Made by a program: the position numbers and the translations under genes
Origin: Pleurocapsa sp. FMAR1
GTDB taxonomy: Bacteria; Cyanobacteriota; Cyanobacteriia; Cyanobacteriales; Xenococcaceae
DNA: 64,000 bases
Assembly: GCF_963665995.1 (NCBI RefSeq)
Contig: NZ_OY762512.1
Location: forward strand, 1,426,001 to 1,490,000
Reading direction: 5' to 3'
Notes under the pieces: generated by a model
What the model was told of the DNA's origin: nothing
Database searches by the model: none
Seen by the model: only the letters and a program-made list of their open reading frames with translations
Part shown: positions 1 through 64,000 of the stretch, piece by piece
Layout of the letters: each line of letters begins with the position of its first letter
Position numbering within the stretch: the stretch's first letter is position 1

Positions 1-243
1 GTGAATTGAAAAAGGAAGCTCGGTGAGGTTTCCGCACCTTGAGCAAGCCTTCCTTGTTTGTCTGGGCGTTGATTGTGCCTATCCCAAATACTCAGCAATT
101 TGTTGAACTTTTAATCCCTTCGCCTTCTGGCGTAATGCTATTGCCCTTTGTTTGGTGCGTCGAGGTATTGTTTGTACTACTTCAAACTCTTGTAATGTTT
201 GATTTTCCTCTTTCGTTAAAATTACTTTGAATGCTGTTGGCAT
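1..243 (-). pseudogene. IS630-type transposase N-terminal remnant
   Basis: Reading leftward from an ATG at 241-243 gives 54 residues ending in EYLG and then a TAG at 79-81. The sequence (basic, QRAIALRQKAKG followed by VQQIAEYLG) resembles the N-terminal helix-turn-helix of IS630-family transposases. In that family a Trp normally follows YLG (YLGWAQST), and reading through the stop indeed gives AQSTPRQT. The TAG therefore looks like a Trp-to-stop mutation. The reading then breaks up and runs off the window edge, so the catalytic domain is not visible. Family assignment is from memory of the motif. Confidence 0.6.
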
Positions 244-320
244 TCTTTAATATGATGCGGTTTTGGCGACCTTTTTATTTTATGCTTTTTTAGGTGGAGC
301 TACTTATTGCCATTGACCGC

Positions 321-363
321 TTTGCTTTACCTGCCTGCTTCTGCTTAAACCGAACTCACGTTA
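321..363 (+). repeat. Short interspersed repeat, copy 1
   Basis: This stretch, which includes GCTTTACCTGC and then CTTAAACCGAACTCA, recurs at 60581-60618 with a few mismatches. It lies in noncoding DNA beside transposase debris, so it may be the end of an IS element or a small dispersed repeat. Confidence 0.45.
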
Positions 364-470
364 AGTAGGTAGGCGTAAATAATTGTTAGACTCGAAAAAC
401 AAAATCTAGTTTTAATTCGTTATTCTGCCTTATTACTTATTCGAACCATTTTTCAACTAATTTGACATAT

Positions 471-659
471 CTACTTATATAATGCGATCGCTTGAGCTAT
501 TTTATCAAACATATTTGTTACGTCCTGTCCTGTCTTTGCCGAAGTTATATAGGTGGCAATTACTTGTTCAGAATCAAAATTGTATGCTTCACTAAGTTTG
601 TTTAGCTTTTCTTGGGCGACTAAATCAGCCTTGTTTAAACTTATTACTATTGTGCTTTT
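471..659 (-). pseudogene. C-terminal fragment of a Ras-like (Roc-type) small GTPase
   Basis: The leftward frame from about 659 to the TAG at 471-473 reads STIVISLNKADL, then YITSAKTGQDV, then MFDKIAQAIA. These are the NKxD guanine-specificity motif and the SAK motif of Rab/Ras-like GTPases, followed by the C-terminal helix. The P-loop and switch regions are absent. It joins directly, in another frame, to the tail of the BON-type fragment at 625-1326. An internal deletion probably fused the end of an OmpA-like gene to the end of a neighbouring Roc-type GTPase gene, an arrangement recalled from other cyanobacteria. The motifs are seen; the locus history is inference. Confidence 0.6.
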
Positions 660-1326
660 TGGTTTTAATAAAGTTATTTGGCTGTTGATTAAATAAGCGA
701 GTCAATCTTTGAACTTCACCATTGACTAAATTAGGACTGGGAGCAATCTTCAGTTCGATAACCAAGTTATCGAACTGAAGATTATTTAGACTAGCAATTT
801 TTTGTGTAATTGCCCCTGCTTGATTTTTGAGATATTCGCTAGGAACTCTGCCACTAATTGTTAGTATTCCTTGATTTACATAGGGTTCTAAGCGATAAAT
901 AGATAGTTCTGGTGCAGCATCTAGTTTTGCTGCTGTTATTTGTTCAATATTGTGAGCTACATTGCTACGGTAGCTGATAATTCCCCAAGGAATCAGAACT
1001 AAACCCAGAATAAATGCTATTAGCCACAACAACGTCGACGGAGAAGACTTAAGTTTAGACGGCTGGGGATCTTCTTGGTAGATTAGCTTTTCTAATGCGA
1101 CTCTAATTTGCGGAGGATTGGTTGTCATGTCTCCCTGATAATTGGCGATCGCCCTACCATGCTTGAGTACGATTTCCCCTAAAAACCGTCGAATTCTGAC
1201 TCGGAATTCTTTTGTCGGTTCTCCCTTAACCACTACAGCTAGATAATAATAGCCAGCTACCTCAATGGGAATCTGCCAATCACCATAATCGATTGCGTCT
1301 AATTCTGAACCAGAGGTAATGTAGCT
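625..1326 (-). pseudogene. Truncated membrane protein with BON-like domain (OmpA-like family fragment)
   Basis: The frame opens after a TAG at 1327-1329 with no convincing start; GTG at 1233 is the best internal candidate (202 residues). It reads through a region ending IEVAGYYYLAVVVKGEP, a helical segment, one transmembrane helix (LLWLIAFILGLVLIPWG) and a BON-like fold (YVNQGILTISGRVPS). The order resembles cyanobacterial OmpA-like proteins encoded beside Roc GTPases, but the OmpA domain is missing. The last 20 or so residues are out-of-frame GTPase sequence. I read this as the middle of a gene that lost both ends. Alternatively it could be a short BON protein. Confidence 0.5.
745..783. repeat. 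Perfect hairpin inside BON-like fragment
   Basis: Arms 745-762 and 766-783 are exact reverse complements (18 bp) around a 3-nt loop. The hairpin lies wholly inside the coding frame of the BON-like fragment. Confidence 0.9.
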
Positions 1327-1378
1327 CTACCATCAAAGGAATTAGAGTGTTTACTAAATAAACAACATCTAACTCTTT

Positions 1379-1414
1379 AGCAACAGGCTTGATGGCTTCA
1401 TCAAGCCTGTTGCT
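1379..1414. repeat. Perfect hairpin between gene fragments
   Basis: Arms 1379-1394 and 1399-1414 are exact reverse complements (16 bp) around loop GCTT. It sits between two fragments of the decayed OmpA-like gene. It could act as a terminator on either strand, but there is no long T-run. Confidence 0.85.
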
Positions 1415-1497
1415 TCTTAAGATGATGGTAGATCTGGTTCTGAATCAGATGTTGATTGCTGTTGAGGTTCTACAGTTTGTCGGAGAAATCCTTGATA

Positions 1498-1704
1498 TTA
1501 AACGGCTTCTTGGAGAGTAAGATTTTCTATTTCGCTTTCTACATCTATATCTCCTACCTCTGCCGTTTCTGCTTGGGGTAAGCCATTTGCTGATGACTTT
1601 TCATCCAATAAGAGATCAAGTAGATTGTCGAACGGCTCAAGCTCTAGTTTTATTGCTTGAGAATTATTATCTTGGGGAGGTAAATTTTCAGGTGAAGAAT
1701 TCAT
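1498..1704 (-). pseudogene. Acidic 68-residue ORF, probable N-terminal fragment of the OmpA-like protein
   Basis: This short acidic ORF contains the leucine-rich run FDNLLDLLLDEKSS and stops at TAA. The same frame continues past the stop (YQGFLRQTVEPQQ) for about 25 more codons. Cyanobacterial OmpA-like proteins of the Roc neighbourhood start with a comparable acidic, Leu-rich segment followed by a VEPEQ-like stretch. With the fragments downstream at 625-1326 and 471-659, the simplest view is one decayed locus. The alternative is a genuine small unknown protein. A perfect hairpin lies 8 nt upstream of its start codon. Confidence 0.4.
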
Positions 1705-1712
1705 AAGCAGTT

Positions 1713-1760
1713 CTACAGTATCTGAAGCTTAGAATCATCTCTAAGCTTCAGATACTGTAG
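1713..1760. repeat. Perfect hairpin just upstream of the 68-residue ORF
   Basis: Arms 1713-1732 and 1741-1760 are exact reverse complements (20 bp) around an 8-nt loop. It would cover the ribosome-binding region of the leftward ORF that starts at 1704. Confidence 0.9.
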
Positions 1761-2182
1761 AGAATAAAATTAAAGAGATGACATCACAGATCATTATTTG
1801 TAGGGGCGAACAGCGGTTCGCCCTTACGAGATATCAGGAGTAAATACCATTTAATTTGGAGAATATAAATATTTTTTAGCCTGTTTAAATTAATAATTTC
1901 GGTTTAGCTTGATAGATTTTAAAAATAGTTAATTATCTATTCTTCTGCCCTCATATCTCCTTCAACTAATCAATAATATCTTTATTTATTAAAGTAATAT
2001 TGGTTATCTTGGTAATTTCTAGAGAATCGCTTATTTATCAGCTAAATTATTTGTATAGTAGTATTTCAACATGGCGATCGCCTTAATTATAAGACTATAT
2101 AAATTGATTAGTAGGTAAAATCTCTAATAACTCATAAAATAGGGATATAATTTATAGGAAAGCTTTATCTAAACTTTGTTTT
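1761..2182. other. Intergenic region with one GGGCGAAC palindrome
   Basis: No gene is seen here. The stretch is AT-rich apart from a palindrome at 1804-1823 (GGGCGAAC, loop AGCG, GTTCGCCC). An identical 20-bp palindrome recurs at 26179-26198. The end of this region should hold the promoter of the rightward gene at 2183. Confidence 0.6.
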
Positions 2183-2548
2183 ATGAGCAACACCAATCCT
2201 GTAACCAACGCCTTTTTTTTTGGCAGAGCTTTAGCCGAAGTCTTTAGCGAAAAGATGGAAGAATCGTTTACCAACGCCATGAGCGATCTAGGCAAGTTTG
2301 ATGCTGAACAAAGAGAAAATGTAAGACAATTTATGGAGGAAGTCCAGTTAAGAGCCGAACAAGCAGTAGGTAGCACCTATTATCCAAATAGCACTACTAC
2401 TACGACTACTAGCCGTCCTAACACTGTCTCCAACTCGGTCAATATTGATATCAATACTACCAATTCAAGCGATCTACAGGCAATGCTCGATCAGTTAAGA
2501 GCCGAAATTGCTACTTTAAGATCGGAGTTAAAAAAATATCGTGACTAA
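2183..2548 (+). CDS. Conserved cyanobacterial protein, DUF6825-like
   Basis: A 121-residue protein with an N-terminal helix ([14 protein letters not shown]), the segment [19 protein letters not shown], a Thr/Ser/Asn-rich linker with a run of Thr, and a C-terminal coiled coil ([18 protein letters not shown]). This order matches a small family found in cyanobacteria and plastids, which I recall as DUF6825. No catalytic residues, signal peptide or membrane segment are visible. Function is unknown to me. The helix-linker-coiled-coil layout suggests a structural or interaction role. It stands alone, about 190 bp upstream of the UbiB-type kinase gene. Confidence 0.7.
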
Positions 2549-2742
2549 TTAAATGGCGCTCGACTAAATTTTCTATTCTTGTAGGTAGCTTGACGCTTTG
2601 GTTTTAATCGACCAGATTCTCAAGCAAATAGTAGAGTATTTTCGTACTCACGCTGTTTTTTTGGCAATAAGTCGCTACTATTTAGATTAGTTAATCTTAA
2701 TTTAATCAAACAACATCACAGTTAAACTTCTGTAAAAATTTA

Positions 2743-4533
2743 GTGTCTTCTGCTATTCCCGATCAAAAACCAATAGATGACCGGTCTAACCAGTCTGATT
2801 CAGCCAAAACCGTCGAAGAAGTTGGAGCAGCAGCCCCTCATAGTCAAAAAGCAGGAGTGATGGTAGCTGCTAAGTCCTACCGTTGGAATCGTGCCAAATA
2901 TTCACGCAATCGTCGGCGGCTCGATATCTGGCGTTTTGTGTTTACGTTTCTATTTAGAAATTGGTGGGACAAGCGCAAGTGGACTTATTCAGGGGGAATG
3001 ACCCCAGAGAAACAGGCTCTGAGACGAAGAGAGCAAGCTGTTTGGATTCGAGAAAACTTTCTAGAGTTGGGACCTACCTTTATTAAAGTTGGTCAACTGT
3101 TCTCTACCCGTGGGGATTTGTTTCCCATAGAGTATGTTGAAGAACTTTCTAAGCTGCAAGATAGAGTTCCTGCCTTTCCCTACGAGCAGGTTGAAGAGAC
3201 TATCAAATCAGATTTTGGCAAGTCAATAAATCAGTTATTCTCTAGCTTTGAGCCTACTCCCTTGGCAGCAGCAAGTTTAGGGCAGGTACACAAAGCTAAA
3301 CTTCACAGTGGCGAAGAGGTAGTAGTCAAGGTTCAACGACCTGGTTTAAAGCAGCTATTTACCGTAGATTTAGTAATTTTGCGCCAAATTGCTCGTTACT
3401 TTCAAAATCACCGTGAATGGGGTCAAAATCGAGATTGGCTAGGAATTTACGAAGAATGCTGTCGCATTTTGTGGGAAGAAACTGATTACCTCCATGAAGG
3501 ACGGAACGCAGATACTTTTCGCCGTAATTTTCGAGCAGAGAACTGGGTGCGTGTTCCCCGTGTCTACTGGAAATACGCTTCTCCCAAAGTATTGACCTTA
3601 GAATATATGCCAGGAATAAAAATCAGCCACTATGAAGCCATTGAAGCTGCTGGTTTAGACCGCAAATTATTAGCTAGATTGGGAGCAAAAGCATATCTTC
3701 AGCAGATTTTGAACGGAGGGTTTTTTCATGCAGATCCTCACCCAGGTAACATTGCTGTAGCTACAGACGGGTCTTTAATCTTCTATGATTTTGGCATGAT
3801 GGGGCAAATTGAAAGTAACATCCGCGAAGGTTTGATGGATACTTTAGTAGGTATTGCCCAGAAAAACAGCAAAATGGTAGTCAACTCTCTGATTAATTTG
3901 GGAGCTTTAGTTCCTACAGGAGATATGACTTCGGTACGGCGTTCAATTCAGTTTATGCTGGATAATTTTATGGACAAACCTTTTGAGGAACAGTCCGTAG
4001 ATGCGATTAGCGAAGATCTGTATGACATAGCCTATGGTCAACCATTCCGTTTTCCCGCAACGTTTACCTTTGTGATGCGGGCTTTTTCTACCTTAGAAGG
4101 AGTAGGCAAAGGTTTAGACCCTGAATTTAATTTCATGGAAGTAGCTCAACCATACGCAATGAAGCTTATGACTAATACAAGTTCCAACGGCAGCACTATT
4201 TTTGATGAATTAGGTAGACAAGCGGCACAGGTAGGCACAACTGCCCTGGGGCTACCCAGACGAATCGACGATACAATAGATAAATTAGAAAGAGGGGATT
4301 TACGGGTTCGTGTTCGTTCAATTGAATCAGAGCGAGTCATACGCCGATTGAGTGCAGTTCAGCTAGCTACGAACTATACTGTGTTATTTAGTGCTTTACT
4401 TATTTGTGCTACTCTCCTTTTAGTTGGTAGCTACGAGACAATAGCAGCGATCGCTGCTATCATTGCTTTAGTCCCTGGTTGGGCATTATTGCGGTTGCTA
4501 AGGCGTCTCGATCGCATTGACCGTATGTTCTAA
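2743..4533 (+). CDS. UbiB/ABC1/AarF family atypical protein kinase
   Basis: A 596-residue member of the ABC1 atypical kinase family, which supports prenylquinone metabolism in bacteria and plastids, probably through ATPase or kinase activity at the membrane. Visible hallmarks are the KxGQ motif (TFIKVGQLFSTR), the Ala-rich loop (PLAAASLGQVH) replacing the usual Gly-rich loop, the ATP-binding Lys in VVVKVQRPG, the catalytic HADPHPGN and the metal-binding YDFGMMG. Two hydrophobic segments at the C terminus suggest membrane anchoring. Length fits the cyanobacterial members. The start is GTG at 2743. The PP2C phosphatase gene follows 79 bp downstream on the same strand. Confidence 0.92.
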   Translation: MSSAIPDQKPIDDRSNQSDSAKTVEEVGAAAPHSQKAGVMVAAKSYRWNRAKYSRNRRRLDIWRFVFTFLFRNWWDKRKWTYSGGMTPEKQALRRREQAVWIRENFLELGPTFIKVGQLFSTRGDLFPIEYVEELSKLQDRVPAFPYEQVEETIKSDFGKSINQLFSSFEPTPLAAASLGQVHKAKLHSGEEVVVKVQRPGLKQLFTVDLVILRQIARYFQNHREWGQNRDWLGIYEECCRILWEETDYLHEGRNADTFRRNFRAENWVRVPRVYWKYASPKVLTLEYMPGIKISHYEAIEAAGLDRKLLARLGAKAYLQQILNGGFFHADPHPGNIAVATDGSLIFYDFGMMGQIESNIREGLMDTLVGIAQKNSKMVVNSLINLGALVPTGDMTSVRRSIQFMLDNFMDKPFEEQSVDAISEDLYDIAYGQPFRFPATFTFVMRAFSTLEGVGKGLDPEFNFMEVAQPYAMKLMTNTSSNGSTIFDELGRQAAQVGTTALGLPRRIDDTIDKLERGDLRVRVRSIESERVIRRLSAVQLATNYTVLFSALLICATLLLVGSYETIAAIAAIIALVPGWALLRLLRRLDRIDRMF

Positions 4534-4612
4534 ACGAAGATATTATGTTTCAATCACCAAGCGCGGTATTGACTACATCTTTGGTTTTTATCAGTTTATT
4601 GACTAATCTTTT

Positions 4613-5338
4613 ATGAAGCGTCACTTTATAGGTCTTACGGATACAGGGGTTGTAAGAACAGCCAACCAAGATAATTACTTTGTTGACGATGAATTGGGGC
4701 GTTTTTTCATTGTTGCCGACGGTATGGGAGGACACGCTGGGGGACAAGAAGCCAGTAGAATTGCCACAGAGGTAATTCACTCTTACCTAGCAGAAAATTG
4801 GGATGCTCCTCTCTCTTCAGAGGCATTGCTCAAAGAAGCGGTAGAAAAAGCTAATTTCAGCATCATTGAAGACCAGCAGACTCATCCCGAACGTCGCGAT
4901 ATGGGAACGACAGTAGTAGTGCTAATTTTCCGCGCAGATAAGCCTTGGTGCGCTCATGTAGGAGATTCCCGTTTGTATCGCCTCAGAAGTTCTCAACTAG
5001 AGCAAATTACAGAAGATCATACCTGGGTGGGTATGGCTCTGAAAAAAGGTGAAATCAATGCTGAACAGGCGAAATTTCATCCCTGGAGACACGTTTTATC
5101 TCAATGTTTGGGTCGTGAAGATCTTCAACATATTGATATTCAAGAATTTGAAATTAAGCCTGGAGATCGATTATTAATTTGTAGCGATGGCTTGACAGAA
5201 GAAGTAAGCGACGAACAAATTCAAACTTCGTTAGCTAATTTAAAATCTTGCCAGACAACTGCTCAGGATTTGATTGATACTGCTAAGACCGCAGGAGGCT
5301 CTGATAATATTACCGTAGTTATTGTCAATCAAGAATGA
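4613..5338 (+). CDS. PP2C-type Ser/Thr protein phosphatase
   Basis: A 241-residue metal-dependent phosphatase of the bacterial Stp1 type, cytosolic, removing phosphate from Ser/Thr. The PP2C signatures appear in order: a short start GLTDTGVVRTANQD with the first metal Asp near residue 20, VADGMGGHAGG, the middle motif HVGDSRLYRL, LICSDGLTEEV, and GGSDNITVVIV at the end. The length equals a lone catalytic domain with no sensor region. It lies between the UbiB-type kinase and an M20 amidohydrolase, both on the same strand, but a shared role cannot be inferred from position alone. Confidence 0.93.
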   Translation: MKRHFIGLTDTGVVRTANQDNYFVDDELGRFFIVADGMGGHAGGQEASRIATEVIHSYLAENWDAPLSSEALLKEAVEKANFSIIEDQQTHPERRDMGTTVVVLIFRADKPWCAHVGDSRLYRLRSSQLEQITEDHTWVGMALKKGEINAEQAKFHPWRHVLSQCLGREDLQHIDIQEFEIKPGDRLLICSDGLTEEVSDEQIQTSLANLKSCQTTAQDLIDTAKTAGGSDNITVVIVNQE

Positions 5339-5367
5339 AGCTATATTTGTATATTTATTTATAATTA

Positions 5368-6549
5368 ATGCTCTCAGAAATAAAAAATATCGCTCAAGAT
5401 TTTGCGCCACGACTAATTGAAATTCGTCGTCATATTCATTCTCATCCCGAATTAAGCGGAGAAGAATATCAAACCTCGGCCTATGTTGCCGGGGTGTTGT
5501 CCTCTTGTGGTTTAAACGTGCAGGAATCTGTGGGTAAAACTGGAGTTGTGGGGGAGCTAATCGGTTCAGGAAGCGATCGCCGTACTTTGGCAATTCGTAC
5601 CGATATGGATGCTCTGCCGATTCAAGAGCATCCCAAATTTGATTTTGCTTCTCGCAAACAAGGAATTATGCACGCCTGCGGACACGATGTTCATTCTACC
5701 TTGGGCTTAGGTACAGCCATGGTCTTATCCCAGCTAGTCGATAAGTTGCCTGGCAATGTGCGCTTTTTGTTTCAACCTGCCGAAGAAATCGCCCAAGGTG
5801 CAAAATGGATGGTCAAAGACGGAGCAATTGAGGGAGTAAATGCAATTTATGGGGTTCATGTATTTCCCTCAATTCCCGTTCGTCAGGTAGGGATTCGTTA
5901 TGGAGCGTTAACTTCGGCTGCGGATGAATTAGAAATAGTCATTCTAGGAGAGTCGGGACATGGCGCGCGTCCTCATCAGGCGATCGATGCTATTTGGATT
6001 GCTGCTCAGGTCATCACTACTCTGCAACAGGCAATCAGTCGGACACAAAACCCACTACATCCGATTGTGCTGTCTATTGGTCAAATAGAAGGGGGTAGAG
6101 GGCATAACATAATTGCCGATCGCGTGAGAATGGTCGGCACAGTGCGATCGCTTCATGCCGATAGCCACGCTAACTTACCTCAGTGGATTGAAAACATTGT
6201 TCGAGGAGTCTGTCAAACTTTTGGTGCAAAGTGTCAAGTAGATTACCGCAGAGGAGTTCCTTCGGTATACAATGACCAAACTTTGACTCAGATAGTTGAA
6301 TCAGCCACTCGTGAAGCCTGGGGTGATGCAAGCGTCAAAATTTTGCCTGAGCCTTCTTTGGGAGCGGAAGATTTTTCTGTGTATCTAGATCGAGTTCCTG
6401 GATGTATGTTCCGTCTAGGAGTAGGAAATGAAAATGATGGGGTAACCAACTATCCTCTCCATCATCCTAAATTTGAAGTGGATGAAGCGGCAATCATCAC
6501 AGGAGTGGTAACTATGGCTTACACTGCTTATAAATATTGGCAACATTGA
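5368..6549 (+). CDS. M20-family amidohydrolase
   Basis: A 393-residue zinc-dependent amidohydrolase of the M20 (hippurate hydrolase / IAA-amino acid hydrolase-like) type. Metal-site motifs are visible: MHACGHDVHSTLG, the catalytic Glu pair in FQPAEE, and the late His-containing PLHHPKFEVDE. The central dimerisation (lid) domain has the usual GHGARPHQAIDAI. Such enzymes cleave N-acyl amino acids; the substrate cannot be told from sequence. It starts 29 bp after the PP2C stop, so the two are probably co-transcribed. Confidence 0.9.
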   Translation: MLSEIKNIAQDFAPRLIEIRRHIHSHPELSGEEYQTSAYVAGVLSSCGLNVQESVGKTGVVGELIGSGSDRRTLAIRTDMDALPIQEHPKFDFASRKQGIMHACGHDVHSTLGLGTAMVLSQLVDKLPGNVRFLFQPAEEIAQGAKWMVKDGAIEGVNAIYGVHVFPSIPVRQVGIRYGALTSAADELEIVILGESGHGARPHQAIDAIWIAAQVITTLQQAISRTQNPLHPIVLSIGQIEGGRGHNIIADRVRMVGTVRSLHADSHANLPQWIENIVRGVCQTFGAKCQVDYRRGVPSVYNDQTLTQIVESATREAWGDASVKILPEPSLGAEDFSVYLDRVPGCMFRLGVGNENDGVTNYPLHHPKFEVDEAAIITGVVTMAYTAYKYWQH

Positions 6550-6720
6550 GAGAAAATCAGGGTAAACTAGGGCGATCGCAATCCCGTAGTTAGAAATATT
6601 TTTTTTACCTAAAACTTTAATTTTTTGCCCCCCAAAAAGACGATACCTGATTTACTCTTGCTGATAGTCTTATTTCGTTCAAACCCAAGTTCTGTTCCGC
6701 GCCCAATAGATTAAGTTATA

Positions 6721-6842
6721 GTGTCACAAAGTCTCTTAAATTTTTCCGATATCCTGACACTTTTATTGACATCTTATGCCAAATTGTCAGCAAAACAAGA
6801 CTTTTTTGGGGCATCTTATGTTGTCAGATAGGTTAAGTGACA
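6721..6842. other. Cluster of TGACA/TGTCA repeats in a 350-bp intergenic gap
   Basis: Between the M20 gene and the TerB-like gene (6550-6899) there is no ORF. Within it TGACA or TGTCA occurs six times (near 6722, 6755, 6767, 6785, 6822 and 6838). Two blocks share CATCTTATG followed by TTGTCAG. Arrays of short repeats like this occur at transposon ends and at operators. No transposase is nearby. The role is unknown. Confidence 0.35.
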
Positions 6843-6899
6843 TATATATATCTTTAACCCATCACAACTAATCTCATTCGTAATTTTCGGTACTTAAAC

Positions 6900-7346
6900 T
6901 TACCCTTTATTTTTAATAATTGTGACTTCAATTATTTTGTTTATCTGATCTTTGGAAATTGATAGATAACCACATAGCTTTTGTAATATATGTTCTTCTT
7001 CTTCAGAAACTTCACCATCAGAAAGTATTAAATCAGTTGCTACAGCAAAAACAGTTTCATGCAAATATTCTGGAAGACACTGAACAGCAACATTTAGTAA
7101 TGTATCTGCACCTCTAGTTTGAATAATTTTTGCCAATTTATCAATCATTCTGGAAACATGATCATTTGGATAACTTTGAAATAATTTCATTCTGTATAAA
7201 GTTGACATCAAGCTTTGCGTTTCTTCTCTAGCTAGATAACCATCAGCAGCAATAGTAGCCAACATAATTCCTGCAAAAGATTCAGCTGGACTCAAATCAG
7301 TAGTTTTACCTGTTCTGACATTAGAAAAATTATCAAACAAACTCAT
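6900..7346 (-). CDS. TerB-like tellurite-resistance domain protein
   Basis: I start it at the ATG at 7344-7346 (MSLFDNF), which has an AGAGG ribosome site. An upstream in-frame start at 7403 would add 19 basic residues and looks unlikely. The 148 residues form an all-helical TerB-like fold with two acidic helix-loop motifs, LATIAADGYLAREE and DLILSDGEVSEEEE, whose acidic residues bind metal in TerB. TerB domains are linked to tellurite resistance and stress sensing, but single-domain copies in cyanobacteria have no established function. It is transcribed away from the MalK-type gene. Confidence 0.78.
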   Translation of the reverse strand: MSLFDNFSNVRTGKTTDLSPAESFAGIMLATIAADGYLAREETQSLMSTLYRMKLFQSYPNDHVSRMIDKLAKIIQTRGADTLLNVAVQCLPEYLHETVFAVATDLILSDGEVSEEEEHILQKLCGYLSISKDQINKIIEVTIIKNKG

Positions 7347-7586
7347 AATAAACCTCTGAGAAATTTTGTGGTTTTCTCTTTTATATTTCCCAATTTTTCG
7401 CAATCGAACATCATTTTGCGTTTTAACGGAAAAAACTTTTATAAATAAACGTAGATAAATTGATTGCCTAACCGCAAAGCTAAATAATTTCTGACTAAAA
7501 CTTTCTACTTGTTATTCAGATACAGAAATACTAGTGCTAACATTACTAAGCAAAGTTCATAATGTCTACTTTATTTAGGTTGAATA

Positions 7587-8873
7587 GTGGCACAGGTAGT
7601 AGTAGAAAGCGTTTATAAAAGCTACTCTCGCGGAAAAGCAGATCAAAATAGTAGATCTGAACCAGCAGATATTCAAGAGAAGGGTAATTTATCAGCTAAA
7701 GCGAAACAAGTTAGTGTGCTGCGGGACATCAACTTTACAGTAGAAGATGGTGAGTTTTTAGTTTTAGTTGGCCCTTCTGGCTGTGGCAAAAGTACACTGC
7801 TAAGATTGCTAGCAGGATTAGAAGAATTAACGGGAGGAAATATTAAAATTGGCGATCGCCTAGTAAACAATCTCCCACCCAAAGCTAGAGACATTGCCAT
7901 GGTGTTTCAAAATTATGCTCTTTATCCCCATCTAAATATTTACGACAACATCGCCTTTGGTTTACGACGCAATTTTGGGACTGGAAAACTGGGAGACTGG
8001 GAGACTGGGAAGAAAGAGCAAGTTAAATCTATTTTGTTCGATGATATTCTGACGGGGACAACTAAATATTTACCTCGCAGTATGCGGTATATCTCGGCAA
8101 AAGAAAAAGTGATCAAGCATAGAGTTAGATATGTGTCGAGTTTATTGCAGATAGATTCTTTGCTTTATCGTTTACCTAAAGAATTGTCGGGAGGACAAAA
8201 ACAAAGGGTAGCATTAGGCCGAGCGATCGCTCGTAATCCTCAAGTTTTTTTGATGGATGAGCCATTATCTAACCTGGATGCCAAACTCCGCACCCAAACC
8301 CGCGCCCAAATTGTCCAACTGCAACGACAGCTAAAGACAACTACCATATATGTAACCCACGATCAAATTGAAGCAATGACTATGGGCGATCGCATTGCGG
8401 TCATGAACAACGGTAAAATACAGCAAATTGCCTCGCCTTTGGAGATATACGAAAATCCTGCAAATCGCTTTGTGGCTGAATTTATTGGTTCACCACCAAT
8501 GAATTTTCTACCTGTAGATTTAGTTTCTCCTTTGAAGTTAGTACACCGATATTTTAAGCTTGATTTACCTGATGTCTGGACTCAATCTCTTCAGTCTGTG
8601 TCATCAAAATCACTTATTTTAGGTATTCGTCCTCAGCATTTATCAATGGACGATCAAAAGGAATCTAGCCTACAGGTTACGGTAGATTTGGTCGAGGCAT
8701 TAGGTAGCGAAACTTATATCTCTGCCCATTTAACCGCAGATGCTAAAACACAACTAACCGTATCTTTACCTCCAGATCGGCAGATTGCGATCGGTGATTC
8801 TATTTGGTTAGCTATAGATACCAGTAAAATCCATCTTTTTACAGTTGATGATGGACGGACAATAGTTATTTAA
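7587..8873 (+). CDS. MalK/UgpC-type ABC transporter ATP-binding protein
   Basis: The ATPase of a carbohydrate or osmolyte importer (MalK/UgpC/GgtA group), working at the inner face of the plasma membrane. It has Walker A (VGPSGCGKST), Q-loop (VFQNYALYP), signature (LSGGQKQRV), Walker B (VFLMDEPLSNLD), H-loop (VTHDQIEAM) and a C-terminal regulatory OB domain. GTG start at 7587. At 428 residues it is long: about 60 extra residues lie between the Q-loop region and the signature. Part of this insert (GTGKLGDWETGK) is encoded by the tandem repeat GGGAGACTGGGAGACT near 7990. No permease or binding protein is in the window. A GH13 amylase follows 70 bp downstream, fitting a sugar or glucan role. Confidence 0.9.
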   Translation: MAQVVVESVYKSYSRGKADQNSRSEPADIQEKGNLSAKAKQVSVLRDINFTVEDGEFLVLVGPSGCGKSTLLRLLAGLEELTGGNIKIGDRLVNNLPPKARDIAMVFQNYALYPHLNIYDNIAFGLRRNFGTGKLGDWETGKKEQVKSILFDDILTGTTKYLPRSMRYISAKEKVIKHRVRYVSSLLQIDSLLYRLPKELSGGQKQRVALGRAIARNPQVFLMDEPLSNLDAKLRTQTRAQIVQLQRQLKTTTIYVTHDQIEAMTMGDRIAVMNNGKIQQIASPLEIYENPANRFVAEFIGSPPMNFLPVDLVSPLKLVHRYFKLDLPDVWTQSLQSVSSKSLILGIRPQHLSMDDQKESSLQVTVDLVEALGSETYISAHLTADAKTQLTVSLPPDRQIAIGDSIWLAIDTSKIHLFTVDDGRTIVI

Positions 8874-8943
8874 TAACTGTAGAGATAAGTATTTATCAAC
8901 TACTTACAACTAATTATTAACTGTTAACGAGCAACTATTTACA

Positions 8944-10395
<1,452 letters not shown>

Positions 10396-10604
10396 TATCA
10401 AATCCGCTGCTGAAAACCCCAAACAAATATTCGTTGTAAACAGATGTATCATGATATGTCTGTTTACAATTTATCTTGTCCTAAACGTCGATCGGTCAGA
10501 TAATACTAAATACAGTTTGCTAAAACAACACAGTAAAATGACAGCATAATTTGTTTGACCAAACAATTTCAAATTTAAGTTTGTAATCTTACTGAAAAGA
10601 ATTT

Positions 10605-11150
10605 ATGAGTCGCCTAAAATTATTACTGTTTATAATACTCATCGGCGTATTGATGATTGTATTTATTCAAAACAGAGAACCTATAGCTCTTAAACTGCTT
10701 TGTGACGACGTTAATAATCAATATTGCCTTTATCAAACTCCTCAATTACCGCTTGCGGTTTGGATTGGCTTATTTGCTTTGGGAGGAATGCTAACAAGCT
10801 TATTAAGTCAAGTTTTTAGTCGTTTTAGCTATTCGGGTTCAGGTAAATCAAGAAAAACTGCCAACGATCTCTATCCCGAAAGACAAGGTTGGGTCGATCA
10901 AGATGGCAAAGAACAATATGCTGTTGATTCGACTCAGATTCAAGATAGCCAAAATAGAATTACTGACGTTAAGACCTATGAAGCTTCTCAGAAACCACAA
11001 AGCGTAGAGCGATCGGGGTCTAATTATTCTTACAAATATCGTCCAGCAGATAAATCTGACAATAAGCAAAATAATTTTAAAAACAACTCAATTGATTTAG
11101 ACAAAAACACTAACATTACTCCCGATCAGGATGATGAAGACTGGATCTAA
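10605..11150 (+). CDS. LapA/DUF1049-like membrane protein
   Basis: A 181-residue protein with two N-terminal transmembrane helices (LLLFIILIGVLMIVFI and LAVWIGLFALGGMLTSLL) separated by a short loop, as in LapA/DUF1049 proteins. The motif FIQNREPIALKLL after the first helix is typical. The C-terminal 110 residues are hydrophilic, low-complexity and Asn/Asp-rich, and probably disordered in the cytoplasm. The role in cyanobacteria is unknown. Its stop overlaps the stop of the convergent 68-residue gene by a few bases. Confidence 0.75.
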   Translation: MSRLKLLLFIILIGVLMIVFIQNREPIALKLLCDDVNNQYCLYQTPQLPLAVWIGLFALGGMLTSLLSQVFSRFSYSGSGKSRKTANDLYPERQGWVDQDGKEQYAVDSTQIQDSQNRITDVKTYEASQKPQSVERSGSNYSYKYRPADKSDNKQNNFKNNSIDLDKNTNITPDQDDEDWI

Positions 11151-11353
11151 GAATATTTGACCAGAGTGGCAAATAGCTCCCTAGATTCTTGTTTAACTAC
11201 TCCCAGCATAGTAGCTTGCTGCAAATCTATAAATGCTTCTAAATCTTCTAGTTCGTATTTGTTTCTCAGCATCAGCTTGAGGTTTTCTTCTGCTTCTACC
11301 GTCAAGTAACCTGTATTCAAAGCCTGTTCTGCAATTTTACTGATCATCCCCAT
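11147..11353 (-). CDS. Small conserved cyanobacterial hypothetical protein
   Basis: A 68-residue helical protein (MISKIAEQALNTGYLTVEAE, then LRNKYELEDLEAFIDLQQAT). I recall similar short proteins in many cyanobacteria, without a function. No motif, signal or membrane segment is visible. It is convergent with the LapA-like gene and overlaps its stop codon. Start at ATG 11353; the next ATG, at MIS, would shorten it by two residues. Confidence 0.6.
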   Translation of the reverse strand: MGMISKIAEQALNTGYLTVEAEENLKLMLRNKYELEDLEAFIDLQQATMLGVVKQESRELFATLVKYS

Positions 11354-11869
11354 GACTAGTTTTTAACTCCTAATTAATATTGATTTTATTTAAAAATTAC
11401 TAAGATATTTTTTGTAAAAAGTATTGTGATTGTTTTAGGTTTATACCTTGTTATTTAATAACTTTATTGATTCATCATTAAATTTTAATTAAACTTGAGT
11501 GTTTATTCTGTAATCTCGATCACGTTCATCTAAACACTTATGTGGCAAATATAATAATTTTGTAAAGCAATCAAGTATTTGATGAAGTAGAGAAGAAATA
11601 CAAGTTAATTATAGCTTTTTTATTAATTGATAATTATTGTTTGGTCATAAATCAAGGTCGTTTTTAAAATTTAAGACGAAAACTGCGCTTATATTAAGTG
11701 AGTATAAACGCTTGTTATATTATCTTTATCGGTAATTCTACTTACTATTATGACCTTAAAGTTATGAAAAGGAAAAATTAATACATAAAAGATAGTAAAA
11801 ATCACTGAATCATTGATAATCTGGTTCACGATTAGAAATTAATTAGTAAAAACACTCTTATGGGCAAAA
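11354..11869. other. AT-rich intergenic region, no gene seen
   Basis: About 515 bp of very AT-rich DNA with stops in all frames. It holds an imperfect hairpin near 11686-11712 (GCGCTTATA against TATAAACGC). A five-codon ORF begins at ATG 11860 and ends at TAA 11875-11877, overlapping the aroK start at 11870. No RNA gene is recognised. Confidence 0.5.
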
Positions 11870-12403
11870 ATGAGTAATTTGTTACAGGGTTTAAATGTTT
11901 ATCTAATAGGCATGATGGGTTCAGGGAAAACAACTATTGGTAAATGTTTAGCCAAAGATCTTAAGTATCGTTTCGTAGATACAGACCAAACCATAGAAGC
12001 GATCGCCAAAAAGCCAATTTCGGCAATTTTTCAACAGTCAGGAGAACCCTATTTTCGTGAGCTTGAGATGAAGGTTTTAGCCGAATATTCTGTCTATACA
12101 CGCACTGTTGTATCCACTGGAGGAGGAATTATTCAACAACAGCTTAACTGGAGTTATCTACGTCATGGTTTGATTATTTGGTTGGACGTAGATGTAGAAA
12201 TACTAAAAAAAAGATTAGCCAAAGATGAAACTAGACCACTGGCTGACAAACTAGAATCATTGCTAGAGACTCGTCGTCCTCTCTATGCCCAAGCAGACAT
12301 TCAAATTGCGATCGCACAAGAGCAGTCCCCCTCAGAAATAGCGGCTCAAATTATGGAAACTATTCCTACTGCTTTAAAGCCAGTCAGAGAGATCCAGCTT
12401 TAA
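11870..12403 (+). CDS. aroK: Shikimate kinase
   Basis: A 177-residue cytosolic enzyme that phosphorylates shikimate to shikimate 3-phosphate with ATP, in the chorismate pathway. It shows the P-loop GMMGSGKTTIG, the shikimate-binding Asp in FVDTDQTIE, the Arg in EPYFRELE, the STGGGII motif and the lid Arg in DETRPLAD. Length is normal. A five-codon ORF overlaps its start out of frame. argB follows about 100 bp downstream on the same strand. Confidence 0.95.
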   Translation: MSNLLQGLNVYLIGMMGSGKTTIGKCLAKDLKYRFVDTDQTIEAIAKKPISAIFQQSGEPYFRELEMKVLAEYSVYTRTVVSTGGGIIQQQLNWSYLRHGLIIWLDVDVEILKKRLAKDETRPLADKLESLLETRRPLYAQADIQIAIAQEQSPSEIAAQIMETIPTALKPVREIQL

Positions 12404-12505
12404 GACGACGGGGTTTCATCTAACTTCGTAAAAAATGTCACTTTGTAAGTGTTGATTAGCCAGTAGCATAACTAAATATCTTTAATCTCGAACAAGTAAA
12501 ACTAT

Positions 12506-13399
12506 ATGGTCTACGAAAAGGAATATTTGCAAGAAGCAGCAGCTAACCGTGTTCGTATTCTCAGTGAAGCTCTACCTTATATTCAAAAATTTGCCAATCG
12601 CACTATCGTCATTAAATACGGTGGTGCAGCCATGAAAGATAGTAGCTTAAAGGCTCAAGTTATCGGTGACATAGTTTTTCTTGCCTGTGTCGGAGTGCGT
12701 CCTGTGGTGATACATGGAGGAGGGCCTGAAATTAATACTTGGCTCCAAAAATTAAACATAGCACCAGCTTTTAAAGATGGATTGCGCATTACCGATGCGG
12801 CGACAATGGATGTGGTAGAGATGGTCTTGGCAGGTAGAGTTAATAAAGAACTGGTATCTTTAATCAGCCGTGCAGGAGCGTTAGCGGTTGGTTTATGTGG
12901 TAAAGATGGCAACCTGATTCAAGCTCGTCATGTAGGTAAAGAAGGAGTAGGGTTTGTGGGGGAAGTGACCAACATTAATATAGGCTTAGTTGAATCCTTG
13001 GTTGATAATGGTTATGTCCCTGTAATTTCTAGCGTTGCCGCTGACGAAAATGGACAGGCGTATAACATTAATGCTGATACGGTAGCAGGGGAAATAGCAG
13101 CAGCTTTAGATGCTGAAAAACTAATTTTGTTAACCGATACTCCAGGCATTTTGTACGATTATCACGATCCTTCTACCCTAATCAAAATACTGGATATCCA
13201 AAAAGCCAGAAATTTAATTGACCAAGAAGTTGTTTCAGGAGGAATGATTCCTAAAGTCAATTGCTGTGTGCGATCGCTTGCTCAAGGGGTTCGTGCTGCC
13301 CATATTTTAGATGGTCGTTTACCCCACTCACTATTATTAGAGATTTTGACCGATGAAGGTACTGGCTCAATGATTGTTGCCTCAGAATTATTAGGGTAG
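12506..13399 (+). CDS. argB: Acetylglutamate kinase
   Basis: A 297-residue enzyme of arginine synthesis that phosphorylates N-acetyl-L-glutamate. It has the amino-acid kinase fold with VIKYGGAAM near residue 37, [11 protein letters not shown] near 70, [12 protein letters not shown] and LLTDTPGI. The N-terminal helix ([18 protein letters not shown]) is typical of hexameric, arginine-inhibited enzymes. In cyanobacteria these are the targets of the PII protein, so PII control of this enzyme is likely from family knowledge. It follows aroK by about 100 bp. Confidence 0.96.
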
Positions 13400-13424
13400 C
13401 TAACCTTTGACTAACGGTCACAGA

Positions 13425-13892
13425 TTACTTCCTAATAACTCGGATGTAGCTGTTATTACTATAGCTACTCTCAGTAGCTGGATTAATGATAATTACAGTC
13501 CCACCTCGGTTGTGGTTTCTCTCATAAGTATCATAATCGCGGTGATAATTATAGTTTCGTCCTCTATAATCATTTTCTCTTCTACGATCATTTCTATAGT
13601 CTTCATAGCGAATATAGTCTCGTGATGAACCTCTTTGAGCGCCATAATAATCCCGATTGTTGTAATTGCTTTGGGGAAGAGGAATATGAGTCCCTGGGGG
13701 AGGAGTTATATTTAAAGGAGTTGGCGCATTAATTTGGCTACGTACCCCAACCTGAGCTATTTCAAAGCTACCTCGAAAGTCATGAGGGTTGGCAACGGCG
13801 GGAGATTCAGCGATGCTCATAGCTCCCAAGGCGATCGCCATAGCACCTAAAGCCTGCTGCCAATAAAATTTATGCTGAAGTTGTTTATTCAT
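13425..13892 (-). CDS. Secreted Arg/Asn/Tyr-rich hypothetical protein
   Basis: A 155-residue protein with an N-terminal signal peptide (hydrophobic run ALGAMAIALGAMSIA, cleavage likely after AVA in SPAVANPH). A Pro-rich segment (NITPPPGTHIPLP) follows, then a low-complexity stretch rich in R, N, D and Y with RRENDYRGRNYNYHRDYD-like repeats, and GGTVIIINP near the end. I do not recognise a family. The composition suggests an exported, positively charged, disordered protein, possibly surface-associated. It is convergent with argB. Confidence 0.6.
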   Translation of the reverse strand: MNKQLQHKFYWQQALGAMAIALGAMSIAESPAVANPHDFRGSFEIAQVGVRSQINAPTPLNITPPPGTHIPLPQSNYNNRDYYGAQRGSSRDYIRYEDYRNDRRRENDYRGRNYNYHRDYDTYERNHNRGGTVIIINPATESSYSNNSYIRVIRK

Positions 13893-13972
13893 AATTCGTT
13901 GCCATCTTGAATAGTAGGGGTAAATTATTTAATAATAAATCTAAGTAATTTCCACAATATATTTATTTTAAA

Positions 13973-14479
13973 GTGACGGTATATAATCCAGAAAAGTTTC
14001 ATCAAGAATACGAAGCAGGAAAACTAGCTCTAGAAAGAGGACAATATCGCCTCAGTATCGGACATTTAGAAGCTGCACAAGAATTAGTCTCAGGCAATTC
14101 TCGTCAAGGTGGACAAGCTCAAATTTGGTTGGTCACTGCTTATCAAGCTGCTAATCAAATTAGTGATGCGATCGCTTTATGTGAAAAACTAATTACCCAT
14201 CCTAATCTCCAAACCCGCGAACAGGCACAGCGTATTCTCTATATTATCAAAGCTCCCAAGCTAGAGCGACCTAAAGAATGGATGAGTGAAATTCCTGATT
14301 TGGCTGACGCAGATCAAGGTGCATCTCGCTATGTTACGGCTAAAAAACAGACCGCCAAAAATTCATCTAAACAAGAATATTCAGAAACACCACCGACTGA
14401 TAGCCAAGACAATCAGTTTATCTGGTTTGCTCTTGCATCGATCGCTGTAATATTAGGTATTCTAGCTTTGTTGAGTTAA
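13973..14479 (+). CDS. TPR-like protein with C-terminal membrane anchor
   Basis: A 168-residue protein. The N-terminal half forms helical hairpins of TPR type (YEAGKLALERGQYRLSIGHLEAA and WLVTAYQAANQISDAIALCEKL). A polar linker follows, then one C-terminal transmembrane helix (FIWFALASIAVILGILALL). The start is GTG at 13973. It should face the cytoplasm as a tail-anchored adaptor. The partner is unknown, and no operon partner is visible. Confidence 0.65.
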   Translation: MTVYNPEKFHQEYEAGKLALERGQYRLSIGHLEAAQELVSGNSRQGGQAQIWLVTAYQAANQISDAIALCEKLITHPNLQTREQAQRILYIIKAPKLERPKEWMSEIPDLADADQGASRYVTAKKQTAKNSSKQEYSETPPTDSQDNQFIWFALASIAVILGILALLS

Positions 14480-14620
14480 AGCCTAATAACAAAACCAACA
14501 TAAGTGCAAATAAGGAGCATTGCCTTAAGCTCAAGATCTTAGAGTAATCTATGACTGATAATATGCAGCTATTGATTAATTTTAAGGATCAAATTGATAA
14601 TTACTGATTAATTAAGCAAG

Positions 14621-16426
14621 TTAAACTGTGTAGCTTGAGGCTTGGAGGCTAAACATCTCGGCATATAATCCGTTGTTTGCCATTAGTTCTTGATGGGATC
14701 CGATTTCGATAATACGACTGTTTTCTAGGACTACAATGCGATCGGCTAGCTGTACCGTCGAGAAACGATGACTGACAAAAAAGGTCATCTTACCTGCGGT
14801 TAAAGTTCGGAATTTTTCAAACAACTCATATTCTGCGATCGCATCTAGGGCAGCAGTAGGTTCATCTAAAATTAGAATAGGTGCATCGGTCATAAACGCT
14901 CGCGCCATGCCGATTTTCTGCCACTGTCCCCCTGAAAGATCCACTCCACCTTTGAACATCTTTCCTAAGCGGGTTTTGTAGCCATCACTAAGGGTTTTCA
15001 CTACCCGATCTGCACCCGAATTTACCGCCGCTTCTTCAATGCGTGACTGATTTTCTCTTTCCTTTAAGTTGCCAAAACCAATGTTGTCCCTAGCACTTAG
15101 CTGATAACGGGCAAAGTCTTGATTGAGGACACCAATATTGGAATGCAATTCCGATAGCTTAAATTGCTGGAGAGGTATGTCATCAATGGTGATTGTGCCT
15201 GAATCTACGTCATATAGCCTAGTAAGAAGCTTCAGCAGAGTGGTTTTTCCTGCGCCATTTAAACCAACAAGCGCAATACTTTCTCCTGGGTTGACCTGCA
15301 AATTTAGATTGCGTAGTGTAGGTGCGGTTGCTCCTGGATAAGTAAAGGATACATTTTTTATTGATAATCCTTGTTTAATTGGTTGAGGAAAAGGTTTAGG
15401 ACGGGGAATGTTAGTTACTTCTGGCTTAAGGTCTAAAAATTCAAAGTATTGGGAGACATAAAGATTAGATTCATATATTTTTGCCAAATTTTCGAGAATA
15501 GCAGGCAATAGCTGCTGTGCTTGACTAAATGCTCCTGTATACATGGTAAAGTCACCTACGGTAATTTTGGCGCTAATTGTTTGCACCAGAGTCCAGCCAT
15601 AGGCGATATAAAAACCAGCGTTTACAAATATTCCTGATAAACCTCGCATTCTGGAATATTCAGAAGCGATCGCTGCTGATTTTCTGTTAAAGTCCTTGCG
15701 AATTGCAATCCACTGGCTCAATAAATGCCCACCTAAGTTAAATAGACGGACTTCTTTAGCAAAATTAGGATTAGTTAAAACACGCTGAATATAATCTGAC
15801 AGTCGTCCGCTTTCAGTTTCTAGGCGTACCATCCAAAAACGCCTTCCAGAATAGACAATGCTAGTCCAAAATGAGGGTAAAGCTGTAAAAAATAGTAGAG
15901 GAACAATTGCTAAATTGAACTCCAACAAAAGTCCTAACAAGCTAATTAAGGTAATTCCCTGACCAAACAAACCAGTAAGTAGCTTGATAACCTGAACGGG
16001 ATAATTACTACCGCTATTTTCGGCGCGACTTAAAGTATCATAAAATTCCGAAGATTCAAAATGAGCCAGATCTAGCTGGGCAGACTTTTCCAATAAAATA
16101 TATTTCGTATGGAGCATCAGGCGATCGTTAAAGATCTGCGCTACATAGAGATTGACCTGATTTAATATAGCTCCTAGTAAACCAACCCCGAACCGTATCA
16201 CTACTAATACAATTAGAGGTCTCCAAACAAAATCAGCATTACCCCAGTTAGCAATCACCAGATCGACAATCGCTTTATCAATTAATAGCATCAGGGCAGG
16301 TACTAGAGATTGAAACCCTGTCACCGCTAAAGATAGAAATAAATAAACTGGAGTAGCTTGCCACACTAAGCGCAGTAGCAAGGGAGTATTAATCAGAATT
16401 TCTTGTAGTCGTCTTCGATCAGTCAA
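14621..16426 (-). CDS. ABC exporter (fused membrane and ATPase domains)
   Basis: A 601-residue half-transporter of the exporter class. The first 320 or so residues hold six predicted membrane helices. The ATPase part has Walker A (GLNGAGKTTLLKL), signature (LSGGQWQKIGMARAF), Walker B (ILILDEPTAALDAIAE) and the switch His (FFVSHRFSTV). The wording of signature and TMD (HFESSEFYDTLSRAEN) is like bacterial peptide or lipid exporters of unknown substrate. It probably works as a homodimer in the plasma or thylakoid membrane. It is a single-gene unit with no peptide precursor gene nearby. Confidence 0.9.
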   Translation of the reverse strand: MTDRRRLQEILINTPLLLRLVWQATPVYLFLSLAVTGFQSLVPALMLLIDKAIVDLVIANWGNADFVWRPLIVLVVIRFGVGLLGAILNQVNLYVAQIFNDRLMLHTKYILLEKSAQLDLAHFESSEFYDTLSRAENSGSNYPVQVIKLLTGLFGQGITLISLLGLLLEFNLAIVPLLFFTALPSFWTSIVYSGRRFWMVRLETESGRLSDYIQRVLTNPNFAKEVRLFNLGGHLLSQWIAIRKDFNRKSAAIASEYSRMRGLSGIFVNAGFYIAYGWTLVQTISAKITVGDFTMYTGAFSQAQQLLPAILENLAKIYESNLYVSQYFEFLDLKPEVTNIPRPKPFPQPIKQGLSIKNVSFTYPGATAPTLRNLNLQVNPGESIALVGLNGAGKTTLLKLLTRLYDVDSGTITIDDIPLQQFKLSELHSNIGVLNQDFARYQLSARDNIGFGNLKERENQSRIEEAAVNSGADRVVKTLSDGYKTRLGKMFKGGVDLSGGQWQKIGMARAFMTDAPILILDEPTAALDAIAEYELFEKFRTLTAGKMTFFVSHRFSTVQLADRIVVLENSRIIEIGSHQELMANNGLYAEMFSLQASSYTV

Positions 16427-16554
16427 ATTTTTATTAGGTCGTTTTTAGTCTATTTTTCAGACGTAGACGTATTAGTTTTAGTCGCGATAGTTATAGTAGT
16501 GAAGTCACAGATTACTCCGCCACGTTTGACATAAATTGATGGAGTTTGTCTTGG

Positions 16555-16930
16555 ACAGCATTATATGTTGCTAAAGCCTTGGATGCGGACAAGTATATGC
16601 GGGCAAGCGCGAAAAGCGAAACAGTTCGTTGCGGTGAAGCAGTTGCGTTGGGCGGGTTTCCCGACTTGAGCAAACTGAGGAAAGACCCCGCGTCGCCGTC
16701 AGGCGCAAGGGAATGCTTTCCGATGCTGAACCCGAAGGGAGGTTCCCTCCGTTAAAGAAACTGTTTTAAGAAGCGAAGCGAGGCGGTCTTGGGGGTTTCC
16801 CCGCAGGGCTGGGTACAGCCCAGAGCGTCGCTGGACGCGACTCAACGCTTCGCGTTGTGCAGCCATCGCTTCAAGAAGCCGTTGCGGGGGGAACCCCCGT
16901 TGAGGCTATTGAGCAAGAAGCCCTTTGTTT
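16555..16930 (+). repeat. Large block of GC-rich palindromic repeat modules upstream of psbA
   Basis: GC-rich DNA, unlike the AT-rich surroundings, made of modules found elsewhere in the window. GACCCCGCGTCGCCGTC-GGCGCAAGGGAATGC (near 16684) recurs inverted at 24313 and in the insert at 32724. CGTTGCGGGGGG-CCCCCGTTGAGG (near 16880) recurs at 38470 and in variant form at 24400. The intergenic gap here is about 750 bp (16427-17178) and otherwise contains the psbA promoter. Short ORFs inside the block are not believable genes. Confidence 0.8.
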
Positions 16931-17042
16931 CTGTTAACGTGAAGTCTGTCCACTGCTGTGAGCGTTGGTTATTTATCACAAGCTTAGAGCGGGGGATTTC
17001 TACAACTTTTGATAGAGATCGTCAAGAATATTGTTACATAAC

Positions 17043-17071
17043 TTGACAAAGTATTAATACTTAGCTATATT
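17043..17071 (+). promoter_or_regulatory. Predicted psbA promoter
   Basis: A consensus -35 TTGACA (17043-17048) and -10 TATATT (17066-17071) are separated by exactly 17 bp. Transcription should start near 17078, giving a leader of about 100 nt before the psbA ATG. This is a strong sigma-70-type (SigA) promoter by sequence; light control cannot be read from it. Confidence 0.75.
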
Positions 17072-17178
17072 GATTACATAGACAAAAGAAACACATTATT
17101 TATCTGGTTTCTAAATCTAGTTCTAAGTTATTAACTATAGAACATTTAAATATATACACAACGCAATCATAAACACAA

Positions 17179-18261
17179 ATGACAACCACTCTACAACAAA
17201 CCCAAACCCAGAATAGCTGGGAAAGGTTCTGTCAGTGGATCACCAGCACCAACAACCGTATCTATGTCGGTTGGTTCGGCGTCCTGATGATTCCTACACT
17301 ACTTGCAGCAACAACCTGTTTCCTAATCGCCTTCGTCGCAGCACCACCAGTAGACATCGATGGTATCAGAGAGCCTGTAGCAGGTTCCTTGCTTTACGGA
17401 AACAACATAATTTCTGGTGCAGTAGTACCTAGTTCTAACGCCATTGGACTTCACTTCTACCCAATTTGGGAAGCAGCCTCACTTGACGAGTGGCTGTATA
17501 ACGGTGGACCATACCAACTGATTGTCTTTCACTTCCTAATCGGCGTATTCTCATACCTCGGTCGTCAGTGGGAACTATCATTCCGTTTAGGAATGCGTCC
17601 TTGGATATGTGTAGCCTACTCAGCACCAGTATCAGCAGCCACAGCAGTATTTCTAATCTATCCACTAGGACAAGGAAGCTTCAGTGATGGAATGCCTCTG
17701 GGTATCTCTGGAACATTCAACTTCATGTTGGTATTCCAAGCAGAACACAATATTCTGATGCACCCCTTCCATATGTTAGGAGTAGCAGGAGTATTCGGTG
17801 GAGCATTATTCTCTGCCATGCACGGTTCACTAGTAACATCGTCCTTAGTACGTGAAACAACCGAAACCGAATCACAAAACTACGGATACAAATTCGGACA
17901 AGAAGAAGAAACATACAACATCGTCGCAGCCCACGGCTACTTCGGTCGTCTAATCTTCCAATATGCGTCCTTTAACAACTCCAGAGCTTTGCACTTCTTC
18001 TTAGGAGCATGGCCAGTGATTGGAATCTGGTTAACAGCAATGGGAATATCCACCATGGCGTTCAACCTAAATGGATTCAACTTCAACCAGTCGGTAATGG
18101 ATTCACAAGGACGTGTAGTCAACACTTGGGCAGACATCTTAAACCGAGCTAACCTGGGTTTTGAGGTAATGCACGAACGTAACGCTCACAACTTCCCGCT
18201 TGATTTAGCAAGTGGCGCTCAAGCTCCTGTAGCATTAACTGCACCTGCAATTAACGGTTAA
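17179..18261 (+). CDS. psbA: Photosystem II D1 protein, Gln130 form
   Basis: The D1 reaction-centre subunit, 360 residues, five membrane helices, thylakoid. All cofactor residues are present: Tyr161 (TyrZ), Asp170, Glu189, His190, His198, His215, His252, Ser264, His272, His332, Glu333, His337 and Asp342. The mature end falls at Ala344 before a 16-residue extension ([16 protein letters not shown]). Residue 130 is Gln (YLGRQWEL), the D1:1-type state seen in low-light forms; high-light D1:2 forms have Glu. Cys144 and Pro173 argue against the D1-prime (low-oxygen) type. It is preceded by a consensus promoter and followed by a strong terminator, so it is monocistronic. Other psbA copies are expected elsewhere. 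Confidence 0.98.
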
Positions 18262-18295
18262 GTTGACTTGAATTATAATTCTGTAATTAATTAAC

Positions 18296-18334
18296 TAAAA
18301 AATGCCCTCCATCACTGGAGGGCATTTTTTTTGG
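18296..18334 (+). terminator. psbA intrinsic terminator
   Basis: An 11-bp GC-rich stem (18301-18311 with 18316-18326, loop TCAC) is followed by a run of eight T. It lies 40 bp after the psbA stop. Confidence 0.9.
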
Positions 18335-18544
18335 CTATTTTTGACGAAAGGCTAAATAGCTAATACTAGCAAAATGTATCTTAGTTAAAAACCGAACTGA
18401 TATTAGAGCATGTCATCAATTAGAAACTTGACTCTTCAATAATTGTTTATACTGATATTTAGTTGAGATGCAAATATTTGATTAAAACTTAATTGTGGCA
18501 ATAAACAATTTGCAAATAAAAAAAATAAGAGAAATAATTAAATT

Positions 18545-19318
18545 ATGTGTTGGAGTGGAGAAGCCTCAGCAACCCTAGCCACAATCGGGCTTACTAGTAC
18601 AGCGTATGTTGCCTGGAAGGGTGAAAAAAAAGCATTATGGATTCCTCTTGGTTATTTTTCTTTAATGGAGTTACTCCAGGCATTTACCTATAGAGTAATT
18701 GATCAGCCAGATTTGCCTTTGAATCAGCTTCTTACTTTATTAGGATTATTGCATATTATTTTTCAGCCGTTTTTTATTAGTGCAGTATCACTGCATTTTA
18801 TTCCAGAGAAAATCAGACAGAAGATTACACCATTAATCTATAGTTTGTGTTTTATAGGTGCAATCTTGATGTTAGTCAAAGTGTATCCATTTGCCTGGGC
18901 TGGAACTTGTACAATCGGATACGAACCTCTGTGTGGCAGTCAACTTTGCTCTGTTTCTGGAAATTGGCACATAGCCTGGAACGTGCCGATGAATGGATTA
19001 AAATGGCTGACTTTGGGATACTATATCCCAGTTTTTGTTGCTCCTTTAATCTATGGTTCTTGGAAATTTACGGTTTACCATCTTATTGTTGGACCTTTAG
19101 CTGCGAGAATGTTAACCGATAATCTTAATGAATGGCCAGCAGTATGGTGCTTGTTGTCCATAGCATTGTTTTTGATCGCCATTAAGTCTCCATTACGACA
19201 AATTCTTTACGTAAAACATTGGTGGCTATGGGATTCTGAAGCGATCGCCTTAGATTCGGATGCGGACGAGTCTGAGTCAATTCAAATTCCTGCAATTTCC
19301 TTGGCGGATAAGAAATAG
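18545..19318 (+). CDS. DUF5765-like multipass membrane protein
   Basis: A 257-residue integral membrane protein with about seven hydrophobic helices. It begins with MCWSGEASA and has GYFSLMELLQAFTY, then LGLLHIIFQPFFI, and a Cys-rich loop with four cysteines (GTCTIGYEPLCGSQLCS). The opening MCWS and the helix pattern fit what I recall as DUF5765. The conserved polar and His/Cys residues in membrane-proximal positions suggest a metal or redox site, but no function is established. It is a single gene downstream of the psbA terminator, with no operon partner. Confidence 0.65.
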   Translation: MCWSGEASATLATIGLTSTAYVAWKGEKKALWIPLGYFSLMELLQAFTYRVIDQPDLPLNQLLTLLGLLHIIFQPFFISAVSLHFIPEKIRQKITPLIYSLCFIGAILMLVKVYPFAWAGTCTIGYEPLCGSQLCSVSGNWHIAWNVPMNGLKWLTLGYYIPVFVAPLIYGSWKFTVYHLIVGPLAARMLTDNLNEWPAVWCLLSIALFLIAIKSPLRQILYVKHWWLWDSEAIALDSDADESESIQIPAISLADKK

Positions 19319-19416
19319 CAATTATGAATACGAGTACCTAAGTTATCTATGGGATATGCGGTCAAGATTATCAGTAACTTGAGCATTGGCGATCGCACTT
19401 GTCCCTTCAAGATAGT

Positions 19417-20463
19417 TTAGGGTAATTTCTTCGCTTGCTGCTTCAACTCTTTATATATCTGATACATTTCAGGTAAACGCTTATACATTACAAACAGCTT
19501 ACGATATAGTTTGCTAGGCATATAGGGCATCCCTGAAATCATTTCCCCTGCTGCTACGTTGCCCGTAATCCCTGTTTTTCCTGTAGCAATTACGCGATCG
19601 CCTACCGTCACTTGGTTGGCTACGCCTACCTGTCCCCCTAGCATTACGCCGTTACCAATAATTGCCCCACCCGCTAATCCTACTTGAGATGCTAGGGCGC
19701 AGTTGCGTCCAATTTTACAGCCGTGTCCAATTTGCACTAAATTATCTATTTTAGTGTTCCGCCCAATCATGGTTTCTCCCACCGCAGGGCGATCCACCGC
19801 GCTGTTACAGCCAACCTCTACCCCATCTTCTAGGACAGTGCAGCCAGACTGTTCCATCTTATACCAGCCTGTAGGAGTGGGTACAAAACCAAAGCCTTCT
19901 GAACCTATGGCTGCACCGCTATGAATTACACAGCCAGAGCCTATACTGGTTCGTTCGTGAATAGTACAATTAGCGTGTAGAGTTGTATCGCTGCCAATAC
20001 TCACATCAGGATAAATTACGACATTAGGATGAATGCAAACGCGATCGCCAATAGTCACTCCTGAGTAGATCACTACGTTTGCGCCAATATATACATCTTG
20101 TCCTATTTTAGTATTAAAATCGATAACTGCGGTAGAATGAATACTAGAAGAGGGTTTAAAAGGTTGATAAAATAGAGCGATCGCCTGAGCAAACAATAAT
20201 CTTGGTTGAGCAGTAGCAATCCAGGCAATGCCCTTAGCTGATGCTTGAGTTTGCCAAGTCTCATCTAGAGGCAAAATTAAGGCATCAGCCTTAGTTTCGG
20301 CGATCATCTTCGCAAATTTTCCCCCTTCCACATAGCTTAAAGTACCAGCAGCAGCTTCATCTATAGCAGTAATTCCTGTGATTTGAGGATTCAACTGATT
20401 ATGATTTAAACTATTGTTTTTGGCTACTTGACCTAACTTGATAATGATTTGTTGAAACTGCAT
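19417..20463 (-). CDS. lpxD: UDP-3-O-acylglucosamine N-acyltransferase
   Basis: A 348-residue enzyme of lipid A synthesis that adds the second acyl chain, on nitrogen, to UDP-3-O-acylglucosamine. The N-terminal domain (LSYVEGGKF) is followed by left-handed beta-helix hexapeptide repeats (IGQDVYIGANVVIYSGVTIG) and the catalytic His in QIGHGCKIG. A helical C-terminal tail follows. It acts in the cytoplasm as a trimer. Length is normal. It stands alone here, away from the lpxC/fabZ/lpxA genes with which lpxD often clusters. Confidence 0.93.
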   Translation of the reverse strand: MQFQQIIIKLGQVAKNNSLNHNQLNPQITGITAIDEAAAGTLSYVEGGKFAKMIAETKADALILPLDETWQTQASAKGIAWIATAQPRLLFAQAIALFYQPFKPSSSIHSTAVIDFNTKIGQDVYIGANVVIYSGVTIGDRVCIHPNVVIYPDVSIGSDTTLHANCTIHERTSIGSGCVIHSGAAIGSEGFGFVPTPTGWYKMEQSGCTVLEDGVEVGCNSAVDRPAVGETMIGRNTKIDNLVQIGHGCKIGRNCALASQVGLAGGAIIGNGVMLGGQVGVANQVTVGDRVIATGKTGITGNVAAGEMISGMPYMPSKLYRKLFVMYKRLPEMYQIYKELKQQAKKLP

Positions 20464-20578
20464 TTTATTTTGATCCTAAAAATAATTATTTTCTAATAAA
20501 GCTGTCTTGAGATAATCAAAGCAAAATTTACTTTAAAGCAGCAACACTTATTAATATTTGGCTCAAAAACATAAAATA

Positions 20579-21190
20579 ATGGGATTTTATTCTAATTTAA
20601 TTATTCCTTACTGTATCGAATTTGCTATGTCTGGTTCGACTCTTGAGGAGTATCGCCAGCAGCTTTTAGCAGATGTGTCAGGAGAGATTCTAGAGATTGG
20701 TTTTGGTACGGGTTTGAATTTGCCACACTATCCAGACAATGTGTCCAAAATTACCACTATCGATCCCAATGTGGGGATGCAAAAGCTAGCGCGAGCGCGT
20801 ATTGCTGCTTCTAACATCTCTGTAGACCACAAGGTACTAAATGGAGAAAGTCTACCTATGGCTGACGGTAGCTTTGATTCGGTGGTGTGTACTTGGACGC
20901 TGTGCAGTATTCCTCAAGCAGATAAAGCGATCGCCGAAGTTTATCGTTTACTCAAGCCAGGCGGAAGATTTTTCTTTATTGAACACGGTCTAAGCCAAGA
21001 TCCGAAAATTCAAGCTTGGCAAAATCGTCTTACTCCAATTCAAAAGGCGATCGCCGATGGTTGTCATCTTAATCGCCAGATTAAACATATTGTTCAACAA
21101 AAGTTTAATGATGTAACTATTGAACAGTTTTATGCACCCAAATTGCCTAAAGTAATTGGCTATATGTATCGAGGTATTGCTGTGAAGTAA
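20579..21190 (+). CDS. Class I SAM-dependent methyltransferase
   Basis: About 203 residues with a Rossmann methyltransferase core: motif I EILEIGFGTGLNLPHYP, acidic loop ITTIDPN, and DSVVCTWTLCSIPQADKAIAE followed by RLLKPGGRFFFIEHG. I choose the ATG at 20579 (MGFYSNLIIP); a TTG at 20558 would add seven residues. It resembles methyltransferase type 11 proteins and human METTL7-like enzymes more than MenG. The substrate is unknown. Confidence 0.82.
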   Translation: MGFYSNLIIPYCIEFAMSGSTLEEYRQQLLADVSGEILEIGFGTGLNLPHYPDNVSKITTIDPNVGMQKLARARIAASNISVDHKVLNGESLPMADGSFDSVVCTWTLCSIPQADKAIAEVYRLLKPGGRFFFIEHGLSQDPKIQAWQNRLTPIQKAIADGCHLNRQIKHIVQQKFNDVTIEQFYAPKLPKVIGYMYRGIAVK

Positions 21191-21530
21191 ATAAACAAAA
21201 CAACTTCATAGATTTTGTTAGAAAATAAATGTCCATTAAATTAAATTATTTTTTAGCCTAAACTTTGCTTGATTTGCTCAGACAATAATTCAATAGTTCC
21301 TAAAAAAGCGTTACTAGATTTAGAACTAAAGGCTATAGCTAAAAATTAATAGACAATTTATTATTCTTCTGTATCCTATTTATGGAAAAATTATGATTAG
21401 CCCCATTGTCTCAATCAACACCGAATAAGTTATTTAGCGATCGCCAGATGTCAGAAATAAGTTTTAAACTTATGGCTTTGGTTATTTAAGATCATTAATT
21501 TAGTAATTTAAGTTCCAAAAATAATTAATC
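21191..21530. other. Intergenic region, nothing recognised
   Basis: About 340 bp of AT-rich DNA with one GCGATCGC site near 21438. No ORF, RNA gene or clear hairpin is seen. The ycf54 promoter should lie at its right end. Confidence 0.5.
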
Positions 21531-21860
21531 ATGACCATTTATTATTACGTTGCGGCTAGCCAAAAGTTTTTATTAGAAGAAGAACCTTTTGCAGAGGTAA
21601 TTGAAGAGAGAATTCGTAATTACCAAGAAAGAAACAAAGAAATTGATTTTTGGTTAATTAAGCAGCCTGCTTTTTTAGAAGCACCTGAAATGGCGGATGT
21701 TAAGGCAAAGACCCCCCAACCCTCAGTAGCCGTAGTTACTACTAGTGAACAACTATCTACCTGGCTAAAACTAAGATTAGAGTATGTAGCGACTGGAAAA
21801 TTTGAAGCACCTTCTAACACTATTCCTGAACCTTTAAAATCTTTAGAGCAAGTTGCTTGA
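21531..21860 (+). CDS. ycf54: Ycf54, Mg-protoporphyrin IX monomethyl ester cyclase partner
   Basis: A 109-residue protein very close to cyanobacterial Ycf54 (YYYVAASQKFLLEEEPFAEV, EIDFWLIKQPAFLEAPE, WLKLRLEYVATGKFEAPS). Ycf54 binds and stabilises the oxidative Mg-protoporphyrin monomethyl ester cyclase (AcsF/CycI) that makes the fifth ring of chlorophyll. It works with the cyclase at the membrane but has no catalytic metal site of its own. Length matches the family. menG follows about 110 bp downstream, linking chlorophyll and quinone synthesis in position. Confidence 0.93.
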   Translation: MTIYYYVAASQKFLLEEEPFAEVIEERIRNYQERNKEIDFWLIKQPAFLEAPEMADVKAKTPQPSVAVVTTSEQLSTWLKLRLEYVATGKFEAPSNTIPEPLKSLEQVA

Positions 21861-21972
21861 AAAAAGAGACAGTGACGGTAACGTTTTATAGATTAATAAG
21901 ATTTTTCTGGGTTTTATATTCCGCTTCAAAGCAATGTTATATGATCTGTAAAAACAAGATGCCGACAGATTA

Positions 21973-22683
21973 ATGACCAAAACCCATTCCCCAACAGCAG
22001 CAGAGATAAAGGAAATTTTTGAGCGTATTGCTCCTGTATACGATCGCTTAAACGATCGTCTTAGCTTTGGACAGCATCGAATTTGGAAGCTAATAGCGGT
22101 AAAATGGAGTGAGGCAAAACCAGGAGATCAGGCTCTGGATATTTGCTGTGGTAGCGGAGATTTGGCTTTATTGTTAGCAAAAAAGGTGGGAAAAACAGGT
22201 AAGGTAACAGGATTAGATTTTGCGAGGGAACAACTGGCGATCGCGCGATCGCGACAGATGCTTAAATGCCCTACTGTGCCGATGGAATGGCTAGAGGGAG
22301 ACGCTTTAAATTTGCCCTTTGCTGACAATCAGTTTGACTGTGCCACAATGGGCTATGGCTTGCGGAATGTAACTAATATTTCTCGCTGCCTACAAGAGCT
22401 ATACCGTGTCCTCAAGCCAGGGGCAAGGGCAGCCGTATTAGATTTTCATCGCCCTAGTCAAAGCTGGATGCAAAATTTTCAGCAATGGTATTTAGCGACT
22501 ATTGTTGTGCCTACTGCTGAGAACATGGGCATGAAAGAAGAATATGCCTATCTCAATCCTAGTATTGAGAGATTTCCTAACGGTGCAAAGCAGGTTGAAA
22601 TGTCTAAAATAGCAGGTTTTGAGCAGGCAATTCATTATCCTTTGATGGGAGACATGATGGGGATATTAGTGCTAAGGAAATAG
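21973..22683 (+). CDS. menG: Demethylphylloquinone methyltransferase (MenG/UbiE family)
   Basis: A 236-residue UbiE/COQ5 family methyltransferase. Signatures are IKEIFERIAPVYDRLNDRLSFGQH at the start, motif I LDICCGSGDLALLLAKK, the family signature MGYGLRNVTN and RVLKPGARAAVLDFHRP. In cyanobacteria this enzyme does the last methylation of phylloquinone, the photosystem I quinone, and may serve other quinones. It lies between ycf54 and a DUF445 gene, all on the same strand, possibly in one transcript. Confidence 0.93.
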   Translation: MTKTHSPTAAEIKEIFERIAPVYDRLNDRLSFGQHRIWKLIAVKWSEAKPGDQALDICCGSGDLALLLAKKVGKTGKVTGLDFAREQLAIARSRQMLKCPTVPMEWLEGDALNLPFADNQFDCATMGYGLRNVTNISRCLQELYRVLKPGARAAVLDFHRPSQSWMQNFQQWYLATIVVPTAENMGMKEEYAYLNPSIERFPNGAKQVEMSKIAGFEQAIHYPLMGDMMGILVLRK

Positions 22684-22742
22684 AATAGGATATAGAATTA
22701 ACTTTTGCTGTTTAAACTTTATTACCGATTCAATATACTGCT

Positions 22743-23972
22743 TTGGCACTAGCGAATCTCTGGATATTTTTTGTTCCCCCCATAGCTGGAAGCATTATTG
22801 GCTATTTCACCAATGATATAGCTATCAAAATGCTTTTTCGTCCATATAAAGCTATTTATATTGGCAAACGCAAGCTACCTTTTACACCTGGCTTAATTCC
22901 TGGTAATCAAGAGCGTTTAGCTCAGAAAGTCTCTGATACGATTATGGGTACGTTACTTACTCCAGGAGAACTTCAAAAGCTAGCTCAACGACTTTTGGCA
23001 ACTGAACGTATTGAAGGAGCAATCTTATGGCTTTTGAAACTGGCACTTGACCAAGTTAGATCAGATCGAGAGCAAAAGACGGCTAAAATTTTGGCTAACA
23101 TTCTCCATGATTCATTTAGTCAATCTTTACCTCGACTTTTAAAAGTATTAGCCAGAAAAGACGATTTCTTAGAAGCTCAAACCAATCAGATTTTTGAGCA
23201 AATACTGCTTGATTTTCAGTTAAAAGACGATCAGGCTAAGAAATTTTCTGATTGGTTACTCGGTTCGGTACTACCTGCCGATACTATTCGCCGAGCAATG
23301 ATTGATTTTCTAAGCGATCGCAACATCAAAATTATTGATGAAGGTTTTCGCGAAAAAACTAGCGGTACATATTGGGTAGTTGCTAATTTATTTGGTTTAC
23401 GCAATAGCCTAATACGGCTTCGTTCTTTTTGCCTGGATGAACCAGAAATTAGTAATGCTAGGCTTGAAGAATTAACCTACTCGCTACAAATTCGCGATCG
23501 CATCAAAAACTGGCTGAAAAATCTTTCCCTGCAAAATCTACCCGTCTCTACGGTTAGACAACTTCGTAAAACTGTACAAGAGGCAGTGCGCAATTACATC
23601 AGAGAAGAAGGAGGCGATGTAATAGTTCGTCTGGGCGACTCTGTAGAATGGGAAAACTTAGCTGCGTTGATCCTCAAGCGTCTTCAATCTTCGCCTACGG
23701 TTAATGATTCCTTAGAAATAATTAGCCAAGAATTAGCTTTAGTTCTAGAACGTTACCTGGAAAAAGACCTAGAAAAGCTAGTAACCGAAGCTATACCCAT
23801 TCTCTCAATTGATCGGGTAATCATAGATCGGATTTCTGCCACCACACCCGAAGAATTAGAAACCGCAGTTCAGGGTATTGTAAAAAATGAACTTCAGGCT
23901 ATCGTTAATTTGGGGGGCGTATTAGGATTTATTGTGGGGCTATTGCAAACGGTTATTTTATTTTTTAACTAG
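22743..23972 (+). CDS. DUF445 family membrane-associated protein
   Basis: A 409-residue protein with an N-terminal hydrophobic segment ([19 protein letters not shown]), the DUF445 signature [29 protein letters not shown], a long helical middle, and a C-terminal membrane helix ([19 protein letters not shown]). Family function is unknown; these proteins are widespread in cyanobacteria and Firmicutes. The start is TTG at 22743, chosen because the family begins right before the first helix. It follows menG by 59 bp. Confidence 0.82.
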
Positions 23973-24120
23973 CTGCTAATAATTAACGTCTGATGTGGAT
24001 TAACTTTCTTTTTTATTTTAAAGAAAACCTACATATTTTAGTAAAAAGATTCCTTGTTTAAATTAAACTCAGGCAGGCTCAGACTCTAGCTAATTATAAA
24101 AAGAATCGATGTTAATGTTT

Positions 24121-24193
24121 ACGTCAGGGGCTTGGGGAGGGCGTAACGTCCCCAATGGGACGGCGCTTATAAAGGGGCGAATGCATTCGCCCC
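24121..24193. repeat. Short palindromic repeats after the DUF445 gene
   Basis: GGGGCGAATG followed by its exact reverse complement (24174-24193) is a perfect 20-bp palindrome. Just before it, GGACGTTACGCCC-type sequence (inverted) appears near 24138-24153. They resemble the GGGCGAAC palindromes at 1804 and 26179 and probably belong to a REP-like family. Confidence 0.6.
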
Positions 24194-24285
24194 ACAGCAC
24201 CTTGGGTTTGGGGGGCTAGTCCCCCAATATTCAGTAATGGTTTTTACAAACCAATTTCATTTAGAAGCGAGAATAAGCATTTTTT

Positions 24286-24510
24286 TCTTGGTCAGCATTC
24301 CCTTGCTAGGTGAGCATTCCCTTGCGTCTTACGCCGACGCGGGGTCTCACCTCTGACGGCGACGCGGTGAGACAGTTGCGTTGCGGTGAAGCAGTTTCTT
24401 TAAGCGGGGTTCCCCCCGTTGCGAGACAGTCCGTTGCGCGGGTTTCCCGCGTTGAAGGAACTGTCGAGGGCGAGCAAACTGTTGAACCCTTTAGGGGGTC
24501 TGACCGCTAA
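24286..24510 (+). repeat. GC-rich repeat block upstream of gltX
   Basis: A mosaic of the same GC-rich modules seen at 16555-16930, 32724 and 38408: GCATTCCCTTGCGTCTTACG with GACGCGGGGTC, GAGACAGTTGCGTTGCGG, CGCGGGTTTCCCGCGTTG and AACTGTCGAGGG. The last two form the left and right ends of the 120-bp element at 38408. The 670-bp gap 23973-24640 otherwise contains no gene. Confidence 0.8.
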
Positions 24511-24640
24511 TTCACATTAGGCGTAATTAAGACCTCTTCTTGTGATTATCAGCCATTTTTATTCGAGAGATGTTACTCAATCTCGCTACAATGGATGACT
24601 ACAGGCAAATAAAAAATTAATTTCAAGTAAGAGGTATTTT

Positions 24641-26092
24641 GTGAGTGTTAGAGTAAGGATTGCTCCTTCACCAACAGGGAATTTACATATCGGCACGGCG
24701 CGGACAGCAGTGTTTAATTGGCTGTTTGCCCATCGTCATCAAGGCGTATTTGTTTTACGGGTAGAAGATACAGATGCAGCGCGATCGCGCCCTGAATATA
24801 CGGAAAACATTAAATCAGGATTAGAATGGCTAGGCTTAAATTGGGATGAAGGACCATTTTTCCAAACCCAGCGTTTGGATCAGTATCAGCAAGCTATACA
24901 AACTCTACTGGACAAAGGTTTAGCTTATCCTTGCTACTGTAGCCCTGAAGAATTAGACGAAATGCGGGAAACTCAACAAGCCAAGGGACAAGCCCCTGGT
25001 TATGATAATCGTCACCGCAATTTATCCCCCTCGGAAAAAGAGAAATTTGAGGCAGAAGGACGCAAGCCCGTAATTCGTTTCAAAATAGACGGCGATCGCG
25101 CTATTGCCTGGAAAGATGTGATCAGAGATACCGTCACTTGGCAGGGTTGTGACTTGGGAGGCGATATGGTAATTGCCCGCGCAGCCGAGAATGACGAGCC
25201 TTATGGACAGGCTTTGTATAATCTGGCAGTAGTTGTAGATGATATAGACATGAACATCTCCCACGTCATTCGGGGAGAAGATCATATTGCCAACACTGCT
25301 AAACAAATTTTGCTTTACGAAGCATTGGCTGAAGAAATTCCGATCTTTGCCCATACTCCTTTAATTCTCAATGAAGAAGGGCGCAAGCTGTCTAAACGTG
25401 ATGGCGTGACTTCCATTGATGATTTTCGTAAAATGGGCTTTTTACCCGAAGCATTAGTTAACTACATGACTCTTTTGGGGTGGACTTTTCCTGACTCTAC
25501 TAAAGAGATTTTTACTTTAGAAGAAGCGGCGCAAGAATTTGATTTAGACCGAGTTAATAAAGCAGGAGCAAAATTTGACTGGGATAAATTAGATTGGCTC
25601 AATAGTCAATATCTCCATCAAATGTCTGCTGATAAGTTAACTGATTTGCTAATTCCCCATTGGCAAGAAGCTGGATACGCTGTAGATAAGATGGATCGAG
25701 ATTGGTTAGAAAAGTTGACGGCATTAACTGCACCTACTCTCAATCGTTTAACCGATGTAATTAAAGAAACCAGCGTCTTTTTTGTTGACTCAGTTGAATA
25801 TAGCTCTGAGGCAATGGATTTACTCCAGCAAGAAGGTGTGGCAACAGTAATTACTGAAATTGCCGAACAAGTAAACAACACTGACAGCATAGGCGAAGAT
25901 GATGCACAAGCTCTAATCAAGCAAGTCACCAAAAGCCAAAAAGTCAAAAAAGGCTTGGTAATGCGATCGCTACGCGCAAGTTTGACAGGCGAATTACACG
26001 GTCCCGATCTAACTCAAACTTGGTTGTTACTCAATCAGTTAGGGACAGACAAAACCCGTCTTCAGCAAACTTTAGATAAGATTGCAGGTTAA
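24641..26092 (+). CDS. gltX: Glutamyl-tRNA synthetase
   Basis: A 483-residue class I aminoacyl-tRNA synthetase that charges tRNA-Glu; in cyanobacteria it also supplies glutamyl-tRNA for Gln-tRNA formation and for chlorophyll and heme synthesis. The HIGH-type motif ([14 protein letters not shown]) is at residue 9 and the KMSKS-type motif (KLSKRDG) near 250. The C-terminal helical anticodon-binding part is complete. Length is normal. GTG start at 24641 with a GAGG ribosome site 10 bases upstream. Confidence 0.97.
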
Positions 26093-26178
26093 AAACTAGT
26101 TGACCAACGGTTAGAAATTATTTCGCTACTGTATAACGGAATAATTTTTAACTAAAAAGACAGTTAATACTTCTGTAC

Positions 26179-26198
26179 GGGCGAACAGCGGTTCGCCC
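26179..26198. repeat. GGGCGAAC palindrome, second copy
   Basis: GGGCGAAC, loop AGCG, GTTCGCCC: identical to the palindrome at 1804-1823. It lies between gltX and cbiD. Confidence 0.8.
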
Positions 26199-26224
26199 AT
26201 AACTGACATCTAATTTTACTAATA

Positions 26225-27328
26225 ATGTCTACTGGATATACCTTACCTGTCTTTGCCTGTGCTAGTGCGATCGCTGCTTTACGCCATCTTCATCAAGAAT
26301 CACCTCAAGCTACGGTCAAAGTAAATTTAATTAAACCAGCCCAGATAGTAGATATTGCTGTTGAACAGGTGGCAAAAGTTGATGAATATACAGCGATCGC
26401 CATAACTCGTAGCGATCCTGGCGATCACCTGGATTTAACTCGTAATACCCCTATCTGGGCAAAGGTAAGCCTGAATAATTCTAATTTTGAGCAAATTACC
26501 ATCAAAGGAGGTGAAGGTATTGGTCATTATGGTGAGAATCAGGCAGCAATTTATAGTTATGCCCAAGAATTAATTATAGAAAATATTAAACCTTTGCTTC
26601 AAAGTAATCAAAGCATTGAAATAACTATTATTATGCCCGAAGGACAAAGACTGGCTAAACGCACCTCAAATGAAGCCTTTGGAGTAGTAGAAGGATTATC
26701 TTTGTTAGGGACAACAGGAATTGTTCAGCCATTAACTGCTCTTAGTCAGCTAGAAGAATATCAGACTCAAATTAGGGAAAAGGCAGCTTTGTATGATTTT
26801 TTAGTCTTTTGTATTGGTGAAAATGGTATCGATCTGGCGCAAAGATCGGGCATAGATTCCCAAAGAATTATCAAAACCGCTAACTGGCTAGGTTCAATGT
26901 TAGTAACCGCAGGCTTTGCAGAAGTGAAGTCCATTTTGCTATTTGGTTATCACGGTAAGCTGATCAAGTTAGCTGGGGGCATTTTTCACACCCATAATCA
27001 TCTTGCTGATGGCAGACTAGAGATTTTAACCGCTTATTGTGCCAAGCTGGGTTTGCCCCAGGCTGAAGCGATTAAAATTCTTGAATGTTCTACTACTGAA
27101 TCTGCTTTGAACCTGCTGCGGGAATTGGACTCAGGCAATGAACAAGATTTTAGCTGGAGCGATCTAGTTTATGAAGAACTTACTCAGGCGATCGATCTAA
27201 AATCTCAGGCATATATTCGCAAGTATACTGAAAAGAAACTTAGCGTTGGCTCGGTATTATTCGATCGCCAGAGAAACATCATCAAAAAAAGCAAGAATGC
27301 TCTTCTTTTGCTGCCCAATCTATGTTAA
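26225..27328 (+). CDS. cbiD: Cobalt-precorrin-5B (C1)-methyltransferase
   Basis: A 367-residue CbiD of the anaerobic cobalamin pathway. It methylates C1 of cobalt-precorrin-5B with SAM. Family features seen: GYTLPVFACASAIAALRHL at the start, VEQVAKVDEYTAIAITRSDPGDHLD, the GGEGIGHYG loop, and LFGYHGKLIKLAGGIFHTHNHLADGR in the C-terminal half. Length is normal. No other cobalamin gene is nearby, which is common for cyanobacteria. guaA follows about 155 bp downstream. Confidence 0.92.
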   Translation: MSTGYTLPVFACASAIAALRHLHQESPQATVKVNLIKPAQIVDIAVEQVAKVDEYTAIAITRSDPGDHLDLTRNTPIWAKVSLNNSNFEQITIKGGEGIGHYGENQAAIYSYAQELIIENIKPLLQSNQSIEITIIMPEGQRLAKRTSNEAFGVVEGLSLLGTTGIVQPLTALSQLEEYQTQIREKAALYDFLVFCIGENGIDLAQRSGIDSQRIIKTANWLGSMLVTAGFAEVKSILLFGYHGKLIKLAGGIFHTHNHLADGRLEILTAYCAKLGLPQAEAIKILECSTTESALNLLRELDSGNEQDFSWSDLVYEELTQAIDLKSQAYIRKYTEKKLSVGSVLFDRQRNIIKKSKNALLLLPNLC

Positions 27329-27485
27329 CCTGTTAAGAATATTTATAGCACTTTATATCTAGAGCTTGACCCTGTTGGATCGTAACTCTTCAGATACAAG
27401 AATGGCATAAAAGCCAATAATTATTTACACTTTCTTACTTAATTACCTACATTCCCATTACCTACACAGACTTTACTAGAGTATA

Positions 27486-29114
27486 GTGACTATCCAGACA
27501 GAATCAATCTCCCCTAGCAATGAGACTTTATCTCCTAAGTCTTTGGTAAATAAAACTAATCGCCAGAAAATAATCATTATTGATTTTGGTTCTCAATACT
27601 CTGAATTGATTGCTCGTAGAATACGAGAAACTCAAGTGTATTCAGAAGTTTTATCTTATCGAACTACTGCCGCTCAGCTTCGCGAAATAAATCCTCAAGG
27701 AATTATTCTTTCTGGTGGACCTAGTTCAGTATACGACGATCATGCTCCTAAATGCGATCCTGAAATCTGGAATTTAAACATTCCTATTTTTGGCGTATGC
27801 TACGGAATGCAGCTAATGGTCAAGCAACTGGGCGGTACGGTAGAAAAAGCTAAATTAGGCGAATATGGTAAAGCACCACTGTTTATCGAAGACCCCACAG
27901 ACCTGCTAACTAATGTCGAGTCTGGATCTACCATGTGGATGAGTCATGGAGACTCCTGCATTAAGCTTCCAGAAGGATTTTCTATTTTAGCATATACCAA
28001 AAATACTCCCTGTGCTGCGATTTCCAATCCTGAGAAAAAGCTTTTCGGCGTACAGTTTCACCCTGAAGTAGTGCATTCAATTGGTGGGATCGCTTTAATT
28101 CGTAATTTTGTTTATCATGTCTGCGAATGTGAACCAACCTGGACAACAGAAGCCTTTGTCGAGGAGTCAATTCGAGATATTCGCGCTAAAGTTGGTAATA
28201 AACGAGTTTTATTGGCTCTTTCTGGAGGGGTTGATTCTTCTACCTTGGCTTTCCTACTCCATAGAGCCATTGGCGATCAGTTGACCTGTATGTTTATCGA
28301 TCAGGGGTTCATGCGTAAAGGTGAACCAGAAAGACTGGTAGAAATATTTAAAAATAAGTTCTTGATTCCTGTAGAATATGTCATGGCTCGCGATCGCTTT
28401 TTAAAACAGGTAGAGGGTGTAAACGATCCCGAACTTAAGCGTCGTCGTATTGGGCATGAGTTTATCAAAGTTTTTGAAGAAGAGTCAAAAAAATTAGGGC
28501 CTTTTGATTATTTGGCACAGGGAACTCTTTATCCTGATGTAATTGAGTCTGCTGATACCAATGTTGACCCCAAAACAGGTGAAAGAGTAGCAGTCAAAAT
28601 CAAAAGCCATCATAACGTTGGTGGTTTACCCAAAGATTTACGCTTTAAATTAGTTGAGCCTTTACGAAAGCTATTTAAAGACGAGGTGCGTAATGTTGCC
28701 CGCGCTATTGGTTTGCCAAAAGAAATTGTGCATCGTCATCCCTTCCCAGGACCAGGTTTAGCAATTCGGATTGTTGGGGAGGTTACTGCCGAAAGACTGA
28801 ACATTCTGCGGGATGCTGATTTTATTGTTCGCGATGAAATTAGTAAACAGGGTATGTACCATGACTACTGGCAAGCCTTTGCGGTGCTATTGCCAATTCG
28901 CAGCGTTGGAGTAATGGGAGATAAACGCACCTATGCTCATCCAATTGTGCTGCGCTTTATTACCAGTGAAGACGGCATGACCGCAGATTGGTCAAGAGTA
29001 CCTTATGATTTATTAGAAACTATTTCTAATCGAATTGTCAACGAGGTAAAAGGAGTAAATCGTGTTGTTTACGATATTACCTCCAAACCCCCAGGGACAA
29101 TTGAGTGGGAGTAG
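27486..29114 (+). CDS. guaA: GMP synthase (glutamine-hydrolysing)
   Basis: A 542-residue enzyme converting XMP to GMP with glutamine and ATP. The N-terminal class I amidotransferase has the catalytic Cys in [10 protein letters not shown] and the His/Glu of VQFHPEV. The ATP pyrophosphatase domain has [11 protein letters not shown]. The C-terminal dimerisation domain ends in [10 protein letters not shown]. Start is GTG at 27486. The N-terminal extension of about 25 residues before the amidotransferase is usual for cyanobacteria. Confidence 0.97.
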
Positions 29115-29254
29115 GTTTTGAGAGATGAGGGACAAAGGCGCACTTCCACATATAAGAATTAGCTCACAAAGGTAGGGTTTTTTACAAAGATGTGATGTGA
29201 GTAAAGGCTCAAAAATAAGGTATGAGTAGAGTCAAAAGTTATGTAGTGGCTTTA

Positions 29255-29431
29255 TTAGTAGCGATCGCTGGGAAAGATAAAGTTTTCTGGCTCTAGAATC
29301 ATAAATCGCTGAAATCTTTTTGTTTCTGGTGTGCCGATGGCTTCAGTTAATGCAGCCTGAATTGCATAAGATAAAGCAAAACGCTTAGGCTTTATATTTT
29401 CTCGTAATCCATATATTTTGACTTGAGGCAT
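29255..29431 (-). pseudogene. Truncated tautomerase-family gene
   Basis: Leftward from ATG 29431 the frame reads MPQVKIYGLRENIKPKR and ends after 58 residues at FIFPSDRY and TAA. The start resembles 4-oxalocrotonate tautomerase-like proteins, in which FIYPSDRS is followed by a further beta-strand (YTIIEISMFEGRS). That part is gone, so this is probably a 3'-truncated relic. It would retain the start Met-Pro; in true tautomerases Pro1 is the catalytic base. It sits between guaA and the IS4-type element. Confidence 0.55.
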
Positions 29432-29731
29432 CTACTTTTTTACTTTAATTTCTCACCATACTTTAGCGGAAAAATTGCAGTTTTCAGCAGGTTTCTGATT
29501 GCCAGTGTGTAGTTTAAACAAAACAAATTTAAATTACTTTAATCGTTGATGCCTGGTTGACTGACAAAAGATGAAGAGAAAAACCTGAGAATAGAGATTC
29601 AGTAAAGAGTTGAGGGATTGACACAAAGCAAGGGGAGTCAGCACTCTGAGATTAGATACCACTCATAATTTCAGAATACTGTGAATCAAAACTCCCGTCT
29701 CTACAATGCCTTGAATCAATGGATGAGTCAA

Positions 29732-30360
29732 TAGAAGTTTGAAGACAGAAGTATGAAGGCGCGAAGTTTCAAGTTTGTTCGAGGGCTTGTACCTCATACG
29801 AAGGAAGAAGTTTGAAGTTTGAAGGAAGAAGGAATTCGGAATTCGGGAAGGATTTTTTGTAGCTCATACCTCACACCTCATACTTCGCGCTGTTTTACTT
29901 CATACCTCATACACAGGGCTATCGCCCAGATCGTCCGTCCTTCGGACGACTTCGATGCTTCGCATCGTGTAGGGCGAAGCCCTGGTACCTCTACCAAACT
30001 AAGAGCGATCGTGAACGACGGGGCTTGCAACTATAGTGGAACAAAGGACTTGTCCGCATGTAGGAGGAAGTAGCTGTTTACGAAGTTTGAAGGAAGAAGT
30101 TTGAAGGAAGAAGGAAGAAAGATTTTTTGTACCTCATACGAAGGAAGAAGTAGCTGTTTTACTTCATACTTCATACCTCATACTTCATACTTCATGCAGC
30201 TGTTTTACTTCATACACGGACTCTCTGTCCGTCGCCGTTCCCGAGGAGACGTCGGAACGCAGAGAGCGTTCACCTCACACTTCGCGCCACAGGGCTATCG
30301 CCCAGATCGTCCGTCCTTCGGACGACTTCGATGCTTCGCATCGTGTAGGGCGAAGCCCTG
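29732..30360 (+). repeat. Hairpin-rich 629-bp element, copy A (inserted in transposase)
   Basis: It begins right after GTCAA (29727-29731) and ends right before GTCAAGCTACT (30361). From left to right it contains purine-rich repeats (GAAGTTTGAAG, GAAGGAAGAA), pyrimidine-rich repeats (ACTTCATAC, CCTCATAC) that are their rough complements, a 71-bp three-way-junction module (29914-29984), about 100 bp of unique sequence, more purine/pyrimidine repeats, a CTCTCTG...CAGAGAG hairpin module (30221-30266) and a second 71-bp module (30290-30360). It has no terminal inverted repeats and no believable gene. Copy B at 31163 is nearly identical, differing mainly in short-repeat number. Confidence 0.85.
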
Positions 30361-30388
30361 GTCAAGCTACTGACTGGTTACATTTATG

Positions 30389-30537
30389 TTTTACTTCATA
30401 CACGGACTCTCTGTCCGTCGCCGTTCCCGAGGAGACGTCGGAACGCAGAGAGCGTTCACCTCGCCACAGGGCTATCGCCCAGATCGTCCGTCCTTCGGAC
30501 GACTTCGATGCTTCGCATCGTGTAGGGCGAAGCCCTG
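30389..30537 (+). repeat. Partial third copy of the hairpin-rich element
   Basis: This repeats the right end of copy A: the CTCTCTG...CAGAGAG hairpin (30407-30452) and the 71-bp module (30467-30537), again followed by GTCAAGCTACT (30538-30548). A 17-bp unrelated stretch (30372-30388) separates it from copy A. It lacks the pyrimidine-rich segment CACACTTCG between the two modules. Confidence 0.8.
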
Positions 30538-30590
30538 GTCAAGCTACTCTTCAATCTTCAAATATTTGGATGATAATTGCTTTAATACAC

Positions 30591-30727
30591 ACGGGCAATG
30601 TCAACCTGACAAAATGGTCGATGTACATCCCTGGTCGAGGGAAGTGGCTGTCATCTTCAAACTTGGGGTATTGACGGGCAATGTCAACCTGACAAAATGG
30701 TCGATGTACATCCCTGGTCGAGGGAAG
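30591..30727 (+). repeat. Imperfect tandem duplication in the transposase gene
   Basis: A 54-bp block beginning ACGGGCAATGTCAAC occurs at 30591-30644 and 30674-30727. The 83-bp offset is not a multiple of three, so it shifts the transposase frame (the GNVNLTKWSMYIPGRGK segment is encoded twice). Confidence 0.9.
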
Positions 30728-31162
30728 TTGGCTGGGGGTAGACAGAGACGTATTCAGCGTTGGCTAAACAATCCTCGAATCAATGTCCATCGAATCAGAA
30801 AGTCCTTGGTCAAAGCAGCACTTGATGATTGGTCAGAATCAAAAATATTTTTGGCATTAGACACTTCACTGTTCTGGGATGAGTATTGCCTTGTGCGGCT
30901 TTGGGTTATTCATCGAGGGAGAGCTTTACCGTTGGTGTGGAGAGTGATGAACCATGAAAGTGCTAGTATTTCAGTTACCGATTATCGAGAGATGATTAAG
31001 CAGGCACAAGTTAGGCTACGAGAATCAGTTAAGGTAATTTTACTCGCGGAGCGAGGATTTATACATACCGAATTGATGACCATGCTGACAACTCAACTAG
31101 GATGGCATTATCGTCTCCGAATTAAGAGTAATACCTGGATTTGGCGTGGAAGTTGGTGTCAA

Positions 31163-31791
31163 CAGAAGTTTGAAGACAGAAGTATGAAGGCGCGAAGTTT
31201 CAAGTTTGTTCGAGGGCTTGTACCTCATACGAAGTTTGAAGTTTGAAGTTTGAAGGAAGAAGGAAGAAGGAATTCGGAATTCGGGAAGGATTTTTTGTAG
31301 CTCATACCTCACACCTCATACTTCGCGCCTTCATACCTCATACACAGGGCTATCGCCCAGATCGTCCGTCCTTCGGACGACTTCGATGCTTCGCATCGTG
31401 TAGGGCGAAGCCCTGGTACCTCTACCAAACTAAGAGCGATCGTGAACGACGGGGCTTGCAACTATAGTGGAACAAAGGACTTGTCCGCATGTAGGAGGAA
31501 GTAGCTGTTTACGAAGTTTGAAGGAAGAAGTTTGAAGGAAGAAGGAAGAAAGATTTTTTGTACCTCATACGAAGGAAGAAGTAGCTGTTTTACTTCATAC
31601 TTCATACCTCATACTTCATACTTCATGCAGCTGTTTTACTTCATACACGGACTCTCTGTCCGTCGCCGTTCCCGAGGAGACGTCGGAACGCAGAGAGCGT
31701 TCACCTCACACTTCGCGCCACAGGGCTATCGCCCAGATCGTCCGTCCTTCGGACGACTTCGATGCTTCGCATCGTGTAGGGCGAAGCCCTG
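31163..31791 (+). repeat. Hairpin-rich 629-bp element, copy B (inserted in transposase)
   Basis: It begins right after GTCAA (31158-31162) and ends right before GTCAA (31792-31796). Module order is the same as in copy A: 71-bp modules at 31345-31415 and 31721-31791, and the CTCTCTG...CAGAGAG hairpin at 31652-31697. Differences from copy A are in the count of GAAGTTT/GAAGGAA units and a small TGTTTTACT gap. The near-identity means recent copying or gene conversion. Confidence 0.85.
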
Positions 31792-32375
31792 GTCAACCTA
31801 AAAACTTTCACTTTCATTTAGCAGAGGCAATTTGCTTACACAACGTACAGATTCACAAAGGTGAATTTTCTGGCAAAGTTCATGTGATTCTTGGTCGCAA
31901 CAACGTTAACGGCGAACTATGGGCAATTGTCAGTAATGAAAAAACTACTCTACAAACCTTTGCTGAATATGGATTACGTTTTGATATCGAAGCGAATTTT
32001 TTAGATGACCAATCTGGTGGTTGGAATGTTCAACGCTCGATGATTCGAGATGTATGCGCTTTGTCCCGTTTGTGGTTTATCTTATCTGTGGCTACTCTCT
32101 ACGTTAGTGCCCAAGGTGTTGAGGTAGTTCGTATTGGCAAACGAAGATGGGTTGATACTCATTGGTTTCGTGGTAATAGCTATTTTAGGATTGGTTGGGA
32201 TTGGGTCAAAGCTGCACTCATTAATGGTTGGAATTTACTTCATTGCGTGACTTTCTCTAGTAATCAAGATCCCTCACCTGCAATGGCATCACGATCGCAA
32301 TATCAAAAACGAGCAGATCAGTTGGAGTTCAAAGTTTTAACTTATTCCTACAATATTTCTTGAAAGTTTTGTCAG

Positions 32376-32860
32376 TCAATCAGCGTTGATGCAGTGAACT
32401 ATTTGTTTATCATCAGGCATAGTTTCGTATTGAGGAAAGCTATCAGTAATCTTCCACCATTTAGCTTTTGATCCTGTAAAAATATGAAACTCTTGATATT
32501 GGTCAAATTCTCCTTCACAGCCAGCAATGGGTAAACCCAGTAAATTGTCTCGCAAGGGATAAATCGTTGCCAAGCTTGAGCCACAGTTTTTGCAGAAGGT
32601 TTTTATTACGTTGGCAGTAGCTTGATATTGAGCCAAATATTCTTGTCCTTGGATTATTTTATAGCCATCTGCCTTGATTACCATACGGCTTCTAAATGCT
32701 GCACCATGCCATTTACGGCATTTTGACGAGCGACCCCGCGTCGGCGAAAGACGCAAGGGAACGCGCGAGATAGACAATGACAATGAACTAAGTTTCCCAT
32801 TGCGCCACAATACTCATAGCGAATTTTGCCACACAAACATTCTCCCTTCAAATTCGCCAT
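32376..32860 (-). pseudogene. GFA-family (formaldehyde-activating-enzyme-like) gene, interrupted
   Basis: Two pieces of a GFA/CENP-V domain protein. The N-terminal piece (32771-32860) reads GECLCGKIRYEY and ends VHCHCL. The C-terminal piece (32376-32723) resumes with KCRKWHGAAFRSR, has the zinc pair KTFCKNCGSSL, and continues to QIVHCINAD. Joining them gives CHCLKCRKWHG, the expected zinc motif. A 47-bp GC-rich insert (32724-32770) separates and frameshifts them. The IS4-type element supplies the last two codons and the stop; the ancestral end was probably HCIND. Family members bind zinc and act on S-hydroxymethyl-glutathione or related thiols, with substrate often unknown. Confidence 0.85.
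32724..32770 (-). repeat. GC-rich repeat module inserted in the GFA-like gene
   Basis: The 47 bp contain TTCCCTTGCGTCTTTCG and GACGCGGGGTC (leftward strand), the same module as near 24313 (rightward) and 16684 (leftward). It lies between the zinc-ligand codons of the gene and causes a +2 frameshift. No clean target duplication is visible; traces of TAGAC lie on both sides. Confidence 0.75.
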
Positions 32861-33036
32861 TTTTTCTCTATTAGCCTACAAAATGTTGATTTGAACTATA
32901 ACAATTATTATTAACTGCTGACTACCAAATCTAACTTCCATCTGCTGACCTGACTGATATAATAAAAAGTTCAGCAGGTGCAACAATCAAACCGCCACAG
33001 CAAAATATAATTGATATAGGAGAATTTAAGTAAGAA

Positions 33037-33495
33037 ATGGCAAAGCGTGTATCCGTAGTTTTAAATCAAAGCGTTAGCAAATTAGGCAATAATGGCGACT
33101 TAGTAGATGTCGCTCCTGGTTTCGCTAGGAACTATCTCATTCCTCAAGGTTTGGCTAGTTTGGCTACCAAAGGAATTGTTAAGCAAATTGAATTTAGAAG
33201 AGAAAAAGAAAGAAAACAGAAACTAGCAGAAAAACAAGCAGCAGAAAACAAAAAAGTTGCTTTTAAAACTATTGGTAAGTTGACTATTCGTAAACAAGTC
33301 GGAGAACAAAAGGCTATCTTTGGTAGTGTTACCAGTCAAGAGATAGCTGACGTTATCAAACAACAAGCTGGCATTGAGGTAGACCGCCGTGGTATTGAAG
33401 TTCCAGATATAAGTTCTACAGGCGATTATCAAGCAGAAGTTAAACTACATCCTGAAGTTAGTGCCACAGTAGATTTCCAAGTTATACCTTTGTAA
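33037..33495 (+). CDS. rplI: 50S ribosomal protein L9
   Basis: A 152-residue ribosomal protein binding 23S rRNA. The N-terminal RNA-binding domain has the L9 signature (GDLVDVAPGFARNYLIPQGLA). A long Lys/Glu-rich connecting helix follows, then the C-terminal domain (FGSVTSQEIAD). An AGGAG ribosome site lies about 12 bases upstream of the ATG. It is a single gene here; the dnaB neighbour seen in some cyanobacteria is not present. Confidence 0.96.
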   Translation: MAKRVSVVLNQSVSKLGNNGDLVDVAPGFARNYLIPQGLASLATKGIVKQIEFRREKERKQKLAEKQAAENKKVAFKTIGKLTIRKQVGEQKAIFGSVTSQEIADVIKQQAGIEVDRRGIEVPDISSTGDYQAEVKLHPEVSATVDFQVIPL

Positions 33496-33530
33496 AAAAT
33501 AAAAGATTTGGAAAAAGTAAAGTTGATCTA

Positions 33531-33574
33531 TGAGGAACTGTGGGCGTGATGCAATTACGCCCACAGTCCCTTCC
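33531..33574 (+). terminator. Hairpin downstream of rplI
   Basis: An 11-bp stem ACTGTGGGCGT (33537-33547) pairs with 33557-33567. Flanking TGAGGAA and TTCCTCA extend it after a small bulge. It lies 40 bp after the rplI stop. It lacks a T-run, so it may be a REP-like palindrome or a weak terminator. Confidence 0.5.
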
Positions 33575-33801
33575 TCATTTCCCAAATTGTTTTTTGTAGG
33601 CATGACAAATCAAAATTTGTTGGACGCTGACGTTAAATTAAGATCTAAAAGTTAGATTGACAGCTTATTTAAAGAAATATGTCAGCGATCTGACGATTTA
33701 CTTGATAAAAACTTTATCTTCTGAGATAATATATATCGGCAAGTAAATAGCACAGCTATTCAGCTGTATATTTCAACAGTCCGAAAGGAATCGGCTGAAG
33801 T

Positions 33802-33873
33802 GCGGGTGTAGCTCAGTGGTAGAGCGTCACCTTGCCAAGGTGAATGTCGCGCGTTCGAATCGCGTCACCCGCT
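33802..33873 (+). tRNA. tRNA-Gly (GCC)
   Basis: A complete cloverleaf: acceptor GCGGGTG pairs with CACCCGC (33866-33872), D-arm GCTC-AGTGGTA-GAGC, anticodon loop CTTGCCAAG (anticodon GCC), T-loop GTTCGAATC, discriminator T. The CCA is not encoded. Confidence 0.96.
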
Positions 33874-34055
33874 TTAAGTAAAACATCAAAAATCTAAGTT
33901 AAGTAAAGATAAGAAAGAGGCTGTTAAATCTTATGGCTTCATTAAAATTAGGTTGAAGAATGTTAAGACAATAGTGAAGGATAATATATTTATCTTTATA
34001 GATAGTTATCAAACTACATCAAATAATTAACTTTTCCTAACCTTAATCAATTCCA

Positions 34056-34466
34056 GTGCGCTCTCACAAAATACAGAAAATAGATTCAAGCAGCGAATAT
34101 CCTTGTCCTTGCAGGCGTAAAGGCAATCTCAAGCCGATCGTGTTGACTGAAGCTTTAGGCTGCGATCGCTGTCAACAAATTTTTGAGATCAAAAAAGATG
34201 GTCAGGTAATTGAGCAATTAGCCTCAATGTATCAAAAAAAATCTTGGCGGTGGACAGGACACCGTTGGAAAAGTGCCTATGATATCTGGACACAAAACTA
34301 TCTAACAAAAATACTCATATTAAGCATTTCAACCTTTGTAGCAGTTGTTGTTTTACCCATAATGTTGCGCTGGCTGAGTACCCAGAGTATCATTTCTTGG
34401 GCGGTATCATTTTTAATTTTAATTATACTGCTGCTAATGGCACTGTTTGTAGTCTATCGGCATTAA
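34056..34466 (+). CDS. Conserved cyanobacterial zinc-ribbon membrane protein, unknown function
   Basis: A 136-residue protein. The N-terminal half has CPC and, after about 18 residues, CDRC, a likely zinc ribbon. The C-terminal half has two transmembrane helices (LILSISTFVAVVVLPIML and AVSFLILIILLLMALFVV). I recall similar proteins in cyanobacteria but no assigned role. GTG start at 34056. proA starts 10 bp after its stop, so they are probably co-transcribed. Confidence 0.65.
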   Translation: MRSHKIQKIDSSSEYPCPCRRKGNLKPIVLTEALGCDRCQQIFEIKKDGQVIEQLASMYQKKSWRWTGHRWKSAYDIWTQNYLTKILILSISTFVAVVVLPIMLRWLSTQSIISWAVSFLILIILLLMALFVVYRH

Positions 34467-34476
34467 CAAAAAACCA

Positions 34477-35721
34477 ATGCAAAGTTCATCCAACCAACTG
34501 CTGACTATAGTTCGAGAATCTAACCGAGCCGCCGCTATATTGGCTCAAACATCGGCAGCTAAAAGAAGGCTGGGTGTGTCAGCATTGGCAGAGTTAATGG
34601 AAGACAGTTTCGATCAAATACTTGAAGCCAACACCTTAGACTTAGAAATGAGTCGAGAGATGGCGATCTCCGACCCAGTTGTTGATTGGCTAAAGTTGAC
34701 TCCAGAGAGATTGGAAATAACCGTTTCTATTTTGCAACAGCTATCAAAATCGGCAGATCCGACACGACGCTTAATTAATGCTCCCTATCAGCTAGAGCCA
34801 TCTCAAACTTATTGCCAGCTAATACCTTTGGGAACGATCGCTTTAGTACATGAAGCTTTTCCCGAACTTGCAGCGATCGCAGCAGGAATGTGCCTCAAAA
34901 CAGGAAACAGCTTGATAGTTAGAGGCTGTGGTGTTGCCAGCAACTCCAATCAGGTCATTGCAGCTGTTTTAAAAAAAGCTGTGGCTAATACAGACTTGCC
35001 TCCAAGCTCGATTGAAACTATCTCTCCAGATTCGGGGATCTCCGTTCAAGAATTAGTCACCCAAGATCGCCATCTTAATTTGGTAATCCCCTATGGTCGT
35101 CCTAGTTTGGTGCAGCAGGTGGCAGAAAAAGCAACGGCAACGGTACTAAAAACTACGATTGGCAATTGTTATTTATATTGGTCACTCAGCGGAAATTTAG
35201 AACTAACTCGTCAGGTAATTGCCGACAGTCACGATAGTGAACCAGATGCAGTTAATGCGATTGAAAAGGTATTGATCAATCAGAATATTAAACCTTCAGC
35301 ATTACAGTCCTTGTTTAGTAATCTTCAGCAACAAGGCTTTAAACTGCGAGGAGATGAGGTATTAGTAAATGAGTTTCCTGAATATCTAAAGTTAATGAAG
35401 TCTGAAGAATGGAGAAGACCTTATTTACGAAAAATAGTAGCATTTCGCCTTATAGATAACTTATCCAAAGCCGTATCTTGGATAAATCGTTACAGCAGTG
35501 GTCATGCTGATTGTATTGTGACAGAATCCTATCAAGAAAGTCGTCAATTTGTTCAAGGGATTGATAGTGCTTTAGTTTATATCAACACTTCACCTAGGTT
35601 TTCTCGTAATCCTGAAGGGGGAGAAGACGTATTTTTAGGAATGTCCAATCAAAAAGGATATCGCCAAGGTTTAATTAGTGTAGAGACATTTACAACCATC
35701 AAACAAATAGTTCAAGGGTAA
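34477..35721 (+). CDS. proA: Glutamate-5-semialdehyde dehydrogenase
   Basis: A 414-residue enzyme of proline synthesis that reduces gamma-glutamyl phosphate to glutamate 5-semialdehyde with NADPH. It has the ALDH-like fold. Conserved stretches are LIPLGTIALVHEAFPELAAI, NSLIVRGCGVASNSNQVI, and VIPYGRPSLV. The catalytic-region Cys lies in TIGNCYLYW, a slight variant of the usual IG-VC sequence. NPEGGEDVFLGMS near the end is close to the usual GLGAEVGISTQ region. It is somewhat divergent and resembles the second, cyanobacterial ProA-like group. A DUF427 gene follows 10 bp downstream. Confidence 0.85.
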   Translation: MQSSSNQLLTIVRESNRAAAILAQTSAAKRRLGVSALAELMEDSFDQILEANTLDLEMSREMAISDPVVDWLKLTPERLEITVSILQQLSKSADPTRRLINAPYQLEPSQTYCQLIPLGTIALVHEAFPELAAIAAGMCLKTGNSLIVRGCGVASNSNQVIAAVLKKAVANTDLPPSSIETISPDSGISVQELVTQDRHLNLVIPYGRPSLVQQVAEKATATVLKTTIGNCYLYWSLSGNLELTRQVIADSHDSEPDAVNAIEKVLINQNIKPSALQSLFSNLQQQGFKLRGDEVLVNEFPEYLKLMKSEEWRRPYLRKIVAFRLIDNLSKAVSWINRYSSGHADCIVTESYQESRQFVQGIDSALVYINTSPRFSRNPEGGEDVFLGMSNQKGYRQGLISVETFTTIKQIVQG

Positions 35722-35731
35722 TCAATTATCA

Positions 35732-36253
35732 ATGAATCATCTACAGCGTATTGAACCGAAGCCAGGACAAGAATCTGTCTGGGACTATCCTCGTCCGCCA
35801 CTTTTAGAGCGATGCCTTCGGCTAGCTTCGCAATCGCCAAAACAGGTCAGAATTATTTTTAATGACATTACTATTGCCGATAGCGGTAACACTTATCGTG
35901 TGTTAGAAACTAGTCATCCTCCTGTTTACTATATTCCTCCCGTAGACATCAAAACCGAATATCTTGAGCCAGCCAATTCTAGAAGCTCTTTTTGTGAATG
36001 GAAAGGATTAGCTAGCTATTATAATTTGACCGTAGGAGATAAGCAGGTACAAAATGCAGCTTGGTACTATAGTTCACCCACAGATTATTTTGCCCCAATT
36101 AAAGACTATTTAGCTTTTTATCCGAGTAAAATGGATGCCTGCTATGTCGATGATGAGCTAGTCAAAGCGCAAGCAGGAGATTTTTATGGTGGTTGGGTCA
36201 CTCAAGATATAGTTGGACCGTTTAAAGGAGAATTAGGAACATGGGGATGGTAA
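35732..36253 (+). CDS. DUF427 domain protein with repeat-derived insertion
   Basis: A 173-residue DUF427 protein, a beta-rich fold of unknown function. Family features: RIEPKPGQESVWDYPRPP, VLETSHPPVYYIPP, SSFCEWKGLASYY, FYPSKMDACYVDDE and GGWVTQDIVGPFKG. Between RPPLLE and KQVRIIFN it has about eight extra residues (RCLRLASQ), encoded by a known dispersed repeat (35809-35837) also found at 58885. The frame stays open, so the protein probably carries this loop. It follows proA by 10 bp. Confidence 0.85.
   Translation: MNHLQRIEPKPGQESVWDYPRPPLLERCLRLASQSPKQVRIIFNDITIADSGNTYRVLETSHPPVYYIPPVDIKTEYLEPANSRSSFCEWKGLASYYNLTVGDKQVQNAAWYYSSPTDYFAPIKDYLAFYPSKMDACYVDDELVKAQAGDFYGGWVTQDIVGPFKGELGTWGW
35809..35837 (+). 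repeat. Dispersed repeat inside the DUF427 gene
   Basis: The 29-bp imperfect palindrome contains GATGCCTTCGGCTAGCTTCG. The reverse complement of 58885-58909 matches it at 24 of 25 positions. Similar sequences are common dispersed repeats in cyanobacterial genomes. Confidence 0.75.
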
Positions 36254-36314
36254 ACAATTGACAATTAACAATTATCGGTTTAAGCATTTGGGATAAAAAG
36301 AGAGAACGGTAATT

Positions 36315-36605
36315 ATGAAAGCTTGGTTGATTGGTGTAGGGATTTTGTTTGTGTTGGCTGAATTTGGTATTTGGTTAAAGCAGTTTATGCTGCCTTTGCC
36401 TATTTATATTTTAGGTGGAGCTTTTTTGGCGATCGCATCTAACTATGAAAAAGGCATAATGGCAATGTTCCGTCAACAGTCGACAACTGACGATGCTTTA
36501 TATCAAACCGCAACTTTAATTAATCAGATTGGTGTTTTAGAAGAAGACAGAAACAAAACTTCAAGTTTGCCTAAAGTTCCTCAAGATCCACAGTCTGACC
36601 ACTGA
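36315..36605 (+). CDS. Small membrane protein, unknown
   Basis: A 96-residue protein with two hydrophobic N-terminal helices (WLIGVGILFVLAEFGIWL and LPIYILGGAFLAIASN) and a polar C-terminal tail. I recall similar short proteins in cyanobacteria, without a function. It follows the DUF427 gene by about 60 bp on the same strand and is convergent with the next gene. Confidence 0.6.
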   Translation: MKAWLIGVGILFVLAEFGIWLKQFMLPLPIYILGGAFLAIASNYEKGIMAMFRQQSTTDDALYQTATLINQIGVLEEDRNKTSSLPKVPQDPQSDH

Positions 36606-36651
36606 CCTTCATTACAGACAAACCTGCGAAAATTAATGGGAATGACTATAC

Positions 36652-37224
36652 TTATTTCATATTTCTTTTAATTCTCTCTAATTCTTCGTCCACTTCCCAT
36701 TTTTGAAATTCCGCCTCTAGGGGATCTGCACTACGGTTATATTGAGGGGCATTAGCACCGCGATCCCAGCCTACGGTATCACTAGAATAATTATTGGCAG
36801 TTGTAGAAGTTTTTGCCTGAGTTGACTGGGTTTTCATTTCCTGGCGTTTTTGCTTAACTTTTTTTAAAAGTTCCTGTGCTTGAACAATGCGCTGCTTTAC
36901 TCCTTCCATTTGTCCCCAAACCTGATTGCCTTGTCTGAGTAATTCAGCCTCTCTTTCTCTGGCAGCATCAGCTAGATCTTGTCTTTTAGCTGCCTCAGCC
37001 TTACCAATTCTTTTGTGCCAAGCTTGGATATTTTCGGCAGTTTCTAATATTTGGCTTTGCAGGCTTTTCTCTTCAAGCTGTAGCTTGGCAATCAATTTGG
37101 TAGTATCTTGCTCTTGTTCTCTTAATTGTTCTTCAATTGCCTGGAATTCTAAATGAGGATTGTTACGCAGAAATTCGTCAAGTCGCTCTTCTAAGAATTG
37201 ATTGATGTCGTCAAATAAACCCAT
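36652..37224 (-). CDS. TIGR04376-like coiled-coil protein
   Basis: A 190-residue protein starting MGLFDDINQFLEERLDEFL, with a long central coiled coil (residues 25-130, rich in E/Q/K/L) and a Gly/Asn linker before DPLEAEFQKWEVDEELERIKR. This matches what I recall as the cyanobacterial family TIGR04376, of unknown function. It is similar in build to PspA/Vipp1-type coiled coils but is not one. It lies 47 bp downstream of the Pro-rich membrane protein gene, on the same strand. Confidence 0.75.
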   Translation of the reverse strand: MGLFDDINQFLEERLDEFLRNNPHLEFQAIEEQLREQEQDTTKLIAKLQLEEKSLQSQILETAENIQAWHKRIGKAEAAKRQDLADAAREREAELLRQGNQVWGQMEGVKQRIVQAQELLKKVKQKRQEMKTQSTQAKTSTTANNYSSDTVGWDRGANAPQYNRSADPLEAEFQKWEVDEELERIKRNMK

Positions 37225-37271
37225 TTTGCTTTTATTTAGGTACTAAAAACGCCCATAGTTCAATTAATATC

Positions 37272-38255
37272 TTAGAACGTTTCTCCTACAGAGATAGAGC
37301 GAATTTGTCCTTGATAGCTAATATTAGCCGACTCTTTTCCCACCGATTCTAATATCCAACCATCATTATTGATCTTTTCACCTACCCAAACACGTTTAGT
37401 TTGACCATCAACTTTAACTAGTGCTGCGGATTGATTGGCTCCTAATTCCAAAATCCCAATCAGGGTATTTTTTATAACTGGTTGAGCAGCAATTTGTTCG
37501 TTGGTTTTCTCCTTCTCAGGTGGATTAGCTGATTCTGATTCAATCGGAGTTGCAGGAGGAAGTGGTGGCGGTGCGGGGATTTTTAGAGGCTCATTAGCAG
37601 CAGGTTCAGGAATCTGAGGTGTATTGTTACTGGGTGCGGTTAAAGGTAAATTAGATACTGGAGGAAGACTAGGAGTAGTAGGCGGGGTATATACAGGTAC
37701 GTAGACTAACTGCTCTTGCTTATCTGCTTCAGTTTTGCTGGTTTCTAGCTGACGATCTATCGCTTCGAGCGATCGCTCTGCATAATTGATAAATTCCTCG
37801 TCAGATTTAGATATAGTAAAATATTTGCCCCCTGTCCAGGTAGTCAAAAGCTGATTGACTTGATGCCCGAATAACCACCAGAGAACAAATAGACAATAGC
37901 TTATGGCAAGAGAAAACAAAATTTTACCGAGGTAATCATGATTCTTTGGCTGATGACCATCAGTAGAATTATCTAAACTAGAATATTTAACTATTTCTGC
38001 CAAATTTAAGCCAGAGAAATCAGTATCACCATCTGACCCATACCAGCTTGTATCGATGGTAGCAGCGACCATAGTCGCAGAACTTGAATCTTTCAGATTA
38101 GCCTGACTAAATAATGTTGATGTTTCTTTTGGCTGAGAAATTACAGCTTGATCGGCACTAGTTTGATTGTTCTCATTTTCTTGGCGAGATAAATTTAAGC
38201 TTTGAATAAATGAGAATTTTTGAATTACTTGTCTATGACTAGCATCCCTGAGCAT
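37272..38255 (-). CDS. Pro-rich single-pass membrane protein with PilP/GspC-like C-terminal domain
   Basis: A 327-residue protein. The N-terminal 120 residues are cytoplasmic and polar. One transmembrane helix (ILFSLAISYCLFVLWWLFG) follows, then a helical piece, a Pro-rich linker (PTTPSLPPVSNLPLT, PPPLPPATP), and a small beta domain (LIGILELGANQSAALVKVDG, RVWVGEKINNDGWILESV). The last domain resembles PilP/GspC homology domains, so a periplasmic adaptor role is possible. No pilus genes are adjacent. The family assignment is tentative. Confidence 0.55.
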   Translation of the reverse strand: MLRDASHRQVIQKFSFIQSLNLSRQENENNQTSADQAVISQPKETSTLFSQANLKDSSSATMVAATIDTSWYGSDGDTDFSGLNLAEIVKYSSLDNSTDGHQPKNHDYLGKILFSLAISYCLFVLWWLFGHQVNQLLTTWTGGKYFTISKSDEEFINYAERSLEAIDRQLETSKTEADKQEQLVYVPVYTPPTTPSLPPVSNLPLTAPSNNTPQIPEPAANEPLKIPAPPPLPPATPIESESANPPEKEKTNEQIAAQPVIKNTLIGILELGANQSAALVKVDGQTKRVWVGEKINNDGWILESVGKESANISYQGQIRSISVGETF

Positions 38256-38383
38256 GAAATGTCTTGCCAGCGTCTAAATTAACTCATTCAAGATAAACTG
38301 TTTATCTTGGATGAACCATAGTATTTACCCAGAGATTTACCAAGCCACATTCTAGTTCTTTAGTGTAAATACGCATCTTTAAG

Positions 38384-38659
38384 CTAGTAACTGATTACTG
38401 ATAATTGCGAGACAGTTACGTTGCGGCACATGCGGCTAAAGCCTTTGTATGACCCGTTGCGAGACAAAACCGTTGCGGGGGTTCCCCCCGTTGAGGTTAT
38501 TGTCGAGGGTGAGTAAACTGTCGAGGTTGATAATTGACTAACAGGAGCAGGAATCATTTCCCCGCGAAAATCGAGTAGCTGCACAACTACTAAATATGCG
38601 ATCGCAATTAAGATTGAAATCACTCCTGTGACAATGGCGATTAATTTACTCCGATCCAT
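38384..38659 (-). CDS. Small membrane protein extended by a mobile GC-rich element
   Basis: The first 40 residues (one membrane helix, LIAIVTGVISILIAIAYLVV, then LLDFRGEMIPAPVSQLS) are the native protein. The next 40 residues are encoded by a 120-bp insert, and the frame then rejoins QLSVISY and stops at TAG. Because the 9-bp duplication plus 120-bp insert totals 129 bp, a multiple of three, the frame is kept and the protein is simply lengthened. The native product would be about 48 residues. A short DFRGEMIPAP-type membrane protein is common in cyanobacteria; its function is unknown. Confidence 0.7.
   Translation of the reverse strand: MDRSKLIAIVTGVISILIAIAYLVVVQLLDFRGEMIPAPVSQLSTSTVYSPSTITSTGGTPATVLSRNGSYKGFSRMCRNVTVSQLSVISY
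38408..38527. mobile_element. 120-bp GC-rich miniature element with 9-bp target duplication
   Basis: The insert is flanked by exact direct repeats TGATAATTG at 38399-38407 and 38528-38536. Its ends are inverted: CGAGACAGTT at the left and AACTGTCGAGG at the right share GACAGTT. Inside are the palindromic modules CGTTGCGGGGGTTCC with CCCCGTTGAGG. Similar ends and modules occur at 24286-24510 and 16555-16930. No ORF of its own, so it would need a transposase in trans. Confidence 0.8.
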
Positions 38660-38791
38660 CTTGCTCCTGCTTCATAATCTTTAATATGCTTACATTGTTT
38701 CACAAAAAAGAAATATCCCCAATCTCAGAGTAAGGCGATCGAGGATAAAAAAAATCCAATTTAATTAGTTTTTTTTGGAAATGATTAGCAA

Positions 38792-39127
38792 TTACCAACC
38801 TTTTTCTGCTTGAGAAAGAACATAAGTTGCTACGTCATCAATTTGAGTATCACTTAAACGACCTTTAAAAGCTGGCATGGCATTTTTGCCATTAACTACT
38901 TGATGAGTAACCGCCTCAAGAGAGTTCATTTCATATTTATCTAAGGCATCTTTTTGTAGTGTTTTTGCTCCGCTAATAACGTTTCTGCCACCAGCATGAC
39001 AAGCAGCACAGTTAGCACTAAAAATTTTAGCTCCGCTAGCAGCATCGCCTGCTATTGCGGGAGTAGCGAAGGCGAACATCGCAGCAGTTAAAAACACCAG
39101 TAGTGTTGATAATAATTTGGCAAACAT
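38792..39127 (-). CDS. petJ: Cytochrome c6
   Basis: A soluble lumenal c-type cytochrome that carries electrons from cytochrome b6f to photosystem I (or cytochrome oxidase) when copper is scarce. Start is ATG at 39127 (AGAGGAG ribosome site); an upstream TTG is less likely. The signal peptide ([22 protein letters not shown]) is followed by the heme site CAACH, then the axial Met in NAMPAFKG, and ends in AEKGW. It is divergent from petE with a 275-bp gap, a layout suited to copper-responsive switching. Confidence 0.96.
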
Positions 39128-39220
39128 GGTATCTCCTCTCAAAATTATTAAGCTTCAATTAAAAAAGCTGATTGTAATCAAATAACTATGGTGTGTTATC
39201 CGTACAAAATAGTCAAAAGA

Positions 39221-39256
39221 CAAGTCGTCAAAGTTTTACAACTCGTCAAACTTCTG
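39221..39256. promoter_or_regulatory. Paired 18-bp direct repeats between petJ and petE, candidate operator
   Basis: CAAGTCGTCAAAGTTTTA (39221-39238) is followed immediately by CAACTCGTCAAACTTCTG (39239-39256), identical at 13 of 18 positions and both with TCGTCAAA. An inverted pair AAGTTT...AAACTT spans them. In Synechocystis the BlaI-type repressor PetR controls petE and petJ with copper; this site could bind such a protein. Function is inferred. Confidence 0.4.
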
Positions 39257-39402
39257 TAGTAATATATAAACAAAGGGATAGAGCCAATAGAAATACAGCC
39301 AGATCGTTGTAAAAGCAAGAGGGTTCGATCTAGGTTCTAATTCCTCGTATTCAGAAATGTTTACTAAAAAAAATCATATTCGATCAAGAGAGTTCAACAA
39401 AA

Positions 39403-39762
39403 ATGGCTAGAAAAATAAGTTTGTTATTGTCGGCACTAGTATTAGTAGTATCTACCTTCTTCTTCAGCGTTGCTCCCGCAGCAGCTAATACTGTTGATGT
39501 AAAAATGGGTAGCGACAAGGGAATGCTTAAGTTTGTACCCGAAACTGTAACTATTAAAGAAGGAGATACAGTTAAGTGGGATAATAATAAAATGTCTCCT
39601 CACAACGTAGTTTTTGAGAATGCTACCGACAAATCTCACAAAAACTTAGTGTTTTCTCCAGGAGAAAGCTATGAAAGTACTTTTAATGAAGCTGGAGAAT
39701 ATTCCTACTACTGTGAGCCTCATCGCGGTGCTGGAATGGTAGGCAAAGTAATTGTTCAATAA
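39403..39762 (+). CDS. petE: Plastocyanin
   Basis: A 119-residue blue-copper protein of the thylakoid lumen, the copper-replete alternative to cytochrome c6. The signal peptide ([22 protein letters not shown]) precedes the mature protein. Copper ligands are His in MSPHNVVF and Cys, His and Met in [11 protein letters not shown]. Length is typical. It is followed by a terminator at 39797-39836. Confidence 0.97.
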
Positions 39763-39796
39763 GCTTTGAGCTAAACAAAATCAATTCTCGCAATTA

Positions 39797-39836
39797 AAAA
39801 GGAGAGGTAGATGTTTTTATGTTTACCTCTCCTTTT
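39797..39836 (+). terminator. petE terminator-like hairpin
   Basis: Arms AAAAGGAGAGGTA (39797-39809) and its exact complement (39824-39836) form a 13-bp stem with a 14-nt loop, starting 35 bp after the petE stop. The right arm ends in TTTT. Confidence 0.7.
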
Positions 39837-39906
39837 CCCGTTAATATCAATATTATCGGCAAATATTTCTCATCTTTAAGCATTCATACAATATATAAAA
39901 TTTAAA

Positions 39907-40197
39907 ATGGCAGATTTATCTCCAGAAGAATTAGCTAGAGCTAGAAAAAACAATCTTACGCCTGAAAAATATGCTCGCTTGCGCGCAGAAGCAAAAGCTC
40001 CCTACAGAGGTTTTAGAAAGTTTTTCTACGTTGCTTTTGGTGCTTCTGGTTTAATTGGTGCGTTCGTCTTTTTAGCTAAGTTAGCAGCAGGTCAAGATTT
40101 ATCTGCTAATTTACCTAATTTTGCTCTGCAAATAGGTGTTGTTGCTTTAATGGTGTTTTTATTTCGTGTAGATAAATCAAAGGATGAAGCGAAATAA
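39907..40197 (+). CDS. DUF3493-like membrane protein (LPA3-like)
   Basis: A 96-residue protein with a basic N terminus (RARKNNLTPEKYARLRAEAKAPYRGFRKFFYVAFG) and two membrane helices (FGASGLIGAFVFLAKLAA and NFALQIGVVALMVFLFRV). It matches the cyanobacterial/plastid DUF3493 family. The plant member LPA3 helps photosystem II assembly; a similar role here is inference. It follows the petE terminator, so it probably has its own promoter. Confidence 0.7.
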   Translation: MADLSPEELARARKNNLTPEKYARLRAEAKAPYRGFRKFFYVAFGASGLIGAFVFLAKLAAGQDLSANLPNFALQIGVVALMVFLFRVDKSKDEAK

Positions 40198-40209
40198 TAT
40201 AGCAATCCT

Positions 40210-40560
40210 GCTCATTTTTAGGCAGATTACGAAATTTAAGGGCAAAAACTAGAACATATATCTAAGCAGGTCTATTGGCTCATTTACCCACAATTTGCCT
40301 CCAGTCTGTTTGATCGTGAAATCTTCTTCTATTTGTTCTACTAAGACACCTCAATTTTGATGTTCTTCGATTCCTAACCAAAAACATTCCTGAAAAACAG
40401 CCTAAAAATTGTTCTTTAAATAAATTCGATTGTCTCTTGCTACCAAAAATAGAAAGTCAATAGATTTTTCTTTTGCTAATTCTGTTAGAAAGTTTAAATG
40501 TCCGTAACGATGTTGTTGTTCCGATGTAAGAAACCGAGATGACACCAGGAAAAATTCAAT
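40210..40560 (-). pseudogene. Decayed reading frame, unidentified
   Basis: Leftward, one frame reads LTSEQQHRYGHLNFLTELAK, FLFLVARDNRIYLKNNF, a stop, AVFQECFWLGIEEHQN, a second stop, and GVLVEQIEEDFTIKQTGGK to PIDLLRYMF. The protein-like composition and only two stops suggest a recently lost gene. I do not recognise the family. It lies downstream of the glycan cluster's GT4 gene. Confidence 0.4.
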
Positions 40561-40721
40561 AATGTATCATTTAAACTAGAGTTTAAATGGTACGAGAAAT
40601 TTTAACGAGATTCCAAGAATTTGAGAGGTCTGTTTATCAAAGGGTTCAATCAATACACTCGATTTTTTCTTTTAGCGTAACTTTCTGTACAATTGCTACT
40701 CAACCTTTAACCCTTACGCTG

Positions 40722-42032
40722 CTAGGCATCAAAAACAGCGATGAAGTCCCGTAGCTGTTGACCTACTGCGGCTAAAGAAAAATAGTTTTTTACTCGATGC
40801 TGCCCCAATTTGCCTAGTTGCTCCCGCAGTGAGCGATCGCGCAAAATTCTGCTCAGAGCATGGGATAAAGCGATCGCATTTTCACTAGGAACAACCAAAC
40901 CACCCGATTGTTCACCCTCTTTAAAGATATCAGCAACGCCAGGAGCATCAGTCGCAACTACAGGCAAGCCACACGCCATCGCTTCTAGGGGTGCTACGGG
41001 AAATCCTTCATGACGTGAAGGCAGAGTATAAACGTCAGCAGCCGAAAGATAAGTCAGAATGACCTGACGTTCAATGGTATATTGGTTGAGCCAACGAACG
41101 TTAGCTAAGTTTTTTTGTTTAATCAGCTCTGTAAAACGCCGTGCATCACTACCTGTTCCGATTAACAGTAATAAAGGTTGATCTTTGCATTGTCGGTCAA
41201 CTTGCTCCCAGGCATCCAACAGAATATCCAGTCCTTTGCGGAAAATTTCTACTCTACCGTGCCACACAACAATCTGATTTGCAATTGGCAGATTAAGCAG
41301 TTTTCTGGCTTGATTTCGCTCTATAGCTTGCCATTGATCTACATTCAGAGGATTAAAAATTTTCGCCAGTTTGTTATCCGCGATCTGGTATTTTTTCTTA
41401 ACTCGCTGTCTTTCAGTTTCGCTAGGAATGATTAAACCTTGACAAGCTTTTATAGTTAGAGGGCGAAAATAACGCTCTAAACGACTCAACTGAAAGTTTC
41501 CTCCCTGAAAACTGGCAAACACGGGGATATTCATCAGCTTACCCAACAATATGCAGACATCAAACCGAGCATATTCGTACTCCTGACACAGAATTGCCTG
41601 ACAGTTGTTCTTTTTTAGCTCTTTTGCTACTAATCTAAGCGGAGTTGCTAGATAGGGTAGCGTATGCCTATAGATCTCAAGCTGCCAACGACGCCAACTC
41701 TTAACATCTCCTATAGCTTCCTTAAAATTCCAGCCGTAGGGATTAACTATCGGACGACGAATCGAATGATAAATCTTGGGAACAGGTAAAACGCAGATTT
41801 TTGCGCCTGTAGGAAGATGAATATGATAGACAGGTTCGTTTACGCGCTCGGAGATGCAAAATAAAATAGTTTCTATTCCAGCTAATTTAAGAGCATCAAT
41901 ATAGCCAAATAGCCACCCTCCCGTCATTTCTTGACAAAAAGATTCAAAAGGAACATCAATCGTATCGAGGAAATCTTCAATAAGATTGCCCCAATGGAGT
42001 AAGGCGATCGTCGGCTGAGATGTTTTATTCAC
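40722..42032 (-). CDS. GT4-type glycosyltransferase
   Basis: A 436-residue GT-B fold retaining glycosyltransferase. The C-terminal donor domain has VVWHGRVEIFRKGLDILLDAW, and the E(x7)E motif lies in SRHEGFPVAPLEAMACGLPVVATD. Sugar donor unknown. It ends the leftward glycan cluster, 299 bp (AT-rich, no gene) after the methyltransferase gene. The product is probably membrane-peripheral, adding a sugar to a lipid-linked glycan. Confidence 0.9.
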   Translation of the reverse strand: MNKTSQPTIALLHWGNLIEDFLDTIDVPFESFCQEMTGGWLFGYIDALKLAGIETILFCISERVNEPVYHIHLPTGAKICVLPVPKIYHSIRRPIVNPYGWNFKEAIGDVKSWRRWQLEIYRHTLPYLATPLRLVAKELKKNNCQAILCQEYEYARFDVCILLGKLMNIPVFASFQGGNFQLSRLERYFRPLTIKACQGLIIPSETERQRVKKKYQIADNKLAKIFNPLNVDQWQAIERNQARKLLNLPIANQIVVWHGRVEIFRKGLDILLDAWEQVDRQCKDQPLLLLIGTGSDARRFTELIKQKNLANVRWLNQYTIERQVILTYLSAADVYTLPSRHEGFPVAPLEAMACGLPVVATDAPGVADIFKEGEQSGGLVVPSENAIALSHALSRILRDRSLREQLGKLGQHRVKNYFSLAAVGQQLRDFIAVFDA

Positions 42033-42331
42033 TAATTGTTTAAATAAATGCTATTGAATTTTTTCAGATAAAGAAAGTTAAATTTCGTTGAATCTAATCG
42101 CGATATCTAAATAAGATGCTAGTAAGCAACAACACATCTAAAGCAAAAAATAATCTAATTTGAAAAAAAATAAGCAAATTGTATTAGGATATTTTGCAGC
42201 TAATAATGATGAATTAATAAGCTAAAATACAGCAAACGCAAAGCATATATCTAAATCATCTAATAATTATTAGCAGTTTGATCTTTAATATTTGTCAGCA
42301 ATTTATTCATGATACTTTTGAATTTTATTAA

Positions 42332-43096
42332 TTATTTCTTTTGCCATACATATGCTGTTTCTGTACCTTTAGTATGGGGCTGATGTAAATAGTAACTCAG
42401 CCAGGTTAAAGGACTAATCAACTTGCAAATCCATCTTTTATGGCCCACGGAAAAATCAGAAAATGCTATGTCATGAGAGAAAACTGTCAGAGGATTGATA
42501 AAAGTAGCATATTTTTGACAGGGTAAGGTAATCAAATTATTTAATTCTGCTAGCGTGTATCCTCTTCGTACATGACCCCATTCGTCCATTACTTCTTTTT
42601 CTGGGGGACAAATTGATTTTAAGAAACTATAGTAGGGAAATCGCCAATTTTCGTTAGGCGTACTGACAAGCAGAAATCCTCCAGGTTTTAATATTCGTAA
42701 GGCTTCACAAATGGCTTTCTTGTCATCGGGAATATGTTCCAAAACGTCGAACATGGTGACGGCATCAAAAGAGCGATCGTCAAAAGGCAAAGCAGTCGCA
42801 TCACCATAGACGAAACTAACGTTTTTTTGTTGATTACATGGTGCGTTTGCAAAATTTGGATTACAGTCTAGATTAGTAATTCGAGAATGGGGATAAAGTA
42901 AGGCAGTTAGTCCTCCTTGTCCTCCGCCTATTTCTAACAGGTCATTTAGAGCAAGATTAGGTGCAACACGATGTATGGCGCGCATTTTCTCACGATAGAA
43001 AAATCCTAAAGTCAGAGGATGAGGAAAAGGATTTTGAGCAACAAATTCTGATAAAGATGTTTGATTAATTTTCTTTTTGGTTGAAGTAGCAATCAT
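42332..43096 (-). CDS. Class I SAM-dependent methyltransferase in glycan cluster
   Basis: A 254-residue methyltransferase with motif I LLEIGGGQGGLTALL, acidic loop ITNLDCNPNF, VTMFDVLEHIPDDKKAICEA and LRILKPGGFLLVSTPNENW. It probably methylates a sugar or a glycan end, judging by its neighbours. Its ATG overlaps the TGA of the decayed methyltransferase gene upstream (ATGA), a translational-coupling layout retained from when that gene was intact. Confidence 0.85.
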   Translation of the reverse strand: MIATSTKKKINQTSLSEFVAQNPFPHPLTLGFFYREKMRAIHRVAPNLALNDLLEIGGGQGGLTALLYPHSRITNLDCNPNFANAPCNQQKNVSFVYGDATALPFDDRSFDAVTMFDVLEHIPDDKKAICEALRILKPGGFLLVSTPNENWRFPYYSFLKSICPPEKEVMDEWGHVRRGYTLAELNNLITLPCQKYATFINPLTVFSHDIAFSDFSVGHKRWICKLISPLTWLSYYLHQPHTKGTETAYVWQKK

Positions 43097-43513
43097 TTTT
43101 TACTAAATAGCTTTTGCATTATGTTTTTAGCTCGTCTAATCAGATCTTGCTTTGCTAGCCTTGGTATTGCTAACAGCACTTTTTTAAAAGAGATATTTTT
43201 TGGCTCTGCGACTGCTTAACATTTATCTATTTCGCCAGCGTACCACTGAGCATTCTGATGTTCTCTTTGATAATTTTAGGCAAGTTCTAAATACTTATTA
43301 GGAGGAACTAATCTAAGTTGTTGTTGAGAGCTTTGCTGCCATAATTTGTATAATTCAGGTTATTTTTTGGTAAAATATTGCTGTTCGGCAAACAATAAAA
43401 TATTTTGAGCATACCAGTAATCTACTCGCTCATTCTAAAAGGACAATTTCTGTGGCAGAGCGTCTCGATTTCTCATGTAAATATACAAAAAAGTCGTTAC
43501 TATAGATTGACAT
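43093..43513 (-). pseudogene. Decayed SAM-dependent methyltransferase gene
   Basis: It starts at ATG 43513, directly after the TAA of the upstream GT2 gene, reading MSIYSNDFFVYLHEKSRR and AATEIV-like sequence, then stops. A second, shifted frame continues ERVDYWYAQNILLFAEQQYF, LRLVPPNKYLELA and NISFKKVLLAIPRLAK to TGA 43093, and carries four in-frame stops. Start and end match the ends of a methyltransferase family common in cyanobacterial glycan clusters (IYSNDFF-KSRRSA and WWYAQNILLF). The SAM-binding core between them has been deleted. Identification is from memory of the family. Confidence 0.65.
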
Positions 43514-44797
43514 TTACTTTTCTTCTCCAGCTATATAGTCTTTGTTTTGCCAATAATATTTAACACCAGCCAGACAGCCAGCAACTTCCGATTCCAGAGT
43601 GGGCTGGCAATCGCCTCTAATATATTTGCCAAAGGCTCTTTTAAGGTAATATCTGGGTAAGGCAATTAAAGTTCGTCGTAGGTTTCCCCAATGTTGATAG
43701 CGGTTGAACTGGACAAGAAGAGCAGCTATGTGTCCTCTCATATATTGGTACATCTGCTGCTGCAAACTCTTAAGATTGTGGCGATGATAATGAAAAATTA
43801 CTGCTGTAGGTTCATAACGGCATTGCCAGCCTTGAGCCAAAATTCTATACCACATTTCAGAATCCTCGCTGCATCCTGCCGCACCAGCACCAAGCATCTG
43901 GTTAAAACTGCCAACTAGCTGGAATACCTGACTGCGAAATGCCATGTTTGCACCAGCACCAATGCGCCATACAGGTACTCCTTTAGACAGCATTGCTGCA
44001 AAAAATTTGCGCCCAAAAATTAAATGTTGGTATTCCCAACGAGAACTATTTGAACCCTGATAGAAAGCAACTTGAGCTGGGGTTTCTAATTCAGCAGGTA
44101 ACATCAACCCAGTTACTGCCATGACCTCTGGTTCTTTAAAGCCTTGTTCTAAACCAAAGATCCATTGGGGATGAACCTCCACATCATCATCAGTAAAAGC
44201 AATGATGTCTCCTCGACAGTGACCAATTCCCGTGTTACGAGCAATGCTGAGTCCAGGGTTGGCTTCTAAGATATATTTCAGCTGTGGAAATTGACTTACT
44301 ATCTGTCGGGTAGCATCACTACTAGGTGCGTTATCGATGACGAGAATTTCCAAAGGAGAGGGAGCAAGAACACAAAGCGATCGCAAACATTTTTTTAGCT
44401 GCTCTGGTCTATCTCTGGTACAAACTACGACAGAAACGCTTAATGTAGCTGGTTGTTGCCAACGAGCTTTTAAAGCATATAGGGGCTGCTCTAGTTGCTG
44501 CAACTGTTTCCAGTCGGTCAAGGGGTTCGGACATTGATGTAGACGATCCACGGGTAGTTTGCCTGCAAAACTAGCTCCTAGCAGTTGGCTACCAACTCCA
44601 AAAGAGATCGCCTTAACTGCTAAATTGAGAATTGCAGCCGCAGATAAAGGTAACTCAGAAGCAGATATTTCGCGATCGCCAAGCGGAATACCTTGCCAAC
44701 AGAAAAAAACTAATATTCCCTGATAGCCGTCGGGTAGGGTCAAAGGCGAAATTTTTTGACTCAATTCTAACTGAATTACTTTCCAAGGTGCTTGCAT
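43514..44797 (-). CDS. GT2-type glycosyltransferase
   Basis: I start it at ATG 44797 (MQAPWKVIQLEL), about 14 bp after the upstream gene; an in-frame start at 44944 would add 49 residues overlapping that gene. The first 120 residues are a divergent N-terminal domain shared with the protein at 45831-47057. The GT2 domain has VSVVVCTRDRPEQLKKCLRSL and the DXD-type AFTDDDVEVHPQWI, with a catalytic-region AGCSEDSEMWYRIL. An inverting GT-A enzyme; sugar unknown. Confidence 0.88.
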   Translation of the reverse strand: MQAPWKVIQLELSQKISPLTLPDGYQGILVFFCWQGIPLGDREISASELPLSAAAILNLAVKAISFGVGSQLLGASFAGKLPVDRLHQCPNPLTDWKQLQQLEQPLYALKARWQQPATLSVSVVVCTRDRPEQLKKCLRSLCVLAPSPLEILVIDNAPSSDATRQIVSQFPQLKYILEANPGLSIARNTGIGHCRGDIIAFTDDDVEVHPQWIFGLEQGFKEPEVMAVTGLMLPAELETPAQVAFYQGSNSSRWEYQHLIFGRKFFAAMLSKGVPVWRIGAGANMAFRSQVFQLVGSFNQMLGAGAAGCSEDSEMWYRILAQGWQCRYEPTAVIFHYHRHNLKSLQQQMYQYMRGHIAALLVQFNRYQHWGNLRRTLIALPRYYLKRAFGKYIRGDCQPTLESEVAGCLAGVKYYWQNKDYIAGEEK

Positions 44798-44811
44798 GAT
44801 GTCTACTATTG

Positions 44812-45834
44812 TTATGGTCTGGTTTCTACCGCAGTGGAAATAGCTGTTTCGATCCCTAGGGACTCGGAGCAACTGGCAGCACAACCTAATATTGCACCGC
44901 GTCTTTTGGGTAACATAAGGGATATACGCACAATGCCATTCCACTTACCCAAAACAAAGCAGGCGTTAATCATAGCTTTCGGTTTAGAGCCGCGACCAAG
45001 CATCGCCTTAATCGCAGTGAACAAAACTTTTTTAGTCGCAGCAATAGCTTTCTTTGATGTTGTCAATAACCAATCAAGCTCAGAATCTGACCACAGCAAA
45101 GCATCGCCAAATATTTGCGAAATGCCCAGACCATAATTGATGCGATACAGATACTTGAATTGAGTTCTTTGAGCTGGAATAAAATGGTTAATTTGACATA
45201 ATGGATTATACCAAAGTTCGGCAACAGCAGATAAACGCAAAGCTAATTCAACATCTCCACCAGAAATTAATTTCTGACCAACGCGATCGTTCAAATACTG
45301 CTTTTTTAACCAGTTTGTGGCTAATAAAGTGCGACGATTAATTACCATTCCTGCACCTACCAAACAAGAAACAGTTTTTGCTTTTCTTCCTTGTTCCTGC
45401 TGGGCAAAACAATAACCATATTCTCGGACAAAAGGTTTTGGCGGGCTTGACCACTCTAGACTTACTCGACCACCAAAAGCACTACAGTCAGGGTACTGCT
45501 GGGCAAATCGAACCGCTTGTTCGAGCCAATCTACTGCTAAAAGACAATCATCATCAATAAAAGCAATCCAATCTCCCGTAGTATTTTTGATTCCGCAGCG
45601 ACGTGCGTGGTTAAGACCCTGCTGTGGTTCAATAATCTGGCTCAGGTTAGGAATAGTAGCAGCCTGGAGATGTTTGTCAACTATGGTTGCGGTGTGGTCG
45701 CTACAATTATTGTTAACAACCAAGACTCCCCATTCCACCCCCGAAGGTTTTTGCCGAGCGATCGTTTCTAATACGCGATCAAGTAAGTCAGCATGGTTAT
45801 AAGTACAGATAATTAAATCAAAACTAACGTTCAT
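44812..45834 (-). CDS. GT2-type glycosyltransferase
   Basis: A 340-residue GT-A enzyme with LIICTYNHADLLDRVLETIA at the start, the metal motif AFIDDDCLLAVDWL and the acidic SGGDVELALRL. Its start overlaps the upstream GT2 stop by 4 bp (ATGA), so translation is probably coupled. The C-terminal tail is hydrophobic-polar without clear membrane helices. Part of the glycan cluster; sugar unknown. Confidence 0.88.
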   Translation of the reverse strand: MNVSFDLIICTYNHADLLDRVLETIARQKPSGVEWGVLVVNNNCSDHTATIVDKHLQAATIPNLSQIIEPQQGLNHARRCGIKNTTGDWIAFIDDDCLLAVDWLEQAVRFAQQYPDCSAFGGRVSLEWSSPPKPFVREYGYCFAQQEQGRKAKTVSCLVGAGMVINRRTLLATNWLKKQYLNDRVGQKLISGGDVELALRLSAVAELWYNPLCQINHFIPAQRTQFKYLYRINYGLGISQIFGDALLWSDSELDWLLTTSKKAIAATKKVLFTAIKAMLGRGSKPKAMINACFVLGKWNGIVRISLMLPKRRGAILGCAASCSESLGIETAISTAVETRP

Positions 45835-47057
45835 TTTTTGACGGCTAGATTTAAATTGAGCGTGGATTTAGCTTTAATAGATTCGATACGTAGTAGAGAA
45901 CGTTGGTATTCACCCAACAGTCCCATAATTCCGCCCCACAACTCAGCCAGGGACATAGAGATGGGAATTGGATTACGCCCAGTTAAACTTCTTTTGGCTT
46001 GACGATATTGGTATTGAAACCACCACCAAATCAAACGGCGCAGTTGGGGTCTTTTGACTACATCAGTTTGATATGATTTGACGACAAAAGCCATAAAGCC
46101 AAGTCCCCAACTCCAATATTGACGACGCAGCTTGGTTAGGTCTTGGCGATGTTGATGAAAAACCATATACTGTGGTTCGTATACTAGCGGATAACCAGCT
46201 CGAATCACTCGATAAAACATATCCAAATCTCCACCTCCAGGTAAGGTTGCTCCCGTATCTAATGCTTCGTCAAAACCGCCCAACTCCAGCAATACTTGTC
46301 GCCGAAAAGCCATATTACAGCCAGCACCAAAGATACCAGCACCACAAGGATAGAGTGGATTGCCAGGTAAAACTTTGCTATAGCGAATCTTGTCAAAACC
46401 GCGACGGAAGCCACCTCCTCGTTCAAAAATAATTTGTGCTTCTGTTTCTAGTTCGTAAGGCAAAACTAGCCCTGTAAAAGCTGCTGCATCGGGATTTTCT
46501 TGCCAGACTTCGCTTATTCCTGCAAGCCAATTGCGGTCTACTACTACATCATCATCAATAAAGGCAATCATTTCGCTTTTAGCTTCATTGATTGCTCGAT
46601 TACGGGCAAAATCTAACCCTGGCTTTGGTTCGCACGTATAACGCACCTTAATTAACTCAGAAACCAGGTCTTTGGTTTGAGAATCGCTAGGAGCGTTGTC
46701 TACTACCAAAATTTCTAATGTCGATTGTTCTAGCTGGAGTAAAGAGTTCAAACATCTTGCCAAGTTGTCGGTGCGATCTTTGGTACAAATGGCTACTGTT
46801 AAACAAGGAATAGATAGTTGTCGGCAAGGAATTAATTCTGCTCGAATTTGCTCTTGCAGTATTTTTGAACTAAGCTGTTGAGTAATTAGCCGAGCAAGTT
46901 CGACAGACTCGATGATGGTATTGGGTTGAGCTTGGTGCATAATAAATCCAACTACCCGCTCTCGGTAACGAACCAGCAACGCTATGCCCGTCTGGTCAGA
47001 CAAACTAATTGAAGGTAAAGCCTTGGTTACTTCCAGTTCTACAATTCGATACGTCAT
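45831..47057 (-). CDS. GT2-type glycosyltransferase
   Basis: A 408-residue enzyme. The N-terminal 95 residues resemble those of the GT2 at 43514. The catalytic domain has TVAICTKDRTDNLARCLNSLL, AFIDDDVVVDRNWL and PGGGDLDMFYRVI. It starts 8 bp after the ABC exporter stop and overlaps the next gene by 4 bp. It is likely a paralogue of the 43514 gene, and both probably act on the same glycan. Confidence 0.88.
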   Translation of the reverse strand: MTYRIVELEVTKALPSISLSDQTGIALLVRYRERVVGFIMHQAQPNTIIESVELARLITQQLSSKILQEQIRAELIPCRQLSIPCLTVAICTKDRTDNLARCLNSLLQLEQSTLEILVVDNAPSDSQTKDLVSELIKVRYTCEPKPGLDFARNRAINEAKSEMIAFIDDDVVVDRNWLAGISEVWQENPDAAAFTGLVLPYELETEAQIIFERGGGFRRGFDKIRYSKVLPGNPLYPCGAGIFGAGCNMAFRRQVLLELGGFDEALDTGATLPGGGDLDMFYRVIRAGYPLVYEPQYMVFHQHRQDLTKLRRQYWSWGLGFMAFVVKSYQTDVVKRPQLRRLIWWWFQYQYRQAKRSLTGRNPIPISMSLAELWGGIMGLLGEYQRSLLRIESIKAKSTLNLNLAVKK

Positions 47058-47065
47058 AAACTTTT

Positions 47066-48865
47066 TTAGTTAACTTGAGTTTGCGTGGTGCGATACTGGA
47101 GACGATGTAGCCGAGCAAATAACCCCTGCTGCTTTAACAACTGTTCAAAAGAACCTTGTTCAATAATCTTGCCCCGATCCAAAACAATAATCTGGTCTGC
47201 TTGTTCAATGGTGGACAGACGATGGGCGATCGCAATTACGGTACACTTTTTACTTAATGTATCAAGAGCTTCTTGAATTAAATGTTCGCAAATGCTGTCT
47301 AAGGCGTTAGTGGCTTCATCGAGAATCAAAATCTCTGGTTGACGTACAATTGCCCTCGCTAAAGCAATACGCTGTCTTTGTCCTCCTGAAAGTCTCATGC
47401 CACGATCGCCGATTTTAGTATTGTAACCGTCACTAAATTGACAGATAAATTCATCAGCATTAGCTAATTTTGCTGCGGCAACAATTTCTGCATTAGTTGC
47501 CGTCGGACAACCATAAGCAATATTTTCTCGAATAGTAGTAGCAAAAAGATAAATATCTTGACTTACTACCGCAATGCGACTGCGCCATGAATCTAGGTCA
47601 AATTCCCTTAAGGGACTACCATCGACATAAATTTCTCCCGCGCTTACCTCATATAGACGACAGATTAAACTGATTAAAGTTGATTTTCCTGCCCCAGAAG
47701 AGCCGACAAAAGCTGTGGTTTTACCCTTGGGAATACAAAAGGAGATGTCTTTGACTGCTGTTTGTTCTAAATTGCCATAGGCAAAACTGACAGATTCCAA
47801 ACAGATCGCTTGCTGTAAGCCGCCAAAGGTTTTATTTCCCCAAGCAATATAAGGTTTGTTAGTCGTATCGATTAGAGACATCACGTCTTCTATCGAACTA
47901 ATCAGGCTAGCTAGAGCAACGCGACTAAGATCGAGCTGCTTTACTTTTGGCTGTAGACGATAAAGTATAAACACAAAGGTGAGTAAACTCGGTAAAGCAA
48001 TGCCGTCTTGATACCTGGCGATCGCCAGGATGCCTAATAATAAAGCGGCAGATAATACTTCTGATAGAGGATTAACTATGCCTGCTAGTAGATCCAGTCG
48101 TAAAAATGAATTCAGCACCTTAAGCGAAGCACGATCAAAACGCTGTTGTTCGTATTCTTCCATGCTAAAAGCTCTGATCACTTTCATCCCGCCAAATCCT
48201 TCCCACATTCGACTGGCTAGCTCTTTATTGGCAGCGACGGCTTTTTGACCCCAGTATCTGGTTTTTCGGGTCATTAGTTGAACCAGAATAGAAATCAAGC
48301 CCAAGCCTGCCGCTACAGCAATAGTAAGCTGCCAAGAAATTAGCAACAATAAACTGCCAAAAATAGCGATCGTACCCAAACAAATTAACAAATCAACTAT
48401 TATGGCCAAAGCTTGAGTTGTTCGCCAAGTTTCGGTGGCTAAGGTGTTCATCAGTTTGCCTGAGTCACTATTTTCTAAAAAGCTATAGCTGACGGTTAAA
48501 AACTGCCGAAAAATGCTGCTTCTTAAACGATGTCCGATGCGACCATTAAACCAAGCCAGGGCAACGCCATTGCTATAGACCAAAAGATTTTTTAGTAGAA
48601 TGCTAGCAAAGATAAATAAGGCAATAATAATAAGTTGATCGCCAGAAGATACATCACCTGATAGTCGCTCAACAAAAGACAGCCAACGATTGCTAGCTAT
48701 TACCTGAGATTCTCCTTTAAGACTTTGTAATAGAGGAATAAATAGAGTAATTCCCAAACCTTCAGACAAAGAGGCAAACAAACCCAAGATGACAATACCA
48801 AAGATCGTCCAGGGATAAAGCTTTAGCAAAGGTAAGAAATTTTTAACAGCTTTTAGTTCTTGCAT
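47066..48865 (-). CDS. ABC exporter (MsbA-like) in glycan cluster
   Basis: A 599-residue half-exporter: about six membrane helices (first IFGIVILGLFASLSEGLGIT), then Walker A (VGSSGAGKSTLISL), signature (LSGGQRQRIALARAI), Walker B (ILILDEATNALDS) and H-loop (IAIAHRLSTIEQA). It is 4 bp from the GT2 upstream and 8 bp from the GT2 downstream. It probably flips or exports the lipid-linked glycan or glycolipid made by the neighbours, like HepA/MsbA-type transporters. Substrate is inferred. Confidence 0.9.
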   Translation of the reverse strand: MQELKAVKNFLPLLKLYPWTIFGIVILGLFASLSEGLGITLFIPLLQSLKGESQVIASNRWLSFVERLSGDVSSGDQLIIIALFIFASILLKNLLVYSNGVALAWFNGRIGHRLRSSIFRQFLTVSYSFLENSDSGKLMNTLATETWRTTQALAIIVDLLICLGTIAIFGSLLLLISWQLTIAVAAGLGLISILVQLMTRKTRYWGQKAVAANKELASRMWEGFGGMKVIRAFSMEEYEQQRFDRASLKVLNSFLRLDLLAGIVNPLSEVLSAALLLGILAIARYQDGIALPSLLTFVFILYRLQPKVKQLDLSRVALASLISSIEDVMSLIDTTNKPYIAWGNKTFGGLQQAICLESVSFAYGNLEQTAVKDISFCIPKGKTTAFVGSSGAGKSTLISLICRLYEVSAGEIYVDGSPLREFDLDSWRSRIAVVSQDIYLFATTIRENIAYGCPTATNAEIVAAAKLANADEFICQFSDGYNTKIGDRGMRLSGGQRQRIALARAIVRQPEILILDEATNALDSICEHLIQEALDTLSKKCTVIAIAHRLSTIEQADQIIVLDRGKIIEQGSFEQLLKQQGLFARLHRLQYRTTQTQVN

Positions 48866-48869
48866 TATT

Positions 48870-50075
48870 TTAATTCTTCGCCTGGACTAAATAATCGGCT
48901 TGCCTTGGCTCAAGCTGGATTGAAGATTTCTGACATAATTTGAACACCCTATTCCATCTATACCAGAGTATGTAGTCATAAGGTCGTCGCAACAGTGTTT
49001 TTCGGCGTTTTAAAGTTTGTTGTAAATCCGACAAATTAGCGTACTCTTGTCTTTCAATGCCAAATTTGGCTTTAAACTCAATCCAGGCTTGATGATCTTG
49101 CCAAATCAGAGAAGTAACTGGTTGAGCTAAGATTTTCAATGTGCAGATAAATAAAATTTTGTAGATTCCTGGATGTAAAATAATTGCCCAATCCACTTTT
49201 AAAACTTGATAAATCCAGTAAATTGATTTCCAGTGGTTTCCGCTACCAAGGTTTTGACACATTAAATAATTATAAAAACAGCTTTCAGACCAACGAAAAA
49301 GATAATCAGGTAATTCTTGACAGCGAGATCGCAGTTTGGTGATAACCAAAGAGTAAGATTTTGCCATGGCAGCACAATTGCGAGACATGCTGTTAATTTC
49401 CTGACGGTAACCCATCAAAAATTTAGGTACGACCTGAAATTCGTAGTATTCGGCAATTCGCAGGTATAAATCTAAGTCTTCGCATCCTTGAGCTTGCTGT
49501 TGTTTTAGTTGAGGATCATAGCCACCAATCTTTGCAAAACAACTACGACGGATCAAAGGTAGACTGGCGTTATTCAAGAAATTTGTATAGGCTAAGGCAG
49601 GCAATATACAGCCAGTTAAGGAATGTTTTTTCTGATAGACATCAGCCAAATACTTGCCAAAAATTTTTCCTTGGTAATCGATACAAACCGACCAAGTATA
49701 AACCAAGCCAACTGATGCTGGAGAACTCAGCATACATTGAACTTGCAGCTCTATTTTGTCGGGAAACCAAATATCATCGGCATCAATGGGGGCAACATAT
49801 TCACCCTGAGATTCTTCTATGCCCTTGTTTCTTGCCTTAGCGACTCCAGCGTTGGCTTGTTTAATTAAAACTACTCTTTCATCTTGCTGGGCAATTTCTT
49901 GGACTAATTTAGCTGTTTGATCTCGTGAACCATCATCAACTACTATGACTTCTAAATTTTTATAAGTTTGATTTAAAACTGAGTTTATCGTTGTGCAAAT
50001 TGTTCTTGCGGCATTATAGGCAGGAATAATTACCGATACTAAAGGTTTTGACTGCTCTGATAATTTGATATTCAT
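48870..50075 (-). CDS. GT2-type glycosyltransferase, first gene of the glycan cluster
   Basis: A 401-residue GT-A enzyme with VSVIIPAYNAARTICTTINSVL, APIDADDIWFPDKI (DXD) and QGCEDLDLYLRI. The C-terminal 150 residues include hydrophobic segments that may associate with the membrane. As the 5' gene of the leftward cluster, its promoter should lie in 50076-50405, where I see no further ORF. Confidence 0.88.
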   Translation of the reverse strand: MNIKLSEQSKPLVSVIIPAYNAARTICTTINSVLNQTYKNLEVIVVDDGSRDQTAKLVQEIAQQDERVVLIKQANAGVAKARNKGIEESQGEYVAPIDADDIWFPDKIELQVQCMLSSPASVGLVYTWSVCIDYQGKIFGKYLADVYQKKHSLTGCILPALAYTNFLNNASLPLIRRSCFAKIGGYDPQLKQQQAQGCEDLDLYLRIAEYYEFQVVPKFLMGYRQEINSMSRNCAAMAKSYSLVITKLRSRCQELPDYLFRWSESCFYNYLMCQNLGSGNHWKSIYWIYQVLKVDWAIILHPGIYKILFICTLKILAQPVTSLIWQDHQAWIEFKAKFGIERQEYANLSDLQQTLKRRKTLLRRPYDYILWYRWNRVFKLCQKSSIQLEPRQADYLVQAKN

Positions 50076-50356
50076 GTTAATTCATAAATGATCCACATCT
50101 CTGCAGCCAAAACAGAGCCAGCAACTCAACTGGAATTTGCTCATGTCATAATTTCATACTTCAAATAAGCTTAAATTATAGAATAAAAAAGCCATACTAC
50201 GAAAAGTAACAAGAAATTAGTTTTTCAGTCCATGAGCTAATTTTTTAACTTGGCGGAATATAGAAGGTCTGTGCGACGAAGTGCAGCCTCAAATTTAATA
50301 TGACTCTGATACCCTAACGAAAACTAAACGCTCATTGGGATGAGAAGCTTTTGATT

Positions 50357-50395
50357 GGTGTGTTCCCATTTCACTATTTGTTAAGAGAACACACC
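50357..50395 (-). terminator. Hairpin after recA
   Basis: Arms GGTGTGTTC (50357-50365) and its complement (50387-50395) pair around a 21-nt loop, 10 bp after the recA stop. There is no T-run. It may end recA transcription. Confidence 0.5.
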
Positions 50396-50405
50396 CTACA
50401 GCTAG

Positions 50406-51506
50406 TTATTCTTCAGAATCAAAGTCATCATCATCAGCATCTAAATCTTTAGAGGAAGATGCTCCGTTTGATCCTACTCCTGCTTTCAGATTTTCTTTAA
50501 CTTTTTGCTCAATTTCTGCTGCTACTTCTGGATTTTCTAACAGATAGCTCATAGTATTATCTCTACCTTGTCCTACATTATCGCCTTTGTAGCTATACCA
50601 AGCTCCTTTACGAACAACAATATCTGCATCTTCAGCTAAATCAAGCAAACAGCCGATATTAGATATTCCTTTGCCAAAAATAATGTCAAATTCGGCAATA
50701 CGAAAAGGCGGTGCAACTTTATTTTTAGCTACTTTAACCTTCGCTCGGATACCATACATTCCTTCGTTACCTTTTTTAAGGGTTTGAATACGGCGGATAT
50801 CCAAGCGAACTGAGCAATAAAATTTTAGAGCATTACCGCCTGTGGTTACTTCGGGGTTACCATAGCTAATGCCGATTTTTTGCCGTAGCTGGTTGAGAAA
50901 GATAACTGTCGCCCCAGATTTGCCGATATTTCCCGCAATTTTTCTCAGGGCTTTACTCATCAAACGAGCCTGTAAACCCACCTGATTGTCACCCATTTCT
51001 CCCTCAATTTCAGCGCGGGGAGTCAGCGCAGCAACGGAATCTATTACTACTAAGTCTACCGCTGCCGATCGCACTAGTTGATCGACGATTTCTAAGCCCG
51101 ATTCTCCATTGTCTGGTTGAGCTACCAGTAAGTTTTCAATATCGACTCCTAGTGCTGCCGAGTAGGTAGGATCTAAGGCGTGTTCGGCATCGACAAAGGC
51201 AGCTACACCCCCCATTTTTTGCGTTTCGGCGATCGCGTGTAATGCTAATGTAGTCTTACCAGAGCTTTCTGGTCCATAAATCTCAATAATTCTTCCCTTT
51301 GGTAAACCTCCACCCAAAGCAACGTCTAAAGTTAATGCACCACTAGGTATGGTTTCTACCCTCATTTGAGCAGCATCTCCCAGGCGCATAATCGCACCTT
51401 TACCAAAGTTACGCTCGATCTGTTTTAAAACTAGGTTGAGAGCTTTATCTTTATCTGAATTGCTAGAGGTACTAGAAGTGTTAGAAGTATTTGTCCGAGT
51501 TGCCAT
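50406..51506 (-). CDS. recA: Recombinase A
   Basis: The DNA strand-exchange ATPase of homologous recombination. Start is ATG 51506 (GAGG ribosome site); TTG at 51521 is less likely. Walker A is GPESSGKTT, Walker [10 protein letters not shown], loop L1 [14 protein letters not shown], loop L2 [15 protein letters not shown] Ser/Thr-rich N-terminal tail of about 20 residues and an acidic tail ([11 protein letters not shown]) flank the core. Length about 366 is normal. It is divergent from glyS. Confidence 0.97.
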
Positions 51507-51999
51507 GAATGCCTCAATCAATATAGTAGAAAATAGTTTTGAAAATAGCTGAAAAGTTTGTTTTGATTTTACACTTTGTATTTAGTTTCATTAGCACAAG
51601 CTCAGAGAAACTGCTTTGTATTCTGTGGTTAAACTTGCATCGGAACCGATCTGGAAAAAGATAGTAACTTCAATGACCGTGATGATGTTTATATATTTCT
51701 TTATTTTCTCATTAGTTGACAAAAAAGTCAACATACAAATCAATACTTATATCAAGATTAACTAATAAAAACAATTTTGATAATAGGTTAATGTAATTGA
51801 GAGAAATAATTTTAATTTTCTTAATATTTTTATTGTTCACCCACTATAGTAATGCTAAAAATAGCCAAGGCAATCGCTATCTAATTTTATTTCCTCAGCT
51901 TTGGCATCAGTATTGTAATTAGATAACAATAGCTGATAATTGATGGGGGATAACTGCTATCCTGTTTAAACGGTACGGCAGTAAATAAATCTTTATTTC
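51507..51999. other. recA-glyS divergent intergenic region
   Basis: About 490 bp with no ORF, RNA gene or strong hairpin. It should hold the recA and glyS promoters. I looked for a LexA-type site and saw none convincing. Confidence 0.5.
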
Positions 52000-54162
52000 A
52001 TGGCTAATTTTTTGTTGGAAGTAGGTACAGAAGAATTACCCGCAGATTTTGTCAGTAGCGCGATCGCTCAGTGGCAAAATAAAGTTCCCGCTAGTTTAGC
52101 ACAAGAGTTTTTAAATCCCGCAGCAGTAGAGTATTATGGAACTCCTCGCCGTTTAGCCATTTTAATTAAAGATATTCAAGAGCGACAAGCAGACCGAGAA
52201 GAAGAGATAAAAGGTCCTCCAGTTAAAGCAGCATTTAAAGATGGTCAACCAACCAAGGCAGCAGAGGGTTTTGCTCGTAAACAGGGTGTTAGTCTTGATG
52301 AGCTTGAAATTCGTGATACTTCTAAAGGAGAGTTTACTTTTATCCAGAAAAAAATCCCAGGTCGCAATACTGTGGAAATTCTTCAGGAGTTATGCACTCA
52401 ATGGATTACTGGCTTAGAAGGAAAACGCTTTATGCGCTGGGGCGACGGAGATTTAAGGTTTCCTCGCCCTATTCGCTGGCTAGTGGCATTGTGGGATAGT
52501 GAAATTATGCCTTTAGAACTGATTAATGGTTCAGAAACTATCAAAAGCGAGCGCACTTCTCGTGGACATCGAGTTTTACATCCTGACGCTGTTAGTATTG
52601 CCCAACCGACAGATTATGTCACAACTCTTCGATCTGCCTCTGTAGAAGTTGAATTAGAAGCCAGAAAAGAAAAAATAAGGGCAGGCATTTTAGCTGAAGC
52701 TAAAAAATTAGGCGCAAAAGCCGAAATATACCCAGACTTGCTGGCAGAAGTGATTAATTTAGTAGAATATCCGACCGCAGTTACGGGAAAGTTTGCAGCA
52801 GATTTTCTCAAGCTACCAACTGAGGTGATTACTACCGTCATGGTAAGTCATCAGCGTTATTTCCCTGTTCATCAAGCAGGGGTTGATAATGCTCTTTTAC
52901 CTAACTTTATTACTATTTCCAATGGCGATCCTAACAAAAAAGAGGCGATCGCTGAAGGTAATGGCAGAGTGATCCGCGCCAGATTAGCAGATGCTCAATT
53001 TTTCTATCAGGCAGACTGCGACGAACATCTTGATACTTATCTTCCGCAACTAGAAACGGTCACTTTTCAAGCAGAACTTGGCACAATGCGGGATAAGGTA
53101 GACCGTATTATCGATACTGCCAAGATCATAGCCCAACAGCTTGAGGTTAGCGAAGAACAGCAAAACGAAATTGAAAGCACCGCCTTACTTTGCAAAGCCG
53201 ACTTAGTTACCCAAATGGTTTATGAGTTTCCCGAACTACAGGGGGTTATGGGTGAAAAATATGCCGTGGTGAGTGGCGAATCCAAAACAGTTGCCAAAGG
53301 CATCTTTGAGCATTATTTACCCAGAGGCGCAGACGATATAATGCCTAGTACCTTAAACGGTCAGGTAGTGGGTTTAGCCGATCGCCTGGATACTTTAATT
53401 GGCATTTTTGGGATTGGTATGATGCCTACAGGTTCATCCGATCCCTTTGCCTTACGCCGTGCAGCTAACGGGATTATCAATATTATTTGGGATGCCGATT
53501 TAGAAATAAATTTGAATCAGCTAATTGAACAAGGTGCAGCAGATTTTGTTTCGGGTCATAGCGATCCGAAGGCTAGCGAAGCTAATCGCACTTCTCCTGT
53601 AGCAGCTTTACAAGAATTCTTTCTTCAGCGAATCTGTAGTCTATTGCAAGAGAAAAATATTGATTACGATTTAGTTAATGCCATTGTTGGTGATGGTGAT
53701 GCCGAATATACTGAGCGAGCTTTGACGGACTTATTAGACGTTCGCGATCGCGCTTTATTTTTACAAGAAACCCGCGATAATGGTAAGTTAACTGAAATCT
53801 ACGAAACTATCAATCGTTCTGCTCGTTTGGCAGCCAAAGGCGATTTAGATACTCCAGTACTAAACCCCGAAGGATTGGTTAATCCTGAATTGTTTGAGGA
53901 ATCTTCTGAGAGAGAATTTTATGATGCACTGTTGGAGTTGTTACCTCAAACCGAAGCTTCTCAAGCAGAGCGTAATTATCAATTATTAATCGACGGATTA
54001 GGAAAAATTGCTCCTGTTATTAGTAGCTTTTTTGATGGTGAAAATAGCGTGCTGGTGATGGCAGACAACCCCGATGTCAAACGCAACCGCTTAAATCTTT
54101 TAGGATTACTGCGAAATCATGCCAGAGTGTTAGCAGACTTTGGGGCGATCGTTAAAGGCTAA
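52000..54162 (+). CDS. glyS: Glycyl-tRNA synthetase beta subunit
   Basis: A 720-residue beta subunit of the alpha2-beta2 bacterial glycyl-tRNA synthetase, which binds tRNA-Gly. It begins [17 protein letters not shown], has [20 protein letters not shown], the HD-like [12 protein letters not shown] region and the C-terminal anticodon-binding ALRRAANG domain. Length is normal. The alpha-subunit gene glyQ is not in the window. The tRNA-Gly gene lies at 33802. Confidence 0.96.
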
Positions 54163-54313
54163 GTAGTTGAGCGAAAAAACTTGTAAAACATAGAAGATAA
54201 GTAATTGGTGCTATGCGATCGCAATTGCCAAAAATAACTTTAATTTATTCCCTGGCAATTATCCAGATTGCATGAATGATTCCAGGTATATAGCCAATTG
54301 ACACTCCGCACGT

Positions 54314-55552
54314 TTACGCTGACGCTAAAAACGTGGGATTCTCCCGTCTAGTCTCAAAATTGGTAGTATCGAACAGACACAATTGTTCTGCTCTCCCATT
54401 TATGATGTTCATGGAGTTCAGGGGATTGCCAATTACCCCGTCCAATAGATTGTCTGTATCCATTGCAGATACAGCTTTTAGATAATCTACTGGACAACTA
54501 CGGTAGTCCCAAATAGCGAGATTACGAGCAGCATTAAAGTCAGAGTTTAATTTTGCGCCAGAGGTGCATTTAAACCAATGCCCATTGCGTTTGCCAATAA
54601 CGCTGTTAACAGATGAAGTTTTAGAAGAATAATGAGGAGGTCTGACATGGACAAGTCTGCCAAGTTTAGCCATTTTATATTCTAGCTTTTGCCCGAGATC
54701 GTAGTACGCCCAAGCATGACGAGACTTGGCATTATCAGAACGAGATTTCTTTCTCTGTTTCATTGTCTGACGGCAGCCAGACAAATCTTCTAGTATCAAG
54801 TCGGCATTCTGCCAGTCAGCAAAATCAACAATACGACGAGACACAGTATTATTTACTGCCCTCATCCAACGTTGTTCTTTTTGCTCTAGCTTCTTAACAG
54901 CACGATATTTACCAGCCTTCTGTAGCTGTTTTCTGCGCTGCTGAAACTTGCGACGAATATGCTTGACCTGTGATCCTGAAAAGAATAATCCAAATCCTTT
55001 TTTTGGTGCAGCAACAGCAATTTGATTTTGCCCTCTATCTACCCCGACTCGATTGTCTGCTATCAGCTTTGGAACTTCCTCAGTGACTGAGATTAGTGCA
55101 TACCATTTACCTTTGTACTGGCACAACTTGAGTGTACCTTTAGTCAAAGATTTGTCATTAGCTAAAAGCCTGTCTAATATTGGTTGCCAATGACGAGATT
55201 TAATTGCTATTGGTACTCTTTTGATGCCAAACAAGGTAGGAAAAGAAACGGAGTAGACATCACCTACTTTAAATAGCCTCCAGTTTTGACAATTTGCTTC
55301 TGGAGGCAATAGTTTAAATTTCTTAGCTTTCTTACCAGCTTTGCCTTTACAGTGACGAATAACCTGATTGGCTAATGCTGATTTTAGAGGTGTTACTACT
55401 TTTGAAGTAGTCAATTTTTTTCTCTCTTTAATTGGCACAGCCAAAAGTTCGTTCCCAAAAACAGTACAAGCTGTTGTCGTCTCAGCAAACATAGTGGCTT
55501 TGACGGCATTAAGATTATGAAATTTAAGTTTTAAAGTAGTAGTGACCTGCAT
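54314..55552 (-). CDS. tnpB: TnpB-type RNA-guided nuclease with degenerate zinc ribbon
   Basis: A 412-residue TnpB. The RuvC-like residues are present: Asp172 (VGVDRGQ), Glu255 (LILEDLSG) and Asp338 (NSDFNAARN). The zinc ribbon normally reads TCSKCG...C-CG. Here it reads TSSVNS (312-317) and KCTSGA (328-333), so three of four cysteines are gone. TnpB nicks or cuts DNA guided by a small RNA from the element end and helps keep the element in place. Loss of the ribbon may reduce activity, or this subfamily may do without it. Confidence 0.9.
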   Translation of the reverse strand: MQVTTTLKLKFHNLNAVKATMFAETTTACTVFGNELLAVPIKERKKLTTSKVVTPLKSALANQVIRHCKGKAGKKAKKFKLLPPEANCQNWRLFKVGDVYSVSFPTLFGIKRVPIAIKSRHWQPILDRLLANDKSLTKGTLKLCQYKGKWYALISVTEEVPKLIADNRVGVDRGQNQIAVAAPKKGFGLFFSGSQVKHIRRKFQQRRKQLQKAGKYRAVKKLEQKEQRWMRAVNNTVSRRIVDFADWQNADLILEDLSGCRQTMKQRKKSRSDNAKSRHAWAYYDLGQKLEYKMAKLGRLVHVRPPHYSSKTSSVNSVIGKRNGHWFKCTSGAKLNSDFNAARNLAIWDYRSCPVDYLKAVSAMDTDNLLDGVIGNPLNSMNIINGRAEQLCLFDTTNFETRRENPTFLASA

Positions 55553-55578
55553 GAAAAAACTATACTACAATATTGTCT

Positions 55579-55974
55579 ATGAATCAATCTTATAGACGAA
55601 CAAATACCACTGTATCTTTAATCAATTACCATTTTATTTGGATACCCCGTCGCAGACGAAAAGTCCTCAAGAGTGCGGTTCATACTAGAGTCACAGAGTT
55701 AATCTACGAAAAAGCTAGCGAATTAGATTGCAAAATAGTCAGTTTGGCTGTTGAACCTGAGCATATTCACTTGTTTCTGAACTGCTCTCCAGGTTTAGCA
55801 CCAAAGCAAATTATGCACCGTATCAAAGGTTATTCATCCTATGTGTTGAGAAAAGAATTTCCACACCTCAAGAAGATGCCTAGTATGTGGACTCGTAGCT
55901 ATTTTGTCTCTACTGCTGGAAATGTTTCTAGTAGTACAATTGAGAAATATATTGCTGCTCAAGGCAAAGTTTAA
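55579..55974 (+). CDS. tnpA: IS200/IS605 transposase TnpA (Y1, HUH)
   Basis: I start it at ATG 55579; TTG two codons earlier also fits. About 131 residues with the HUH motif (EPEHIHLFLN) and the catalytic Tyr in SSTIEKYIAAQ. It works as a dimer that excises and inserts single-stranded DNA. All catalytic residues are present, so the transposase could be active. It is divergent from tnpB. Confidence 0.92.
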   Translation: MNQSYRRTNTTVSLINYHFIWIPRRRRKVLKSAVHTRVTELIYEKASELDCKIVSLAVEPEHIHLFLNCSPGLAPKQIMHRIKGYSSYVLRKEFPHLKKMPSMWTRSYFVSTAGNVSSSTIEKYIAAQGKV

Positions 55975-56411
55975 CGGGCGATAAATCACTCGTGTCGAAA
56001 TTCATCCCATTGCCTAAAGGCAATGGGATGAATTTCTCCCGTCCTTTATGTAAAGTCAATACAATATTAATTGCTAGTAGAGTACTAAAACCTGTTTGCA
56101 AAAATACTCCTAAAGGTGGCACAAATATTGCACAAATAATTCTAATAATGTCTATTTTATTACTATGCGCCCTAATTTTTTAACTTGATATTCTTATATT
56201 AAAAATAAATCAAGCAAAAATCTGGCTTAGGTTATAAACATCAGCCAGAAAAAATTTATTTATATATAGCAAAAGATAGAGAAAGCATTGATAAATGGAT
56301 AATGTAATGTCTTCTTAATATGCGATCGCTCTGTGGTAATTTTTGAGCGTAGATCTTACAAAGACAATTTATTAAGTTCTTTAATCAATCTACTGAATTT
56401 TAAGAACTATT
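55975..56411. other. Left-end hairpin of the IS605 element and AT-rich gap
   Basis: The perfect hairpin AAATTCATCCCATTGCCT / complement (55998-56015 and 56018-56035) lies 24 bp after tnpA and is probably the end recognised by TnpA. The rest, to 56411, is AT-rich with no believable gene; a 63-residue ORF at 55992 overlaps the hairpin and is rejected. Confidence 0.6.
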
Positions 56412-57761
56412 CTAAGAAATATTAGCCTGGGCAAAATATTCGTCTGCAAATAAACTAAAGTTTGCCTCATCTGGATTTTCGGTTAAAGCAATAAGCTTTT
56501 CAGCTGCTTCATTTACCCAATAGTCTGGTGTATTAATCTCAAAGCTTGAGAAGTTGTTGTTTTCAAGAGTCATGGTTTCAGTGGTAAATTCCGTTGCATT
56601 AAATGCTACAAACTTGCCAACAGAGGTAGCGTTATTGTTTTTGACAATCGAGTTAGAGCTTTTTTCATTATAGATACCTACCATACCCACATTCTTATTA
56701 AAGCTAGGCGCTAAAAAGTCTTCTCCTGCATTTACAATCCTATTACCTTTGATTAAAGTACCATTTGTAGTATCGTTCCAAATATTATTCGCATTAATAT
56801 CAGAGAAATAGCTATTTCTAATAATGACATCGTTGGTATTAAAAAATTTGATGCCAGCAGCATCATGGCTTTGTGAGTGTTGTGCTGCCAGATTAATATT
56901 TTGTACTGAGATACCGCCGATTATCGCTCCGTCGGTATCTCCAACACTAACGCCTTTTCTACCTACATTATGTACTTTGGAATTGAGTAGCTTAAGTCCG
57001 TCCGCATGACCAAGAGCAATACCGACATTATTCGAACCTGTTCTAATTGGATTATTTATGCCAATATTGTTTACATTCAGATTTTGCAATGTAAGGTTAT
57101 GCGCGCCATTACCGTAGATGCCATTATTACCATTGGTTATTTCTATGTCTTGGATGGTTGCGCCAGTCGCTCCTTGAGTTAAGTTAAAAATTGATGCCAA
57201 TGTTCCGCCTCCGTTGACAACAGAACCTTTTTGACCATCAATGGTAATATCTTTATCAATCGTGATTCCAGAAGTATAGTAAGTTTTACTACCTAGCTTG
57301 ACTACATCACCATCATTTGCTGATGCGATCGCACCTTTTAAATTGCCACCAAAATCCTTGTCTACATTGATAATTTTTGTACCATTTGAGGTTAAATTAA
57401 CCTTGGCAATTGAACCTGAGTTGATAGGTACATTAATAGATGGCGAAGAAACCTTGGCAGATATATCCTTAAATTTTGGAGTTAGTGCTTTTTTTCCATT
57501 GTCTTCAACTATGAAGATGGGAGAAATAGATTGTCCTTGGTTGAGATTTGCCCAAGCGTTTTGACCACTGATTGTATAGCTACCGTTGTCATGGTTAACT
57601 AGATCTACACCATAAGCAGCAGAGATTTTGTAAGGAAGCTCGAAGTCTAATGTCCAGTGGTCAGCGTAGGATTTTGGAGTTAGATCTAGCTCTAGTTTGT
57701 ATCCGCCTAGCCAATCTTCAACAATGTTGGAATTAGTATTAAATGCTTTATTAGTAGTCAT
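56412..57761 (-). CDS. CBM2-like plus right-handed beta-helix protein
   Basis: A 449-residue protein. Residues about 12-100 resemble a CBM2-type carbohydrate-binding fold (VEDWLGGYKLELDL, HWTLDFELPYKIS, NAWANLNQGQSI). Residues about 130-400 form a parallel beta-helix with Asn-rich turns (NGNNGIYGNGAHNLTLQNL, KGVSVGDTDGAIIGG, NDVIIRNSYFSDINANN), as in pectate-lyase-like proteins. No catalytic Asp/Arg set of a known lyase is recognised. There is no Sec signal; similar cyanobacterial proteins are probably exported by type I secretion. Role: polysaccharide binding or cleavage at the surface, inferred. Confidence 0.7.
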   Translation of the reverse strand: MTTNKAFNTNSNIVEDWLGGYKLELDLTPKSYADHWTLDFELPYKISAAYGVDLVNHDNGSYTISGQNAWANLNQGQSISPIFIVEDNGKKALTPKFKDISAKVSSPSINVPINSGSIAKVNLTSNGTKIINVDKDFGGNLKGAIASANDGDVVKLGSKTYYTSGITIDKDITIDGQKGSVVNGGGTLASIFNLTQGATGATIQDIEITNGNNGIYGNGAHNLTLQNLNVNNIGINNPIRTGSNNVGIALGHADGLKLLNSKVHNVGRKGVSVGDTDGAIIGGISVQNINLAAQHSQSHDAAGIKFFNTNDVIIRNSYFSDINANNIWNDTTNGTLIKGNRIVNAGEDFLAPSFNKNVGMVGIYNEKSSNSIVKNNNATSVGKFVAFNATEFTTETMTLENNNFSSFEINTPDYWVNEAAEKLIALTENPDEANFSLFADEYFAQANIS

Positions 57762-57988
57762 ATAAAAGTAACCTGCGAGTATTTCAACTGATTACTTTTA
57801 TAAAAACTTTAAGTTGAGTTTACCGTGATTTCACAACTACTACAAACAGGATTACGATCACACTTTTAAAGTGCCTCTTTTTTTAATATTGCTTTGATTT
57901 GAAGATCGGCTATACAAATTCAGTCAAGGTTTTAGAATATTTTTGCGATCGCCAACCATATTAATCTGAGTCAGAGATTACTGCAAAG

Positions 57989-58711
57989 CTAGACAGAGTC
58001 TGAATCGAGTAACCGAGAATATTCTTTGGCAATCAGCCAATAACATTCGCAGGCATTAGCCTCTAGCTTCTCTTTAGAGTCAATCTTTATCAAGCCACGT
58101 TTATAGTGAATTATTCCTGCTTCTTGAAATTTGCTGGCTACTTCGGTAACTCCAGTACGGCGCACCCCTAACATCTGCGAGATAAATTCTTGAGTTAGCT
58201 GATATTCATCTTTTTGGATACTGTCTCGTACCGATAGCAACCAACGTGCAAATCGCTGTTCGAGATTGTGATAGCGATTACAGGCAGCAGTTTGACCAAG
58301 CTGAATTATTCGAGCTTGAACATAGCGCATTAGCAGTATTTTAAAAGCTCCTTGGCGATTCAACTCTTTTTGTAGTTGTTGGGCTTTAATTCGATAACCA
58401 TTGCCACCCACCTGAACGATCGCGGTAGAATTTGTATAGCTGGTATCTAAGATGATGGGCAATCCCACCATGCCCTCATTACCAATAACTCCAATTTCTG
58501 TAGTAGAACCATTTTCCATAATCGCGACGCTAGAAATAATCGCGTGAGAGGGAAAGTAAGCATATTCATAATGTTCTCCAGCATGAAAAAGAACTTTATG
58601 CTGAGGAAGCTCTACAAATTCTAAATCAGGATAAAGGCGTTGATAATCTTCTTGAGGCAAAGCAGCTAAAAGCCGATTAACTGGTTTTTCTTCTATATTT
58701 TGTGAACGCAC
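57989..58711 (-). CDS. Crp/Fnr-family regulator 1
   Basis: A 240-residue regulator. The cyclic-nucleotide-binding-like beta-barrel (residues 15-130) lacks a clear cAMP-binding RxS motif. The C-terminal helix-turn-helix is FISQMLGVRRTGVTEVASKFQEAG. GTG start at 58711. The protein at 59177-59863 is a close relative (both have STTEIG-IG-EGMVG). Ligand and targets unknown. The two genes lie in tandem on the same strand with a 465-bp gap that holds hairpins and a dispersed repeat. Confidence 0.85.
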   Translation of the reverse strand: MRSQNIEEKPVNRLLAALPQEDYQRLYPDLEFVELPQHKVLFHAGEHYEYAYFPSHAIISSVAIMENGSTTEIGVIGNEGMVGLPIILDTSYTNSTAIVQVGGNGYRIKAQQLQKELNRQGAFKILLMRYVQARIIQLGQTAACNRYHNLEQRFARWLLSVRDSIQKDEYQLTQEFISQMLGVRRTGVTEVASKFQEAGIIHYKRGLIKIDSKEKLEANACECYWLIAKEYSRLLDSDSV

Positions 58712-59176
58712 TTGGAATATATTTATTTATTCAAATTTAAATACAATCTGGCTGAAAATCTTGTACTAATAACCTCTAGTTATTGATACAAGATTTTAAG
58801 ATAAATTGCCTTATGTTAAGAATACTAATAATTATAAATTTTGTATGTCCGTTGTCCGACATAAACTAAGAGCTAGGAATCACCGATTGCGAAGCTAGCC
58901 GTAGGCATCCTTTAGACTTTTCAGATGTCATCAGCGGTAAACCGTTAATAGTTATCGATCTAATTGACTGATATTATGCACTTATCGATCTGAGAGATGG
59001 GGGGACTGGGAGAAAGCTCGATAGCCAGAGAATAAATTCTCTGTCTCATAGGGAAAGTCTGTTTAAACAGACTTAAGTTTTAAGCCAAGAAATTTATTTC
59101 TTGGTCAATCAGGATAAAAATGAAATAGCCGCGTCACTAACCACAGCAATTAGATTAAATGCGTGTACCTCAAGAA
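58712..59176. repeat. Intergenic region with dispersed repeat and two hairpins
   Basis: A dispersed repeat (58885-58910) matches the one inside the DUF427 gene. A perfect 20-bp palindrome (AAGTCTGTTT and complement, 59055-59074) and a hairpin CCAAGAAA/TTTCTTGG (59085-59104) stand in tandem 72-122 bp beyond the stop of the second Crp-like gene. They may terminate its transcript. Confidence 0.7.
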
Positions 59177-59863
59177 TCAAACAGAAGACCAATCTTTGAC
59201 AACTTGATAGCACTCACAAGCAATTGTTTCTAATGCTTGGCGATCTAAAATTTCAATTTTTCCTCGGCGGTAGTCAATAATTCCCTGTCGCTGAAATTCC
59301 TTGGCGATTTCGGTAACTCCAGTACGTCTGACTCCCAACATCCTGGCGAGTAATTGCTGAGTCATGAATAGTGTTGTTTGGTCACTGCGGTCGTCAAGCA
59401 TCAACAACCAGCGAGCAATTCGCTGCTGGACGGTATGGTGATTATTACAAGCAGAACATTGACTTACCTGATTGAACAGTTTTAAGGCATAGCGCAGCAT
59501 TAGTTTTTGTAGCATTTCACCGCGATCGTATTCTGCTTGCAGTGCGTCTACCTCAACTCCCATTGCCCATCCTGGAGATTGGACGATAGATTGACTATTA
59601 GATGTTCCTTTGCCTAAAAATCGTAATGTTCCCACCATTCCTTCTCGACCAATTAAGCCAATTTCTGTGGTAGAACTACCGTCTAACACCGAAACTAAAG
59701 ATACAACTCCTTGGGTGGGGAAATAGAATAATTCACCTTGCTGATTAGATTGAAACAAAATCTTATTTAAAGGAAGTTGAACTGGTTCTAAATAAGCGCT
59801 AAAACGCTGATATTCTCTTTCTGGTAATGCTGATAGTATGAGATTATTTTGAAAATTATTCAA
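59177..59863 (-). CDS. Crp/Fnr-family regulator 2
   Basis: A 228-residue relative of regulator 1: NILFQSNQQGELFYFPTQGVVSLV in the effector barrel, conserved ACNNHHTVQQRIARWLL and the helix-turn-helix LLARMLGVRRTGVTEIAKEFQRQG. Both share the Cys-containing ACN motif before the DNA-binding region, a possible redox or metal point. It starts about 150 bp after the response-regulator stop, on the same strand. Function unknown; this family is expanded in cyanobacteria. Confidence 0.85.
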   Translation of the reverse strand: MNNFQNNLILSALPEREYQRFSAYLEPVQLPLNKILFQSNQQGELFYFPTQGVVSLVSVLDGSSTTEIGLIGREGMVGTLRFLGKGTSNSQSIVQSPGWAMGVEVDALQAEYDRGEMLQKLMLRYALKLFNQVSQCSACNNHHTVQQRIARWLLMLDDRSDQTTLFMTQQLLARMLGVRRTGVTEIAKEFQRQGIIDYRRGKIEILDRQALETIACECYQVVKDWSSV

Positions 59864-60016
59864 TATAGAGGAAACTTATTTTCCTACTGAATTCGAACGC
59901 ATTGTGGGCATTGCACTCTATTAAGTTGCAATGAATGAAGAAATATATGGGAACTTTGATGATGAGATTAAATGCAGCTAGATATATGTAGATGCTCACC
60001 TAGCAAACGTCCGACA

Positions 60017-60442
60017 CTAGGGCATTCCGTTTAGGAAAGCCAGGCGAATTTGGGAACGCACATCAAGATAGCGATCGCAGGCATTAATCACTTGGTTCTT
60101 TAAGGTCAGAATGTCAAAAGGCTTGGTAATTACTTGTATATCTTCAGTAATTTGCAGCTTAATTATTTTTTCCATACTGACCATAGCGGTTACAAAAATG
60201 ATCGGAATAGAACGGGTAATCGGATTAGACTTGAGTAAATAATAAACTTCTAAACCATCTAAGCCAGGCATGACCATATCAAGTAAGATAATGCTTGGTT
60301 GTTGCGATCGCGCTTTAGTCAAACCTGTTTCTCCATTGGAGGCCGTCAAAATTTTCCAATTGGTATCGTATTCTAAAACGAATTTTACTAACCTGCTAAA
60401 ATCACTGTCGTCATCAATAACTAAAACAGTTATGGAAATCAT
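60017..60442 (-). CDS. Single-domain response regulator
   Basis: A 141-residue CheY-like receiver: acidic pocket VLVIDDDSDF, phospho-acceptor Asp in IILLDMVMPGLDG, Thr in IIFVTAM and Lys in ITKPFD. It lacks an output domain; the C-terminal helix (NACDRYLDVRSQIRLAFLNG) is longer than usual. A partner histidine kinase may be the CHASE3-type kinase at 62747, which is on the other strand. A 51-bp perfect hairpin lies 24 bp upstream of its start. Confidence 0.88.
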   Translation of the reverse strand: MISITVLVIDDDSDFSRLVKFVLEYDTNWKILTASNGETGLTKARSQQPSIILLDMVMPGLDGLEVYYLLKSNPITRSIPIIFVTAMVSMEKIIKLQITEDIQVITKPFDILTLKNQVINACDRYLDVRSQIRLAFLNGMP

Positions 60443-60465
60443 GATTTTCGGACACTTCTAATAAA

Positions 60466-60516
60466 TATAGTCAAGTTGAAAATCAATTGATTCAATTGAT
60501 TTTCAACTTGACTATA
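60466..60516. repeat. Perfect 25-bp-arm hairpin upstream of the response regulator
   Basis: Arms 60466-60490 and 60492-60516 are exact reverse complements around a single-base loop. It is 24 bp upstream of the response-regulator ATG. Confidence 0.95.
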
Positions 60517-60580
60517 AGCCTGACATGATTTTAACAGAGTGTCTGACCTTTAGCGGACTTAATAATAGCTTCTTGATGAT

Positions 60581-60618
60581 TCTGCTTTACCTGCTGATTC
60601 TTAAACCGAACTCAGGTT
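60581..60618 (+). repeat. Short interspersed repeat, copy 2
   Basis: It contains CTGCTTTACCTGCTGATT and then CTTAAACCGAACTCAGGTT, similar to 321-363. It lies in the gap between the response regulator and the GH13 gene. Confidence 0.45.
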
Positions 60619-60679
60619 GAATTAAATAGCCGAACATACATATTGTAAGGGTTTTTGGCGAAAAACCCTTACTGTTTAA

Positions 60680-62329
60680 TTATTTTACAAATACTTGAGC
60701 TTCATATTCAGGTAAATCGAGCGTAATCTGATTATCGCCAGCTTCAATATCATAATTACTAGTCCATTCATGCCAAGTACCATCGGCAGGGAAGTTGGGA
60801 ATCGTATAATCAGCTAAAAAGTTGTCAGAGAAGTTAACCACAACTACTATTTGTGAACCTTCACCATTCCAGCGAGTATATGCCATTACCTTCGATTCTG
60901 CATCTTCGTAGAAGAAATCAATGTTTTCTGTATATAGTGCATGGTTTTCTTTACGCAGATGAATCAAGCCTTTATAGTGATCGAAAAGATGTTGGTTTTT
61001 GTCTCCTGCCATCAGCGTCCAATCGATTTTACTGGATTCTTGGTTTAATGGCTGATAGTCACCAAACTCTTCACCCATCCAAATCATGGGAATACCTACA
61101 GCACTCATTAATAAAGCTGCACCTAGTTTGACTCGCTTAAAGGCAGCCTCGTCTACAATACCTCGATTGCCCAACTCGACCATTAATCTTGTCTGGTCAT
61201 GATTACTAAGATAGTTAACTAAGTTGGTTGCACCCATAAAGCCTTTTCGTTTGCAGTCAAGCACGTCTTTTAATTCTTCTGGGTCATAGCGATCGCCACA
61301 GAGATGAGCAACTACGTTAGCATAGAAGCTATAGTGCCAACAGCTATCCATTGGTCCATCAATATTAGTAATTTCTGCTTTTTCAGGAATATGTTCGGCA
61401 ACATTAAAAAATGGCTTCATCCCGCCATGTTCCTTGGTGCGATCGACAATCCAGTGCATAAAATCATAGTTAGCGATTTGCTTGGCTGCATCATAGCGAA
61501 TGCCGTCAATATGATATTCATCAATCCAAAAATTTACATTTTCACCAATGAATTTCCAGGCTGGTTTAATATCTAGATTTTCATCGTACATTTCGTAATT
61601 AAATTCTGGTCCCCAGCTATTGTCAGGATCGGTAGGATCGTGATGAAACCAGTAGTCGTGGTTTATTTGCGTCAAAGGACAGTCGGTATTGGCATGATTA
61701 TAAATTCCATCCAAGAATACCCGAATTCCTTTGCCATGACACTCATCAATTAAGTGCTTTAGTTCGTCGGTAGTGCCGTAATTCGATTCAGCTGCAAAAA
61801 AATGTTGGGGACTATAACCCCAACTATATGTGCCTGGATTTTCTTTGACGGGCATCAATTCAATGGCATTAATACCCAAATCTACTAAATAGTCTAGCTT
61901 TTCAATTACGTGCTGGTATTTTCCTCTGGCTTTGGGATCATCTTCTCCACCTGAAAAGTCGCCGACGTGGAGTTCATAGATGATCAGTTGATTATCTGCG
62001 GGTAAAGATTTATCGTCATGCTGCCAGACATAAGTATCGACAATTTTTGCACCCTCTTTAATAGTTACCGTCCCGTTTTGGCTTTCTGGAGCGATATCTA
62101 CCGCATAAGGATCGATTATTTCTACCCATTCATCTGTTTCTAAAAACCAGCTAAGAGAGCGAACACGAAACTTATATTCGTATTTTCCATCTTCTAGTTC
62201 CACTTTAGTTTTAAAATAACCATCGTCACCTTTTTCCATCGCTACAGGTTGCCAGTCAGAAAAACAACCAACAACGGCAGCTTCTTTATTATGTGGAGCA
62301 AATAACTTGAACTCTATTGAATTAGTCAT
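60680..62329 (-). CDS. GH13 alpha-amylase/branching-type enzyme with N-terminal E-set domain
   Basis: A 549-residue GH13 enzyme. The N-terminal 90 residues form an E-set/CBM48-like domain (VVGCFSDWQPVAM, KVELEDGKYEYKF) as in branching and isoamylase-like enzymes. The catalytic part has region I FLDGIYNHAN, the nucleophile Asp in DGIRYDAAKQ, the acid Glu in FNVAEHIP and the stabiliser in LSNHDQTRLM. A C-terminal beta domain follows. It probably works on glycogen or related glucans in the cytoplasm. Whether it branches or hydrolyses cannot be told here. Confidence 0.88.
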   Translation of the reverse strand: MTNSIEFKLFAPHNKEAAVVGCFSDWQPVAMEKGDDGYFKTKVELEDGKYEYKFRVRSLSWFLETDEWVEIIDPYAVDIAPESQNGTVTIKEGAKIVDTYVWQHDDKSLPADNQLIIYELHVGDFSGGEDDPKARGKYQHVIEKLDYLVDLGINAIELMPVKENPGTYSWGYSPQHFFAAESNYGTTDELKHLIDECHGKGIRVFLDGIYNHANTDCPLTQINHDYWFHHDPTDPDNSWGPEFNYEMYDENLDIKPAWKFIGENVNFWIDEYHIDGIRYDAAKQIANYDFMHWIVDRTKEHGGMKPFFNVAEHIPEKAEITNIDGPMDSCWHYSFYANVVAHLCGDRYDPEELKDVLDCKRKGFMGATNLVNYLSNHDQTRLMVELGNRGIVDEAAFKRVKLGAALLMSAVGIPMIWMGEEFGDYQPLNQESSKIDWTLMAGDKNQHLFDHYKGLIHLRKENHALYTENIDFFYEDAESKVMAYTRWNGEGSQIVVVVNFSDNFLADYTIPNFPADGTWHEWTSNYDIEAGDNQITLDLPEYEAQVFVK

Positions 62330-62746
62330 AGTAATAAATGTAGTGTCCCAAAGTAATTATAAGTATCGCAACTATAGATGCAAGTATAAAAAAATTAACA
62401 ATTGCCAACATCTATCAAGAGAATGAGTCGCTTTGCTATTATTCAAAATTATGACGTTGCTGAATGTGTAATGCTAAGTCATTATTTTGCTTATCAGCTA
62501 AAAACATACAACTTCTAAAAGCGCAGCGCGTACGCGCAGTTCGCCCTTGGCGGGCTTCGCTGCATCCGCAGCGTGCATCTGATAGCTACGAACAGTATTG
62601 TATTGTGAGTCAAAGTTTAAATTACCAACGCCTTTTTAAACTTTGAACTTTTTGTCAATTGTGCCTTGAGAAAATGCGGTGCTTGTAGAAATCGGATACC
62701 ATGTTCAAGAAACCTTAAGCTGCTGCTAACTTCTGCCATCTCGTGA
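62330..62746. repeat. Intergenic region with GC-rich repeat and hairpin
   Basis: A GC-rich stretch (62519-62577, GCGCAGCGCGTACGCGCAG and GGCGGGCTTCGCTGCATCC) resembles common cyanobacterial dispersed repeats. A perfect 11-bp-arm hairpin CAAAGTTTAAA / complement (62611-62621 and 62635-62645) follows. No gene is believable here. Confidence 0.65.
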
Positions 62747-64000
62747 ATGTTCAAGTTTACTAATAATCGCTGGAATCAATTTTGGTCAGAAATTGCTTTG
62801 CCCAATCGCAATAAAGACTGTTCCAATTGCTGGTCGGGATTACCAATTGCTTATCGTGGTGCGGTAATTATTGCAATTCCGCTCATTTCTATCATACCAG
62901 CGATCGCAGGCTGGATTTGGTCATATCATGCCAAAAATGAAGCTTATGTCTTGATCGATCATACCGAAGAAGTAATTAGAAACAGTGATGTTTTGATGTT
63001 GGCATTGGTAGATGCCGAAACAGGAGTTCGTGGCTATACCATTACTCAACAAGCTGAGTTTTTAGAGCCATACAACCAAGCCAGACCAGAAATTTCTGTG
63101 CAGTTGCAAGAGCTTAAAAAATCAACTCAAGACAACCCAGAACAACAGCAGCAATTACAAAAGATTGAGGAGCAAGTACAAAGTCAGTTAAACTTGTTTA
63201 CCCAAGTCTTAGATACAGTCAGACCAGTACCAGAAGTAACAAATTCGTCACGGTTGATTAAGCTTTTGACTCAAGGTAAAGCAGAAATGGATGCAATCCG
63301 CAACTCGGTAAGTATCTTTAAAAATAGAGAGTGGCGATCGCGCGATCTTCGTCAACAGCGTTTGGATAGAATTGCCAGAATTACCAACGTTTTGATAGGC
63401 ATAACTATATTCAGTGGTTTAGTAGGTTATTGGCTGGCAATTAGATTTTATTATCAATCTGAAAGTAAGTTGGCACAAAAAGCCAAAGAATTAACTGAGG
63501 CAAACCAGACTTTAGCTACAACTAATAGACTTGTCGAAGAACGTAACCAAGAATTGGATCAGTTTACCTATATAGTTTCTCACGATCTCAAAGCACCATT
63601 ACGAGCAATTTCTAATTTGTCTGAATGGATTGAGGAAGATATAGAAGACAAGTTAGATGAGGATACTAGCCAGAATATGGCTTTATTGCGTAACCGTGTC
63701 CAGCGCATGAATGATTTTATTGACGGATTATTAGAATATTCCCGTGCAGGAAGAGTCAAAAGAGAAACAAGCACAGTTGATGTCCGACAACTTTTGCATG
63801 AGATTATTGATTCAATCGCTCCTTCACCCAAATTCACGATCAATATTGATGCTCAGATGCCAGTTTTGCAAACGGAAGCTTTACCTTTGCAACAGGTGTT
63901 TAGTAATCTCATTAGTAATAGTATCAAACATCATCATCGCGATGATGGCACAATTACTATTTCTGCCGAAGAAAGTCAGGAATTTTATCAGTTTTCAGTA
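62747..64000 (+). CDS. CHASE3-type sensor histidine kinase (cut by window end)
   Basis: The frame is open from ATG 62747 to the window edge (418 codons). After a short N-terminal region, a membrane helix (AVIIAIPLISIIPAIAGWIW) is followed by a CHASE3-like periplasmic domain (LMLALVDAETGVRGYTITQQ) and a second membrane helix (VLIGITIFSGLVGYWLAI). A coiled-coil linker leads to HisKA (IVSHDLKAPLRAISN, phospho-His) and the start of the ATPase N-box (VFSNLISNSIKHH). It should sense a periplasmic signal; many such kinases in cyanobacteria are phytochrome-like or stress sensors. The start is chosen by the first hydrophobic segment. Confidence 0.9.
   Translation, partial: MFKFTNNRWNQFWSEIALPNRNKDCSNCWSGLPIAYRGAVIIAIPLISIIPAIAGWIWSYHAKNEAYVLIDHTEEVIRNSDVLMLALVDAETGVRGYTITQQAEFLEPYNQARPEISVQLQELKKSTQDNPEQQQQLQKIEEQVQSQLNLFTQVLDTVRPVPEVTNSSRLIKLLTQGKAEMDAIRNSVSIFKNREWRSRDLRQQRLDRIARITNVLIGITIFSGLVGYWLAIRFYYQSESKLAQKAKELTEANQTLATTNRLVEERNQELDQFTYIVSHDLKAPLRAISNLSEWIEEDIEDKLDEDTSQNMALLRNRVQRMNDFIDGLLEYSRAGRVKRETSTVDVRQLLHEIIDSIAPSPKFTINIDAQMPVLQTEALPLQQVFSNLISNSIKHHHRDDGTITISAEESQEFYQFSV

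Follow-up and report, generated by a model that had tools for sequence, protein, structure and literature searches.

Two inserts that interrupt an IS4-type transposase gene of Pleurocapsa sp. FMAR1 belong to a non-autonomous, dispersed family of cyanobacterial elements. The family is marked by a two-hairpin core, arms that pair with each other, a terminal mini-hairpin in many members and a strong excess of GTCAA at its borders, and it is absent from related copies of the host insertion sequence (IS). No previous account of such a family turned up in the literature searched, which leaves subscription journals largely outside its coverage. Within this limit the family appears to be undescribed; in broad terms it is of a known kind, and its core is unusual. 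As for its mobility, we tentatively favor a transposase-free palindromic element that would be moved as a single strand by a Y1/HUH enzyme acting in trans, with the left GTCAA travelling and GTCAN as the target; this reading is a real possibility that stops somewhat short of being probable.

Inserts A and B and their host

The window analyzed here is a stretch of 64,000 nucleotides that lies within a single 5.43-Mb contig of the source genome assembly. The host IS occupies positions 29553–32383 on the plus strand (2831 bp, inserts included) and has the ends CTGGTTGACTGACAAAA and TTTTGTCAGTCAATCAG. It is flanked on the left (29544–29552) and on the right (32384–32392) by CGTTGATGC, a 9-bp target-site duplication (TSD) that was read directly and also computed. 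Once both inserts are removed, the host measures 1321 bp in the copy at 104155. Its transposase matches the NCBIfam model transpos_IS4_2 with E=6.4e-31 and 107.7 bits, under the curated cut-off of 152. TSDs of the IS4 family range from about 9 to 13 bp, and the host was assigned to this family based on the IS4-type DDE transposase match, below the cut-off as it is, together with its TSD of about 9 bp.

Both inserts and their parts lie on the plus strand. The 629-bp body of insert A spans 29732–30360 and is bordered by GTCAA at 29727–29731 and 30361–30365; similarly, the 629-bp body of insert B spans 31163–31791 and is bordered by GTCAA at 31158–31162 and 31792–31796. The positions and sizes given in the first-pass annotation, as well as the GTCAA on each side, were confirmed. 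Each body contains a remnant of the two-hairpin core, detected with cmsearch at 21.7 bits and E=0.0013: at 29968–30032 in insert A, where model R1 was used and hairpin 1 is disrupted, and at 31399–31463 in insert B. Additionally, a pattern search placed the right-terminal mini-hairpin GGGCGAAGCCC with TGGTCA at 30348–30364 in A, and the same mini-hairpin with TGGTCA at 31779–31795 in B. The 3' part of the transposase, with its terminal TGA stop codon, lies at 31797–32363 on the plus strand.

The two ends of the element (TAGAAG.../...CCCTG) are not inverted repeats of one another, and both inserts of the canonical IS copy contain stops in all six frames, in agreement with the earlier view of an element with neither terminal inverted repeats nor a gene. 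A 669-aa "open frame" in several IS copies is unsupported because of these stops. In the window, A and B are 97.3% identical over the BLAST alignment, and most of their differences are changes in repeat length; in the copy at 104155, they differ at the first base only. At least 26 near-full-length matches to the element were found in the genome, every one within copies of the host IS, by a whole-element search in which 40 of 89 first-look candidates were scored. The repeat is far above the chance expectation.

Removal of each element with one GTCAA had been said to restore the transposase frame exactly. This holds across the B junction and for both inserts in the copy at 104155, where a single open frame of 376 codons from ATG results, and it fails across A in the window copy. 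There, just after A, the element tail is partially present a third time (about 30387–30537, plus strand), followed by a repeat of GTCAAGCTACT. Moreover, two 55-bp units at 30591–30645 and 30674–30728, set 83 bp apart, form a direct duplication in the transposase (30591–30728, plus strand), and 4 bp are deleted between A and B. The frame is not restored across A because of the tail copy, the 83-bp duplication and the 4-bp deletion. The interval between A and B is 797 bp in the window copy versus 555 bp in the other 10 of the 11 double-insert copies.

Core, arms and members of the family

Two unrelated non-IS loci of the same genome, L030 (body of 199 bp) and L029 (253 bp), have the same ends as the inserts, with GTCAA on both sides, and L030 contains the two-hairpin core over 63 nt. 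The first hairpin of this core is split by extra sequence in the IS inserts; the IS insert is thus an enlarged derivative of the family, whose members measure roughly 100–630 bp.

The hairpins are supported by paired changes. In an alignment of 48 sequences, which was fitted to the model and hence leans toward the structure, both partners vary in 16 of 18 pairs, and paired cells amount to 90.0%, versus 74.9% after shuffling and at most 61.1% when slid. For 23 sequences that had been picked with covariance models and were then aligned with MAFFT only, RNAalifold recovers both hairpins, and 13 of 14 pairs show compensatory changes. Furthermore, the arms flanking the core are variable in sequence and pair mutually: across 23 elements, the complementarity of an arm with its own partner is 13.4 versus 8.45 ± 0.76 with permuted partners (0 of 5000 permutations). 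Near the termini, the right mini-hairpin is found in many members, and the left end is not constant. With the outermost pair of hairpin 2 excluded, G-U plus U-G wobble cells number 24 versus 38 for A-C plus C-A. That pair is U-G in 41 of 48 sequences, and its inclusion would reverse the balance; because the result hinges on it, DNA and RNA cannot be told apart by the wobble pairs.

As the first-pass annotation had proposed, the element was sought in the whole genome and in relatives, and copies, junctions and uninterrupted IS copies were recorded. A covariance model built from five sequences detected the core in at least 17 of 60 genomes, and the rebuilt model detected it in at least 24 of 386 genomes of the phylum; the source genome is included each time, and both counts are lower bounds, as the scoring covered some of the first-look candidates. 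A strict pattern of the core matched nine stretches in Xenococcus sp. PCC 7305 and in Pleurocapsa, Calothrix, Symploca and Crocosphaera MAGs. Among the matches listed, the ends are often different in core relatives from other families. The exact right end is absent from the viral contigs searched, and two plasmid records contain a 38-nt match to the small element.

Searches against Rfam returned only two miRNA-model matches on the inserts (E=0.99), and two tRNAs plus sub-threshold matches on six core loci, where one miRNA model overlaps a core (E=0.0068). Across the window, one tRNA reaches gathering scores. The sub-threshold miRNA-model matches that overlap the hairpins are taken as chance. 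No group I or group II intron or known ribozyme model matched the inserts, the six core loci or the window.

Several members reside in protein genes. In a Symploca MAG, a 195-bp member (L230) lies in frame and stop-free within a SelD-fusion gene, which is open over 897 codons with the element versus 832 on its removal. Homologues of this gene were found in 36 of 40 relatives searched, many of them weak, and the best ones span the site ungapped. Two further members, L159 and L176, carry stops; the genes that contain them match IS4-type transposases weakly (E=1.4e-6 and 0.001, respectively, below the cut-off). L176 also has a 26-bp direct repeat at its border and directly repeated arms, features that single-strand transposition does not predict, and the locus looks rearranged as a whole. 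The reading of another locus, L172, as a clean hit in a small gene was rejected, as homologues in G016 show its halves in different genes; the locus represents a gene fusion in which the element is open and was therefore not used as an empty site.

Borders and candidate mobility

Within 250 bp of the core, GTCAA occurs on the left at 35 of 48 core loci, on the right at 29 and on both sides at 23. Among the 59 other anagrams of GTCAA, the highest both-sided count is 6 of 48; owing to composition, a comparable both-sided count is reached by some AT-rich 5-mers. Among the 25 loci with enough flank, both-sided GTCAA was found at 15 near the core versus 0 at 600–850 bp. The earlier proposal had offered either site-specific insertion at GTCAA or a 5-bp target duplication. 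A preference for GTCAA is borne out by L029 and L030 and by the comparison of 23 with 6 loci, and a plain duplication is possible and not the best reading. Other flanks, which had been named in advance as an argument against this proposal, do occur in part: 25 of the 48 core loci have at least one side without GTCAA within 250 bp, and the rest keep it on both sides.

To compare the two borders, we used a set of 54 rows, which consists of the core loci plus four named loci and includes L168 and L170, whose right windows are misplaced and contain no right motif. The right-end motif is present in 30 of these rows, and the right border is GTCAA in 19, GTCAT in 5, GTCAG in 2 and another sequence in 4. 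At all seven loci with GTCAT or GTCAG on the right, among which the right end of L160 is doubtful, the left border is GTCAA. Since the left border is constant where the right one varies, the left GTCAA appears to travel with the element. We infer that one border, the left GTCAA with its fifth base, belongs to the travelling element and that the target is GTCAN. One locus, L237, misfits a travelling border: its left border is GTCAG, and GTAAT stands in place of the right one. For a further right-end match, L253, the left partner is not clear, and the nearest upstream GTCAA is 217 bp off.

These borders bear on several other routes. An ordinary MITE would be moved in trans by a DDE transposase that cuts GTCAA with a 5-bp stagger and leaves a 5-bp target duplication. 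The GTCAA repeats that flank A, B, L029 and L030 and the mutually pairing arms agree with such a route; nevertheless, we regard it as unlikely, given that the very ends are not inverted repeats, that GTCAT or GTCAG on the right goes with GTCAA on the left at 7 of 7 such loci, and that the target is far more specific than is usual for a staggered cut. Stagger-cut transposases usually have targets far less specific than the one seen here. No terminal inverted repeats shared with an autonomous element were found, and no autonomous relative was present among the loci read.

SINE-like retroposition would proceed from a minus-strand transcript ending in UUGAC, which would prime on the target GTCA and be copied by a reverse transcriptase in trans. 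The RNA-like core with its covariation, the constant priming (left) border beside a variable right border in the 54 rows, and the 26-bp border repeat of L176 all point in this direction. However, L176 appears wholly rearranged, the transcribed strand is not clear from the wobble pairs, and no series of truncated copies has been demonstrated, and we consider retroposition very unlikely. There might also be no dedicated mobility at all, the copies having been placed by template switching in replication and by recombination among hairpin-rich repeats. Several switch-like scars in the window copy, the rearranged L176 and the probable conversion of A and B in the copy at 104155, where they are identical but for one base, are consistent with this; it would not be expected to produce one and the same short border time after time at independent loci of several genomes, or the exact boundaries at A, B, L029 and L030, and its probability is slight.

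In the single-strand reading that we tentatively prefer, the element would move as a folded single strand, and a Y1/HUH (IS200/IS605-like) enzyme supplied in trans would cut and rejoin this strand. Viewed on the minus strand, entry would occur 3' of (N)TGAC, and the element would carry TTGAC at the right end of its own. This reading is based on the apparently travelling border, the short fixed target, the terminal mini-hairpins and the lack of inverted ends. Tentatively, we therefore liken the family to IS200/IS605 single-strand transposition in a functional sense, and no membership is claimed. Non-autonomous elements derived from IS200/IS605 enter next to a fixed sequence of 4–6 nt, do not duplicate the target and take one copy of that sequence along. 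The ends of IS200/IS605 elements contain a constant hairpin; in contrast, the left ends here have none.

The mobilizing enzyme had not been named in the first-pass annotation, and this stands: none of the seven Y1-transposase loci in the genome fits, as the core is missing from all of them and no match to the right-end motif, out of 31, has one of them nearby. One Y1 locus in the window (55573–55974), accompanied by a divergent tnpB, shows TTGAC next to its presumed end and is a lead only. It is also conceivable, though distinctly unlikely, that a structured ssDNA or RNA copy is recognized via the two-hairpin core by an enzyme unlinked to known transposons, as a bacterial counterpart of SINEs. 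If true, a SINE-like lineage would extend over several cyanobacterial families, riding inside insertion sequences and open protein genes. The family provides a concrete case of structured non-autonomous mobile DNA in cyanobacteria, with a compensatory core, a target of 4–5 bases and natural empty sites, and it supplies a search model for the missing enzyme.

Among known systems, the palindrome-associated transposable elements (PATEs) of Haloquadratum walsbyi, whose palindromes are matched to resident IS605-type transposons, resemble the family in several respects. According to the accessible part of their description (PMC3119063), PATEs likewise have no transposase gene and no terminal inverted repeats, use a short oligonucleotide at the insertion point, and are often nested with other mobile elements; they also have palindromes near the termini, to which the right mini-hairpin of many members here may correspond. 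Similar to PATEs and other IS200/IS605-derived elements, the members here (about 100–630 bp, with six-frame stops in the inserts) are too short for a transposase gene and contain none. In contrast, no resident IS605-type link was found for the end palindromes, as none of the seven Y1 loci matches when the core and the right-end motif are compared, and the family has a conserved covarying two-hairpin core with variable, mutually complementary arms.

REPINs and REP sequences with RAYT transposases, which include GTAG-tagged cyanobacterial families, are also non-autonomous, hairpin-forming and dispersed and bear a short terminal tag, as outlined in the available portions of PMC3116915 and PMC3733652. 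However, neither a GTAG tag nor a linked RAYT was found here: the tag is GTCAA, present as a direct repeat at the two outer ends, the units measure about 100–630 bp with a two-hairpin core, and no Y1 gene lies near the 31 right-end matches in the genome. The palindromic elements of Rickettsia can sit in frame in protein genes, as far as the accessible text of PMC10969869 describes them, and thus resemble L230. In contrast, just one clean in-frame case (195 bp) is present here; stops occur in L159, L176 and the IS inserts, and L172 is open at a fusion. The small dispersed repeats (SDRs) of Nostoc are about 20–30 nt long. Like the family, SDRs are small mobile cyanobacterial repeats, for which PMC3116915 and PMC3733652 cite Elhai (2008).

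Spread of the interrupted host

With the two end sequences of the host as the query, 15 IS copies with both ends were found in the genome, of which 11 are doubly and 4 singly inserted. The TSD is 9 bp in six copies and 10 bp in one, and none was detected in eight, a point against the explanation that we prefer. In exon searches of the genome that scored every first-look candidate, each of the 15 third exons directly follows the right end of an insert, each of the 11 second exons is enclosed by two inserts, and a near-identical copy free of inserts did not turn up. The genome may still contain an intact relative of greater divergence, because just 13 of 41 candidates were scored for it.

The first-pass annotation had considered that the element might be ancestral to the IS. 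This is not what relatives indicate, since G006 and G004 hold the IS uninterrupted and with open frames (87% and 80% amino acid identity, respectively). The DNA alignment with G006 is continuous through both insertion sites, where site A reads GTCAA and site B reads GTCAG. The empty IS contains six GTCAA on the plus strand and two on the minus strand, and two of the six are occupied. Accordingly, the inserts are later than the IS, and the IS spread carrying them. As the B junction is common to all 15 copies, both elements most simply would have been inserted before this spread. For an SNP that is variable among the IS copies, A and B agree in 10 of 11 double copies by our own reading, and this agreement, together with their near-identity in the copy at 104155, makes gene conversion between A and B likely.

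The four single-insert copies lack exon 2, the middle third of the transposase, a structure that recombination between A and B would give. An insert allele unique to two of these copies is absent from every other copy, and a separate 9-bp TSD flanks each of two of the four. In copies of normal exon length, with the window copy left out for exon 2, the coding changes fall in two copies, one of which has three missense changes and the other a stop together with a single synonymous change; moreover, two IS copies have a stop immediately upstream of the ATG. These few exon differences give no sign of constraint on the transposase. Based on the private allele, the separate TSDs and the unconstrained exons, we infer that the interrupted IS transposed in trans: the broken copies would have been moved by an intact transposase that was lost, is too divergent to be seen, or lies outside the assembly. 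The host thus offers a natural case in which all 15 copies in one genome are interrupted, and it raises the question of which source supplied the transposase.

Alternatively, the insert could be spliced from the mRNA or skipped by ribosomes, so that the interrupted IS makes its own transposase and spreads by itself. The interruption of 15 of 15 copies, the lack of a near-identical intact copy and the frame restored by removal in the canonical copy are in line with this. However, any insertion bounded by a short direct repeat restores the frame, no Rfam intron or ribozyme matches, and four copies, two of them with their own 9-bp TSD, are without exon 2. Additionally, the element in the SelD-fusion gene is open and in frame, which splicing would not require. 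Since the exon changes show no constraint, an IS active through splicing was demoted to a rival reading, and we consider it highly improbable.

An assembly overlap was considered for the IS copies at 104 kb and 5427 kb and rejected, as two more distant places tested do not match. About 7 kb adjoining both copies does match; the pair is therefore a segmental duplication, and the 15 copies correspond to at most 14 independent insertions. A sixteenth third-exon match is a fragment of 187 bp.

Rearranged and duplicated copies of the insertion sequence

In the window copy of the IS4-type insertion sequence, which carries hairpin-rich inserts A and B, several template-switch-like scars are observed at 30361-31157: a partial tail copy, an 83-bp duplication accompanied by the displacement of a native piece, and a small deletion. 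The other 10 of the 11 double-insert copies have a normal middle of 555 bp. Additionally, a 2938-bp copy at G000:C1:3719977 (on the source genome's 5.43-Mb contig) holds insert A and then a further partial copy comprising element positions 181-629. One insertion sequence copy is included in a segmental duplication of ~10 kb, the units of which are >99% identical and lie at about 96.9-106.8 kb and 5419.6-5429.5 kb of G000:C1; the second unit reaches the contig end.

Family members in or at genes

In Symploca sp. SIO2E6 (MAG; JAAHGR010000394.1, locus L230), a SelD-fusion oxidoreductase gene holds a 195-bp family member that is in-frame and stop-free. At locus L172 (G000:C1:3741543), a member lies at the point where the front part of one gene is fused in frame to the rear part of a different gene, as if the two had been joined through a deletion between two elements.

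Variant borders and a shared pentamer

In other cyanobacterial families, relatives of the two-hairpin core display a different shared flank in place of GTCAA, namely AACGAAG... or similar on the left and CGATTGTTTCGATAA-like on the right. Both sides are present at loci L204, L210, L226, and L228, only the left at L205, and only the right at L209. These relatives possibly represent a sister subfamily whose target rules differ. Separately, locus L253 (G000:C1:2216717, minus strand) shows a right-end motif, GGGCGAAGCCCTGGTCA, that has no clear left partner.

The window also contains an IS605-type element (54314-55974), with tnpB on the minus strand and tnpA on the plus strand. Its presumed left end adjoins TTGAC on the minus strand (GTCAA at 56055-56059). 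This pentamer is the same as the border pentamer of the hairpin-element family; the end hairpins look unlike those of the family.
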